Source of the DNA: Lachnospiraceae bacterium
Lineage (GTDB): Bacteria > Bacillota > Clostridia > Lachnospirales > Lachnospiraceae
Direction of reading: 5' to 3'
Assembly: GCA_015057405.1 (NCBI GenBank)
Contig: SVEK01000028.1
Location: 1-38,761, forward strand
Length of the DNA stretch: 38,761 bases
Position numbers and translations under genes: made by a program. Below, piece after piece: positions 1 through 38,761 of the stretch (its first letter is position 1; every line of letters starts with the position of its first letter). Under the pieces are notes generated by a model. It saw nothing but the letters and a program-made list of their open reading frames with translations, searched no databases and was not told where the DNA came from.

Positions 1-59
1 ATCCAATTGCTACCTACATTCTAACAGCTTAAGCAACAAGATGGATAATTCCTTACTGG

Positions 60-88
60 TTGTAAGGGTTATTAACCATAAATATATT
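60..88 (+). promoter_or_regulatory. Putative promoter of the first Nudix gene
   Basis: TTGTAA (60-65) and TATATT (83-88) are separated by exactly 17 bases, a good match to a housekeeping sigma-A promoter. The spacer holds a perfect palindrome, GGTTATTAACC (67-77), that could be an operator. Inferred from sequence only. Confidence 0.45.
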
Positions 89-149
89 GTAGTAGAAAGG
101 AAAAGTATATCTGATTATTCTACAAATAATTGGAATACAGGATAGTAAC

Positions 150-650
150 GTGGAACTTTGGGATATTTATGATGCTGATAAAAATGTGACAGGAAGAACA
201 ATGAAAAGAAATGACTGGTGTTTAAAAGATGGTGAATATCATTTAACTGTACTGGGTGTAATTGCCAGACCGGATGGAAAATTTTTAATAAGTAAAAGAA
301 CTATGACTAAGTCGTGGGCACCGGGATGGTGGGAAGTATCAGGTGGAGGAGCTATGGCTGGTGAAAGTTCATTTGATGCTGTAAAAAGAGAAATATTAGA
401 GGAAACCGGTTTAGATGTTTCTGATTGGGACGGTGGTTACGAATTTACATATAAAAGAGAAAACCCGGGTGAGGGTGATAATTATTTTGTGGATGTATAT
501 AAGTTTGTTGCAGATTTTGATGAAAAAGATGTTCATATGCAGGAAAGTGAAACAGATGGGTTTAAGCTAGCGACACTTGATGAGATTAAACAATATGCAG
601 AAAAAGGAATTTTTCTTCACTACGATAGTATAAAACAGGTATTTGAATAA
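150..650 (+). CDS. Nudix hydrolase (Idi/YfcD-like)
   Basis: This 166-aa protein carries a Nudix box around residues 65-90 (GGGAMAGES followed by REILEETGL), the Mg2+-binding signature of enzymes that cleave nucleoside diphosphates linked to another group. The N-terminus (MELWDIYDADKNVTGRT) resembles Nudix proteins related to isopentenyl-diphosphate isomerase and YfcD, in which the first beta strands precede the Nudix fold. The start is a GTG with a weak AGGA about seven bases upstream; no better in-frame start was seen. It stands alone with its own putative promoter and is followed by a separate unit starting with greA. The substrate cannot be told from sequence. The Nudix assignment is firm and the subfamily is an inference. 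Confidence 0.85.
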   Translation: MELWDIYDADKNVTGRTMKRNDWCLKDGEYHLTVLGVIARPDGKFLISKRTMTKSWAPGWWEVSGGGAMAGESSFDAVKREILEETGLDVSDWDGGYEFTYKRENPGEGDNYFVDVYKFVADFDEKDVHMQESETDGFKLATLDEIKQYAEKGIFLHYDSIKQVFE

Positions 651-719
651 TTTTCTGATATGTTATACTTGATGGTATTTATTGTGAATTGTTAGATTAT
701 TATACAAACTAGTATAAAA

Positions 720-746
720 TTGAATATTGATGTATTAGTATATAAT
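720..746 (+). promoter_or_regulatory. Possible greA promoter
   Basis: A perfect TATAAT at 741-746 lies about 75 bases before greA. The best -35 is TTGAAT at 720-725, with a short 15-base spacer, so this is a moderate candidate only. Confidence 0.3.
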
Positions 747-819
747 ATAGAGGTGTACAAAGTTGTTAATAAATTACTTCAGTATATGTGCAAATTGAAT
801 TAATCGTGGAGAGAAGATA

Positions 820-1320
820 ATGTATGATAGATTGACAAAACAGGATATTGCAAAAATGCAGGAAGAACTTGAACACAGAAAACTTGTTGTAAGAAAAGAG
901 GCACTTGAGGATGTAAAAGAAGCCCGTGCACATGGTGACTTGAGTGAAAATTTTGAATATAAGGCTGCAAAGAGTTATAAAAATCAGAATGAAAGCAGAA
1001 TAAGATACTTGGAAAGAATGATAAAAACTGCAGTAGTTGTTGAGGATGATTCGAAAGAGGACGAAGTTGGATTAAATGATATAGTAACTGTTTATGTGGA
1101 AGAGGACGATTGTGAGGAAACATATAAAATTGTAACGACCATAAGAAGTGATTCTCTTAATTCTATTATCAGTATGGAGTCTCCGCTTGGAAAAGCGCTT
1201 ATGGGAAAGCATTTAGATGACAGGGTATACGTTAAGATAAATGAAACTTACGGTTATTATGTGGTGATCCGTAAGATTACTAAGAATGATGACGAAACAG
1301 AAGCAATAAGTACATATTAG
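820..1320 (+). CDS. greA: Transcription elongation factor GreA
   Basis: GreA binds the secondary channel of RNA polymerase and stimulates cleavage of backtracked RNA. The 166-aa protein has the family layout: an N-terminal antiparallel coiled coil (about residues 5-78) with the tip motif GDLSENFEYKAAK, whose Asp and Glu coordinate the catalytic Mg2+, followed by an FKBP-like C-terminal domain with the characteristic SPLGKALMGK motif around residues 125-134. Length is normal for the family (about 158-166 aa). ATG at 820 follows a GGAGAG ribosome site. The gene appears monocistronic: a strong promoter for the metG leader starts about 130 bp downstream. The identification is secure. Confidence 0.95.
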   Translation: MYDRLTKQDIAKMQEELEHRKLVVRKEALEDVKEARAHGDLSENFEYKAAKSYKNQNESRIRYLERMIKTAVVVEDDSKEDEVGLNDIVTVYVEEDDCEETYKIVTTIRSDSLNSIISMESPLGKALMGKHLDDRVYVKINETYGYYVVIRKITKNDDETEAISTY

Positions 1321-1453
1321 GATTATGGACAAAGAAGGTGCGCAAGTTGCAATAGTCGTATTGTGAATTTAGACAGCTGATTATTTGTTAGAATGAATTG
1401 AGATTTTCTACGGCTATGTTGAGAAAGACTTGAATCTATTGGGGAAGATGTTC

Positions 1454-1482
1454 TTGACAAGAAAGTACCTTGTTTGTACAAT
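1454..1482 (+). promoter_or_regulatory. Strong promoter of the metG T-box leader
   Basis: A perfect TTGACA (1454-1459) is followed after exactly 17 bases by TACAAT (1477-1482), one mismatch from consensus. It lies just upstream of the T-box leader, so transcription should begin near 1489. It is one of the best-matching promoters in the window. Confidence 0.75.
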
Positions 1483-1489
1483 GTGTGGT

Positions 1490-1880
1490 ATAGGTTAATA
1501 ATGTAAAGGCTATGAAGAGAAGAGTACACTGAGGAAGCTTTTTAGCAGAGAACCCGGTTGGTGAAAAAGGGGAAAAAGTGATTGGTGGAAGATGGACTTG
1601 GAGCCTCCTGTTGAGACATGAATTAAGGACGTGTGTTTATGCAATACGAGTCCGGTGCGCTATGGATAATGTCATATGTATTAGATTAATTGATTTTATG
1701 CGTGTTGAATTATCTGTACGTGTATACGCAAATGTTGAGGCAGAGACGGGAGCACCCGTTATAGTGCGTGACTATACATTTATGTGAAGTCTCTGAGATT
1801 TATGTTGTAAGACATAAATGAATTGGAGTGGTACCGCGTGATAATATAACGCCTCTAAGTATATCTTAGAGGTTTTTTTA
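1490..1880 (+). promoter_or_regulatory. T-box riboswitch leader (methionine type) for metG
   Basis: The T-box proper, TGGAGTGGTACCGCG (1824-1838), matches the antiterminator core that pairs with the free CCA end of uncharged tRNA. It is followed by the competing terminator at 1852-1879. Upstream are a GGTTGGTG-type distal loop near 1556-1563 and a probable specifier region, GAAGATGGACTTGGAG (1588-1603), where ATG (1592-1594) would read tRNA-Met, fitting metG as the next gene. High uncharged tRNA-Met should favour read-through. The T-box and terminator are directly seen. The specifier assignment is an inference, and the region's short reading frames are not genes. Confidence 0.88.
1852..1879 (+). 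terminator. T-box attenuator terminator
   Basis: Perfect 8-bp stem CCTCTAAG/CTTAGAGG with a TATAT loop, followed by seven T residues. It is the intrinsic terminator that competes with the T-box antiterminator. Confidence 0.9.
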
Positions 1881-2007
1881 CTTACTAGGAAATTTCTTTG
1901 AAATTGTCCTAGTAAGCAAAAGCGCTCCGCGGGAACGCACTGCGGCGGAGAGGAAAATGTTGCTAACGCAACCCAACCCAGGCGGAGAATGTCGCAAGCG
2001 ACATTCT
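1881..2007 (+). repeat. Cluster of imperfect and perfect hairpins downstream of the T-box terminator
   Basis: Directly after the terminator is a long inverted repeat (1881-1916) whose arms CTTACTAGGAAATTTC and GAAATTGTCCTAGTAAG pair with one bulge around a short T-rich loop. Next comes a GC-rich inverted repeat around CTCCGC...GCGGAG (about 1924-1950). Two mini-hairpins follow: GTTGC TAAC GCAAC (1959-1972) and a perfect 10-bp stem AGAATGTCGC/GCGACATTCT with an AA loop (1986-2007). This looks like a small repetitive element inserted between the riboswitch and metG. No coding potential was seen. Confidence 0.6.
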
Positions 2008-2064
2008 TTGTTCTTGTAATAAAGTGTCTGTTACCGGGAGCAATCTGCCGCAGGAAGGATTTTT

Positions 2065-2250
2065 GTTGCTACGCGATATAACAAGTTGCAGAAGTAAAAC
2101 GTCGTTGTTACGTGATACAACAAGCTGTATAAGAAGAACCTCACTGTTACGCGACACAACAAGTTGTATAAGAAGAGCATCGTTGCAATGCGACACGACA
2201 AGCTGCATAAGTAGAGCATCGTTGCAATGCGACACAACACAAGCTACCGG
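2065..2250 (+). repeat. 39-bp tandem repeat array (four full units plus a partial fifth)
   Basis: Contiguous 39-bp units start at 2065, 2104, 2143 and 2182, with a diverging partial copy from 2221. Each contains a GTTGYWAYGCGAYAC-like segment able to form a short stem (for example GTTGC AAT GCGAC) and an ACAAGYTGY mini-palindrome. There are no unique spacers, so this is not CRISPR. Because 39 is a multiple of three, frames stay open through the array, but none has a ribosome site. The array lies in the metG 5' leader, about 280 bp before the start codon. Function unknown. Confidence 0.75.
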
Positions 2251-2529
2251 TACAATCGGTCTTAGAGGAGAAAGTGAATTTCCACTGACACAACAACCCA
2301 CATAAGTAGAACTTTGCAAGTGAGATTTTTTCGATTGTATAAAGTGCTTCAGACTTCAAACGTTTCCGTGTGGTAAAAAGGTTCTGTTAATGAATGTGTG
2401 TAATTGGTTTTTGCGGGGATAATATGAGAGTGAGAAATAGATAAAAGTGATAATTAATTGTTAGTTGTTTAGTGAAGTGCGTTTTTAGTGCGCACTATAA
2501 TATAAAAGTTTTTTAAGGAGGATTTTATT
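2251..2529 (+). other. Remaining metG leader sequence
   Basis: No gene is seen here. The stretch ends with a GTGCG...CGCAC inverted repeat (about 2477-2494), a TATAAT at 2496-2501 without a convincing -35, and the metG ribosome site AAGGAGG at 2515-2521. Confidence 0.4.
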
Positions 2530-4521
2530 ATGTGTGAGAATTGTAAGGAGAAGAAGCCGTATTACCTGACTACGGCCATTGCATATACTTCAGGTAAGCC
2601 GCATATAGGCAATACGTATGAGATTGTGTTGGCGGATTCTATTGCCAGATTTAAGAGAATGCAGGGATTTGATGTTAGATTTCAGACAGGTACAGATGAG
2701 CATGGACAGAAGATTGAGCTTAAAGCATCTGATGCCGGGATTACTTCTAAAGAGTTTGTTGATAATGTATCAACAGAGATTAAACGTATATGGGATCTTA
2801 TGAATACTTCTTATGATAAGTTTATCAGAACTACGGATGATTATCATGAGAAGCAGGTTCAGAAGATTTTTAAGAAGTTATATGAGCAGGGAGATATATA
2901 TAAGGGTGAGTATGAAGGAATGTACTGTACACCATGTGAGTCATTTTTTACGTCTTCACAGTTGGAGGATGGAAAATGTCCTGATTGCGGAAGACCGTGC
3001 GAACCTGCTAAGGAAGAGGCATATTTCCTTAAACTCAGCAATTATGCAGACAGATTGATTAAGCATATTAATGAGCATCCTGAGTTTATTCAGCCGGAAT
3101 CTCGTAAAAATGAGATGATGAATAATTTCCTATTACCTGGACTTCAGGATTTGTGTGTGTCAAGAACATCGTTTACCTGGGGAATTCCTGTATCATTTGA
3201 TGACAAACATATCGTATATGTGTGGATTGATGCACTTAGCAACTATATCACGGGACTTAATTACGACGTGGATGGTAATAATGGTGAGTTGTATAATCAA
3301 TTCTGGCCGGCAGATTTGCATCTTATCGGAAAAGATATTCTTAGATTCCACACTATATATTGGCCGATTATGTTGATGGCTCTTGATGTTCCGCTTCCTA
3401 AGCAAATATTTGGTCATCCGTGGCTTCTTCAGGGAGACGGAAAGATGAGTAAGTCTAAGGGAAATGTTTTGTATGCGGATGATCTTGTGGATGAGTTTGG
3501 AGTAGATGCAGTAAGATATTTTGTTCTTCATGAGATGCCGTTTGAAAATGATGGTGTTATTTCATGGGAGCTTATGGTTGAGCGTATCAATTCAGAGCTT
3601 GCTAATACACTTGGTAATTTGGTTAACAGAACTATATCTATGTCCAATAAATATTTTGGTGGAGTAGTTAATAATGCCGGTGTGTCAGAGGATGTTGATA
3701 CTGACTTAATTAACGTGGTGACTTCTGCGGCAGAAAAGATTGTTGCAAAGATGGATAAGTTAAGGGTTGCGGATGCAATTAGCGAGATATTTACTTTGTT
3801 TAAGCGTTGCAACAAATACATTGATGAGACGATGCCATGGGCGCTTGCCAAGGATGAAGATAAGAAGGCAAGGCTTGAGACTGTACTTTACAATTTGGTT
3901 GAAAGTATAAGCATTGGTGCAAGTCTTCTTGATCCATTTATGCCGGAGACATCTGAGAAAATTCTTGCACAGCTCAATGCAGCTAAACGTGAACTTAGCA
4001 CAACATCTGAGTTTGGGCTGTATGAATCAGGCAATAAGGTTACTGAGAAACCGGAGATTTTGTTTGCAAGACTTGATATTAATGAAGTACTCAAAAATGT
4101 AGAGGAAAAATTCGGAGCTATTGCAGAAGCTGACGGTGAAGATGGAAGTTCCGAAGAAAATAATGATGAAGCAGTTATTGATATTGAGCCAAAGGCAGAG
4201 ATTACATTTGATGACTTTATGAAAATGCAGTTTCAGGTTGGTGAGGTAATTGCCTGCGAGGAAGTACCAAAGTCAAAAAAATTAATATGCTCACAGGTTA
4301 AGATTGGAAGTACGGTTAAACAGATTGTGTCGGGAATTAAGGCATACTACAAACCTGAGGATATGGTAGGCAAGAAAGTTATGGTTCTTGTTAACCTTAA
4401 ACCGGCTAAGCTTGCGGGAGTATTGTCAGAGGGAATGTTACTTTGTGCTGAGGATGAAAACGGAGAATTGGCACTTATGGTTCCGGAAAAGACCATGCCT
4501 GCAGGAGCAGAAATTTGTTAA
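2530..4521 (+). CDS. metG: Methionyl-tRNA synthetase with C-terminal tRNA-binding domain
   Basis: MetRS charges tRNA-Met with methionine using ATP in the cytosol. The 663-aa protein shows the class I signatures HIGN (residues 25-28) and KMSKS (305-309). The connective-peptide zinc knuckle has four cysteines near residues 135-157 (CTPC...CPDC). A C-terminal Trbp111/OB-fold tRNA-binding domain occupies roughly 560-663, joined by an acidic linker rich in Glu and Asp. ATG at 2530 follows a strong AAGGAGG. Control by the T-box leader at 1490-1880 matches the product, although about 650 bp separate the terminator from the start codon, much more than usual. tatD and rsmA follow, a common Firmicutes order. 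Identification is secure. Confidence 0.97.
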   Translation: MCENCKEKKPYYLTTAIAYTSGKPHIGNTYEIVLADSIARFKRMQGFDVRFQTGTDEHGQKIELKASDAGITSKEFVDNVSTEIKRIWDLMNTSYDKFIRTTDDYHEKQVQKIFKKLYEQGDIYKGEYEGMYCTPCESFFTSSQLEDGKCPDCGRPCEPAKEEAYFLKLSNYADRLIKHINEHPEFIQPESRKNEMMNNFLLPGLQDLCVSRTSFTWGIPVSFDDKHIVYVWIDALSNYITGLNYDVDGNNGELYNQFWPADLHLIGKDILRFHTIYWPIMLMALDVPLPKQIFGHPWLLQGDGKMSKSKGNVLYADDLVDEFGVDAVRYFVLHEMPFENDGVISWELMVERINSELANTLGNLVNRTISMSNKYFGGVVNNAGVSEDVDTDLINVVTSAAEKIVAKMDKLRVADAISEIFTLFKRCNKYIDETMPWALAKDEDKKARLETVLYNLVESISIGASLLDPFMPETSEKILAQLNAAKRELSTTSEFGLYESGNKVTEKPEILFARLDINEVLKNVEEKFGAIAEADGEDGSSEENNDEAVIDIEPKAEITFDDFMKMQFQVGEVIACEEVPKSKKLICSQVKIGSTVKQIVSGIKAYYKPEDMVGKKVMVLVNLKPAKLAGVLSEGMLLCAEDENGELALMVPEKTMPAGAEIC

Positions 4522-4682
4522 TGCCTTCACATCATTCAAATGATCGTGTATTACATCGTAAGTTTCATTTGGTGGAATAAAATAATGATTATTTGTTGGA
4601 AAAATGATTGAGGGATGATGACAAATAAGATGATGATAAATAGTGAAAAGTAAGAATTTTATGAAATAATGGTGAGTTTGTA

Positions 4683-5474
4683 ATGGAAATAAAGGGTATT
4701 TTTGACAGTCATGCTCATTATGAAGACAGAAGATTTGACGAAGACCGGGATAATCTGCTTAGAGGCATGAAAGAATCCGGTGTGGATTATATCGTTAATG
4801 TCGGCTCAAGTATTGATACAACTAAAAAGACAATTTTGTTGACGGAACAGTACGATTTTATATATGGTAGCGCGGGAGTTCATCCTGAGGAATGCAAAGA
4901 TATGAAGGATGATGATTTGCTTTTTCTTGAGGAAGTCTGCAAACATAATAAGATTGTCGCAGTCGGCGAAATAGGGCTTGATTATTATTGGGATGAACCG
5001 GCGAGAGATATTCAGAAAAAGTGGTTTAGAAAACAGCTTGAACTTGCTGTAAAGGTCAATCTTCCGGTTATTATTCATACTCGGGATGCAATAGAAGACA
5101 CTATGAATATTCTTAAGGAATATACTCCGTTAATGTCTCAGGGCATTCATGGTGTAATACATTGTTTTTCCGGCTCGGCACAAAGTGCGGCAGAGTTTGT
5201 TAAAATGGGTTACTATATTGGAATCGGTGGTGTAGTTACATTTAAAAATGCAAAGAAGCTTAAAGAAGTTGCACAAGAGATTCCTATAGAAAACATTGTT
5301 ATAGAAACAGACTGTCCGTACATGGCTCCGGAGCCTTACAGAGGAAAGCGCAATGATTCTTCTTATCTTAGTTATGTCGTAAGTAAGTTGGCAAAGATTA
5401 AAGGAATTTCTGAGCAGGAGGTTACAGAGATAACAGCAGAGAATGCTCTTAGAATGTACAGGATGAATAAATAA
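4683..5474 (+). CDS. tatD: TatD family metal-dependent hydrolase/DNase
   Basis: TatD proteins are TIM-barrel metal-dependent nucleases linked to DNA repair and 3'-5' exonuclease activity. In this 263-aa protein the metal ligands are visible in order: HxH near the N-terminus (FDSHAHYED, residues 7-15), Glu in VGEIGLDYYW (about 96-105), His in PVIIHTRDA, His in HGVIHCFSG, and Asp in IVIETDCPYMAPEPYRG near residue 206. Length is typical (about 255-265). The start ATG follows GGTGAG at a suitable distance. It ends 10 bp before rsmA, so the two are very likely co-transcribed. Family firm; exact substrate unknown. Confidence 0.93.
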   Translation: MEIKGIFDSHAHYEDRRFDEDRDNLLRGMKESGVDYIVNVGSSIDTTKKTILLTEQYDFIYGSAGVHPEECKDMKDDDLLFLEEVCKHNKIVAVGEIGLDYYWDEPARDIQKKWFRKQLELAVKVNLPVIIHTRDAIEDTMNILKEYTPLMSQGIHGVIHCFSGSAQSAAEFVKMGYYIGIGGVVTFKNAKKLKEVAQEIPIENIVIETDCPYMAPEPYRGKRNDSSYLSYVVSKLAKIKGISEQEVTEITAENALRMYRMNK

Positions 5475-5484
5475 AGGAGTTAAT

Positions 5485-6384
5485 ATGTCAGATAGTATTG
5501 CAGAAAATGTTTTAAATTTAGACGAGGATTATCATCTTGTTAATCCTAAGAATACTATAGAAGTTTTGAAAAAGTATGATATACATTTTCAAAAAAAATA
5601 CGGACAGAATTTTCTTATTGATTCACATGTGATGAACAAAATCATCAAAGTGGCAGATATTACAAAGGATGATTGCGTTATAGAAATTGGTCCGGGAATC
5701 GGAACGATGACGCAGTTTTTGTGTGAATCGGCCGGTCAGGTCATCGCCATTGAGATAGACAAGGCATTAATTCCGGTGTTGTCTGATACCCTTAGCCGGT
5801 ATGATAATGTTCATGTAATCAACGGAGATGTTCTTAAACAGGACATTAAAGCTATCTCAGAGGAGTATAACAAGGGAAAACCGGTAAAGGTTGTCGCAAA
5901 TCTTCCTTATTACATTACCACTCCAATTATTATGGGTTTATTTGAAAACGAAGTGCCGGTTGAGAGTATAACTGTTATGGTTCAAAAGGAAGTAGCTGAG
6001 AGAATGCAGGCAAGTCCGGGAACTAAAGCTTATGGGGCATTATCTCTGGCAGTTCAGTATTATTCTAAACCGTATCTTGCAGCTAATGTACCGGAAAATT
6101 GTTTTATGCCGCGTCCTAATGTTGCAAGTGCAGTTATTAATCTTAAATGTTATGACACTCCGCCGGTGACAGTAAAAGATGTTAAGCTTATGTTTGAACT
6201 GGTGAGAGCTGCTTTTCAGCAGAGAAGAAAAACTTTGATCAACGGTATAAAGAATTATTCCGGGATTGATATCTCGAAAGAATGTGTAATTGAGGCTTTG
6301 GAGAAGATGGGACTCGATAGCAATATAAGAGGAGAAACACTTACATTAGAACAATTTGCAGATTTAAGCAATATGTTGAGTTAA
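5485..6384 (+). CDS. rsmA: 16S rRNA (adenine1518/1519-N6)-dimethyltransferase
   Basis: RsmA (KsgA) dimethylates two adjacent adenines in helix 45 of 16S rRNA during late 30S assembly, and its loss gives kasugamycin resistance. The 299-aa protein has the SAM-binding motif IEIGPGIGTMTQFL, the catalytic NLPYY motif (VANLPYYITTPI) and the conserved KKYGQNFLID segment near the N-terminus that marks the family. A C-terminal helical domain includes AAFQQRRKTLINGI. ATG at 5485 has AAAGGAG seven bases upstream. It sits 10 bp behind tatD in the metG-tatD-rsmA order common in Firmicutes, where a ribonuclease M5 gene often intervenes but is absent here. Confidence 0.96.
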   Translation: MSDSIAENVLNLDEDYHLVNPKNTIEVLKKYDIHFQKKYGQNFLIDSHVMNKIIKVADITKDDCVIEIGPGIGTMTQFLCESAGQVIAIEIDKALIPVLSDTLSRYDNVHVINGDVLKQDIKAISEEYNKGKPVKVVANLPYYITTPIIMGLFENEVPVESITVMVQKEVAERMQASPGTKAYGALSLAVQYYSKPYLAANVPENCFMPRPNVASAVINLKCYDTPPVTVKDVKLMFELVRAAFQQRRKTLINGIKNYSGIDISKECVIEALEKMGLDSNIRGETLTLEQFADLSNMLS

Positions 6385-6522
6385 GTAATAAGTTGGGTTA
6401 ATAATATGCTGAATTAAATGTCGTGTTAATTAATGTTTTAAGATAACCGGAATGCGACTATAATTGTTATTAATTTAGTGTTATTTTAAGAAAACAGCAA
6501 AAAAAGGGGAGGAAGTATAGTT

Positions 6523-7308
6523 ATGGGTGTTATCAGGTATCATTTTTTATCTGATGTATTGGGTGAACAGGTAAATGTATTGGTTATTATGCCTTCATTT
6601 GAAGCATGGAAGAATCATGAAGGGTATAAGAAGTATTATGGTGATTACAAAAAAGTAAAGACACTGTACCTGCTTCATGGCGGAAGTGATGATTCGTCGT
6701 TGTACTTAAGAAGGACAAGGATTGAAGAATATGCCATGGAGTATGACATGGCGGTTGTAATGCCGGAAGTAAAGAACAGTTTTTATTGTAACATGGTTAA
6801 AGGAAATGATTATTTTACATATCTTAGCGAAGAGCTTCCAAGGGTTATGGAAAATGTATTTTCTTTGTCAAATGACCCGTCGGACAGATATGTTATGGGC
6901 AATTCCATGGGTTCGCACGGTGCCTTTAAGTGGGCTCTTAACAGACCTGATTTTTTTGAAGCGGCAGCAGGAATGTCAGGAGCCGGTGATTTGATTGAAC
7001 TTGGTTTTTATGACGGAATGAAAACGCGAGTTCTTAATGCTTTCGGGAATGTAGATGAATACAGGGGAAGCATGAATGATTTTAAGTACCTTATTGATAA
7101 GAATATAAAGAATGATGTTAAGATGCCGAGAATGTACAGTTGTTGTGGCATACAGGATCCTTTTTACAAAGGTGCAAAGGAGTTTGCAGAGTATGCCTGC
7201 AGTAAGGGAATCAACATTCCGTTTTACGAGAGTGATGGCGGTCATACATGGGAATATTGGGACAGAATGTTACCGATAATGCTTAAACATATGGTAAAGG
7301 GGGAGTAG
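6523..7308 (+). CDS. Alpha/beta hydrolase, EstA/esterase D-like (copy 1)
   Basis: This 261-aa protein belongs to the putative esterase family (EstA tributyrin esterase / S-formylglutathione hydrolase-like). Visible are the oxyanion-hole segment LYLLHGGSDD (48-57), the nucleophile elbow GNSMGSHG with Ser128, a late Asp in GIQDPFY and the His in DGGHTWEYWD, completing the Ser-Asp-His triad. It has no signal peptide, so it should act in the cytoplasm on short-chain esters; the substrate is unknown. The ribosome site is a GGGGAGGAAG just upstream. The stop is three bases before the next esterase gene, so the pair forms a two-gene operon of paralogues. Confidence 0.88.
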   Translation: MGVIRYHFLSDVLGEQVNVLVIMPSFEAWKNHEGYKKYYGDYKKVKTLYLLHGGSDDSSLYLRRTRIEEYAMEYDMAVVMPEVKNSFYCNMVKGNDYFTYLSEELPRVMENVFSLSNDPSDRYVMGNSMGSHGAFKWALNRPDFFEAAAGMSGAGDLIELGFYDGMKTRVLNAFGNVDEYRGSMNDFKYLIDKNIKNDVKMPRMYSCCGIQDPFYKGAKEFAEYACSKGINIPFYESDGGHTWEYWDRMLPIMLKHMVKGE

Positions 7309-7311
7309 AAT

Positions 7312-8073
7312 ATGGGATTCTTACATGTTGAATATATGTCAGGTGAACTTGGTTATCAGACCAATTTGTATATGGTACTTCCTGACTCAATCAGAGAAGG
7401 CAAGGAACCTGATGGTATACTTTATCTTTTGCATGGCGGTAGCGGTAACGGATTCGACTGGATGCGTTATTCTTCTATTGAAAGATATACATGGCCATAC
7501 AACATTGCAGTTGTTATGCCGGAGACGGACGGAAGTTCATTTTATACAGATATGGTTCATGGTTATCCGTATTTTACATATCTTACGGAAGAAATTCCGG
7601 CAGCAGTTACAGGAATGTTCCCTATTCTTAGGAATGTGACAAGAAGATTTGTTGCAGGATTTTCCATGGGTGGATACGGAGCATATAAATGGGCATTTGC
7701 GAAGCCGGATTATTTTGAAGCAGCAGGTAATTTTTCAGGAGTGTCATTCATTATGGACATAATGGGTGATGAAAGACACAATGCAGAGAATAAACGTCGA
7801 ATGATAGAAAGAAACTGGGGAAGTTTATCAGAACTTGAAGGAAGCCCTAATGATTCCAAATATTGGATAGATAAGGCGGCAGCAGAAGGAACCAAGTTGC
7901 CGAAATTATTTGCCGGAATGGGAACAGAAGATTTTTCATATCCCCTTTGTAAGAAGTACCTTGAGTATTGTTCAGAAAAAGGTATCGACATCCATTACGA
8001 AGAGATGGCCGGAGGTCATGAATGGTCAGTATGGGATGAGATGATAAAGAGGTTCCTCACATTTTGTATGTAA
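7312..8073 (+). CDS. Alpha/beta hydrolase, EstA/esterase D-like (copy 2)
   Basis: A 253-aa paralogue of the preceding gene with the same layout: LYLLHGGSGNG oxyanion region, nucleophile elbow GFSMGGYG, Asp in GTEDFSY and His in AGGHEWSVWD. The elbow is closer to the canonical family form than that of copy 1 (GNSMGSHG), and the lid segments differ most, suggesting related but different substrates. It follows copy 1 with only three bases between, ribosome site GGGGGAG inside the end of copy 1, indicating coupled translation. Likely a cytoplasmic carboxylesterase or deacetylase; the substrate cannot be deduced. Confidence 0.88.
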   Translation: MGFLHVEYMSGELGYQTNLYMVLPDSIREGKEPDGILYLLHGGSGNGFDWMRYSSIERYTWPYNIAVVMPETDGSSFYTDMVHGYPYFTYLTEEIPAAVTGMFPILRNVTRRFVAGFSMGGYGAYKWAFAKPDYFEAAGNFSGVSFIMDIMGDERHNAENKRRMIERNWGSLSELEGSPNDSKYWIDKAAAEGTKLPKLFAGMGTEDFSYPLCKKYLEYCSEKGIDIHYEEMAGGHEWSVWDEMIKRFLTFCM

Positions 8074-8233
8074 TTTGTATGTAAAAAGTTCAATGTTTGT
8101 TCATAAAGTTGTGCTATAGTTGTTGATAGTGACAAGAATGATTAACTCAGATTTTCACTGAAAACACAATGACAAATAACGCGGAAGATGGTAAGAGATT
8201 CTCATTGTAGGTAGCAGGAAGAGGGTGTTTTTT

Positions 8234-9031
8234 ATGAGTAATTTACCATTATATTATTATGAACGGGATGAGTGGAGTCACATGATTTTGTTATATGATT
8301 CCGCGATAAAAGAGGTAACGACTAAACTGGAGATTCTCAATAATGAATTTAAGTTATCTGAGCAATACAATCCTATTGAACACATTTCAAGCCGTATGAA
8401 GTCTCCTGAAAGTATAGCCCGAAAGTTAAGACACAGGGAAAAAGAGATGACCATATCCAATATCATGAAGTACGTTAATGATGTTGCGGGTGTAAGGATA
8501 ATATGTTCATTTACGTCGGACATATATAGAATAGCATCAGCAATAGCGAGTCAAAATGATATTGAGATTGTTAAGATTAAGGATTACATTAAGAACCCGA
8601 AATCAAACGGATATATGAGCTATCATATGATAGTGAAAATCCCGATATTTTTATCTGAGCAGGTTGTTAAAACTAAGGTTGAGATTCAAATAAGGACTAT
8701 TGCCATGGATTTCTGGGCAAGTCTTGAACATAAAATATATTACAAATTTGAGGGAAATGCTCCTCAGGGTATTCAGGCGGAACTTAAAGAATGTGCGGAC
8801 ATTGTTGCATTTTTGGATCAGAAAATGTTGACACTTAATGATTACGTAAAGGATTATGCGGAGAGAGCAACAGTTGAAACAGATGTATTACTGGGTGATG
8901 AAGATGTGATAGTTGAGAGTATTCAGGAGGATAACTATCAAACTGCAGGTAAGTCTGTAAAAAATAATTATGCTGATGATAATTCGAAGAAAAAAGATAA
9001 GAAAAAGAAAAAATGGAAAATAGGGGGATAA
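8234..9031 (+). CDS. Small alarmone synthetase (RelA/SpoT-type GTP pyrophosphokinase)
   Basis: The protein (265 aa from ATG at 8234) is a single-domain (p)ppGpp synthetase of the YjbM/RelQ type, transferring pyrophosphate from ATP to GDP or GTP in stress. Synthetase motifs are visible: the VAGVRIICSF strand, YIKNPKSNGYMSYHMIV (G-loop with the Tyr that stacks on guanine) and EIQIRTIAMDFWASLEHKIYYK. There is no HD hydrolase, TGS or ACT domain. A GTG nine bases earlier is in frame but lies directly against the AGGAAGAGGG ribosome site, so the ATG is preferred. The C-terminal tail is a run of lysines, unusual and possibly RNA- or ribosome-contacting. It ends a few bases before the S1-domain gene, likely in one operon. 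Confidence 0.9.
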   Translation: MSNLPLYYYERDEWSHMILLYDSAIKEVTTKLEILNNEFKLSEQYNPIEHISSRMKSPESIARKLRHREKEMTISNIMKYVNDVAGVRIICSFTSDIYRIASAIASQNDIEIVKIKDYIKNPKSNGYMSYHMIVKIPIFLSEQVVKTKVEIQIRTIAMDFWASLEHKIYYKFEGNAPQGIQAELKECADIVAFLDQKMLTLNDYVKDYAERATVETDVLLGDEDVIVESIQEDNYQTAGKSVKNNYADDNSKKKDKKKKKWKIGG

Positions 9032-9035
9032 GCAG

Positions 9036-9983
9036 ATGTCAGAAGAAATTCGTGAAAATGTTAGTGAGCCGGAGTTAACAATGGCAGATTTTGAGAATGA
9101 AATTAATGCAAGTATGAAAAAATACCGTGTGGGTGATATGGTGAAAGGTCTTGTTGCTGATATAGATGAGTATCTTGTACACGTAGACCTTGGAACATAT
9201 ATGCAGGGAGTAATTCTTCCGTCGGAGCTTAGTGATGACCCGGACTACAGAGCAATGGACAAATTAACTATCGGTCAGGAAATCTCAACCGTAGTAATTA
9301 ATAATGATGACGGTAACGGGAATCTTGTGTTATCCCTCAAGGATGCAACAAAAGCTCTCGCATGGGAAACATTAAGAGACGGAATGCTTGAAAGAAAAGT
9401 CTATGAAGTTAAAATATCAGGCGCAGTAAATGGAGGAATGGTTGCTTACCTTGAAGGAATCAGAGGATTTATTCCTATTTCAAGAGTTTCCATGAAAAGA
9501 GTAGAGGATTCTGAAAGAGACTCTTATGTAGGCAAAAAAATCAATGTCATCATAGTTGAAGCCAATGAAGATAAGGGTAACCTTATTTTGTCTGCAAGGG
9601 AGCTTGAGGAAGAGAAAGCAAGAGAAGAACATGATAATAAGGTTAAAGCAATTAAACCGGGTGCGGTTGTTAAGGGAATTATAGAGTCTATTATGCCGTA
9701 TGGATGTTTTGTTAATATTGGTGACGGATTATCAGGTCTTGTTCATATTTCCCAAATCGCTCATAAACATATCAAGACTCCTCATGAAGTTGTAAAAGAG
9801 GGAGAAGAGGTAGAAGTAAAAGTCATTGATACAAAAGACGGAAAGATAAGTCTTAGTATGAAGGCTCTGGTTGATGTTATGGAGAAAACAGAAACTGAGG
9901 ATGATGTTCCTTCAGAATATACTTCAGATGAGGAAGCAACAACAGGTATGGCATCACTTCTTGCAGGAATAAAGCTGGATTAA
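9036..9983 (+). CDS. S1 RNA-binding domain protein (ribosomal protein S1 homologue)
   Basis: This 315-aa protein has three S1/OB domains. The first starts near residue 31 (YRVGDMVKGLVADID). A degenerate second spans about 115-190, with GFIPISRVS. The third, the most canonical, spans about 205-277 (GAVVKGIIESIMPYGCFVNI ... GLVHISQIA ... ISLSMKAL). Firmicutes commonly carry such shortened S1 homologues, with roles in mRNA binding or translation that are less certain than for E. coli S1. It lies four bases after the alarmone synthetase gene. The acidic C-terminal tail lacks structure. Family is firm; a specific ribosomal role is an inference. Confidence 0.88.
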   Translation: MSEEIRENVSEPELTMADFENEINASMKKYRVGDMVKGLVADIDEYLVHVDLGTYMQGVILPSELSDDPDYRAMDKLTIGQEISTVVINNDDGNGNLVLSLKDATKALAWETLRDGMLERKVYEVKISGAVNGGMVAYLEGIRGFIPISRVSMKRVEDSERDSYVGKKINVIIVEANEDKGNLILSARELEEEKAREEHDNKVKAIKPGAVVKGIIESIMPYGCFVNIGDGLSGLVHISQIAHKHIKTPHEVVKEGEEVEVKVIDTKDGKISLSMKALVDVMEKTETEDDVPSEYTSDEEATTGMASLLAGIKLD

Positions 9984-10026
9984 TTCTTCAGAAATTGTAT
10001 GATATGAAATATAAGGAGACAGTCAA

Positions 10027-10734
10027 ATGCCATCATTTTTAGAAGATTACAGCGCATTTTCGGGAGACGGAAGTAACAATGAAGATAATCTTTCCCTTGA
10101 TGAATTTCTTGAAAGTTATGATCCGCTAAAATACCGAAGTCCAAGTGTGACGGCAGATATATTATTGTTGTGTCATAACGGCCCGATAGAAACCGTGAAA
10201 TCGGGGATGTCACTTCTTATGGTAAGGAGACGTAATCATCCGTGTATAGGTTACTGGGCATTGCCGGGAGGGTTTTGTGAAATTGGTGAAGACCTTGAGG
10301 ATACGGCAAGACGTGAGCTGGAAGAAGAAACCGGGCTCACCGGTATAGTACTTGAACAACTTTATACATGGGGAGAAGTATGGCGCGACCCCAGAGACCG
10401 GATTATTACCACATCATACATTGCGGTTGTGGATAAGGAACCTAATGTTGTCGCAGGTGATGACGCGGCAGAAGCCGGTTGGTTTAATATCTCTATGAGT
10501 CAAAAGGTTATGAATGAAGATGAGAAGGAAAAAAATACGCTGTATACAATTGAGCTTACAAGCAAGGATAACGGCGAGAAGCTTACGGGCAGTGTTCTTG
10601 TGAAAGAGAGTAAAAATTCTTTGTTTGTTAATCGCAGATATGAGGTTGTTGAAAGTAACAAAATTGCATTTGACCATGCAAGATTTATTGTAAACGGTCT
10701 GATATATATTGAAGATTGCATCAGGCAAAAATAA
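10027..10734 (+). CDS. Nudix hydrolase (ADP-ribose pyrophosphatase-like)
   Basis: A complete Nudix box, GFCEIGEDLEDTARRELEEETGL (read in two halves around residues 82-105), fits Gx5Ex7REUxEExGU exactly. The preceding strand YWALPGG is typical of the ADP-ribose/NADH pyrophosphatase group. The 235-aa protein is longer than minimal Nudix enzymes, with an N-terminal acidic segment of about 35 residues and a C-terminal extension beyond residue 165. There is no winged-helix domain, so it is probably not an NrtR repressor. AAGGAG lies before the ATG. Two hairpins follow the gene, the second overlapping the next gene's ribosome site. Confidence 0.87.
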   Translation: MPSFLEDYSAFSGDGSNNEDNLSLDEFLESYDPLKYRSPSVTADILLLCHNGPIETVKSGMSLLMVRRRNHPCIGYWALPGGFCEIGEDLEDTARRELEEETGLTGIVLEQLYTWGEVWRDPRDRIITTSYIAVVDKEPNVVAGDDAAEAGWFNISMSQKVMNEDEKEKNTLYTIELTSKDNGEKLTGSVLVKESKNSLFVNRRYEVVESNKIAFDHARFIVNGLIYIEDCIRQK

Positions 10735-10775
10735 ACTGCAATAGTATATAAGAAAGCCACAGAGGCTGAATATTT

Positions 10776-10826
10776 AAAACACTTCCAACATATATATATG
10801 AATATATGTAAAAGGAAGTGTTTTTT
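10776..10826 (+). promoter_or_regulatory. Extended hairpin covering the ribosome site of the PrcB-like gene
   Basis: The 11-base arms AAAACACTTCC (10776-10786) and GGAAGTGTTTT (10814-10824) are perfectly complementary, with additional inner pairing of ACATATAT with ATATATGT. The right arm contains the only ribosome site, AAAGGAAG (10811-10818), and ends in a T-run three bases before the ATG at 10827. It could act as the terminator of the upstream Nudix gene and also hide the ribosome site in read-through transcripts. Confidence 0.7.
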
Positions 10827-11237
10827 ATGTTGTGTGAAAGAAAAGCAATGATACTGATATGCTGTGCGGCATTGTTGCTTTCCGGTTGTAGCGGGCAGCA
10901 GTTGTCAGAGGATAAAAAGAAGAACGTAAGTTACACGGTAGTTGAAGATGCGGAAATTCCTGAAACCTTAAAAAATGCCATTGAAGAAAAAAAAGAAAGT
11001 CCTTTTAAGTTAAGTTACTCGGACAAAGATGAATTGTACATTGTAATAGGATACGGAAAACAGAGTACCGGCGGATATAGTATTGTAGTGGATGATTTGT
11101 ACATGACAGATACTAATATGGTTTTTGCAACAACTCTTAAAGGGTCAGATGAGAAGGTAGAAACTGAAGAAACAGTATCATATCCGTATCTGGTTGTAAA
11201 AACAGAGTATATTGACTGTGAAATAGTATATGAATAA
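10827..11237 (+). CDS. PrcB C-terminal-domain lipoprotein
   Basis: From ATG at 10827 the protein is 136 aa with a lipoprotein signal: hydrophobic core MILICCAALLL and lipobox LSGC with Cys21, so it should be anchored on the outer face of the membrane. The mature part ends in a PrcB-like domain whose hallmark is GYGKQSTGGYSI, known from a protease-complex subunit. An in-frame GTG at 10818 is part of the ribosome site and hairpin and is rejected as start. The next gene is the spore protein gene sipL, about 30 bp away, so a sporulation or envelope role is possible but unproven. Confidence 0.75.
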   Translation: MLCERKAMILICCAALLLSGCSGQQLSEDKKKNVSYTVVEDAEIPETLKNAIEEKKESPFKLSYSDKDELYIVIGYGKQSTGGYSIVVDDLYMTDTNMVFATTLKGSDEKVETEETVSYPYLVVKTEYIDCEIVYE

Positions 11238-11268
11238 ATTAAAACAAACTTAAGGAGGGTAATAAGGT

Positions 11269-12828
11269 ATGGAATTAGTTAAGAAAAATATACATATGAA
11301 CAGACAAAAGTGCGAGGGAAATGTACAGATAACATTAGATAGTGACATAAACGTTCCTGATGTTAATCCTGATATAAAAGAAATCATTACATGGCAGGGA
11401 GATGTAAAAATACAAGAGATAAGAAGCATTAACAGTAAAGTAATGGTTAAGGGAATACTTATGTATCATATGATATACTCCGGGGAAGGTATGGATGGTC
11501 TGGTCCGATACATGAATGGAAACATCGAATTTGACGAGGCAGTTAACATGAATGACGTCAATGCAGGAGACATGGTTAACGCACGATGTGAACTTGAGGA
11601 TTTGTCAACAGATATCATCAATTCAAGAAAAATAAGTGTGAAAGCCATACTGAACATTACTACAACTGTAGAAGAAATCTTTGATGAAGAGGCTGTTGTT
11701 GATGTTGAAGGCGATGAGGATGTTCAGAAGTTGACTGCTACGAAAAAAATAACTGAAATAAGATTGTGCAATAAAGATATTTTCAGAATTAAGGAAGAAG
11801 TTCGGATTCCGTCGGGAAGAGACAGCATACGGGAAATAATATATCAGAATATTGTTATAGAAAATATGGAAACGCGGTTAATGAAAGACAGCCTTAATAT
11901 CAGAGGTGAATTAAGGGTATTTATATTGTACATGGGGGCATTGGATGAGCGTATTAATACATATGAAACCGGAGTATCATTTCAGGGAGAAGTTAATTGT
12001 AACGGATGCGATGACGGAATGATCGCCAAAGTGAATTACACGGTACAGGATAAAGATATTCAGGTGAAACCGGATGAAGATGGTGAAGACAGATTGCTTG
12101 ATATAGAGGCGGTACTTGCTCTTGATATGAAGGTGTATAACCGGGAAGAAATCAATCTGTTAGAAGATATGTATTCAACAAAAGTGAACATAACACCGAT
12201 ATATAAAACAGCCTGTATAGACAATCTGATAATTAAGAACAGCAGTAAATTCAGAATTGCTGACAGAGTAAGTCTTGAGCCGGGAAAACCTAAGGTAATG
12301 CAGATATGTAACGCAATAGGTAATATAAGAATTGATGAAAAATGTATTACAACTGACGGTATAGAGGTTGAAGGAATACTTGAAGTAAAGGTAGTTTATT
12401 TCACGGAAGAAAACGGAAATCTGTTGGGGTCATTCACAGGAATAATTCCATTTTCGCAGGTAATTGATGCAAAAGGCATTAAAGATGATAGTATTTACGA
12501 GCTTAACGGAACGGTTGATAACATAAATGTAATGGTAACGGATGAATCCACGGTAGAAGTTAAAGCAGTTGCCGGCCTTGATGTTATTGTATTTGAAAAA
12601 ACCGAATTGCCGGTTATTACAGATTGGCAGATTACCGAAAAAGAGATAAGTAAAGCAGCAAATATGCCGGGAATTATTGCGTACGTTGTGGGAAACAATG
12701 ATTCGTTGTGGTCCATCGCAAAAGAAAACAAAATAACGATGAGTGATATAATGGAAATGAATGAGTTAACAGATGAGAAACTGACAAAAGGACAGAAACT
12801 GTTACTGGTAAAAAATATAATGGAGTAA
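11269..12828 (+). CDS. sipL: SipL-like spore morphogenesis protein (DUF3794 + LysM)
   Basis: The 519-aa protein consists of SPOCS/DUF3794 repeats (about residues 30-130, 170-270 and 320-430, for example ITLDSDINVPDVNPDIKEII) and a C-terminal LysM domain (about 472-517: VVGNNDSLWSIAKENKITMSDI). This architecture is that of SipL of Clostridioides difficile, which binds the ATPase SpoIVA and tethers the spore coat to the forespore outer membrane. There is no signal peptide, consistent with action in the mother cell cytosol. Ribosome site TAAGGAGGG. It lies between a lipoprotein gene and the cortex deacetylase gene pdaA, supporting a sporulation block. Confidence 0.85.
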   Translation: MELVKKNIHMNRQKCEGNVQITLDSDINVPDVNPDIKEIITWQGDVKIQEIRSINSKVMVKGILMYHMIYSGEGMDGLVRYMNGNIEFDEAVNMNDVNAGDMVNARCELEDLSTDIINSRKISVKAILNITTTVEEIFDEEAVVDVEGDEDVQKLTATKKITEIRLCNKDIFRIKEEVRIPSGRDSIREIIYQNIVIENMETRLMKDSLNIRGELRVFILYMGALDERINTYETGVSFQGEVNCNGCDDGMIAKVNYTVQDKDIQVKPDEDGEDRLLDIEAVLALDMKVYNREEINLLEDMYSTKVNITPIYKTACIDNLIIKNSSKFRIADRVSLEPGKPKVMQICNAIGNIRIDEKCITTDGIEVEGILEVKVVYFTEENGNLLGSFTGIIPFSQVIDAKGIKDDSIYELNGTVDNINVMVTDESTVEVKAVAGLDVIVFEKTELPVITDWQITEKEISKAANMPGIIAYVVGNNDSLWSIAKENKITMSDIMEMNELTDEKLTKGQKLLLVKNIME

Positions 12829-12871
12829 AGTTTTGTCAATTGAAAGAAAAATTGGAAAAAAATATAAGGTA

Positions 12872-12900
12872 TTGTTAGGGTACATTAAAAGGGGTATAAT
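12872..12900 (+). promoter_or_regulatory. Promoter upstream of pdaA
   Basis: TTGTTA (12872-12877) and a perfect TATAAT (12895-12900) are separated by 17 bases, a strong sigma-A-like promoter about 100 bp before pdaA. A forespore sigma-factor site was not apparent. Confidence 0.6.
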
Positions 12901-12903
12901 AAC

Positions 12904-12990
12904 AAGAAAACTATAGCGGGAAATCTATAGAAAAACTATAGCAGAAAAACTATGGTAGAAAAACGATAACAAAAATACGATAACATACGA
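12904..12990 (+). repeat. Short degenerate repeats in the pdaA 5' leader
   Basis: Three to five imperfect copies of a 14-base AAAAACTATAGCAG-like unit run through this A-rich leader, decaying to AAAAACGATAAC and AAATACGATAAC. They lie between the promoter and the pdaA ribosome site. No strong secondary structure was seen. Confidence 0.5.
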
Positions 12991-13004
12991 AAGGATTAAA
13001 GAAC

Positions 13005-13817
13005 ATGAAAGATAATCGCAGAGGAATTTGCAGAAAATTAGTCAGTTTGATATTGCTGGCTGCGTTGGCAGTTCAGTTATCAGGCGCTAATAGGGTATCT
13101 GCCGCGACAGATTACAGCAAGTATTCAAACTCGAAAAAAAGTTGGTACATAATGAGACAGGATAAGCATAAGCCATCCGGAGGAGCTGATACTGCGGCGA
13201 ATCTTAAAAAATATGCGGCTTGTTATTATGACAATAAGGCAAAAGATAAAGTGATGTATATTACTTTTGACTGCGGATACGAGGCAGGATATACAAAGAA
13301 AATGCTTAATACCCTAAAAAAGCATAATGTTAAGGCTACATTTTTTGTAACAAAAGCATTTGTTGAACAGCAGCCAAAATTATGTAAAAGAATGAAAAAG
13401 GAAGGACATATTGTAGGAAATCATACGCTTAATCATCCGAGTCTTCCGTCTGTATCTGTGAAAAAACTTAAAAGCGAGGTAAACGGCCTGGCGAAATTAT
13501 TTAAGAAAAAAACCGGATATAAACTTGATAAATATATCAGACCGCCAATGGGTGAATACAGCAACAGAGTGCTAAAAATTCTTAATGATATGGGATATCG
13601 AACAGTATTCTGGAGCATTGCATACATGGATTATGATGTTAATAATCAGCCGGGTAAGGCTTATGTTGTAGATCATTTTAAGAAATATCATCATAAGGGA
13701 GCTATTACACTTACGCATAATACTTCAAAGTCAAATATGGAAGCCCTTGACGATGTTCTTACCAATCTTGAAAATGAAGGATACAGATTTGCAACTATAG
13801 ACGAATATAAATGGTAA
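13005..13817 (+). CDS. pdaA: Spore-cortex polysaccharide deacetylase (PdaA-like)
   Basis: PdaA removes the acetyl group from N-acetylmuramic acid during muramic-delta-lactam formation in spore cortex. The 270-aa protein has a Sec signal peptide (RKLVSLILLAALAVQLSGA, cleavage near residues 33-34) and a NodB-fold domain. Its motif 1 is TFDCGYE, matching the PdaA type (FDNGYE) rather than the usual TFDDG. Motif 2 is HTLNHPS with the metal-binding HxxxH, followed by RPPMGEYS and ITLTHNT. Length is like Bacillus PdaA (about 263). Position after sipL fits a sporulation role. Start ATG follows GAAAGGA. Confidence 0.9.
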   Translation: MKDNRRGICRKLVSLILLAALAVQLSGANRVSAATDYSKYSNSKKSWYIMRQDKHKPSGGADTAANLKKYAACYYDNKAKDKVMYITFDCGYEAGYTKKMLNTLKKHNVKATFFVTKAFVEQQPKLCKRMKKEGHIVGNHTLNHPSLPSVSVKKLKSEVNGLAKLFKKKTGYKLDKYIRPPMGEYSNRVLKILNDMGYRTVFWSIAYMDYDVNNQPGKAYVVDHFKKYHHKGAITLTHNTSKSNMEALDDVLTNLENEGYRFATIDEYKW

Positions 13818-13923
13818 TACAGTCTGTTTTTGGTGTTATTTGTTTATTAAATGAAGCGAAGAATAATAATGTCTGAGATGACAATACTATCCTATATAAG
13901 TTGTTAAGGAGGATATATTGGTC

Positions 13924-14355
13924 ATGAACAATGATACTGTTAATCTTTTAAAAGAATGTAATGCAGGCTGTAAATCAGCTACTAACAGCATGGAGCAGGT
14001 GCTTGGCTTTGTTAAAAACGAAAAATTACGTCAACTCATAGAGCGCTATAATGACAGTCATATTAAAATAGGTGATGAATGTCATGATATGTTAAATGAG
14101 ATGAATGAAAATGAAAAAGATCCGCAGAAAGCTGCGTCAATGATGGCAAAGATTGGCACTGAAATGAAACTAATGATGGACGACAGCACAAAAAAGGTAG
14201 CAGAGTTGCTCATCGATGGCTGCAACATGGGTATTAAATCCCTTTGTAAGTATATTAATCAGTATACGACAGCAGATGAAAAGTGTCTGAGACTTACGAA
14301 GAGACTGGTTAAGCTTGAACAGGATTTTATGAATGAGCTGCTTGCATATTTATAA
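13924..14355 (+). CDS. All-helical ferritin-like/DUF2383-type protein of unknown function
   Basis: A 143-aa, entirely helical, Met- and Cys-rich protein that looks like a four-helix bundle: conserved-looking Cys12 and Cys16 (KECNAGCKSA), a His-Glu-Cys-His patch in KIGDECHDML, and later Cys residues in GCNMGIKSLCKYI. It resembles the DUF2383/PA2169 group of ferritin-like bundles, but the match is by eye. AAGGAGG at 13906-13912 could serve either an in-frame TTG at 13918 (spacing 5) or the ATG at 13924 (spacing 11); the ATG is chosen. It follows pdaA by about 100 bp. No function is assigned. Confidence 0.7.
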   Translation: MNNDTVNLLKECNAGCKSATNSMEQVLGFVKNEKLRQLIERYNDSHIKIGDECHDMLNEMNENEKDPQKAASMMAKIGTEMKLMMDDSTKKVAELLIDGCNMGIKSLCKYINQYTTADEKCLRLTKRLVKLEQDFMNELLAYL

Positions 14356-14613
14356 GAAGTTTTTTGAATTGTAAATATGCTGTCGGACAATTATTCCTTT
14401 GAAGGTTGTGTTTATTACATGTAAAAGTAAGTTGTTTAGGGCATGTTATGATAAAAACATGGCTGTGTAATCAGTCAATATGAACTTAGAATAGAAAAAA
14501 ACATCATTTTTTGTAACAAATGTGTAAGATTTTTCATTTTGACACGAATTAGCCATAAAAGTACAGAAGAATATGGTAAGGTACTTTACGAAAAATGTGT
14601 GGAGGTAGATACC

Positions 14614-14757
14614 GTGAAGAAAAAATTTATTCCATATATTGCTTTAGCTATAGCAATAATGTTGCAATATTATGTGGCGTATACTCAACAGGTAAATGTA
14701 AGAGCAGAGTCTGAAAACGTTACTGTAAAAGAGTTGGCAGATCGCAGTAACGAATAA
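14614..14757 (+). CDS. Tiny secreted or membrane peptide (47 aa)
   Basis: GTG at 14614 has an excellent GGAGGT ribosome site at 14601-14606 (spacing 7) and gives a 47-aa product: MKKKF basic start, a hydrophobic stretch IPYIALAIAIMLQYYVAY and a possible signal peptidase site after NVRA, leaving a charged peptide ESENVTVKELADRSNE. It could be an exported signalling peptide or a membrane peptide. A TTGACA (14539-14544) lies upstream, with only a poor -10 (TACAGA). A longer frame from TTG 14539 uses that hexamer as a start and is rejected. It is followed by a terminator-like hairpin. No family recognised. Confidence 0.5.
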   Translation: MKKKFIPYIALAIAIMLQYYVAYTQQVNVRAESENVTVKELADRSNE

Positions 14758-14783
14758 TATTGATTGAATAATTGTATTTGATG

Positions 14784-14807
14784 AAGGATGTGCGTTTGTA
14801 CATCCTT
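14784..14807 (+). terminator. Terminator-like hairpin after the small peptide gene
   Basis: Perfect 8-bp arms AAGGATGT and ACATCCTT around an 8-base loop, extendable by one or two pairs. The following T-run is weak (TTTATGTTATG), so it is only a probable terminator. Confidence 0.5.
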
Positions 14808-14971
14808 TATGTTATGTATATTATCATTTGATTTTTCAGTAACAAAAAACTTCGCCGGAAAGAGAACTGCAAGTATATAAAAGAGTGAATATAGTTACAG
14901 CTGATTTTGTAATGTTAATATTTATAATGAAAAAAAAATATAGTATAATAATCTTTTAGGAGGGATTTGTT

Positions 14972-16135
14972 ATGAAAGAAAAAGTACGGGAATTGTTTGG
15001 AAAAGTATATGGTGATACAGAGGGCAGCAGTGTATATTTTGCCCCGGGAAGAGTTAATCTTATTGGAGAGCATACGGATTATAATGGCGGACATGTATTC
15101 CCGTGTGCGCTTACAATCGGAACTTATGCAGTTGTAAGGTTAAGAGATGATGATATCATCAGACTGTATTCAGAAAATTTTGCAGGGGATGGAATCGTAA
15201 CAACCAATATCGCAGAGTGTACAAGTCTTCGTAATCCGGGATGGTGCAGCTATCCGGCAGGTGTTATGTGGACAATGACAGAAAGAGGATATTCTGTAAA
15301 GAAGGGTATGGATATATTGTATTACGGAGACATTCCGCCGGGAGCCGGCCTTTCTTCATCTGCGTCAATCGAAGTATTGACCGGATATATGATAAGTGAT
15401 TTATTTGGATATAATATAGATAAAGTTGATATTGCGCTTATTGGTCAGTATTCTGAAAATAATTATAACGGAATGAATTGCGGAATCATGGACCAGTTTG
15501 CATCAGCCATGGGTAAAGAAGATCATGCGATGTTTCTTGATGCGGCAACGCTGGAATATGAATATGCACCTATAAAATTAGCCGGCAAGAAGATTGTAAT
15601 TATGAATACCAACAAAAAGCACAGTCTTTGTGATTCAGAATACAATACAAGACGCAGAGAATGTGAGCAGGCCCTTGAGATGCTTAACGGCAGGCTTAAT
15701 ATCAAGACTTTAGGAGAACTGACTATAGAAGAGTATGAAAGCAATAAAGAACTAATTACGGATTCTGTTTGTGAAAAAAGAGCACGACATGCGGTATACG
15801 AAAACAGTCGGACAATTGAAGCAGTTAAGGCTCTTAAGGCAAATGATATTGAACTTTTCGGAAAGCTTATGAAAGAATCTCACATTTCTCTTCGTGACGA
15901 CTACGAAGTTTCATGTAGAGAGCTTGACATACTTATGGAAGAAACCGATAAATGTGACGGCGTATACGGTGTAAGAATGACAGGCGGCGGATTCGGCGGA
16001 TGTTGTGTAAGCATTATCGATGAAGAGAAAGAAAAGGAAATAATTGAAAAAGTTGGAAAAGCATATATTGATAAAGTGGGTTATGCAGCCGATTTTTATG
16101 TAGTATCAATTGGTGACGGAGTGAGGAAACTCTGA
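14972..16135 (+). CDS. galK: Galactokinase
   Basis: GalK phosphorylates alpha-D-galactose at C1, the first step of the Leloir pathway. The 387-aa protein carries the galactokinase signature GRVNLIGEHTDYNGG near residue 28-42, the GHMP-kinase ATP motif PPGAGLSSSAS (about 125-135), the catalytic-base region around NCGIMDQFASAMG, and the C-terminal GGGFGGCC loop. Length is standard. ATG 14972 follows AGGAGG. No galT, galE or sugar transporter is adjacent, so the pathway must be completed elsewhere. Nth follows about 70 bp downstream, possibly in the same transcript. Confidence 0.96.
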   Translation: MKEKVRELFGKVYGDTEGSSVYFAPGRVNLIGEHTDYNGGHVFPCALTIGTYAVVRLRDDDIIRLYSENFAGDGIVTTNIAECTSLRNPGWCSYPAGVMWTMTERGYSVKKGMDILYYGDIPPGAGLSSSASIEVLTGYMISDLFGYNIDKVDIALIGQYSENNYNGMNCGIMDQFASAMGKEDHAMFLDAATLEYEYAPIKLAGKKIVIMNTNKKHSLCDSEYNTRRRECEQALEMLNGRLNIKTLGELTIEEYESNKELITDSVCEKRARHAVYENSRTIEAVKALKANDIELFGKLMKESHISLRDDYEVSCRELDILMEETDKCDGVYGVRMTGGGFGGCCVSIIDEEKEKEIIEKVGKAYIDKVGYAADFYVVSIGDGVRKL

Positions 16136-16204
16136 TTATGTACATAAAAATTATGACAGATAGGGTTAATCAAAGCCTCACATTATACCCTTAAAGGATA
16201 AATT

Positions 16205-16861
16205 ATGAAAAAAAAATCATTTAAGTCAAAGGAAAAAGAAAGAATAACCGATATACTTAACAGGCTTGATGAATATTATGGTGTAGAAACCATATGTTAT
16301 CTTGAACATGAGAATGCATGGCAGCTTTTGATTGCAACCATACTTAGTGCCCAGTGTACAGATGCAAGAGTCAATATTGTGACAAAAGATTTATTTAGGT
16401 TGTATCCTACTCCTTTGGCATTAGCCAATGCTGATATTAGTGATATCGAAAATATAATACATTCGCTGGGATTTTATACAAGTAAAGCCCGTAATATCAA
16501 GGCGTGTTCATTGCGTATTGTAACTGAGTTCGGAGGGGAAGTACCATCCTCCATCGAAGAACTGACGAGTCTTGCAGGGGTCGGAAGAAAAACTGCCAAT
16601 GTAATACGAGGAAATATTTTTAATGAACCGAGTATAGTTGTTGATACACATGTTAAAAGAATATCAGGTAAACTTGGTTTAACTAAAGAGACTGTTCCTG
16701 AAAAAATAGAGATTGATCTGATGGAGACTTTACCTAAAGAACACTGGATAAGATACAACATGCAGATTATTACCCATGGAAGGACAATATGTAAGGCAAG
16801 GAATCCGATATGCAGTGAATGTTTCTTATCGGACTTGTGTAAAAATGCTTGCGATAATTGA
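16205..16861 (+). CDS. nth: Endonuclease III (DNA glycosylase/AP lyase)
   Basis: Nth removes oxidised pyrimidines and cuts at abasic sites in base-excision repair. The 218-aa protein has the helix-hairpin-helix LAGVGRKTANVI (about 122-133), with the catalytic Lys in GRKTAN, the catalytic Asp in VDTHVKRIS just after, and the C-terminal [4Fe-4S] motif C-x6-C-x2-C-x5-C (CKARNPICSECFLSDLC). Length is normal (about 211-220). AAAGGA lies upstream of ATG 16205. It converges with the hypothetical gene on the opposite strand, with only 26 bp between the stops. Confidence 0.96.
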   Translation: MKKKSFKSKEKERITDILNRLDEYYGVETICYLEHENAWQLLIATILSAQCTDARVNIVTKDLFRLYPTPLALANADISDIENIIHSLGFYTSKARNIKACSLRIVTEFGGEVPSSIEELTSLAGVGRKTANVIRGNIFNEPSIVVDTHVKRISGKLGLTKETVPEKIEIDLMETLPKEHWIRYNMQIITHGRTICKARNPICSECFLSDLCKNACDN

Positions 16862-16887
16862 TAAAATGCATTATATTAATTAGATAT

Positions 16888-17532
16888 TCAATAGTTGTTA
16901 ATAAGGTTGCGAAGCTTATTGCAGGTGGACTTTCCGGTAAGGGAATCTGAGGTTTCAACCTTGTGAATAAGTTCGGTTATTAACTGAATTTCGCCCTGTG
17001 AAAGGTATATGGAACCAAGCATGGTATAAGCAAGGGACATGTTGTCAGACAGGGTAAGAACATACTCGAGGACAACGCGGGCATCATCAAATAATTTGTT
17101 GTCGTACAGGTATTTGCCCCATTGGAATACATTACTTGTAAAATACAGGTAATTCTGGTCGTATTTGGATACGGTTTGAAAGTTACCGACACCATACTCG
17201 AGCTTGATATCGGTATTACTCATGGACTGAAGGTTAAGCATAGGTTCTTTTGAAGAGGAGATAACAAGTTCTTCAAGGTGAGCATCGACAATATCGGTAT
17301 CTGTAGAAAATGCAGATTTGTTGCCTTCCTGAATGTGCAGCGGAAGTCCTGTCAGGTCAGGAACGAACAATTCGATATTTGATATATCCTTATTGCGGGC
17401 AAAACGGGCCTCTTGTTCCCGTGCGTGATAGCTTTTCATTGCTTCTTCATTCTTCTTATCATTGTTGTTATTGATAAGAAGGCGAAGAGTTAGAATTATA
17501 ATAATTGGTAAAAGACAAAATAATGTTTGCAA
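16888..17532 (-). CDS. Membrane-anchored protein with C-terminal TPR-like repeats, unknown function
   Basis: A 214-aa protein with a single N-terminal membrane segment (LFCLLPIIIILTLRLLI, residues 4-20), a charged linker, an unassigned middle region and a helical C-terminus resembling tetratricopeptide repeats (GKYLYDNKLFDDARVVLEYVL and AYTMLGSIYLSQGEIQLI). The start is a TTG at 17532 with AAAGGGTGA upstream on this strand; the next ATG (residue 32) would delete the membrane anchor. It diverges from the small peptide/VanW genes and converges with nth. Topology suggests an N-in, C-out or cytosol-facing adaptor; no function can be assigned. Confidence 0.7.
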   Translation of the reverse strand: MQTLFCLLPIIIILTLRLLINNNNDKKNEEAMKSYHAREQEARFARNKDISNIELFVPDLTGLPLHIQEGNKSAFSTDTDIVDAHLEELVISSSKEPMLNLQSMSNTDIKLEYGVGNFQTVSKYDQNYLYFTSNVFQWGKYLYDNKLFDDARVVLEYVLTLSDNMSLAYTMLGSIYLSQGEIQLITELIHKVETSDSLTGKSTCNKLRNLINNY

Positions 17533-17560
17533 AGATAATCACCCTTTGTGGTTTATTTTA

Positions 17561-17575
17561 TGCTCAATATGAGCA
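17561..17575. promoter_or_regulatory. Inverted repeat between divergent genes
   Basis: TGCTCA-ATA-TGAGCA is a perfect 6-bp inverted repeat placed between the divergently read hypothetical gene and the 33-aa peptide gene. It is a plausible repressor site; no partner is known. Confidence 0.3.
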
Positions 17576-17624
17576 CAACTTATAAATACTAATATTTTAA
17601 TTATTGTTTCAGGAGGTTTTAATT

Positions 17625-17726
17625 ATGAGGTTTAACAAAAAATCAAAACAAATAGTAGCATCTGTAATATGTATTATACTTGTATTGGCTATGATAATTC
17701 CATTGATGATGACTACTGTATTTTAA
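17625..17726 (+). CDS. 33-residue single-span membrane peptide (Prli42-like size and layout)
   Basis: ATG at 17625 follows a perfect AGGAGG (17611-17616). The 33-aa product has a basic start (MRFNKKSKQ) and one hydrophobic span (IVASVICIILVLAMIIPLMM). Size and layout recall Prli42 and other conserved Firmicutes micro-membrane proteins, but no sequence motif proves this. It lies between the divergent hypothetical gene and the VanW gene, about 50 bp from the latter's start, so co-transcription with vanW is likely. A perfect inverted repeat TGCTCA ATA TGAGCA (17561-17575) upstream could be an operator. Confidence 0.6.
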   Translation: MRFNKKSKQIVASVICIILVLAMIIPLMMTTVF

Positions 17727-17774
17727 TAGTATGTTACAGATAAGAAAAAAAGTCAATTGTTAGGAGTTAGTGTT

Positions 17775-19385
17775 ATGACAGAATATAGCTACAGGCAACG
17801 TAGTAAAGCAAGAGCGTACCAGAGAAGACGCAGACAAGTAATTATCAGTATGGTACTTATATCAATTCTGGTAGTTGCGGGAATAATCGCGCTGGTAGTT
17901 CATCTGATTTCAAAAGATAAGAATGATGATAGCAAAGCGCCGGCTGACAATCCTGTTGTTAATGAGGAGCAGAGTCTGATAGAAGACGGTGTTTTCATTG
18001 ACAGTATTGCGGTGGGCGGAATGGATCATGCGCTTGCAACAACCGCTGTAGATGAATATGTGACAAAACAGGGTAATATCCCGATTACTCTTGATGTAAA
18101 CGGTAATATGGTTACAACCACATTAGCGGGTATTGGTTTCGTATGGGATGTTGAAGCGGGAGTTTCTGCTGCCATGGTTATGGAAGAGGCGGGAACCGTT
18201 AACTTGAGTTACGATATTAATCAGGATGCTCTCGATGCATTTCTTAATGACGAGTGTAAGCAGTATACGGTTAAACCTAAGAATGCCAAATTAACGAGAA
18301 GCAACGGAGAATTTATAATTAAGCGGGGAAGAGTCGGAATAGTTATTGATAACGAAGCAACAAAGGAAGCGATTGTTGCTGCTGTAAGTGCGCAAATTTC
18401 CACGGGTACAACTGTTAATGCTGCAGCGGTTATGGTTGAGAAGAATCCGAAATATACTTCCGAAGATATGGTAAGATGTAAGGATGAGCTTGGAAAGTTT
18501 TCAACTACATTCCAGGAATCTCAGATAGAAAGAAGTGCAAATCTTCGCAATGCTGTTCAGTTTATTGACGGAACCGTTCTTTATCCTGAGGATACATTTT
18601 CAGTTGCTGATGCAATATATCCGTTAAGTGCAGATAATGGGTATAAGGAAGCTCCTTCATATGCAGACGGACAGGTTGTAGAAAGTCTTGGCGGCGGAGT
18701 GTGTCAGGTGTCAACAACGTTGTATAATGCAGTGCTTAAGTCTGAGCTTGAAATTGTTGAAAGATTACCGCATTCAATGGTAGTGTCTTATGTTGAGCCT
18801 TCAATGGATGCGGCTATTGCAGGTGATTACAAGGATTTGAAGTTTAAGAATAATACTGATACGCCTATATATATTCAGGGTGCGGTTTCATCAGGTGTAG
18901 TTACATTTACCGTATACGGACATGAGACAAGACCTTCATCAAGAACAATTGAATTTGAATCAGTTATACTTGAAACAATTGAGCCGGGCAAAGATGTTGT
19001 AACGAAGGACCCTACCAAGCCGAAGGGATATGAGAAAGTTACGCAGTCTGCTCATGTTGGTTACGTTGCTAATCTCTACAAGATTATTTATGAAAACGGA
19101 GCGGAAGTTGCAAGAGAAAAAATTAACTATAGTAAGTATAATGCAGAGCCAAAGTACGTTACTAAAGGAACAAAGAAAGTAAAAGACAAGAAAAAAGATA
19201 AAGATAAGGTGGAGAAAACAGAGCCACCGATAGAAGAAAACGAAAATGAAGTAGCAACAGAGGTACCTGTGGTACCACTACCACCCGTTGAAGTTACGCC
19301 GGAACCACCGGTAGCAACAGAGTCTGTACAACCTCCGACAGAACAGGCTACGGAAGCACCTGTTGTCAGTGATGGCGCTGTCTGA
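17775..19385 (+). CDS. VanW family cell-surface protein
   Basis: From ATG at 17775 (AGGAG eight bases upstream; an in-frame TTG at 17757 precedes the ribosome site) the protein is 536 aa. It has a very basic N-terminus (RQRSKARAYQRRRRQ), one membrane span (about 22-44), then a PG_binding_4-like region (about 65-235). The VanW domain follows, with the hallmark GGGVCQVSTTLYNAVLKSELE around residue 303. A G5/extended beta region follows and a Pro/Thr/Glu-rich tail ends the protein. VanW proteins are named from vancomycin clusters but are common, probably peptidoglycan-linked surface proteins; resistance should not be inferred. Confidence 0.88.
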   Translation: MTEYSYRQRSKARAYQRRRRQVIISMVLISILVVAGIIALVVHLISKDKNDDSKAPADNPVVNEEQSLIEDGVFIDSIAVGGMDHALATTAVDEYVTKQGNIPITLDVNGNMVTTTLAGIGFVWDVEAGVSAAMVMEEAGTVNLSYDINQDALDAFLNDECKQYTVKPKNAKLTRSNGEFIIKRGRVGIVIDNEATKEAIVAAVSAQISTGTTVNAAAVMVEKNPKYTSEDMVRCKDELGKFSTTFQESQIERSANLRNAVQFIDGTVLYPEDTFSVADAIYPLSADNGYKEAPSYADGQVVESLGGGVCQVSTTLYNAVLKSELEIVERLPHSMVVSYVEPSMDAAIAGDYKDLKFKNNTDTPIYIQGAVSSGVVTFTVYGHETRPSSRTIEFESVILETIEPGKDVVTKDPTKPKGYEKVTQSAHVGYVANLYKIIYENGAEVAREKINYSKYNAEPKYVTKGTKKVKDKKKDKDKVEKTEPPIEENENEVATEVPVVPLPPVEVTPEPPVATESVQPPTEQATEAPVVSDGAV

Positions 19386-19409
19386 TATTGTCGGCAGCAG
19401 GAGGCATTT

Positions 19410-19979
19410 ATGAGCAGCTTCGGTAAAGATATAATAATGGTTGGTTATGCAGGGCTAAACGGCTCTGCAAAACTTGCATCATCATACAATAAAGACAGAT
19501 TGCCAAAGACAATAATTACCCGTCTGCAGGAATTATCTGCATGGGAAGAGAAACTCCTTGAGGACGACCAATTATTGATACTGATTAATAATATTGCGTC
19601 AGAAGAATCTGATATAGTGTATCCGGCTTCAAAAGGCGGAGTATTTCGCGGATTGTGGAACATGGCAGAGGAGCTAAAGACGGGACTTACGGTTTATTTG
19701 GAAAATATAAGTATAAAGCAGGAAACTATAGAAATATGCGAAGAATATGATGTTAATCCTTACATGCTGTATAGTCCGGGTGTGGTACTGGTAGTTTCTG
19801 ATAAAGGAAACGGACTTGTAAGAGAGTTTAACAGGGCAGGTTTACACAGTAATGTGATAGGATTTACCACGAATACAAAAGACCGAATTATAGTAAGCGG
19901 TGATGAAAAAAGATATATTGAATCCCGAATACAGGAAGAACTTGAGCGAATCGGAATGAGTGAAAGGAGTGTTGACTAA
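19410..19979 (+). CDS. AIR synthase-related protein, C-terminal (PurM/HypE/ThiL-like) half only
   Basis: The 189-aa protein matches the C-terminal ATP-binding half of the PurM/HypE/ThiL family: YPASKGGVFRGLWNMAEELKTG (the glycine-rich turn), GLTVYLENISIKQETIEICEEYDVNPYMLYSPGVVLVV. The N-terminal PurM_N half is missing; the first about 70 residues instead form a short helical region starting MSSFGKDIIMVGYAGLNGSAKLA. Stand-alone proteins of this kind occur in Clostridia, so it may be complete rather than truncated, but its reaction is unknown. It overlaps or abuts the Lrp gene, whose ribosome site lies within its last codons, so it belongs to the same operon as the Lrp regulator and aminotransferase. 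Confidence 0.72.
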   Translation: MSSFGKDIIMVGYAGLNGSAKLASSYNKDRLPKTIITRLQELSAWEEKLLEDDQLLILINNIASEESDIVYPASKGGVFRGLWNMAEELKTGLTVYLENISIKQETIEICEEYDVNPYMLYSPGVVLVVSDKGNGLVREFNRAGLHSNVIGFTTNTKDRIIVSGDEKRYIESRIQEELERIGMSERSVD

Positions 19980-19980
19980 A

Positions 19981-20466
19981 ATGAGAGAAAAGATTCTTAA
20001 TTTACTGTATAACAATAGTCGTATAACATATGAGGATATGGCTGTTATGCTGGGAACGACCAAGGACGTAATTGAGTCAGAGATTGCGGATATGGAAAAT
20101 GAAGGAGTAATCTGCGGTTATACGACAATGGTTAACTGGGAAAAAACAGACACAGAAAGAGTTACTGCAATTATTGAGGTGAAAGTGGCACCGCAAAGAG
20201 GCCTCGGATTTGATAAAATTGCAGAGAGAATATATAAGTTTGACGAAGTAGAGAGCGTATCCCTTATGTCAGGAGGATATGACCTTGCTGTTACGATTGA
20301 AGGAAAAAGTATGAAAGAAGTTGCGATTTTTGTGCATGAGAAACTGGCACCTTTAGAGTCGGTACTTAGTACTTCCACATATTTTGTATTAAAGAAATAT
20401 AAGGAACACGGTGTTACCCTCGTAGATCAGAAGAAAACAGAAGGAAGGATGATGATAACTCCATGA
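19981..20466 (+). CDS. Lrp/AsnC family transcriptional regulator
   Basis: The 161-aa protein has an N-terminal winged helix-turn-helix (residues 1-50: REKILNLLYNNSRITYEDMAVMLG) and a C-terminal RAM ligand-binding domain (about 60-145; VTAIIEVKVAPQRGLGFDKIAERI and LMSGGYDLAVTIEG). Such proteins sense amino acids and often control neighbouring amino-acid genes. ATG 19981 is used; the in-frame GTG at 19960 lies before the AAAGGAG ribosome site. Its stop overlaps the aminotransferase start in an ATGA (20463-20466), indicating coupled translation, so the pair probably works together, with the amino acid substrate as effector. Confidence 0.92.
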   Translation: MREKILNLLYNNSRITYEDMAVMLGTTKDVIESEIADMENEGVICGYTTMVNWEKTDTERVTAIIEVKVAPQRGLGFDKIAERIYKFDEVESVSLMSGGYDLAVTIEGKSMKEVAIFVHEKLAPLESVLSTSTYFVLKKYKEHGVTLVDQKKTEGRMMITP

Positions 20467-21620
20467 GAGATCCGCTTTCAAAGCTTATTCGTACAATTCC
20501 GCCGTCAGGAATACGTAAGTTTTTCGACATAGTAAGCGAAATGACGGATGCAATATCCTTAGGTGTTGGTGAGCCTGATTTTGATACACCATGGCATATA
20601 AGAGAAGAAGGTATATATTCGCTTGAACAGGGAAGAACTTTCTACACATCCAATGCCGGACTTAAGGAGCTTAAGGTAGAGATAACCAGATACTTAAAGC
20701 GCAGGCAGCAGCTTGTGTACAGCCCTGATGATGTGATAGTAACCGTAGGAGGAAGTGAAGCTATTGACATTGCTCTTCGTGCCATGCTCGATCCGGGTGA
20801 TGAGGTACTTATTCCGCAGCCAAGTTATGTGTCATATGTTCCGTGTACCCAGCTTGCAGGAGGAACGCCGGTTATTATTGAATTAAAGGAAGAAAATGAA
20901 TTCAGACTTACTGCAGATGAACTTGAAGAAGCAATTACCGATAAGACCAAAATCCTCGTTCTTCCGTTTCCAAATAATCCAACAGGTGCAATTATGGAAA
21001 GGAAAGATCTTGAAGCTATTGCGAAGGTGATTATAGAACACGACTTGTATGTAATATCCGATGAGATATATTCAGAGCTTACATATTCCGGAGAACACGT
21101 ATCTATTGCTTCAATTCCGGGGATGCAGGAAAGAACTATTTTAATTAACGGATTTTCTAAGGCATATGCCATGACCGGATGGAGACTTGGGTACGCAGTA
21201 GCACCGTCAAGAATTCTTGAGCAGATGGTTAAGATACATCAGTTTGCAATTATGTGCGCTCCGACGGTGAGTCAGTATGCGGCAGTTGAGGCTCTTAGTA
21301 AAGGTGACGGAGAAGTACGAAAGATGAGGGAGTCTTATGACCAGAGAAGAAGATTTCTTCTGGAGGAGTTCTCAAAAATGGGACTTGACTGTTTTACACC
21401 ATACGGAGCATTTTATGCATTCCCAAGTATAAAACGGTTTGGAATGACTTCCGAGGAGTTTGCGGAGAGACTACTTAGAGAGCAGAAGGTTGCAGTAGTT
21501 CCGGGAACTGCTTTTGGAGCATGTGGAGAAGGATTCTTGCGTATATCTTATGCGTATTCGATTGAAGATTTGAAACTGGCTCTCGGAAGAATCGGTGAAT
21601 TTGTTAGAACACTTAATTAA
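20463..21620 (+). CDS. Class I pyridoxal-phosphate aminotransferase
   Basis: This 385-aa enzyme transfers amino groups between an amino acid and a 2-oxo acid. Fold-type I markers are visible: GVGEPDFDTPWHI near the start, YTSNAGLKELK, the FPNNPTGAIM motif with the conserved Asn, SDEIYSELTY with the PLP-binding Asp, the Schiff-base Lys in NGFSKAYAMTGWRLGYA, and the C-terminal Arg in EGFLRISYAYS. This resembles the aspartate/aromatic aminotransferase (AraT/PatA) subgroup. Start ATG overlaps the Lrp stop. Substrate specificity is not determinable by eye. Confidence 0.92.
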   Translation: MRDPLSKLIRTIPPSGIRKFFDIVSEMTDAISLGVGEPDFDTPWHIREEGIYSLEQGRTFYTSNAGLKELKVEITRYLKRRQQLVYSPDDVIVTVGGSEAIDIALRAMLDPGDEVLIPQPSYVSYVPCTQLAGGTPVIIELKEENEFRLTADELEEAITDKTKILVLPFPNNPTGAIMERKDLEAIAKVIIEHDLYVISDEIYSELTYSGEHVSIASIPGMQERTILINGFSKAYAMTGWRLGYAVAPSRILEQMVKIHQFAIMCAPTVSQYAAVEALSKGDGEVRKMRESYDQRRRFLLEEFSKMGLDCFTPYGAFYAFPSIKRFGMTSEEFAERLLREQKVAVVPGTAFGACGEGFLRISYAYSIEDLKLALGRIGEFVRTLN

Positions 21621-21669
21621 TTGGGAACGTTTTAAGACTATTTTTGCGCGGAAGATGCTATTTTTGGAC

Positions 21670-21707
21670 TTGATAATACAGTGTTTTCTGTGTTAAAATG
21701 GTATAAA
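21670..21707 (+). promoter_or_regulatory. Possible promoter of cheX
   Basis: TTGATA (21670-21675) is followed after 17 bases by TTAAAA within TGTGTTAAAATGG (extended -10 character), with a second TATAAA at 21702-21707. One or both may drive cheX-trmL. Confidence 0.35.
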
Positions 21708-21733
21708 ATATACACTACAAGGAGGTATGTCTT

Positions 21734-22207
21734 ATGGCAACAGTAAATGTTAATCATATCAATACATTTCTGCGTTCTGCGTCAAGCGTACTTCAGAATT
21801 GTTGCATGATAACGGATGTAGAGATAGGCAAGCCATATATGCGTGATGCTTCCTTTTCCAGTGAAAATTGGGTTATTATAATTGGTTTGACGGGAGAATT
21901 AAAGGGACAGGTTCTCATTAGTTTTGATACAAGTTCGGTGCTGGATATTGTTTCTAAGATGTGTATGGCTCCGATTACCCAGATGGATGATTTGGCATGT
22001 AGTGCAATATGTGAGCTTGGTAATATGATACTTGGTAATTCTGCGACCTTGTTTGCGTCAGACGGAATAGGAATAGATATTACCCCACCGACATTGTCAC
22101 ACGGTATGGTTGAGTTTAAGAATAATTTTACAAAGAATCTTTGTGTGCCGCTTTTGTATGACGGCGGAACAAGAAAGATTGAAATATTTTTATCTATTAA
22201 GAGTTAA
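21734..22207 (+). CDS. cheX: CheX-type chemotaxis phosphatase
   Basis: CheX and CheC proteins dephosphorylate CheY-P to reset chemotactic signalling. The 157-aa protein shows the phosphatase signature ExxN in CELGNMILGNS (Glu and Asn near residues 95-98) within the LACSAICELGNMI helix, and the FxxxxSS/VLISFDTSSVLDIV core strand. Only one ExxN is obvious, as in CheX. No other chemotaxis gene is adjacent. ATG follows AAGGAGG. trmL starts 13 bp downstream in the same transcript. The family call is good; the motility of the organism is an inference. Confidence 0.85.
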   Translation: MATVNVNHINTFLRSASSVLQNCCMITDVEIGKPYMRDASFSSENWVIIIGLTGELKGQVLISFDTSSVLDIVSKMCMAPITQMDDLACSAICELGNMILGNSATLFASDGIGIDITPPTLSHGMVEFKNNFTKNLCVPLLYDGGTRKIEIFLSIKS

Positions 22208-22220
22208 GGAGAATGTTCCG

Positions 22221-22709
22221 ATGAATATTGTTCTTCTTGAACCGGAGATACCACAGAATACAGGGAATATAGGCAGGACATGTGTTGCAACCGACACATG
22301 TCTTCATCTTATTGAACCTATGGGATTTAAGATAGACGATAAGTCTGTTGCAAGGGCAGGACTTGATTACTGGTCTAAACTTAATGTAAAAACCTATATA
22401 TCATATAGAGATTTTCTGGAAAAGAATCCCGGTGCAAAAATATATATGGCAACTACTAAAGCAAAGAAAATATATACGGAAGTTGATTACGAACCGGATT
22501 GTTTTATAATGTTTGGAAAGGAAAGTGCCGGTATACCTGAAGAAATTCTTGTTGATAATCCGGAGAACTGCATAAGGATACCGATGATTGGAGATATTCG
22601 CTCCCTTAATTTGAGTAATTCAGTTTCAATTGTTTTATATGAAGCATTGAGACAGAATAGTTTTGAGGGAATGAATTTAAAGGGAGATTTACACAGACTT
22701 TCCTGGTAG
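22221..22709 (+). CDS. trmL: tRNA (cytidine/uridine-34-2'-O)-methyltransferase TrmL
   Basis: TrmL is a small SPOUT (trefoil knot) enzyme that 2'-O-methylates the wobble base of tRNA-Leu. The 162-aa protein begins MNIVLLEPEIPQNTGNIGRTC, the characteristic first motif, and ends with the knot motifs MFGKESAGIPEEIL and IRIPMIGDIRSLNLSNSVSIVLYEALRQ that hold SAM. ATG 22221 follows AAGGAG. A longer frame upstream overlaps cheX and is not the start. The last 21 bases overlap, tail to tail, with the histidine kinase gene on the other strand. Confidence 0.94.
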   Translation: MNIVLLEPEIPQNTGNIGRTCVATDTCLHLIEPMGFKIDDKSVARAGLDYWSKLNVKTYISYRDFLEKNPGAKIYMATTKAKKIYTEVDYEPDCFIMFGKESAGIPEEILVDNPENCIRIPMIGDIRSLNLSNSVSIVLYEALRQNSFEGMNLKGDLHRLSW

Positions 22710-24104
22710 GGAGAATGTGAATTCCGTTCCGACATCGACAGTACTGATTACATCAATGTTTTCATTATGTGAAGTGATAATTTCTTTAACAATGGACAGG
22801 CCAAGGCCTGTTCCTTTTTTGTCTTTACCTCTTGAAAGGTCGGTTTTATAAAAACGATCCCATATCTTACTTGTAGCTTCTTTTGGAATTCCAATTCCAT
22901 AATCTTTAACCGAAACAAAAACCTTGTCATTGACAACACGGGTACTTATTTTGATTGAAGAAGAAGTGTGGCTGAATTTAATTGCATTGTCAATAAGGTT
23001 GTATAACACCTGCTGTATTTTAACAATATCAGCAGAGACGATAGTTTCAGGGGCATCAAATTCTAACTTAATCTGAATCTGTTTTTTTACGCATGTGCCT
23101 TCAAAACTTGATGCGGTTTTTTTGATTTCCGTGTTAATATCAAAATCCGTAATGTCAAGTTTTGAATTTCTGCGGTCAGTATTACCGAGAGTTAAGAGAC
23201 TTTCTGCAAGTTTATTTAACCGTTTTGACTCAAACAGAATAATATTCAGGTATTTATCAAATAATTCCGGAGGAATTGTTCCGTCAATCATTGCTTCAGC
23301 ATATCCTCTTATGGATGTAAGAGGAGAACGAAGGTCGTGTGAAATGTTGGAAATAAAAGCTTTTTGATAATTTTCAAGATTTTTCAGTTCATCGCCCATA
23401 TAAGTAAGGGCATTTTTTATGAGGATTAATTCTTCAAGACTTCCGGGATTATAGGTGTAGTCATAATTATGATTGCTGAATTCTTTGGCAGCTTTTACGG
23501 ATTTCTTCAGAGGAATACCTACAATACGATATATCACGTAATAGATAACCGTAATGAGCAGGGCGATTATACATATAAACGGAAGATACGTTGAGTTGAT
23601 TTTGTCTGCTTCCGAGTAGTAGTCGGAATAATATTTTATTATAAGCAAATGTCCTCTATGGGACATGTCATCGTATATAGGATAGGATACAGCAAAAAAT
23701 GGTTCATCTATAAGACCGGGAATAGTTGCATTCTCGGTATAAGTTTGAGAAAGAAGTTCTGATTCGTCGGGTAAAAATTTGTTTAAGAGAGTATTAACTG
23801 TGGCATCTGTATCTGAAATGATAAGTCGGTCTTTTCTGATGACAAAAACTCTGGCATTGTAATGTGCATGTAAAAGTGAAAATGTTTTTGATAATTTGTC
23901 GTCTACGAGGGATTTACTAAAGTATCCCTTAACATAGTTATCTGATATCAATCGTAGCTCATGATACAAACTGTCTTTATCAAGGTCAATCAGTCGTTCT
24001 TCAAAAAAACGCGTGCCTGCAACAGACCATCCAAAAAATAAAACTATCATTGTGATGGCATAGCAAATAAGTAATTTAAATGGAAATCTTCTGATAGATT
24101 TCAT
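22689..24104 (-). CDS. Two-component sensor histidine kinase
   Basis: The 471-aa membrane kinase has an N-terminal span (about 10-30), an extracytoplasmic sensor of about 130 residues, a second span (about 172-190), a HAMP segment, and the dimerisation/H-box FISNISHDLRSPLTSIRGYAEA with the phosphoacceptor His. The catalytic domain shows the N-box (QQVLYNLIDNAIKFS), DYGIGIPKE and GTGLGLSIV. Its response regulator gene ends 20 bases upstream, so they are partners in an operon reading mutS2-regulator-kinase. The closest described relatives are PhoR/VicK-type kinases, but the stimulus is unknown. The 3' end overlaps trmL by 21 bases. Confidence 0.94.
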   Translation of the reverse strand: MKSIRRFPFKLLICYAITMIVLFFGWSVAGTRFFEERLIDLDKDSLYHELRLISDNYVKGYFSKSLVDDKLSKTFSLLHAHYNARVFVIRKDRLIISDTDATVNTLLNKFLPDESELLSQTYTENATIPGLIDEPFFAVSYPIYDDMSHRGHLLIIKYYSDYYSEADKINSTYLPFICIIALLITVIYYVIYRIVGIPLKKSVKAAKEFSNHNYDYTYNPGSLEELILIKNALTYMGDELKNLENYQKAFISNISHDLRSPLTSIRGYAEAMIDGTIPPELFDKYLNIILFESKRLNKLAESLLTLGNTDRRNSKLDITDFDINTEIKKTASSFEGTCVKKQIQIKLEFDAPETIVSADIVKIQQVLYNLIDNAIKFSHTSSSIKISTRVVNDKVFVSVKDYGIGIPKEATSKIWDRFYKTDLSRGKDKKGTGLGLSIVKEIITSHNENIDVISTVDVGTEFTFSLPGKSV

Positions 24105-24124
24105 AAAAAAGTCCCCTTGTCGGA

Positions 24125-24835
24125 TTATCTTTTTGTGCTGAATTTATAACCTATTCCCCATACTGTAGAAATTGCCCAGCTCTCGTGGTCATTAAGTTTT
24201 TCGCGAAGACGCTTGATATGTACGTCAACCGTTCTTGTGTCTACAGCACACTCGTAACCCCATATATTATCCAAAAGCTGTTCTCTGTTAAATACCTGAT
24301 TAGGGTTAGACGCTAAGAAGTATAAAAGCTCAAGTTCTTTAGGCGGCATCTCTACATTTTCTCCATAATAAATAACAGAGTAATTGGAGAGATTAACAAT
24401 AAGGTCAGGGTACTGAACCGTTTTGTCAGATGGTTGAGATGCCGGTTCAAGAGAGGACTGAACCGGATGGAATCTTCTTAGGACAGCTTTTGTTCGTGCA
24501 ATAAGTTCTTTTGGATCAAATGGCTTTATTATATAGTCATCAGCACCAAGCTCCAGTCCTAAAACTCTGTCAAATACTTCGCCCTTTGCGGATAACATAA
24601 TGATTGGGACCTGGGAAGTCTTGCGTAATTCTCTGCAAACAGCGTAGCCGTCAATCCCCGGAAGCATCAGATCCAAGAGAATGAGGTCCGGTTTATAAGA
24701 AGAAAAAACTGTAAGGGCAGTTTCTCCATCAGCTACCATTTTTGTATCAAAACATTCTTTTGTAAGGTAAAGAGAAATAAGCTCTGCTATGTTTGTGTCG
24801 TCGTCTACGATAAGTATTTTTTGCTTTTCTGTCAT
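24125..24835 (-). CDS. OmpR/PhoB-family response regulator
   Basis: The 236-aa protein has a receiver domain (1-120): acidic pocket DDDTN, phosphoacceptor Asp in LILLDLMLPGIDGYAVC and the Lys in DYIIKPFDPKELIAR. A winged-helix DNA-binding domain (about 140-233) includes ELELLYFLASNPNQVFNREQLLDNIWG and VDVHIKRLREKL. A Pro/Ser-rich linker joins them. Paired with the adjacent kinase; the mutS2 stop is 17 bases upstream, implying one transcript. Target genes unknown. Start ATG with GGAGGTAAC on this strand. Confidence 0.95.
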   Translation of the reverse strand: MTEKQKILIVDDDTNIAELISLYLTKECFDTKMVADGETALTVFSSYKPDLILLDLMLPGIDGYAVCRELRKTSQVPIIMLSAKGEVFDRVLGLELGADDYIIKPFDPKELIARTKAVLRRFHPVQSSLEPASQPSDKTVQYPDLIVNLSNYSVIYYGENVEMPPKELELLYFLASNPNQVFNREQLLDNIWGYECAVDTRTVDVHIKRLREKLNDHESWAISTVWGIGYKFSTKR

Positions 24836-24852
24836 AACTTGTTACCTCCTGG

Positions 24853-27222
24853 TTATTTGAATTCGACAATAGTAACGCCATGATCACCTTCGCCATATTC
24901 ACCGATTCGATAAGATTTAACATAGCTTACATTTTTAAGATGCGCATGAATGGCATTTCTTAGTGCGCCGGTTCCCCGTCCGTGTATTATGGTTACCTGT
25001 GAAAGATGAGACAGGTAGGCATCATCAAGATATTTGTCAAGTAATGAGATGGCATCTATCACTTTTTGACCGATTAAGTTAAGCTCGGGACTTATGTGAG
25101 ACGCTTTTGACAGTTTATAGCCGGAAGTCGTAACCTTGCTTTCTTCTTTGGAAGAGTTCCCGGAGCTGTTTGAGTTAAGGGTAATGTCGCTTATGTGTAC
25201 GGAGGAGCTTAATATACCCATCTGTACATTTAACATACCTTTAGCATCGGGAAGTGAAGTAATTGTGCCGTCAAGTCCAAGTGATATAACGTGAATTTCA
25301 TCTCCGATTTTAAGTTTTTGTGCATTAACTTTCTTGTGTTTGTTGCTTTTTGATTTTTTCTCTGCAAGGGCAGAATCTTTGTCGGCAAGTTTTTTGCCAA
25401 GACCGCTTCTGGTCTTTTCAAGCTCACTGGTGCTTCCGAGAGTACGCATTTGTTTATTTAATTGTCGGATTGCTTCATCAGCTTCATCTTTTGCGGCCTG
25501 AAGGATATCACGGGCCTCTTCGTTGGCACGACGGATGATTTTTTCTTTTGCCCGGTCAATCCTGTCATTTTTTTCTTTGAGTTTTTTCCTAAGGTCTGTA
25601 ACCTCTTTTTTTGCCCGGTCAATCTCCGCCTGCTGTTTCTCAATGGCGATTCTGCTTGCCTCTATGTCTCCCAAAACATCTTCAAAACGTCTGTTGTCAC
25701 TGTCAATTCTTGAGTCCGCATCATTTATTATGTGGTCAGGAAGTCCCAATTTTTTGGAAATGGCAAATGCGTTACTTTTTCCCGGGATTCCAATAAGCAG
25801 GTGATAGGTAGGACGCAGAGAATTAACATCGAATTCACAACTGGCATTTTCTACATTGTCTGTGGACAATGCGTATAATTTAAGTTCGCTGTAATGCGTT
25901 GTCGCAAGGGCAGTGACGTTATTTTTTAACAAATATGAAAGAATGGAAATTGCCAGTGCGGCTCCTTCTTCCGGGTCTGTTCCGGCACCAAGTTCATCAA
26001 AGAGAACAAGGGAGTTTTTATCAGCCAGTTTTAATATCTCAACAATATTGGTCATATGAGCAGAAAATGTACTTAAGCTTTGCTCAATGCTCTGTTCGTC
26101 ACCGATATCTGCCAACACTTCATTAAACACGGAAAGTTCCGAATTATCAAGCGCCGGTATAAGAAGTCCTGCCTGTCCAAGAAGTGTAAATAATCCCACG
26201 GTTTTAAGGGTGACAGTTTTACCGCCGGTATTAGGTCCGGTAATAATGAGATGTCTGAAACTGTCACCGATGTACACGTCGATAGGAACTACTTTTTTCC
26301 CTTCGATAAGGGGATGTCTTGCCTGTTTCAGATTAATATATCCGTTGGTGTTAAATCGGGGCATCGTTGCTTTCATGGATTTGGCAAGTTTGGCCTTTGC
26401 AAATATATAATCAAGGTTAATCAGTATGGAGAGATTGTTAAGAATTGCATCACTGTCAAAAGATACTAAGTTACTTAGGTGTGCAAGTACTTTTTCAATC
26501 TCTTCATGTTCTTTGATTTCAAGTTCTTTAAGTTCATTATTGAGTTTAACTACAGCCATTGGCTCAATAAAAAGTGTAGAACCGGTGGAAGACTGGTCGT
26601 GGACCATTCCCGGAAATGAAGACTTGCTTTCGGCTTTGACAGGAAGGCAGTAGCGACCATTACGCATTGTAATCAAGGCGTCCTGAAGCATGGATCTTGA
26701 AGAATTAAGAATTGAGGACAGTTGTTCATGAATTTTGTCGTTCGTATTCTTGATAGTTCTTCTAATCTGCTTAAGACCGGGACTTGCATCGTCACTGATT
26801 TCGTCCTCGGAGATGATACATCTGTCAATATCCCTTTTAATTCCGGGAATTGAGTACAACTCATTAAAAATATCCGTAAGAGAGTCTTCGGTTTCAAACT
26901 TATTGTTATAGGAAATAGCACTGTCCGTACAGCCAAGAACCTGACTGACCTGCATAAGTTCTTTTATCGAAAGAACGCTTCCGACTTTAAGTCTCAGAAA
27001 AGCAGGGCGTATATCCATAGCACCTCTAAATGAAGGTGCACCCTGTCTGTAAACTCGTCCAAGTGCATCTGAAGTTTCCAAAAGGGCCTTGTTAATCTCG
27101 GCAATATCTGTTAATGGCAATGTGGTCTCACAGGCTTCTTTTCCCATGGGAGAGTCGGCAAGTGCGGTCAATTGCTCAATTATTTTATAAAATTCAAGTG
27201 TTTTTAGTGCTTTTTTGTTCAT
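24853..27222 (-). CDS. mutS2: MutS2 endonuclease/ribosome-rescue ATPase
   Basis: MutS2 is a MutS-family ATPase that suppresses recombination and, in Bacillus, splits collided ribosomes. The 789-aa protein has the core/clamp region, the P-loop GPNTGGKT (about 330-337), Walker B SLVLFDELGAGTDPEEG, and the signature ATTHYSELK. A long coiled coil spans about 500-620 (many Lys and Glu). A KOW-like segment and the C-terminal Smr nuclease domain with IIHGRGTGALRNAI follow. MutS2 lacks the mismatch-recognition domain. Start is ATG 27222 (AGAGGT upstream); an in-frame TTG at 27276 is rejected. Co-directional with the two-component genes. Confidence 0.93.
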   Translation of the reverse strand: MNKKALKTLEFYKIIEQLTALADSPMGKEACETTLPLTDIAEINKALLETSDALGRVYRQGAPSFRGAMDIRPAFLRLKVGSVLSIKELMQVSQVLGCTDSAISYNNKFETEDSLTDIFNELYSIPGIKRDIDRCIISEDEISDDASPGLKQIRRTIKNTNDKIHEQLSSILNSSRSMLQDALITMRNGRYCLPVKAESKSSFPGMVHDQSSTGSTLFIEPMAVVKLNNELKELEIKEHEEIEKVLAHLSNLVSFDSDAILNNLSILINLDYIFAKAKLAKSMKATMPRFNTNGYINLKQARHPLIEGKKVVPIDVYIGDSFRHLIITGPNTGGKTVTLKTVGLFTLLGQAGLLIPALDNSELSVFNEVLADIGDEQSIEQSLSTFSAHMTNIVEILKLADKNSLVLFDELGAGTDPEEGAALAISILSYLLKNNVTALATTHYSELKLYALSTDNVENASCEFDVNSLRPTYHLLIGIPGKSNAFAISKKLGLPDHIINDADSRIDSDNRRFEDVLGDIEASRIAIEKQQAEIDRAKKEVTDLRKKLKEKNDRIDRAKEKIIRRANEEARDILQAAKDEADEAIRQLNKQMRTLGSTSELEKTRSGLGKKLADKDSALAEKKSKSNKHKKVNAQKLKIGDEIHVISLGLDGTITSLPDAKGMLNVQMGILSSSVHISDITLNSNSSGNSSKEESKVTTSGYKLSKASHISPELNLIGQKVIDAISLLDKYLDDAYLSHLSQVTIIHGRGTGALRNAIHAHLKNVSYVKSYRIGEYGEGDHGVTIVEFK

Positions 27223-27423
27223 ATTTTGTAATACCTCTTTGAAATAATCTGCATCATAGTAGAATTTATCTGACAAGGGATAATCTATGCTTAATAAATA
27301 ATTATATTATATATTTCAAGGTGTTGCAATGTCAGAATAGTGTAAAATTATTTACAATTTCATATTACATTCACGAAATCTTAACAAGTAGGGGATATTA
27401 TAAAATGGGAGGGAGGAATACCT

Positions 27424-28716
27424 ATGGCAGATAAAGAATATAAGTTTATAGAAGAACAAATACGCGACCAACGCAGTAAGCAGATAAAAAAGTATGCAAA
27501 AAAAGCGGGGATAACAGCTATATTTGGCATTTTTTTTGGGATTGTGGCAGCAGTAACCATGTGTATTACAACAAAAATTGTTAGTACTCCTCAGAAAGAT
27601 GAAAAAAAAGGTTTGTCTCTTATAGTTGCAACTGAGAAGCCTGAATTGAAGGGACAACAGGAAAACAACGGTGATAATGGCACCGGCAATGCTGAAGATA
27701 GCAACGATAACCTGAATAAACCAAAGAATCCGGATGATGACATCCTGGATTCGGTAGAAGAATTTAACCAAATGAACAATGCCCTTATTAAATATTGTAA
27801 GTCTTATGAATCCACTATTGTAAAGATAGAGGGAACCAATCAGGGAGTGGATTATTTTAATAATGAGATAGAGAGTCAGATGTCATTTTACGGATTGATA
27901 TTACAGAAAGAAAATAATAAGCTATATGTACTTACAAGATATGATGACATTGATGAAACAGAAAAATACCACATATACATAAAGGACGGAATTCATATAG
28001 AGGCACTTCCGGTAGCGCTTGATGAATTGACAGGTCTTGCGGTAATGACAGCTGATCTTACGGGACTTGACAAGAAAATTCTTGATGGTCTGGAGATTGC
28101 CAAGTTTGGTAATTCCAATATGATTGATGTGGGTGATTTGGTTGTCGCAATAGGAAAACCTATGGGATATATTAATTCAATAGGATACGGCATAGTGTCC
28201 AACGAACCTGAGAATATATATATTACCGACAGAAAGATACGTTTATTCAGTACTGATATGAGTAACGTAGAAAATGGGTATGGTGTGGTAATGAACACTA
28301 AGGGAGAAGTTATAGGTTTTATTACTCACAAGTATAGCAGCAATACTTCTCTCAGTCATTTTATGGGAATTTCTGAGCTCAAAGTAATTATTGAGCAACT
28401 TATGAACAGTGTAAACCGTGGCGGAATGGGAATTATTCCAAAAGACATTGACAGCAACTATTTCCCGGGTAAGGAGATAGAAAATGGCGTGTACGTGTCT
28501 GATTTGTATGCTGATTCGGCGGCTATGGATGCAGAGATAGTTATTGGAGACATAATAACATCAATTGACGGAGTTCCTGTAAAAAGTGTAGTTGACTACA
28601 TGAACATTTTGGCGGAGTATAGTGCAGACAGTGAGATTGAAGTTGGAGTATTCAGGGATTATGCAAGTAAAAACCGCGTAGGCACCGTAAAAGTAAAGTT
28701 ATCGACAGTAAAATAA
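27424..28716 (+). CDS. HtrA-like PDZ protein lacking the serine-protease catalytic triad
   Basis: A 430-aa protein with the HtrA/DegP layout: cytosolic basic N-terminus, one membrane span (about 28-50), an acidic linker, a chymotrypsin-like domain (about 125-330) and a PDZ domain (about 330-425, with GVYVSDLYADSAAMDAEIVIGDIITSIDGVPV). The fold landmarks remain, for example KFGNSNMIDVGDLVVAIGKPMG and GIVSNE. The triad does not: the His site reads VLTRYDDI instead of TNYHV, the Asp site reads LTGLAV (Gly204) instead of TDLAV, and the Ser site reads ENGYGVV (Tyr286) instead of GNSGGP. It is thus probably a pseudoprotease scaffold or peptide sensor. Divergent from mutS2. Confidence 0.85.
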   Translation: MADKEYKFIEEQIRDQRSKQIKKYAKKAGITAIFGIFFGIVAAVTMCITTKIVSTPQKDEKKGLSLIVATEKPELKGQQENNGDNGTGNAEDSNDNLNKPKNPDDDILDSVEEFNQMNNALIKYCKSYESTIVKIEGTNQGVDYFNNEIESQMSFYGLILQKENNKLYVLTRYDDIDETEKYHIYIKDGIHIEALPVALDELTGLAVMTADLTGLDKKILDGLEIAKFGNSNMIDVGDLVVAIGKPMGYINSIGYGIVSNEPENIYITDRKIRLFSTDMSNVENGYGVVMNTKGEVIGFITHKYSSNTSLSHFMGISELKVIIEQLMNSVNRGGMGIIPKDIDSNYFPGKEIENGVYVSDLYADSAAMDAEIVIGDIITSIDGVPVKSVVDYMNILAEYSADSEIEVGVFRDYASKNRVGTVKVKLSTVK

Positions 28717-28758
28717 GTTCGTGATATAATGAGTTGATTATAATCAGGAGGATTAGTA

Positions 28759-29709
28759 ATGAGATATATTAATGAGTACCATGAAGGGGATACGTGCAGA
28801 GGGATATATCTGTGCAGATCAAAACAGGCTTTGACGGCAAGAACCGGTAAAACCTACTATTCCCTTACACTTCAGGATAAAACGGGAACCATCGATGCCA
28901 AGATATTTGATATCAATAGTGGCATTGATGAATTTGACGCAATGGATTATATAGAGGTTATGGGTCAGGTATCAAGTTTTAATGGCAATCTGCAGTGGAA
29001 ACTTATGCGTGTCAGAAGATGCGACGAAGGAGAATACAACGTAGATGACTATATGATGACTTCAAAGTATGACAGGGATGAAATGTTTGCAAATCTTATG
29101 AAATATATGTCGTGCGTTAAGAATCCGTATCTTAAACAACTCATAGATATGTATTTTGTAAATGACGAGAATTTTATAAAACGATTCAAAAATCATTCAG
29201 CAGCAAAAAGTGTTCATCACAGCTTCATAGGAGGACTCCTTGAACATACATTAGGTGTTGTAAAAATGTGTAATTTCATTGGAGATAATTATCCTTTTAT
29301 TGATAAAGAATTGCTTATGACCGCAGCATTGTTCCATGATGTGGGTAAAATGAGTGAGCTTGCCGAGTTCCCTGCAAGTGACTATACAGATGAAGGTCAG
29401 ATGCTGGGTCATATATTCATAGGAGCAGAGCTTATAGGCAACTCCATCAGAAAAATAGAAGGGTTCCCTGTGCCACTTGCAACAGAGTTAAGACACTGTA
29501 TACTTGCACATCACGGTGAACTTGAATTTGGTTCTCCAAAGAAACCGGCAATCGCAGAAGCATTTGCGCTTAATATGGCAGACAATACAGATGCAAAGCT
29601 GGAGATATTTACAGAAATATTCGACAATGCAAAAGACAACATGGAGTGGCTTGGATTCAACCGGATGTTAGATTCCAACGTAAGACAGACATACGGAACA
29701 AGAAAGTAG
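28759..29709 (+). CDS. yhaM: 3'-5' exoribonuclease YhaM family (OB-fold + HD)
   Basis: YhaM removes short 3' tails from mRNA and can degrade single-stranded DNA. The 316-aa protein has an N-terminal OB-fold (about 12-90; YSLTLQDKTGTIDAKIFD) and an HD domain (about 150-290) with HHSFIGGLLEHTLGVV, FHDVGKMSEL and later AHHGELEFGSP. These provide the metal-binding His and Asp residues. Length matches Bacillus subtilis YhaM (about 314). AGGAGG precedes ATG 28759. It follows the HtrA-like gene by 42 bp and may be co-transcribed with it. Confidence 0.92.
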   Translation: MRYINEYHEGDTCRGIYLCRSKQALTARTGKTYYSLTLQDKTGTIDAKIFDINSGIDEFDAMDYIEVMGQVSSFNGNLQWKLMRVRRCDEGEYNVDDYMMTSKYDRDEMFANLMKYMSCVKNPYLKQLIDMYFVNDENFIKRFKNHSAAKSVHHSFIGGLLEHTLGVVKMCNFIGDNYPFIDKELLMTAALFHDVGKMSELAEFPASDYTDEGQMLGHIFIGAELIGNSIRKIEGFPVPLATELRHCILAHHGELEFGSPKKPAIAEAFALNMADNTDAKLEIFTEIFDNAKDNMEWLGFNRMLDSNVRQTYGTRK

Positions 29710-29999
29710 AGCCGGTTAGCAGATGCCGGATTCTGCCATAAGGCAGATGTCTGTAAATGTTTGTATGAGGACGTCAATAGCCTGCAATTTTGTGGGCGGT
29801 AGTATATAGAGTATATAAAATGTATTTAATAATCATTTTATGTAATGCGTTGTTAAAATCCTTGCTTTGGCCGGGAGTAGTGTCAGGTACTTAAAACATA
29901 TATTACGTAGTTTAGGTGACTTGAAGTGCACTTACGGTGAATGAGTTAGGGCTCGAGATGTGAGTTAGCAGATTGGATTAAATGTAAGGAGACAGGAAA
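29710..29999 (+). other. Intergenic region before rlmD with hairpins
   Basis: Two small hairpins follow the exoribonuclease stop: CCGG...CCGG (about 29712-29729) and a perfect TCTGCC ATAA GGCAGA (29732-29747), neither followed by a T-run. A palindrome AAGTGCACTT lies near 29924-29933. No gene and no convincing promoter were seen. Confidence 0.4.
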
Positions 30000-31430
30000 G
30001 TGGCGGGACAAAAAAAAGAAAGAAAGGGCAGCGCGGGCTGTCCTTTTTCAAAAAACGATGTTATTGATTTGAAAATAGATGATATAGGTAATGAAGGCGA
30101 GGGCATCGGTCATTATGACGGCTATGCTGTTTTTGTAAATAATGCGTTGCCGGGGGATAAGATACGGGCCTTAATTATGAAAGTAAAGAAAAACTACGCA
30201 TTTGCAAAATTGCTTGAAATTGTCAACCCTTCAAATCTTAGAGTTGAACCTAAATGTAGTATATCTGCCCGCTGTGGCGGTTGCAATCTGCAGCATATGT
30301 CCTATGAAGGTCAGCTTGAATATAAAGAAAATAAAGTAAAGAATTGTCTTGTTCGCATTGGCGGATATGATGAGGCATATGTTAACAGCATTCATGAGCC
30401 TATTATAGGAATGACCAATCCATTTAATTATCGAAATAAAGCGCAGTTTCCTGTTCAACAAACACCGGATGGACAAATTGCAATGGGGTTCTACGCCGGC
30501 AGAACACACAGAATAATCCCAACAGACAACTGTAATATCCAAATGGATGAATCTAATCATATTGCGAAGCTTGTTCGTATGTGGATGACGGAACATAATA
30601 TTTCTGCGTACGACGAAACCAGCCATACCGGCCTTATTCGCCACGTACTGACCCGAATCGGGAAGAGTACCGGACAGATTATGGTATGTCTTGTTGTTAC
30701 GTCAAAAAAGGTACCACATACAGACAGCCTTGTTGATATTCTCCTTAAAGAAACCGGAATGACATGTATTTGTCTTAACATAAACAGTGAGAAAACGAAT
30801 CGTATCCTTGGCGACAAAATAATACCGCTGTACGGACAACCGTACATAGAAGACAACATCGGGGACCTCTGCTACCGTATCTCCCCGCTATCATTTTATC
30901 AGGTAAATCCGGAGCAAACGGTGAAACTCTATAACACTGCCCTTGAGTACGCAAACCTTACCGGCAATGAAGTTGTCTGGGATCTTTACTGCGGAATCGG
31001 AACTATAAGTTTATTTCTCGCAAAAAAAGCAAAGCAGGTGCTGGGCGTAGAGATAGTCCCGGAAGCCATTAATGATGCTAAAGTCAATGCACAACTTAAC
31101 GGAATAACAAATGCAACATTTCTTACCGGGGCAGCAGAAACCGTTGCAGCACAGGTGGCAGCAGACGAGTTATACAAGGATATCGCAAACCCCGACGTAA
31201 TTGTTGTGGATCCGCCTCGAAAAGGCTGTGACAGCAAGTTACTTGAGACGATTGTAAATGTGAAACCGGACAAGGTTGTGTACGTAAGCTGTGACCCAGC
31301 AACTCTTGCAAGGGATGTTAAGGTGTTGAGAGAGAATGGGTATGAGATGAAAAAGTGGAGAGCTTGTGATATGTTTGGAATGACGGGGCATGTGGAGACT
31401 TGTGTGTTGCTATGTTGCACCAATTCCTAG
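30000..31430 (+). CDS. rlmD: 23S rRNA (uracil-5-)-methyltransferase RlmD/RlmCD, C-terminus replaced by an integrated element
   Basis: RlmD-type enzymes methylate uridines of 23S rRNA using SAM. The 476-aa protein (GTG start with AAGGAG upstream) has a TRAM domain (about 15-75), [4Fe-4S] cysteines in CSISARCGGCNLQH, the SAM motif WDLYCGIGTISLFLA, VVDPPRKGC and the catalytic Cys in YVSCDPATLARDV. After HVET (ending at residue 467) the reading frame crosses attL (31388-31399) into element DNA and ends CVLLCCTNS. The native end, VVLLSQQKPDDVIEVE..., is stranded at 37636-37726. The element thus supplies a replacement tail and the enzyme is probably still active. Confidence 0.93.
   Translation: MAGQKKERKGSAGCPFSKNDVIDLKIDDIGNEGEGIGHYDGYAVFVNNALPGDKIRALIMKVKKNYAFAKLLEIVNPSNLRVEPKCSISARCGGCNLQHMSYEGQLEYKENKVKNCLVRIGGYDEAYVNSIHEPIIGMTNPFNYRNKAQFPVQQTPDGQIAMGFYAGRTHRIIPTDNCNIQMDESNHIAKLVRMWMTEHNISAYDETSHTGLIRHVLTRIGKSTGQIMVCLVVTSKKVPHTDSLVDILLKETGMTCICLNINSEKTNRILGDKIIPLYGQPYIEDNIGDLCYRISPLSFYQVNPEQTVKLYNTALEYANLTGNEVVWDLYCGIGTISLFLAKKAKQVLGVEIVPEAINDAKVNAQLNGITNATFLTGAAETVAAQVAADELYKDIANPDVIVVDPPRKGCDSKLLETIVNVKPDKVVYVSCDPATLARDVKVLRENGYEMKKWRACDMFGMTGHVETCVLLCCTNS
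31388..31399 (+). repeat. attL of the integrated element (12-bp direct repeat)
   Basis: GCATGTGGAGAC lies inside the codons for GHVET near the end of rlmD and is repeated exactly at 37624-37635. It marks the left junction. The 3' end of rum/rlmD is a known integration hot spot for serine-recombinase elements in Firmicutes. Confidence 0.85.
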
Positions 31431-32639
31431 AAATCTTTAATTTTACGCAGTTTTTCGAAAAAGAGGGATGAATTCAACCGCATGATTGCTGATTGCAGGG
31501 CGGGGAAAATAGACATGATTATTACCAAGTCCATTTCCCGATTTGCAAGAAATACGCTGGATTGCTTGAACTATGTGCGAGAGTTGAAAGATTTGGGGAT
31601 AGGGATTATTTTTGAAAAGGAAAATATCAATACCCTCGATGCAAAGGGAGAAGTGCTGCTTACCATTCTTTCCTCACTGGCACAGGATGAGAGCCGGTCC
31701 ATTTCAGAGAACTGCACATGGGGAATCCGCAGAAGGTTTGAAACAGGAAAACACAAAATGAGTACAAAGCGTTTTCTTGGCTACGATACGGATGAAACGG
31801 GGAAGCTGGTAATCAACAGGACGCAGGAACCGATTGTGGTTCGGCTGTATCAGGAATTCCTGGACGGAAAAACAACCGATTACATCAAGCGGATTTTTGA
31901 ACGAGAAGGCGTGAAAAATTGGGATGGCGGTACAAAGTGGCAGTCCACAATCTTAATGAGTATGTCGGAAAATGAAAAATACAAGGGTGATGCCTTGCTG
32001 CAGAAAAGTTATACGGTGGATTTCCTCACCAAGAAACGTACACAGAACAAAGGGGAAATCCAGATGTTTTATGTGGAGGATGACCATGATGCCATCATTT
32101 CAAAGCGGATATGGGAATGTGTACAGCTTGAAATAAAACGCAGGAAAAAGTATCTGGAGGAGCATGGGACAAACTCCTATTCCTACCGGCCGGAAAGCGA
32201 TCCATTTGCATCCAAGATAATTTGTGGAGACTGCAATAAGGTATTTGCACGGAAAGGCTGGCGGAGTAGCACGGGCGTTGACCGTAAGGTATGGCAATGC
32301 AGTGAACGCTACAAGGTCAAAGGAGTCATGGGATGTGCCAACCGCCATGTAGAGGAAGAAACGCTGATAAAGGCTTATCTGATGGCTTGGAACGCACTGG
32401 TGGAGAACCGAGAGGATTTCATGGAGCAGTGGGCAGAACAGCTGCAGAGCGAGAACCTATTGGAAGGTTATCGGGCAGAGAAGTTCATAGAATACACGGA
32501 TGGAGCAGAACCTTTGACGGAGATGGATACGGACTTCATGTTGAAAACACTGGACCACATCAAGGTTTTTGAGGATGGAACATTGTTGGTGGTGTTCCTG
32601 GATGGAACGGAGATTGAATGTAAAAATGAAGAGGAGTAA
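31431..32639 (+). pseudogene. Large serine recombinase, N-terminus deleted
   Basis: From about 31455 the frame reads KKRDEFNRMIADCRAGKIDMIITKSISRFARN, the middle of a resolvase catalytic domain. The preceding about 75 residues, including the YxRVS motif with the nucleophilic serine, are absent and no remnant lies between attL and this point. The rest is intact: LSSLAQDESRSISENCTWGIRRRFETGK helix, the Recombinase domain, and a zinc ribbon (CGDC at about residue 248 of the 385-aa frame, later C...C in WQCSERYKVKGVMGCANRH). The first ATG is 31482. The frame follows directly on the rlmD stop codon, in the same phase. It cannot catalyse DNA cleavage. Its codon use is more GC-rich than that of the cassette downstream. 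Confidence 0.85.
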
Positions 32640-32642
32640 GAG

Positions 32643-32683
32643 AAAGAATGTCAACGGGATTTTTTGGTTGGCATTCTTTTTGT
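32643..32683 (+). terminator. Terminator after the recombinase remnant
   Basis: Arms AAAGAATGTCAAC (32643-32655) and GTTGGCATTCTTT (32667-32679), one G-T pair, followed by a T-run. A strong intrinsic terminator that insulates the cassette from upstream read-through. Confidence 0.85.
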
Positions 32684-32710
32684 CGTACAAGTATACATTG
32701 ATGTCAATGA

Positions 32711-32766
32711 AATGTAATGCCATGTTACATTTTGTAATTGCCAATTACGTTGAATTGTAGTATTAT
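32711..32766 (+). promoter_or_regulatory. Cassette promoter with two palindromic operator candidates
   Basis: TTGCCA (32738-32743), 17 bases, TATTAT (32761-32766) forms a good promoter 25 bp before the XRE gene. The inverted repeat GTAATT GCC AATTAC (32734-32748) covers the -35 box, and a second, AATGTAA-N7-TTACATT (32711-32731), lies just upstream. Both share the half-site core GTAA/TTAC. This is the arrangement expected for autorepression by the XRE protein. Confidence 0.75.
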
Positions 32767-32790
32767 AAAAATAAGTGAAAGGATATTCTA

Positions 32791-33084
32791 ATGGATAAAT
32801 GTAGAAAAAGGGAAGAGTATATAAATAGAATGGTCGAGAATTTGCGGTTGTTAAGAACAGCGACATCGTTAACGCAAGAACAGTTAGCTGAAAAAGTAGG
32901 AGTTAGTAGGCAAACAATTATTGCTATTGAAAAGAAAAAGAGATGTTTGTCTTGGACTTTATATTTAGCATTGATTGCTATTTTTATAGCGAATGAAAAA
33001 TCAAACGAGTTAATTAGAAATTTGCAAATACTTGATATTTTCGAATTGCAATGTGAATCTGGAGGTAACGAGATTGAATATTAG
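32791..33084 (+). CDS. XRE-family helix-turn-helix regulator of the cassette
   Basis: The 97-aa protein has a Cro/CI-type helix-turn-helix at about residues 15-55 (LRLLRTATSLTQEQLAEKVGVSRQTIIAIEKKK), followed by the hydrophobic helix SWTLYLALIAIFIANEK common in clostridial members. It is the first gene after the island promoter and probably binds the paired palindromes at 32711-32748 to control itself and the five genes after it. AAAGGATATTCTAATG supplies the start context. Its last 11 bases overlap the next gene's TTG start. A role as a repressor relieved by stress or phage is an inference. Confidence 0.9.
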   Translation: MDKCRKREEYINRMVENLRLLRTATSLTQEQLAEKVGVSRQTIIAIEKKKRCLSWTLYLALIAIFIANEKSNELIRNLQILDIFELQCESGGNEIEY

Positions 33085-33532
33085 ATTTAGACACTTGAGT
33101 ATCAGTGATGAGAAAAATTATATATCAGGAATTGCGTTATGTTACAATACAATGAAAGAAGCTAATGTATTATTTGATGTTTTAGTGGAAGGTTTCGAGG
33201 CAAATCTTTCTAAAAAGATTTCTATCAGGTTTTATAAAAATAAATTTAACATGTATAATATGAGTATGTTAATTAGGGGAAGCAAAAATTTGTATAAAAT
33301 TGAACTTGAAGGAATTGAGAATATATATGTTGAAGAATTAGAAAAGGCAATAAAAGAAAATGGATATATTTTTATAGTTACAGCTCAGTCTAATATTGTT
33401 TCAGAGTTTAAATTGAACAAACAAAAGTATTGTTGTGTTAGTGAATTTTATATAGACAACAAGAAGGTGGAAGGGAATAAAAGAAAGAATAATTTTGCAA
33501 AAGATCTTGTAGAGCAATTCGTAAATAATTAA
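33074..33532 (+). CDS. Unrecognised 152-aa cassette protein
   Basis: No family recognised. TTG at 33074 is the likely start, with GGAGG at 33061-33065 (spacing 8), overlapping the XRE gene by 11 bases, a coupled arrangement. The protein alternates beta-like strands and short helices (NIRFRHLSISDEKNYISGIA; VLFDVLVEGFEANLSKKISIRFYK; NGYIFIVTAQSNIVSEF), has no membrane segment or signal, two adjacent cysteines (KYCCVSEF) and a basic C-terminus. The coupling to XRE suggests a partner of the regulator or a first enzyme of the pathway; nothing more can be said from sequence. The cassette's AT-rich codon use supports it being native to the island. Confidence 0.7.
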   Translation: MNIRFRHLSISDEKNYISGIALCYNTMKEANVLFDVLVEGFEANLSKKISIRFYKNKFNMYNMSMLIRGSKNLYKIELEGIENIYVEELEKAIKENGYIFIVTAQSNIVSEFKLNKQKYCCVSEFYIDNKKVEGNKRKNNFAKDLVEQFVNN

Positions 33533-33553
33533 ATTAAGAGGCGTGGTAAAGAG

Positions 33554-33985
33554 ATGATGGAATTTGATGATATGCCTATTGGCGTTAATGCTTTAGTATT
33601 TAATGATAAAAATCAATTGTTATTAGGAAAACGTGTAAATTGTTTTGGGGAAGGAACATTTGGACTGATTGGAGGCAAATTAAAAGTAGGAGAAACTATA
33701 GAGTCTTGTATTAAAAGAGAATTATTGGAAGAAGTAGGTATTTGTGTCAATATAGAGGATATAGAAGTTGTAAATTTATCGAGTACAAACATAGAAATAC
33801 CTATGCTTCAGATTGGTGTGTTAATAAAAAAATATTATGGTGAACCATATAATAAAGAAAAAGAATATTGTAGTGAAATAGGTTTTTTTGATTTGGATAA
33901 TTTACCGGAAATATTTGAAGTTACCAAAACAAATCTTGAATTATTTTTGCGTAAAGAATTTTATAATAGGAAATGCAATATTTAA
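33554..33985 (+). CDS. Nudix hydrolase of the cassette (MutT/NudG-like)
   Basis: A 143-aa minimal Nudix protein. The box reads GGKLKVGETIESCIKRELLEEVGI (about residues 41-64) and the preceding strand LLLGKRVNCFGEGTFGLIGG resembles MutT, NudG and related enzymes that hydrolyse nucleoside triphosphates, including oxidised or modified ones. Two consecutive ATGs (33554, 33557) are equally possible starts. It is 21 bp after the unknown gene and 18 bp before the radical SAM gene, within one operon. In the cassette it may sanitise, activate or remove a modified nucleotide; the substrate is unknown. Confidence 0.88.
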   Translation: MMEFDDMPIGVNALVFNDKNQLLLGKRVNCFGEGTFGLIGGKLKVGETIESCIKRELLEEVGICVNIEDIEVVNLSSTNIEIPMLQIGVLIKKYYGEPYNKEKEYCSEIGFFDLDNLPEIFEVTKTNLELFLRKEFYNRKCNI

Positions 33986-34003
33986 AATGCAGGAGGGATA
34001 TGA

Positions 34004-34996
34004 ATGAAAGCATCTAAAGAGCTTCAATATGTAAGATATTGTGATGGTTTCTTTGAAAAATTTGATAAAACAGATGGTATATGTAAAGAATGCTATTCTA
34101 ATACAGATTTTCTTAAGTGCAATAGATGTATTCCCTCTTTAAAAGAAATAGAACTTGATTATCCACTATTGATTAATTGGACAATTACAGGAAAATGTCA
34201 AAATAAATGTGTATATTGTTATGGTGATGATATAATTCAATGTAATGATATAACATTAAAAGAGGACTTAGAAGAAATAATTAATCATTTGAGATATATA
34301 AATCCAAAAGTAATTGTTGTATCAGGAGGCGAGCCTCTATTGCATCCACAAATTCAATATATTCTGGAACATTTGACTTTTTGCGATGTGATTGTTGATA
34401 CTAATGGGTTGGCAATATCACAGGATTTTTTTAGACATATTAAGGAAAATATGCATATTAGAATTTCTATCGATTCGGAAAAAGAAGAAATTAATGGGGG
34501 ATTGAGGAAGAATAAAAATTCAAATGCTACTAGAACTGTTATTAATAATATTATGCAATGTGTAGAAAGAAATATTCCTTTTTCAGTACATACTGTATTG
34601 TCAGATGTAAATGCACGAGGAATAACAGAATTAGGAGATTTTTTGATTGAAATAGGAGTTAAATTGTGGAGAATACTTATAGTGACACCGAATGATTTGC
34701 TTATAGATAAAGAAAATGTTAATAAAATGTGGATAGAAGATGCGGTGAAAAGAATAAAAGAGTATGCAAATGAAAATAGAGAACGAATAAAAATTAGATT
34801 GGCTAATAATGGCATATACAGTGGTAGAGGTATTATTTTATTAAATCCAGAAGGAAAGTATTATGTTCGAAAAATAAACGAAAAAGAGAAGAGCATAGTG
34901 GATATAAATAATCCTAAATTTCCAAAGGTAGAACAAATAATGAACTGCTTAGAACGTAATGCTCATATTGAGAGATATTTATATGAAATGATTTGA
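34004..34996 (+). CDS. Radical SAM enzyme with N-terminal CxxC pair
   Basis: The 330-aa protein has a radical SAM core with the cluster motif C65-x3-C69-x2-C72 (GKCQNKCVYCYGDD), the SGGEP motif at 107-111 (SAM amino group contact), VDTNGLAIS and SIDS strands. Ahead of the core are two CxxC pairs (C27-C30, C39-C42), a zinc-ribbon-like knuckle uncommon in this family. The C-terminus is short with no SPASM cysteines. The NWT-I-TGKC strand and the late region with R-G-I-I-L-L-N-P-E-G-K-Y-Y-V recall viperin/MoaA-like enzymes, but no diagnostic viperin motif proves this. GGAGGG precedes ATG 34004. Oxygen-sensitive chemistry on a small molecule or nucleotide is likely. Confidence 0.88.
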   Translation: MKASKELQYVRYCDGFFEKFDKTDGICKECYSNTDFLKCNRCIPSLKEIELDYPLLINWTITGKCQNKCVYCYGDDIIQCNDITLKEDLEEIINHLRYINPKVIVVSGGEPLLHPQIQYILEHLTFCDVIVDTNGLAISQDFFRHIKENMHIRISIDSEKEEINGGLRKNKNSNATRTVINNIMQCVERNIPFSVHTVLSDVNARGITELGDFLIEIGVKLWRILIVTPNDLLIDKENVNKMWIEDAVKRIKEYANENRERIKIRLANNGIYSGRGIILLNPEGKYYVRKINEKEKSIVDINNPKFPKVEQIMNCLERNAHIERYLYEMI

Positions 34997-35017
34997 TGTA
35001 GAAAGGATAAAACATAA

Positions 35018-35734
35018 ATGGTAGAATTTATATTAGAGTACATAGAACAAATAGTAATTGGTTTAATTGGCACATTTTTAGGAACATGGATTTTGTATTG
35101 TTGGGGAAAAAGACATTTTGTACATCCTTTTCGATATCATAAATCAAAAAAGCGTGTTAAGGAGGCGGGGGTAGTTACTTTTTTTTATGATCGAAAAGTA
35201 TTGCAAGCAGATGCTGGAACCATAGGAGATTATGTGGGAAAAGCAAAAAATGAGGTTTATTATGTGGGGTGTTGGTTATTTAGTTCATTAAATAGTTTAG
35301 ATTTGTCAAATACAATATTGGAAAAAGCACAACAAGGAGTGAAATTTCATTTTTGTGTAATTTCGCCAAAATCTATTTTAATTGATAAATTTTCAGAATT
35401 TTTTAATGAAAGTCGAGATGAACTTATAAAAAAATTAAATAGTACTTTAAATATGCTTTTTACTATTAAAAGTGATTTACCAGCGGAGTATAGAAAGAAT
35501 GTAAAGATATATATTCATGATCAAATTGTAACTACATCATTTTGGGCTATTGACCCTGAAGATGAAAAAAATGCATTGTTACAGTTGGATCATAAAATTA
35601 TCAAAAACATGAGATTTAATTCTTATGGTATGGAAATTAAATATTCTGATAAGAGTAAATTTGCAAATGAAGTAAAAAGAGGATATTTTGCTGTAATTGA
35701 AAGTGCAAAAGAAATAAAAGAAAACAAAATTTAA
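35018..35734 (+). CDS. Membrane-anchored protein with PLD-like half-domain, unknown function
   Basis: The 238-aa protein has one membrane span at residues 11-28 (IVIGLIGTFLGTWILYCW), a basic stop-transfer stretch and a cytosolic domain of about 185 residues. The stretch TIGDYVGKAKNEVYYVGCWLF...ILEKAQQGVKFHFCVISPKS resembles the first half of a phospholipase D-like fold (helix, WLF strand, helix, V-x-F-x-F-C strand). No HKD motif is present, so it is not an active PLD. The remainder (VKIYIHDQIVTTSFWAIDPED) could bind a ligand. AAAGGA precedes the ATG. A membrane-linked sensor or effector for a cassette product is a reasonable guess, no more. Confidence 0.65.
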   Translation: MVEFILEYIEQIVIGLIGTFLGTWILYCWGKRHFVHPFRYHKSKKRVKEAGVVTFFYDRKVLQADAGTIGDYVGKAKNEVYYVGCWLFSSLNSLDLSNTILEKAQQGVKFHFCVISPKSILIDKFSEFFNESRDELIKKLNSTLNMLFTIKSDLPAEYRKNVKIYIHDQIVTTSFWAIDPEDEKNALLQLDHKIIKNMRFNSYGMEIKYSDKSKFANEVKRGYFAVIESAKEIKENKI

Positions 35735-35798
35735 CTTTACTTTATTTGGTTGTTAATCTATACTAACACAGACAAAATTATTATATGGAGGTTTTGAA

Positions 35799-36713
35799 AT
35801 GTTTTTGACTATTACAGGAAAGTTAGGAAGCGGTAAATCAACAATATGTAAGATTTTGGCCCAAAAGCATGGGTTTAAAATATACTCAACTGGTGAAATT
35901 CAAAGAAAGATTGCATTAGATATGGGAATAAGTACTTTGGAATTAAATGAATTGATGAGAAAAGATTCCAAGTATGATGATTTAATTGATAATGAAGTAG
36001 TACGTATTTCTCGAGAATGTAGAGATGAAAATATTATTTTTGATTCAAGAATGGCATTTCACTTTGTCGAAGATGCATATGATATATTTGCTACGATAGA
36101 TCCGTCAGAAGCAGCTAGGAGAGTAATGCTCTCGCCTAGAGGGAATGAAGAAACATATGTGGATCAATTAGATGCTCAAAATAAATTGTTAGAAAGAAGC
36201 AGGTTGGAGAATGTAAGGTTTAAAGAGATTTATCAGATAGATAATTTAGATTATAGTAATTATAATTTGGTCATAGATACATCTTGGAATGAACCTGAAA
36301 ACTTAGCGGATATAATTTATAAAATGGTTTGTCAAGACAGAAAAAGAGAGAAACATCAAATTTTAATTTCGCCGAAGTCATTATATCCAACTGAAAAACT
36401 TACAAATATTAACATGGATAAGGTTGAAGCATATAGACATCAGTCCCTTAAAGTGGAAGATGAAGATGCGGTTTCTGTTATTTATTTTGAAAATTATCAT
36501 TATGTAATTGATGGGCATCATAGACTGTTGGCTGCTTTGTTAGATGAAAGGCCATTTATTAAAGCAGAATTTATTAATTATGATAAATATCCATTTTTTA
36601 AGGATACTAATAATTTAATAAGTGAATTACAGCATATTGGAAAAAGTACTTTGTATGACTACGAGGATGCAGGAAAATTTAGATATAAAAGTTACCCGGA
36701 TTATTATTTATAA
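35799..36713 (+). CDS. Archaeal-type CMP kinase fused to a ParB/SerK-like domain
   Basis: A 304-aa two-domain protein. Residues 1-175 form a P-loop nucleoside-monophosphate kinase: Walker A GKLGSGKST (7-15), YSTGEIQRKIALDMGISTLELNELM, FDSRMAFHFV, and ERSRLENVRFKEIYQID near 132-148. The layout, including DYSNYNLVIDTSW, is closest to archaeal (Cytidylate_kin2-like) CMP kinases. Residues 186-270 form a ParB/sulfiredoxin-like fold with LYPTEKL (possible catalytic Glu) and YVIDGHHRLLAALL (DGHHR at 238-242), as in free-serine kinase SerK and ParB CTPases. GGAGG precedes ATG 35799; a 64-bp gap separates it from the membrane-protein gene. It is the last cassette gene, followed by a strong terminator. 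Confidence 0.82.
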   Translation: MFLTITGKLGSGKSTICKILAQKHGFKIYSTGEIQRKIALDMGISTLELNELMRKDSKYDDLIDNEVVRISRECRDENIIFDSRMAFHFVEDAYDIFATIDPSEAARRVMLSPRGNEETYVDQLDAQNKLLERSRLENVRFKEIYQIDNLDYSNYNLVIDTSWNEPENLADIIYKMVCQDRKREKHQILISPKSLYPTEKLTNINMDKVEAYRHQSLKVEDEDAVSVIYFENYHYVIDGHHRLLAALLDERPFIKAEFINYDKYPFFKDTNNLISELQHIGKSTLYDYEDAGKFRYKSYPDYYL

Positions 36714-36754
36714 GATTCCAGAAATAATTCTGAATTAGGATATTGGGTATAAGG

Positions 36755-36792
36755 AATGACACTGGAATAAAGTGATTCTAGTGTCATTTTGT
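36755..36792 (+). terminator. Terminator closing the cassette
   Basis: Perfect 9-bp arms AATGACACT (36755-36763) and AGTGTCATT (36780-36788), with inner GAAT/ATTC pairing, then TTGTTG. A strong intrinsic terminator 40 bp after the CMP kinase-ParB gene. Confidence 0.85.
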
Positions 36793-36809
36793 TGTATTAA
36801 CAATAAAAA

Positions 36810-37522
36810 TAAACCACCTGCTATGCAGGTGTGTTCCCAAATAGCTTTAGCTTCAAGAAAAAAACTCCTTTGCTATAATAAGTGTAGGTTCGCCAACCGC
36901 ACTAAAAGCAAAGGAGGTATCCAAATGGATAAAAACAGTTTAGCACATACGCAGTGGGAATGTAAGTACCATATTGTATTTGCTCCGAAGTTTAGAAGAA
37001 AAGTTATATATGGAAAAATCAAGGCAGATATAGCACATATATTGAGTGAGCTATGCAAGAGAAAAGGAATTGAGATTATTGCAGCAGAAGTATGTCCAGA
37101 TCATATACACATGTTTGTAAGGATTCCGCCGAAGTATAGTGTTTCCTCAATTATGGGATATCTGAAAGGAAAAAGTTCGCTGATGATATTTGAAAGACAT
37201 GCTAACTTGAAATACAAGTATGGAAATCGTCATTTCTGGTGTAGAGGATACTATGTCGATACTGTAGGAAAGAATGCAAAGAAAATCGAAGAGTATATTC
37301 GGAACCAGTTAAAAGAAGACTTGGAATACGATCAAATGTCATTGAAAGAGTATATTGACCCGTTTACGGGTGAGCCAGTAGAAAAGGGCAGATAAAATAG
37401 GCTCTTTAGAGCCTGCCCGTGAACGCAGTGCGGAAGGCGAACTTTTCAATGCCTCTTTAGAGGCGGCAGGGAACAGCGGCTTATAGCCACAGAACAAACC
37501 ACCGGCTAAGCCGGTGGTCATG
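36810..37522 (+). mobile_element. IS200/IS605-type insertion sequence
   Basis: The element has the imperfect-end hairpins typical of IS200: left CACCTGC TAT GCAGGTG (36815-36831) and right ACCACCGGC TAA GCCGGTGGT (37498-37518), flanking one transposase gene. Two further hairpins with TT loops, GGCTCT/AGAGCC (37400-37413) and GCCTCT/AGAGGC (37451-37464), lie after the gene. No TnpB is present. Boundaries are approximate because IS200 elements make no target duplication. Confidence 0.85.
36925..37395 (+). CDS. tnpA: IS200-type Y1 transposase (TnpA)
   Basis: The 156-aa transposase cuts and joins single-stranded DNA through a tyrosine. Signatures are the HUH motif H60-I-H62 (CPDHIHMFV), RGYYVDTVGKN and YxxxQ (Y124-Q128 in EEYIRNQ), with Tyr124 as the probable nucleophile. 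The product starts MDKNSLAHTQWECKYHIVF, the standard N-terminus of the family, at ATG 36925, with AAGGAGG just upstream; the longer upstream frame crosses the left hairpin and is rejected. Reading frame is complete, so the IS may be active. It lies between the cassette terminator and the right attachment site. Confidence 0.93.
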   Translation: MDKNSLAHTQWECKYHIVFAPKFRRKVIYGKIKADIAHILSELCKRKGIEIIAAEVCPDHIHMFVRIPPKYSVSSIMGYLKGKSSLMIFERHANLKYKYGNRHFWCRGYYVDTVGKNAKKIEEYIRNQLKEDLEYDQMSLKEYIDPFTGEPVEKGR

Positions 37523-37623
37523 ATTTATAATTTAAGATGGTAAAAGTTACCCCATTGAGAGAATGTAAACTTTTTCGCAAAAGGTGACGGTTTCGCTATT
37601 TAGTATAAGAAGTAACTTTCACC

Positions 37624-37635
37624 GCATGTGGAGAC
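37624..37635 (+). repeat. attR of the integrated element
   Basis: Second exact copy of GCATGTGGAGAC. The next bases continue the native rlmD reading frame (ACG GTA GTT CTC TTG), proving that this junction belongs to rlmD. Confidence 0.9.
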
Positions 37636-37726
37636 GGTAGTTCTCTTGTCCCAACAAAAACCGGATGATGTAATCGAGGTTGAAATAGAGTTAGATGAGC
37701 TGGATTTGAATATTATGCAAATGTGA
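37636..37726 (+). pseudogene. Displaced native 3' end of rlmD
   Basis: Read in frame from CAT at 37625, the codons give HVET then VVLLSQQKPDDVIEVEIELD and a short tail to a TGA at 37724-37726. This is the usual C-terminal continuation of RlmD enzymes in this group (HVETVVLLS). Joined to residue 467 of rlmD it would make a 496-aa protein. Without a start it is a stranded fragment. Many relatives have a longer extension, so the native gene may also have ended differently. Confidence 0.85.
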
Positions 37727-37789
37727 TTATCTCTTCATTTTTAAAAGGTAAAATGAGAGGTAAATTAACAATAAAGGTGGTATCATTTT

Positions 37790-38637
37790 ATGGAATGGAT
37801 TGAGCGATTAAATAGTGCTGTTGAATACATGGAAGCTCATTTGCTTGAGAAGATAGATTATGAAAAGGTTGCTGAGATTGCAAATTGTCCGGCGTATCAT
37901 TTTCAAAGAATGTTCTTTTACATGACAAATATTTCAGTTTCTGAGTACATCAGAAGGAGAAGAATGTCTTTGGTAGCAGTTGATTTACAAGATGCAGGAG
38001 CAAAGGTTATTGAAATATGGATATGATTCACCGACAGCTTTTAATCGCGCATTTCAGAGCATACACGGTATAGCACCATCTGTAGCAAAGAAGGAAAATG
38101 CAACTTTGAAATCTTATCCGGCAATAAAGTTTTCTATTTCGGTATAAGGTATGGAGGAAATGAATTTCAGAATTGAAACAAAAGAAGCCTTTCGGATTGT
38201 TGGAAAAAGTTGTCCATTAAGTAAGGTGCTTGAGGAAAATTTTGCAAGAATACCACACGAATGGGATATAGCACTGGAAAATGGAACCCTTGATAATAAT
38301 GAATGATAAGCCGGAAGGATTGTTGGGTGTAAGCGTACATAATGAAAAAGAGTGGAAATTTTTTATTGCTGTAAGTTCTACAGAAGATAGTGATAACTTT
38401 GAACAGTACCATATTCCTGTTGCAACTTGGGCTGTGTTTTCAGGACGCGGAACCAATGTTTCTCTGCAAGAATTGGAACGCCGTGTCATAACAGAATGGT
38501 TGTCGACATCCGGGTATGAGTATGCGGAGATACCTGATATTGAGGTGTATATAAAAGCAGATCCGAAGGATGCAATATATGAATACTGGCTACCGGTTGT
38601 GAAGAAGGAGGATAATAGTGGCAGTATCAACAACTAA
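37790..38637 (+). pseudogene. AraC-family regulator with GyrI-like effector domain, broken by three lesions
   Basis: The first part (37790 to about 38010) encodes an AraC helix-turn-helix: MEWIERLNSAVEYMEAHLLEKIDYEKVA and CPAYHFQRMFFYMTNISVSEYIRRRRM. Near 38011 about ten bases appear lost, and the rest (KYGYDSPTAFNRAFQSIHG) continues in another frame. A TAA at 38145-38147 interrupts that frame before GMEEMNFRIE. A further shift near 38288-38296 moves into the frame encoding MNDKPEGLLGVSVHNEKEWK...SGYEYAEIPDIEVYIKADP, a GyrI/AraC_E_bind effector domain. Three separate lesions indicate an old pseudogene. It lies outside the island. The ribosome site AAAGGTGG before ATG 37790 is intact. Confidence 0.88.
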
Positions 38638-38761
38638 AGCGGAATTTAAGTGTGAAATAGAAAAAGTATGGGAATTAGTTACATCATTGGATAACTATTC
38701 TTGGAGAAGTGACATAGATAAAATTGTGGTGACTGTGCCTGAAAAAGAGTTCGAGGAACAT
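38618..38761 (+). CDS. SRPBCC-domain protein (N-terminus, cut by window end)
   Basis: GTG at 38618 has AAGGAGG directly upstream and opens a frame that runs through the window end for at least 48 codons. The visible N-terminus (STTKAEFKCEIEKVWELVTSLDNYSWRSDIDKIVV) is typical of START/polyketide-cyclase-like SRPBCC proteins, which bind hydrophobic ligands in a deep pocket. Its start overlaps the last 20 bases of the broken AraC regulator, which suggests it was the regulator's translationally coupled partner. The C-terminal part is not in the window. Confidence 0.7.
   Translation, partial: MAVSTTKAEFKCEIEKVWELVTSLDNYSWRSDIDKIVVTVPEKEFEEH

Follow-up and report, generated by a model that had tools for sequence, protein, structure and literature searches.

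A radical SAM enzyme and a kinase/ParB-like fusion in a candidate nucleotide-modification operon inserted at rlmD of a Lachnospiraceae genome

The DNA analyzed, hereafter the window, is the 38,761-nt contig SVEK01000028.1 of a Lachnospiraceae bacterium (assembly GCA_015057405.1). At locus 32711..36792, a six-gene operon with candidate regulatory sites belongs to an insert of 6.2 kb that adjoins the 3' end of rlmD; the operon encodes enzymes of recognized families with intact motifs, among which a kinase/ParB-like fusion and a radical SAM enzyme recur together in Bacteroidota. As judged from its sequence, the operon is best read as a mobile cassette that would make or control a modified nucleotide, probably for defence. 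Taken as a whole, it is best explained as a regulated cargo operon for nucleotide modification, most likely defensive: a tentative reading, held with less than even confidence.

The localization of all features is reported in Table 1. As anticipated by a previous sequence-only reading, the six open reading frames are AT-rich and lie on one strand, between positions 32791 and 36713: G+C is 27–28% across the 1-kb bins from 33001 to 36000 and 31.5% in 36001–37000, while the remaining bins of the window range from 32 to 44%. The genes are closely packed, with one 11-nt overlap and gaps of 18–64 nt, the largest just before the kinase gene, and the terminator scan found no terminator-like site on the same strand between them. 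This supports a single promoter-terminator unit, whose last gene ends at 36713 and whose terminator ends at 36790. The same reading had described an operator/promoter insulated by a terminator, and a strong 3' terminator: both terminator regions fold far better than their shuffles (z -5.33 for 32640–32695; z -7.05 for 36740–36800), and tandem GTAA-N7-TTAC sites cover a predicted promoter. The window-wide promoter scan shows no excess (33 sites, against 32.9 in shuffles). The GTAA-N7-TTAC pattern is found only twice in the window, at 32714 and 32734 (shuffle mean 0.89); because two or more sites occur anywhere in 20 of 100 shuffles, the weight of the pair lies in its 20-bp spacing over the promoter.

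Table 1. Position and strand of the features described in the window
Feature	Position	Strand	Remarks
Left direct repeat GCATGTGGAGAC	31388..31399	.	Within rlmD 3' end; left insert edge; identical 12 nt at 37624
Serine recombinase, truncated	31482..32639	+	Resolvase, Recombinase, Zn_ribbon_recom above Pfam cut-off
Upstream terminator	32641..32681	+	3' of recombinase gene, insulates operon; fold -19.5 kcal/mol
Operator-like site 1, GTAATGCCATGTTAC	32714..32728	.	GTAA-N7-TTAC
Operator-like site 2, GTAATTGCCAATTAC	32734..32748	.	7-nt arms flanking one base; overlaps -35 box
Predicted promoter TTGCCA-17-TATTAT	32738..32766	+	Consensus match 10/12
XRE-family helix-turn-helix protein, 97 aa	32791..33084	+	HTH_3 36.6 bits, cut-off 23
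152-aa protein, no recognized family	33074..33532	+	TTG start after GGAGG; 11-nt overlap with XRE gene
Nudix hydrolase, 143 aa	33554..33985	+	NUDIX (PF00293) 48.4 bits, cut-off 21.1; intact Nudix box GKLKVGETIESCIKRELLEEVGI
Radical SAM enzyme, 330 aa	34004..34996	+	Radical_SAM 56.0 bits, cut-off 29.5
Probable membrane-anchored protein, 238 aa	35018..35734	+	One N-terminal helix
NMP (CMP-type) kinase ~1-178 + ParB-like domain ~186-304	35799..36713	+	Cytidylate_kin2 (PF13189) 63.8 bits, cut-off 28
Operon terminator	36753..36790	+	16-pair stem
IS200/IS605-type transposase TnpA	36925..37395	+	Y1_Tnp 141.9 bits, NF033573 157.4 bits, both above cut-off
Right direct repeat GCATGTGGAGAC	37624..37635	.	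Right insert edge
Second, detached rlmD-type 3' tail, HVETVVLLSQQKPDDVIEV...	37625..37726	+	Translation

The proposed kinase, radical SAM, Nudix and XRE identities all hold, each above its Pfam cut-off. The Nudix box listed for the hydrolase was read from its sequence. The combination of radical SAM, Nudix and NMP kinase families, with intact Nudix box, P-loop, CX3CX2C and GxxR, fits nucleotide chemistry. None of the libraries used (Pfam, NCBIfam, PADLOC, PHROGs) names the set, single genes matching non-specific PADLOC models, in agreement with the earlier view that no named system is represented. The XRE protein is a probable autorepressor. For the 152-aa protein, Pfam, NCBIfam and PADLOC give nothing up to E 1, and PHROGs gives three weak matches of unknown function (best E 0.00075); of 150 genomes, only its own has it. 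The protein previously indicated as PLD-like and membrane-bound retains only the second attribute: a single N-terminal segment of modest hydrophobicity (Kyte-Doolittle peak of 1.73 for a 19-residue span, at residue 12), modeled with low confidence as a helix at 2–33, suggests that it is probably membrane-anchored, but no Pfam domain scores above cut-off, PF19319 (DUF5919) has no match in its own genome at E 0.001, and the mean pLDDT is 49. Close relatives of the radical SAM, 238-aa and 152-aa proteins are absent from the sets searched.

The last gene had been read as a CMP kinase-ParB fusion, which is partly upheld. Its kinase half is well above the Cytidylate_kin2 cut-off and is modeled with block values of pLDDT 67–93, its matches including shikimate and CMP kinases, but the (d)CMP kinase model TIGR02173 is missed (86.9 bits, cut-off 102.1). 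PADLOC pVip-kinase gives 74.1 bits, against 97.6 for a chromosomal relative (L034). The ParB-like half has an intact GxxR motif (G239-H-H-R242, GHHR), but is below the ParBc_2 cut-off of 23.6 bits (C-terminal piece by itself 19.0 bits, E 0.0016; whole protein 16.5 bits), and its residues 184–206 and 215–304 are modeled with pLDDT below 50. L131, the nearest separate protein to carry this motif, has a sub-threshold match to DUF4032 alone, and none to a ParB model. The fusion family is present in 28 of 348 host-family genomes, the window's included, mostly in plain chromosomal settings. For the 27 others, no match to the other five operon proteins was found within up to 1.5 kb of the kinase gene; GxxR, kept in the window copy, is absent from 26 of 27 sampled family relatives.

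The mobile island previously suggested can be sharpened to the insert at rlmD, bounded by 12-nt repeats and featuring a recombinase remnant and a second rlmD tail. The recombinase adjoining rlmD, the direct repeats and the displaced rlmD tail mark it as an rlmD-inserted serine-recombinase element. The recombinase, a remnant of the element's integrase, is missing roughly the N-terminal 54 residues of its resolvase domain (aligned model positions 55–144 of 145). The first 46 nt of the detached tail, repeat included, match the rlmD 3' side of a relative (L087) at 45 of 46 positions, counted by eye. The same slot was compared in six genus relatives with at least 2.3 kb of visible sequence: PADLOC-type defence genes (AbiE + AbiL-type, HKD+Snf2-type, HEC-05-type) occupy it in three, and no PADLOC match is found among the slot ORFs scanned in the other three. 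The antiphage role suggested earlier receives only circumstantial support from the former, while the latter speak against it.

Conservation of the gene neighbourhood had been indicated as a check. The complete six-gene set is in no other genome among those searched, so that selection on the set is unproven, but the pair formed by kinase fusion and radical SAM does recur: the two genes follow each other directly in the Parabacteroides plasmid NZ_CP143950.1 and in Bacteroides rodentium NZ_BAKJ01000003.1. The Bacteroidota fusions are 32–33% identical to that of the window over their full length, GxxR intact, and the Parabacteroides homologue passes TIGR02173 (107.9 bits, cut-off 102.1). Proteins with membrane helices, identified by eye, are encoded directly before the fusion. 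Capsule genes lie next to this cassette, and nearly every PADLOC match in it comes from the viperin and kinase models, which are non-specific. The single Rhizobium plasmid examined, one of 36 Rhizobium records, encodes a 39% identical relative of the Bacteroidota radical SAM enzyme; its neighbours, named below, also favour the nucleotide-modification reading.

In the proposed mechanism, the operon would be cargo of a small serine-recombinase element at the rlmD 3' end, now probably immobile. The XRE protein would repress its own operon through the tandem operator, until some signal relieves repression. The radical SAM enzyme may modify a nucleotide or nucleotide precursor, and the NMP kinase could phosphorylate the product, or supply the substrate, the ParB-like domain binding an NTP and switching the fused kinase. 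The Nudix enzyme might clear product or side product, the membrane-anchored protein could be sensor or effector, and the purpose would most likely be to fend off phage or other mobile DNA. We regard as unlikely a bolder version, a mobile nucleotide-analogue immunity of new kind, where an orphan, viperin-like but non-viperin radical SAM enzyme makes a modified nucleotide, whose level an NMP kinase carrying a built-in ParB-type NTP switch both reads and controls, with Nudix self-protection, a membrane effector, a SPASM-type second branch in Bacteroidota, and GxxR-less chromosomal kinases as domesticated relatives.

The sequence-only reading had drawn an analogy with prokaryotic viperins, which proves weak. 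In alignments, this enzyme shows C65-x3-C69-x2-C72, GGEP and an N-terminal CxxC/CxxC extension, with no SPASM match; CX3CX2C is the radical-SAM cluster motif of viperins (PMC9642334). A true but divergent viperin (SAND) system, with a 3'-deoxy-3',4'-didehydro (ddh) nucleotide as product, would agree with the cluster motif and the lack of SPASM, with the PADLOC pVip score (76.6 bits), with viperins as best solved-structure matches by sequence, with the viperin-type N58 and N-P-x-G C-terminus, and with an AU test not rejecting placement among viperins (p 0.46). It is nonetheless very improbable. By NCBIfam NF038283, whose cut-off none of the 391 genomes of the class sample passes, the enzyme scores 68.4 bits against 180, no better than generic radical SAM proteins, while NirJ2 stands at 84.4; a profile from eight plasmid viperins gives it 64.9 bits and places it 14th among 47 ORFs, its own included. 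It shares 20 of the 36 columns invariant in these viperins (19 in the other alignment), against 21 for the non-viperin L059 and also for two members of the viperin grouping, L095 and L097. At 223 it has R where viperins have K, and at 196 H instead of N. In a free tree of 50 rows, its end branch is very long (3.2) and lies outside the viperins. The PADLOC viperin and viperin-kinase models are non-specific, the latter also matching ordinary chromosomal kinases. At the eight plasmid viperin loci compared, an annotated deoxynucleoside kinase lies just upstream in three, among them Nostoc pNsp_a, where an HTH gene and that of a 172-aa protein also precede it. None of the viperin neighbours compared resembles the 152-aa protein.

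A cassette for a nucleotide-like small molecule (antibiotic or signal), with no role in phage defence, is a real if minor possibility: the Bacteroidota and Rhizobium cassettes join radical SAM with phosphoribosyltransferase and dehydrogenase, which reads as biosynthesis, Rhizobium featuring adjacent adenine phosphoribosyltransferase, PRPP synthetase and nucleotidyltransferase genes. In the window operon, however, no exporter, transferase or phosphoribosyltransferase is recognized by the four libraries, and the defence-type genes in three of the six rlmD slots point away from it. That chance gathered on one insert a kinase-fusion gene of host type and cargo genes unrelated to it is rather doubtful. 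The mostly chromosomal settings of the family, without the other genes, and the 64-nt gap before the kinase would suit it; the shared low G+C and strand, the uninterrupted gene series, the pairing repeated in Bacteroidota and the GxxR kept here argue for a unit. Finally, the XRE and 152-aa proteins might form a toxin-antitoxin-like module, the remainder being separate metabolic cargo, as their gene overlap and antitoxin models among the weak XRE matches could suggest. This is decidedly improbable, since those models match mainly over the HTH region, far below cut-offs, and no toxin family is among the library matches of the 152-aa protein.

If the preferred reading, a nucleotide-modification operon for defence, is true, radical-SAM nucleotide chemistry in bacterial conflict reaches beyond viperins, the ParB-type nucleotide switch acquires an NMP kinase as its immediate enzyme partner, and a function is suggested for an unexplained kinase family. 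Even without a defence role, the kinase fusion and radical SAM enzyme, found in two unrelated settings, are a clear lead to a new modified nucleotide.

Among known systems, viperin (pVip/SAND) loci similarly combine, on mobile DNA, a SPASM-less radical SAM enzyme with a nearby nucleotide kinase; the window operon differs by its score below the NCBIfam cut-off, another kinase family, the ParB-like fusion, Nudix and membrane proteins, and an orphan radical-SAM branch. Serine-recombinase elements described in PMC13214566 insert at rlmD of Bacillota, with a pfam07508 recombinase and direct repeats containing GTGGAG, all shared by the window insert, which is only 6.2 kb long, with a truncated recombinase and no conjugation gene seen. 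The ParB-CTPase fold is presented in PMC12704722 as a widespread NTP-binding module, with GxxR (Box II) as its phosphate motif, fused to many enzymes: sections 7 and 8 name HNH, methyltransferase, acetyltransferase, CBS and others, no NMP kinase, and the words cytidylate and adenylate are absent from its main text. The window fusion likewise joins a GxxR ParB-like domain to an enzyme on mobile DNA, the partner being an NMP kinase. The Bacteroidota cassette differs by a SPASM-containing radical SAM enzyme (23% identical), an AAA_28 kinase, a dehydrogenase and a phosphoribosyltransferase, and by the absence, among the nine ORFs compared, of homologues of the window XRE, Nudix, 152-aa and membrane proteins; it is alike in the GxxR kinase fusion, with radical SAM directly after and membrane protein(s) directly before.

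The enzyme families, intact motifs, layout and candidate regulation sites of the operon are established observations. The window spans an entire contig, and its genes suggest a host in the Lachnospiraceae. All six genes are found on the same strand (see table) and are AT-rich, in agreement with the sequence-only reading: G+C content is 27-28% in bins 33001-36000, 31.5% in 36001-37000 and 32-44% in the remaining bins of the window. The placement of the operon between terminators, also proposed by that reading, is supported by RNA folding against shuffled sequences, with z -5.33 for the terminator 5' of the operon and z -7.05 for the strong one 3' of it. Between the upstream terminator and the operon, the pattern GTAA-N7-TTAC occurs twice at a spacing of 20 bp, and its second copy overlaps the -35 box. 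These are the only copies in 38.8 kb; since at least two copies occur anywhere in 20 of 100 shuffles, the evidential weight lies in the closeness of the two sites. The promoter scan of the window shows no excess (33 sites vs 32.9 in shuffles), so the predicted promoter rests on its position.

Gene layout of the operon
Product	Position	Strand	Remark
XRE	32791-33084	+	ORF
152-aa protein, no known family	33074-33532	+	TTG start behind GGAGG
Nudix	33554-33985	+	ORF
Radical SAM	34004-34996	+	ORF
238-aa protein, probably membrane-anchored	35018-35734	+	ORF
Kinase with ParB-like C-terminus	35799-36713	+	ORF

The 12-nt sequence GCATGTGGAGAC is present twice in the window, at 31388, within the 3' end of rlmD, and at 37624, where it opens a detached rlmD-type tail, HVETVVLLSQQKPDDVIEVEIELDELDLN (37625-37726), matching the rlmD 3' side of the genus relative L087. 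Finding a 12-nt repeat in 7 kb is in itself nothing unusual; the case for an insert is carried by the displaced tail. The mobile island described earlier is borne out by the direct repeats together with this tail, its edges being 31388 and 37635. Between the repeats lie a serine recombinase, the operon and an IS200/IS605-type transposase. The recombinase is devoid of about 54 N-terminal residues; the element is probably no longer self-mobile. Hairpins are located close to both ends of the transposase gene (36815-36831 and 37497-37519), as expected for the IS200-type group. At 37790-38637, AraC-like and GyrI-like ORFs, judged by eye, are apparently split across frames. In streptococci, PMC13214566 describes rlmD insertions of serine-recombinase elements with direct repeats.

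The 3' side of rlmD is a variable slot in the genus. In the nine genus relatives fetched, rlmD adjoins, within 0.8 kb, its preceding gene (28759-29709 in the window), and the sequence after rlmD differs in the seven with comparable sequence. At least 2.3 kb past rlmD is visible in 6 of the 9 relatives, from which 18 ORFs, a subset, were scanned against PADLOC. Strong matches are found in three of the six slots (L085, L086 and L087): HEC-05 (E 2e-29), HKD+Snf2 (4e-120), and AbiEi/AbiEii/AbiLi (2e-30 to 1e-71); the slot ORFs scanned in the other three relatives show no PADLOC match. These matches indicate sequence similarity, not proof of defence.

The radical-SAM protein features CX3CX2C (65, 69, 72), GGEP and an N-terminal CxxC/CxxC extension. 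A RiPP maturase was set aside because no SPASM match is found by Pfam; the ORF list begins at 50 aa, and a smaller precursor may exist. The closest non-self matches, obtained from 348 family, 391 class and 10 genus genomes (E 1e-15, 1e-12 and 1e-15, respectively; family and class samples overlap), reach 69.5 bits at best, with 24-33% identity. At E 1e-5, 25 plasmid records and one phage record are retrieved, every one below 60% identity. Short-pattern scans, which miss diverged relatives, gave no match for this protein in genome contigs, and were fruitless in viral contigs for both this and the membrane protein. As judged by sequence, the radical-SAM protein is an orphan among the sets searched.

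An analogy with viperins, drawn on in the sequence-only reading, finds some support: by sequence, the nearest solved structures are viperins, and in the viperin alignment this protein is the only one of 48 added rows with the viperin-type N at position 58. In a 50-row tree it falls outside the viperin branch, with an end branch of 3.2, while the AU test does not reject its placement inside viperins (p 0.46); 6 candidate pieces were left out of the tree. Its score with the NCBIfam viperin model NF038283 is 68.4 bits vs a cut-off of 180, and the NirJ2 model scores more (84.4). The PADLOC viperin model pVip gives 76.6 bits, and a SPASM-type Parabacteroides protein also reaches 64.9. With a profile of 8 plasmid viperins, the protein ranks 14 of 47 ORFs, a set fetched for resemblance to it or to a viperin model and including near-copies. 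Of the viperin-invariant residues, 20 of 36 are present, vs 21 of 36 in a non-viperin protein. Viperin identity is rejected in view of the family score, the rank in the profile search and the residue comparison, with the AU test permitting inclusion; the protein may be a distant relative of viperins. A keyword search of one open-access library listed no paper joining a prokaryotic viperin with Nudix. A separate viperin-like radical-SAM protein (L065:970-2181), grouped with viperins in the tree, has a C-terminal part which by eye resembles a response regulator.

The match of the kinase to the PADLOC viperin-kinase model pVip-kinase (74.1 bits in the window vs 97.6, 76.0 and 66.7 in relatives L034, L129 and L033) was likewise discounted as a sign of viperin partnership, since all three scanned relatives, none with an adjoining radical SAM, match the same model.

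Of the proposed CMP kinase-ParB fusion, the kinase part stands. The N-terminal half is an NMP kinase: it scores 63.8 bits with Cytidylate_kin2 and 86.9 of 102.1 bits with TIGR02173, and its model (pLDDT 67-93 by block) has shikimate- and CMP-kinase matches. The ParB label is less sure, ParBc_2 reaching 19.0 of 23.6 bits in a poorly modelled C-terminal half, though this half contains YVIDGHHRLLAA, with an intact GxxR, which PMC12704722 names as the ParB-CTPase fold's phosphate motif. The same GHHR stretch is found in a Chloroflexi protein (BLAST E 2e-7, 48 residues), encoded in overlap with an adenylate kinase ORF (L131:9719-11184), possibly an unfused form of the same pairing; its single Pfam match, DUF4032, falls short of the cut-off, and this protein therefore cannot decide on the ParB label. 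A keyword search of one open-access library listed no paper joining ParB with cytidylate kinase.

GxxR is present in 4 of 32 aligned kinase relatives (L002 from the host family, L129 from Oscillospiraceae, and the near-identical Bacteroidota L122 and L130) and missing from 28, in some of which the tail is short or absent; 26 of the 27 host-family relatives (L002-L028) are without motif or tail. We infer loss, not original absence, and the GxxR-less kinases of the host family may represent decay of a nucleotide switch. The kinase is represented by relatives in 28 of the 348 family genomes, the window's own included. In the 27 others, no match to other operon proteins is found within up to 1.5 kb of the kinase. 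A wider view, of six ORFs on each side, was taken for 20 of these loci, of which 19 were seen (L042 having no kinase row), the other 7 being viewed within up to 1.5 kb. The neighborhoods of the 19, by eye, are chromosomal-looking and varied: 18 show no match to another operon protein, while in L048 a radical-SAM-like ORF (E 8e-7) lies about 5 kb from the kinase, on the opposite strand. Kinase loci devoid of other operon proteins count against the main reading. Nothing resembling the kinase was found in phages; viral-contig alignment scans gave two 25-residue matches, in the second scan.

Searches with the 238-aa membrane protein found no relative in plasmids and, among 199 phylum genomes, matched its own only. 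For the PLD-like label given to it, Pfam, the structure model and a family search gave no confirmation of DUF5919/PLD. Two tandem adjoining membrane proteins (L140:1261-2773 and L141:1261-2771, helices by eye) have a layout resembling it; the one scanned matches DUF5919 below cut-off. The 152-aa protein, similarly, gave no match in plasmids and, among 150 family genomes, is found in its own only. A DNA search with 32640-36800 gave nothing useful in plasmids or phages.

In the proposed mechanism, the XRE protein would repress its own operon, the radical-SAM enzyme would attack a nucleotide or precursor, the kinase would phosphorylate the product or supply the substrate, with the ParB-like half sensing NTP, the Nudix enzyme would clear product or side product, and the 238-aa protein would sense or act at the membrane. 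That the operon does nucleotide chemistry of some kind we hold to be about an even call; the full mechanism, defence included, is more tentative, at somewhat over one third.

The expectation that the genes are conserved together elsewhere holds in part, for the pair of kinase fusion and radical SAM. A Parabacteroides distasonis plasmid and Bacteroides rodentium (L122:6612-12458 and L130:7751-14396) carry a full-length fusion homologue, 32-33% identical and with GxxR intact, directly followed 3' by a radical-SAM/SPASM gene, whose product shares 23% identity with that of the window. On the 5' side of the fusion are proteins in which membrane helices are seen by eye, one in the plasmid and two in B. 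rodentium, preceded by an AAA_28 kinase, NadR-like and far below the NCBIfam cut-off. The genes after the radical SAM encode a dehydrogenase, a phosphoribosyltransferase of hypoxanthine type and a protein of 215-226 aa; genes of sugar and capsule type are found upstream of the cassette. Among the nine Bacteroidota cassette ORFs compared there is no homologue of the XRE, Nudix, 152-aa or membrane proteins. The fusion of L129, 44% identical and with GxxR, has no radical-SAM match within 10 kb, and three Rhodococcus plasmids, viewed out of four with the gene, show no annotated radical SAM within 8-10 kb in an incomplete gene table. The pair thus recurs in two unrelated settings, too few to prove a functional link.

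A relative of the radical SAM of the Bacteroidota cassette is present in the one Rhizobium plasmid viewed (L133:6319-12270), in a cassette of adenine phosphoribosyltransferase, radical SAM, two small proteins, nucleotidyltransferase, PRPP synthetase and dehydrogenase; this gene company points to nucleotide or sugar-phosphate chemistry. That no named system has the set found in the window, as first reported, agrees with the family libraries used, none of which names it, and with keyword searches in one open-access library, which listed no description of it. The operon is filed with mobile radical-SAM and nucleotide-kinase cassettes, outside the viperin family.
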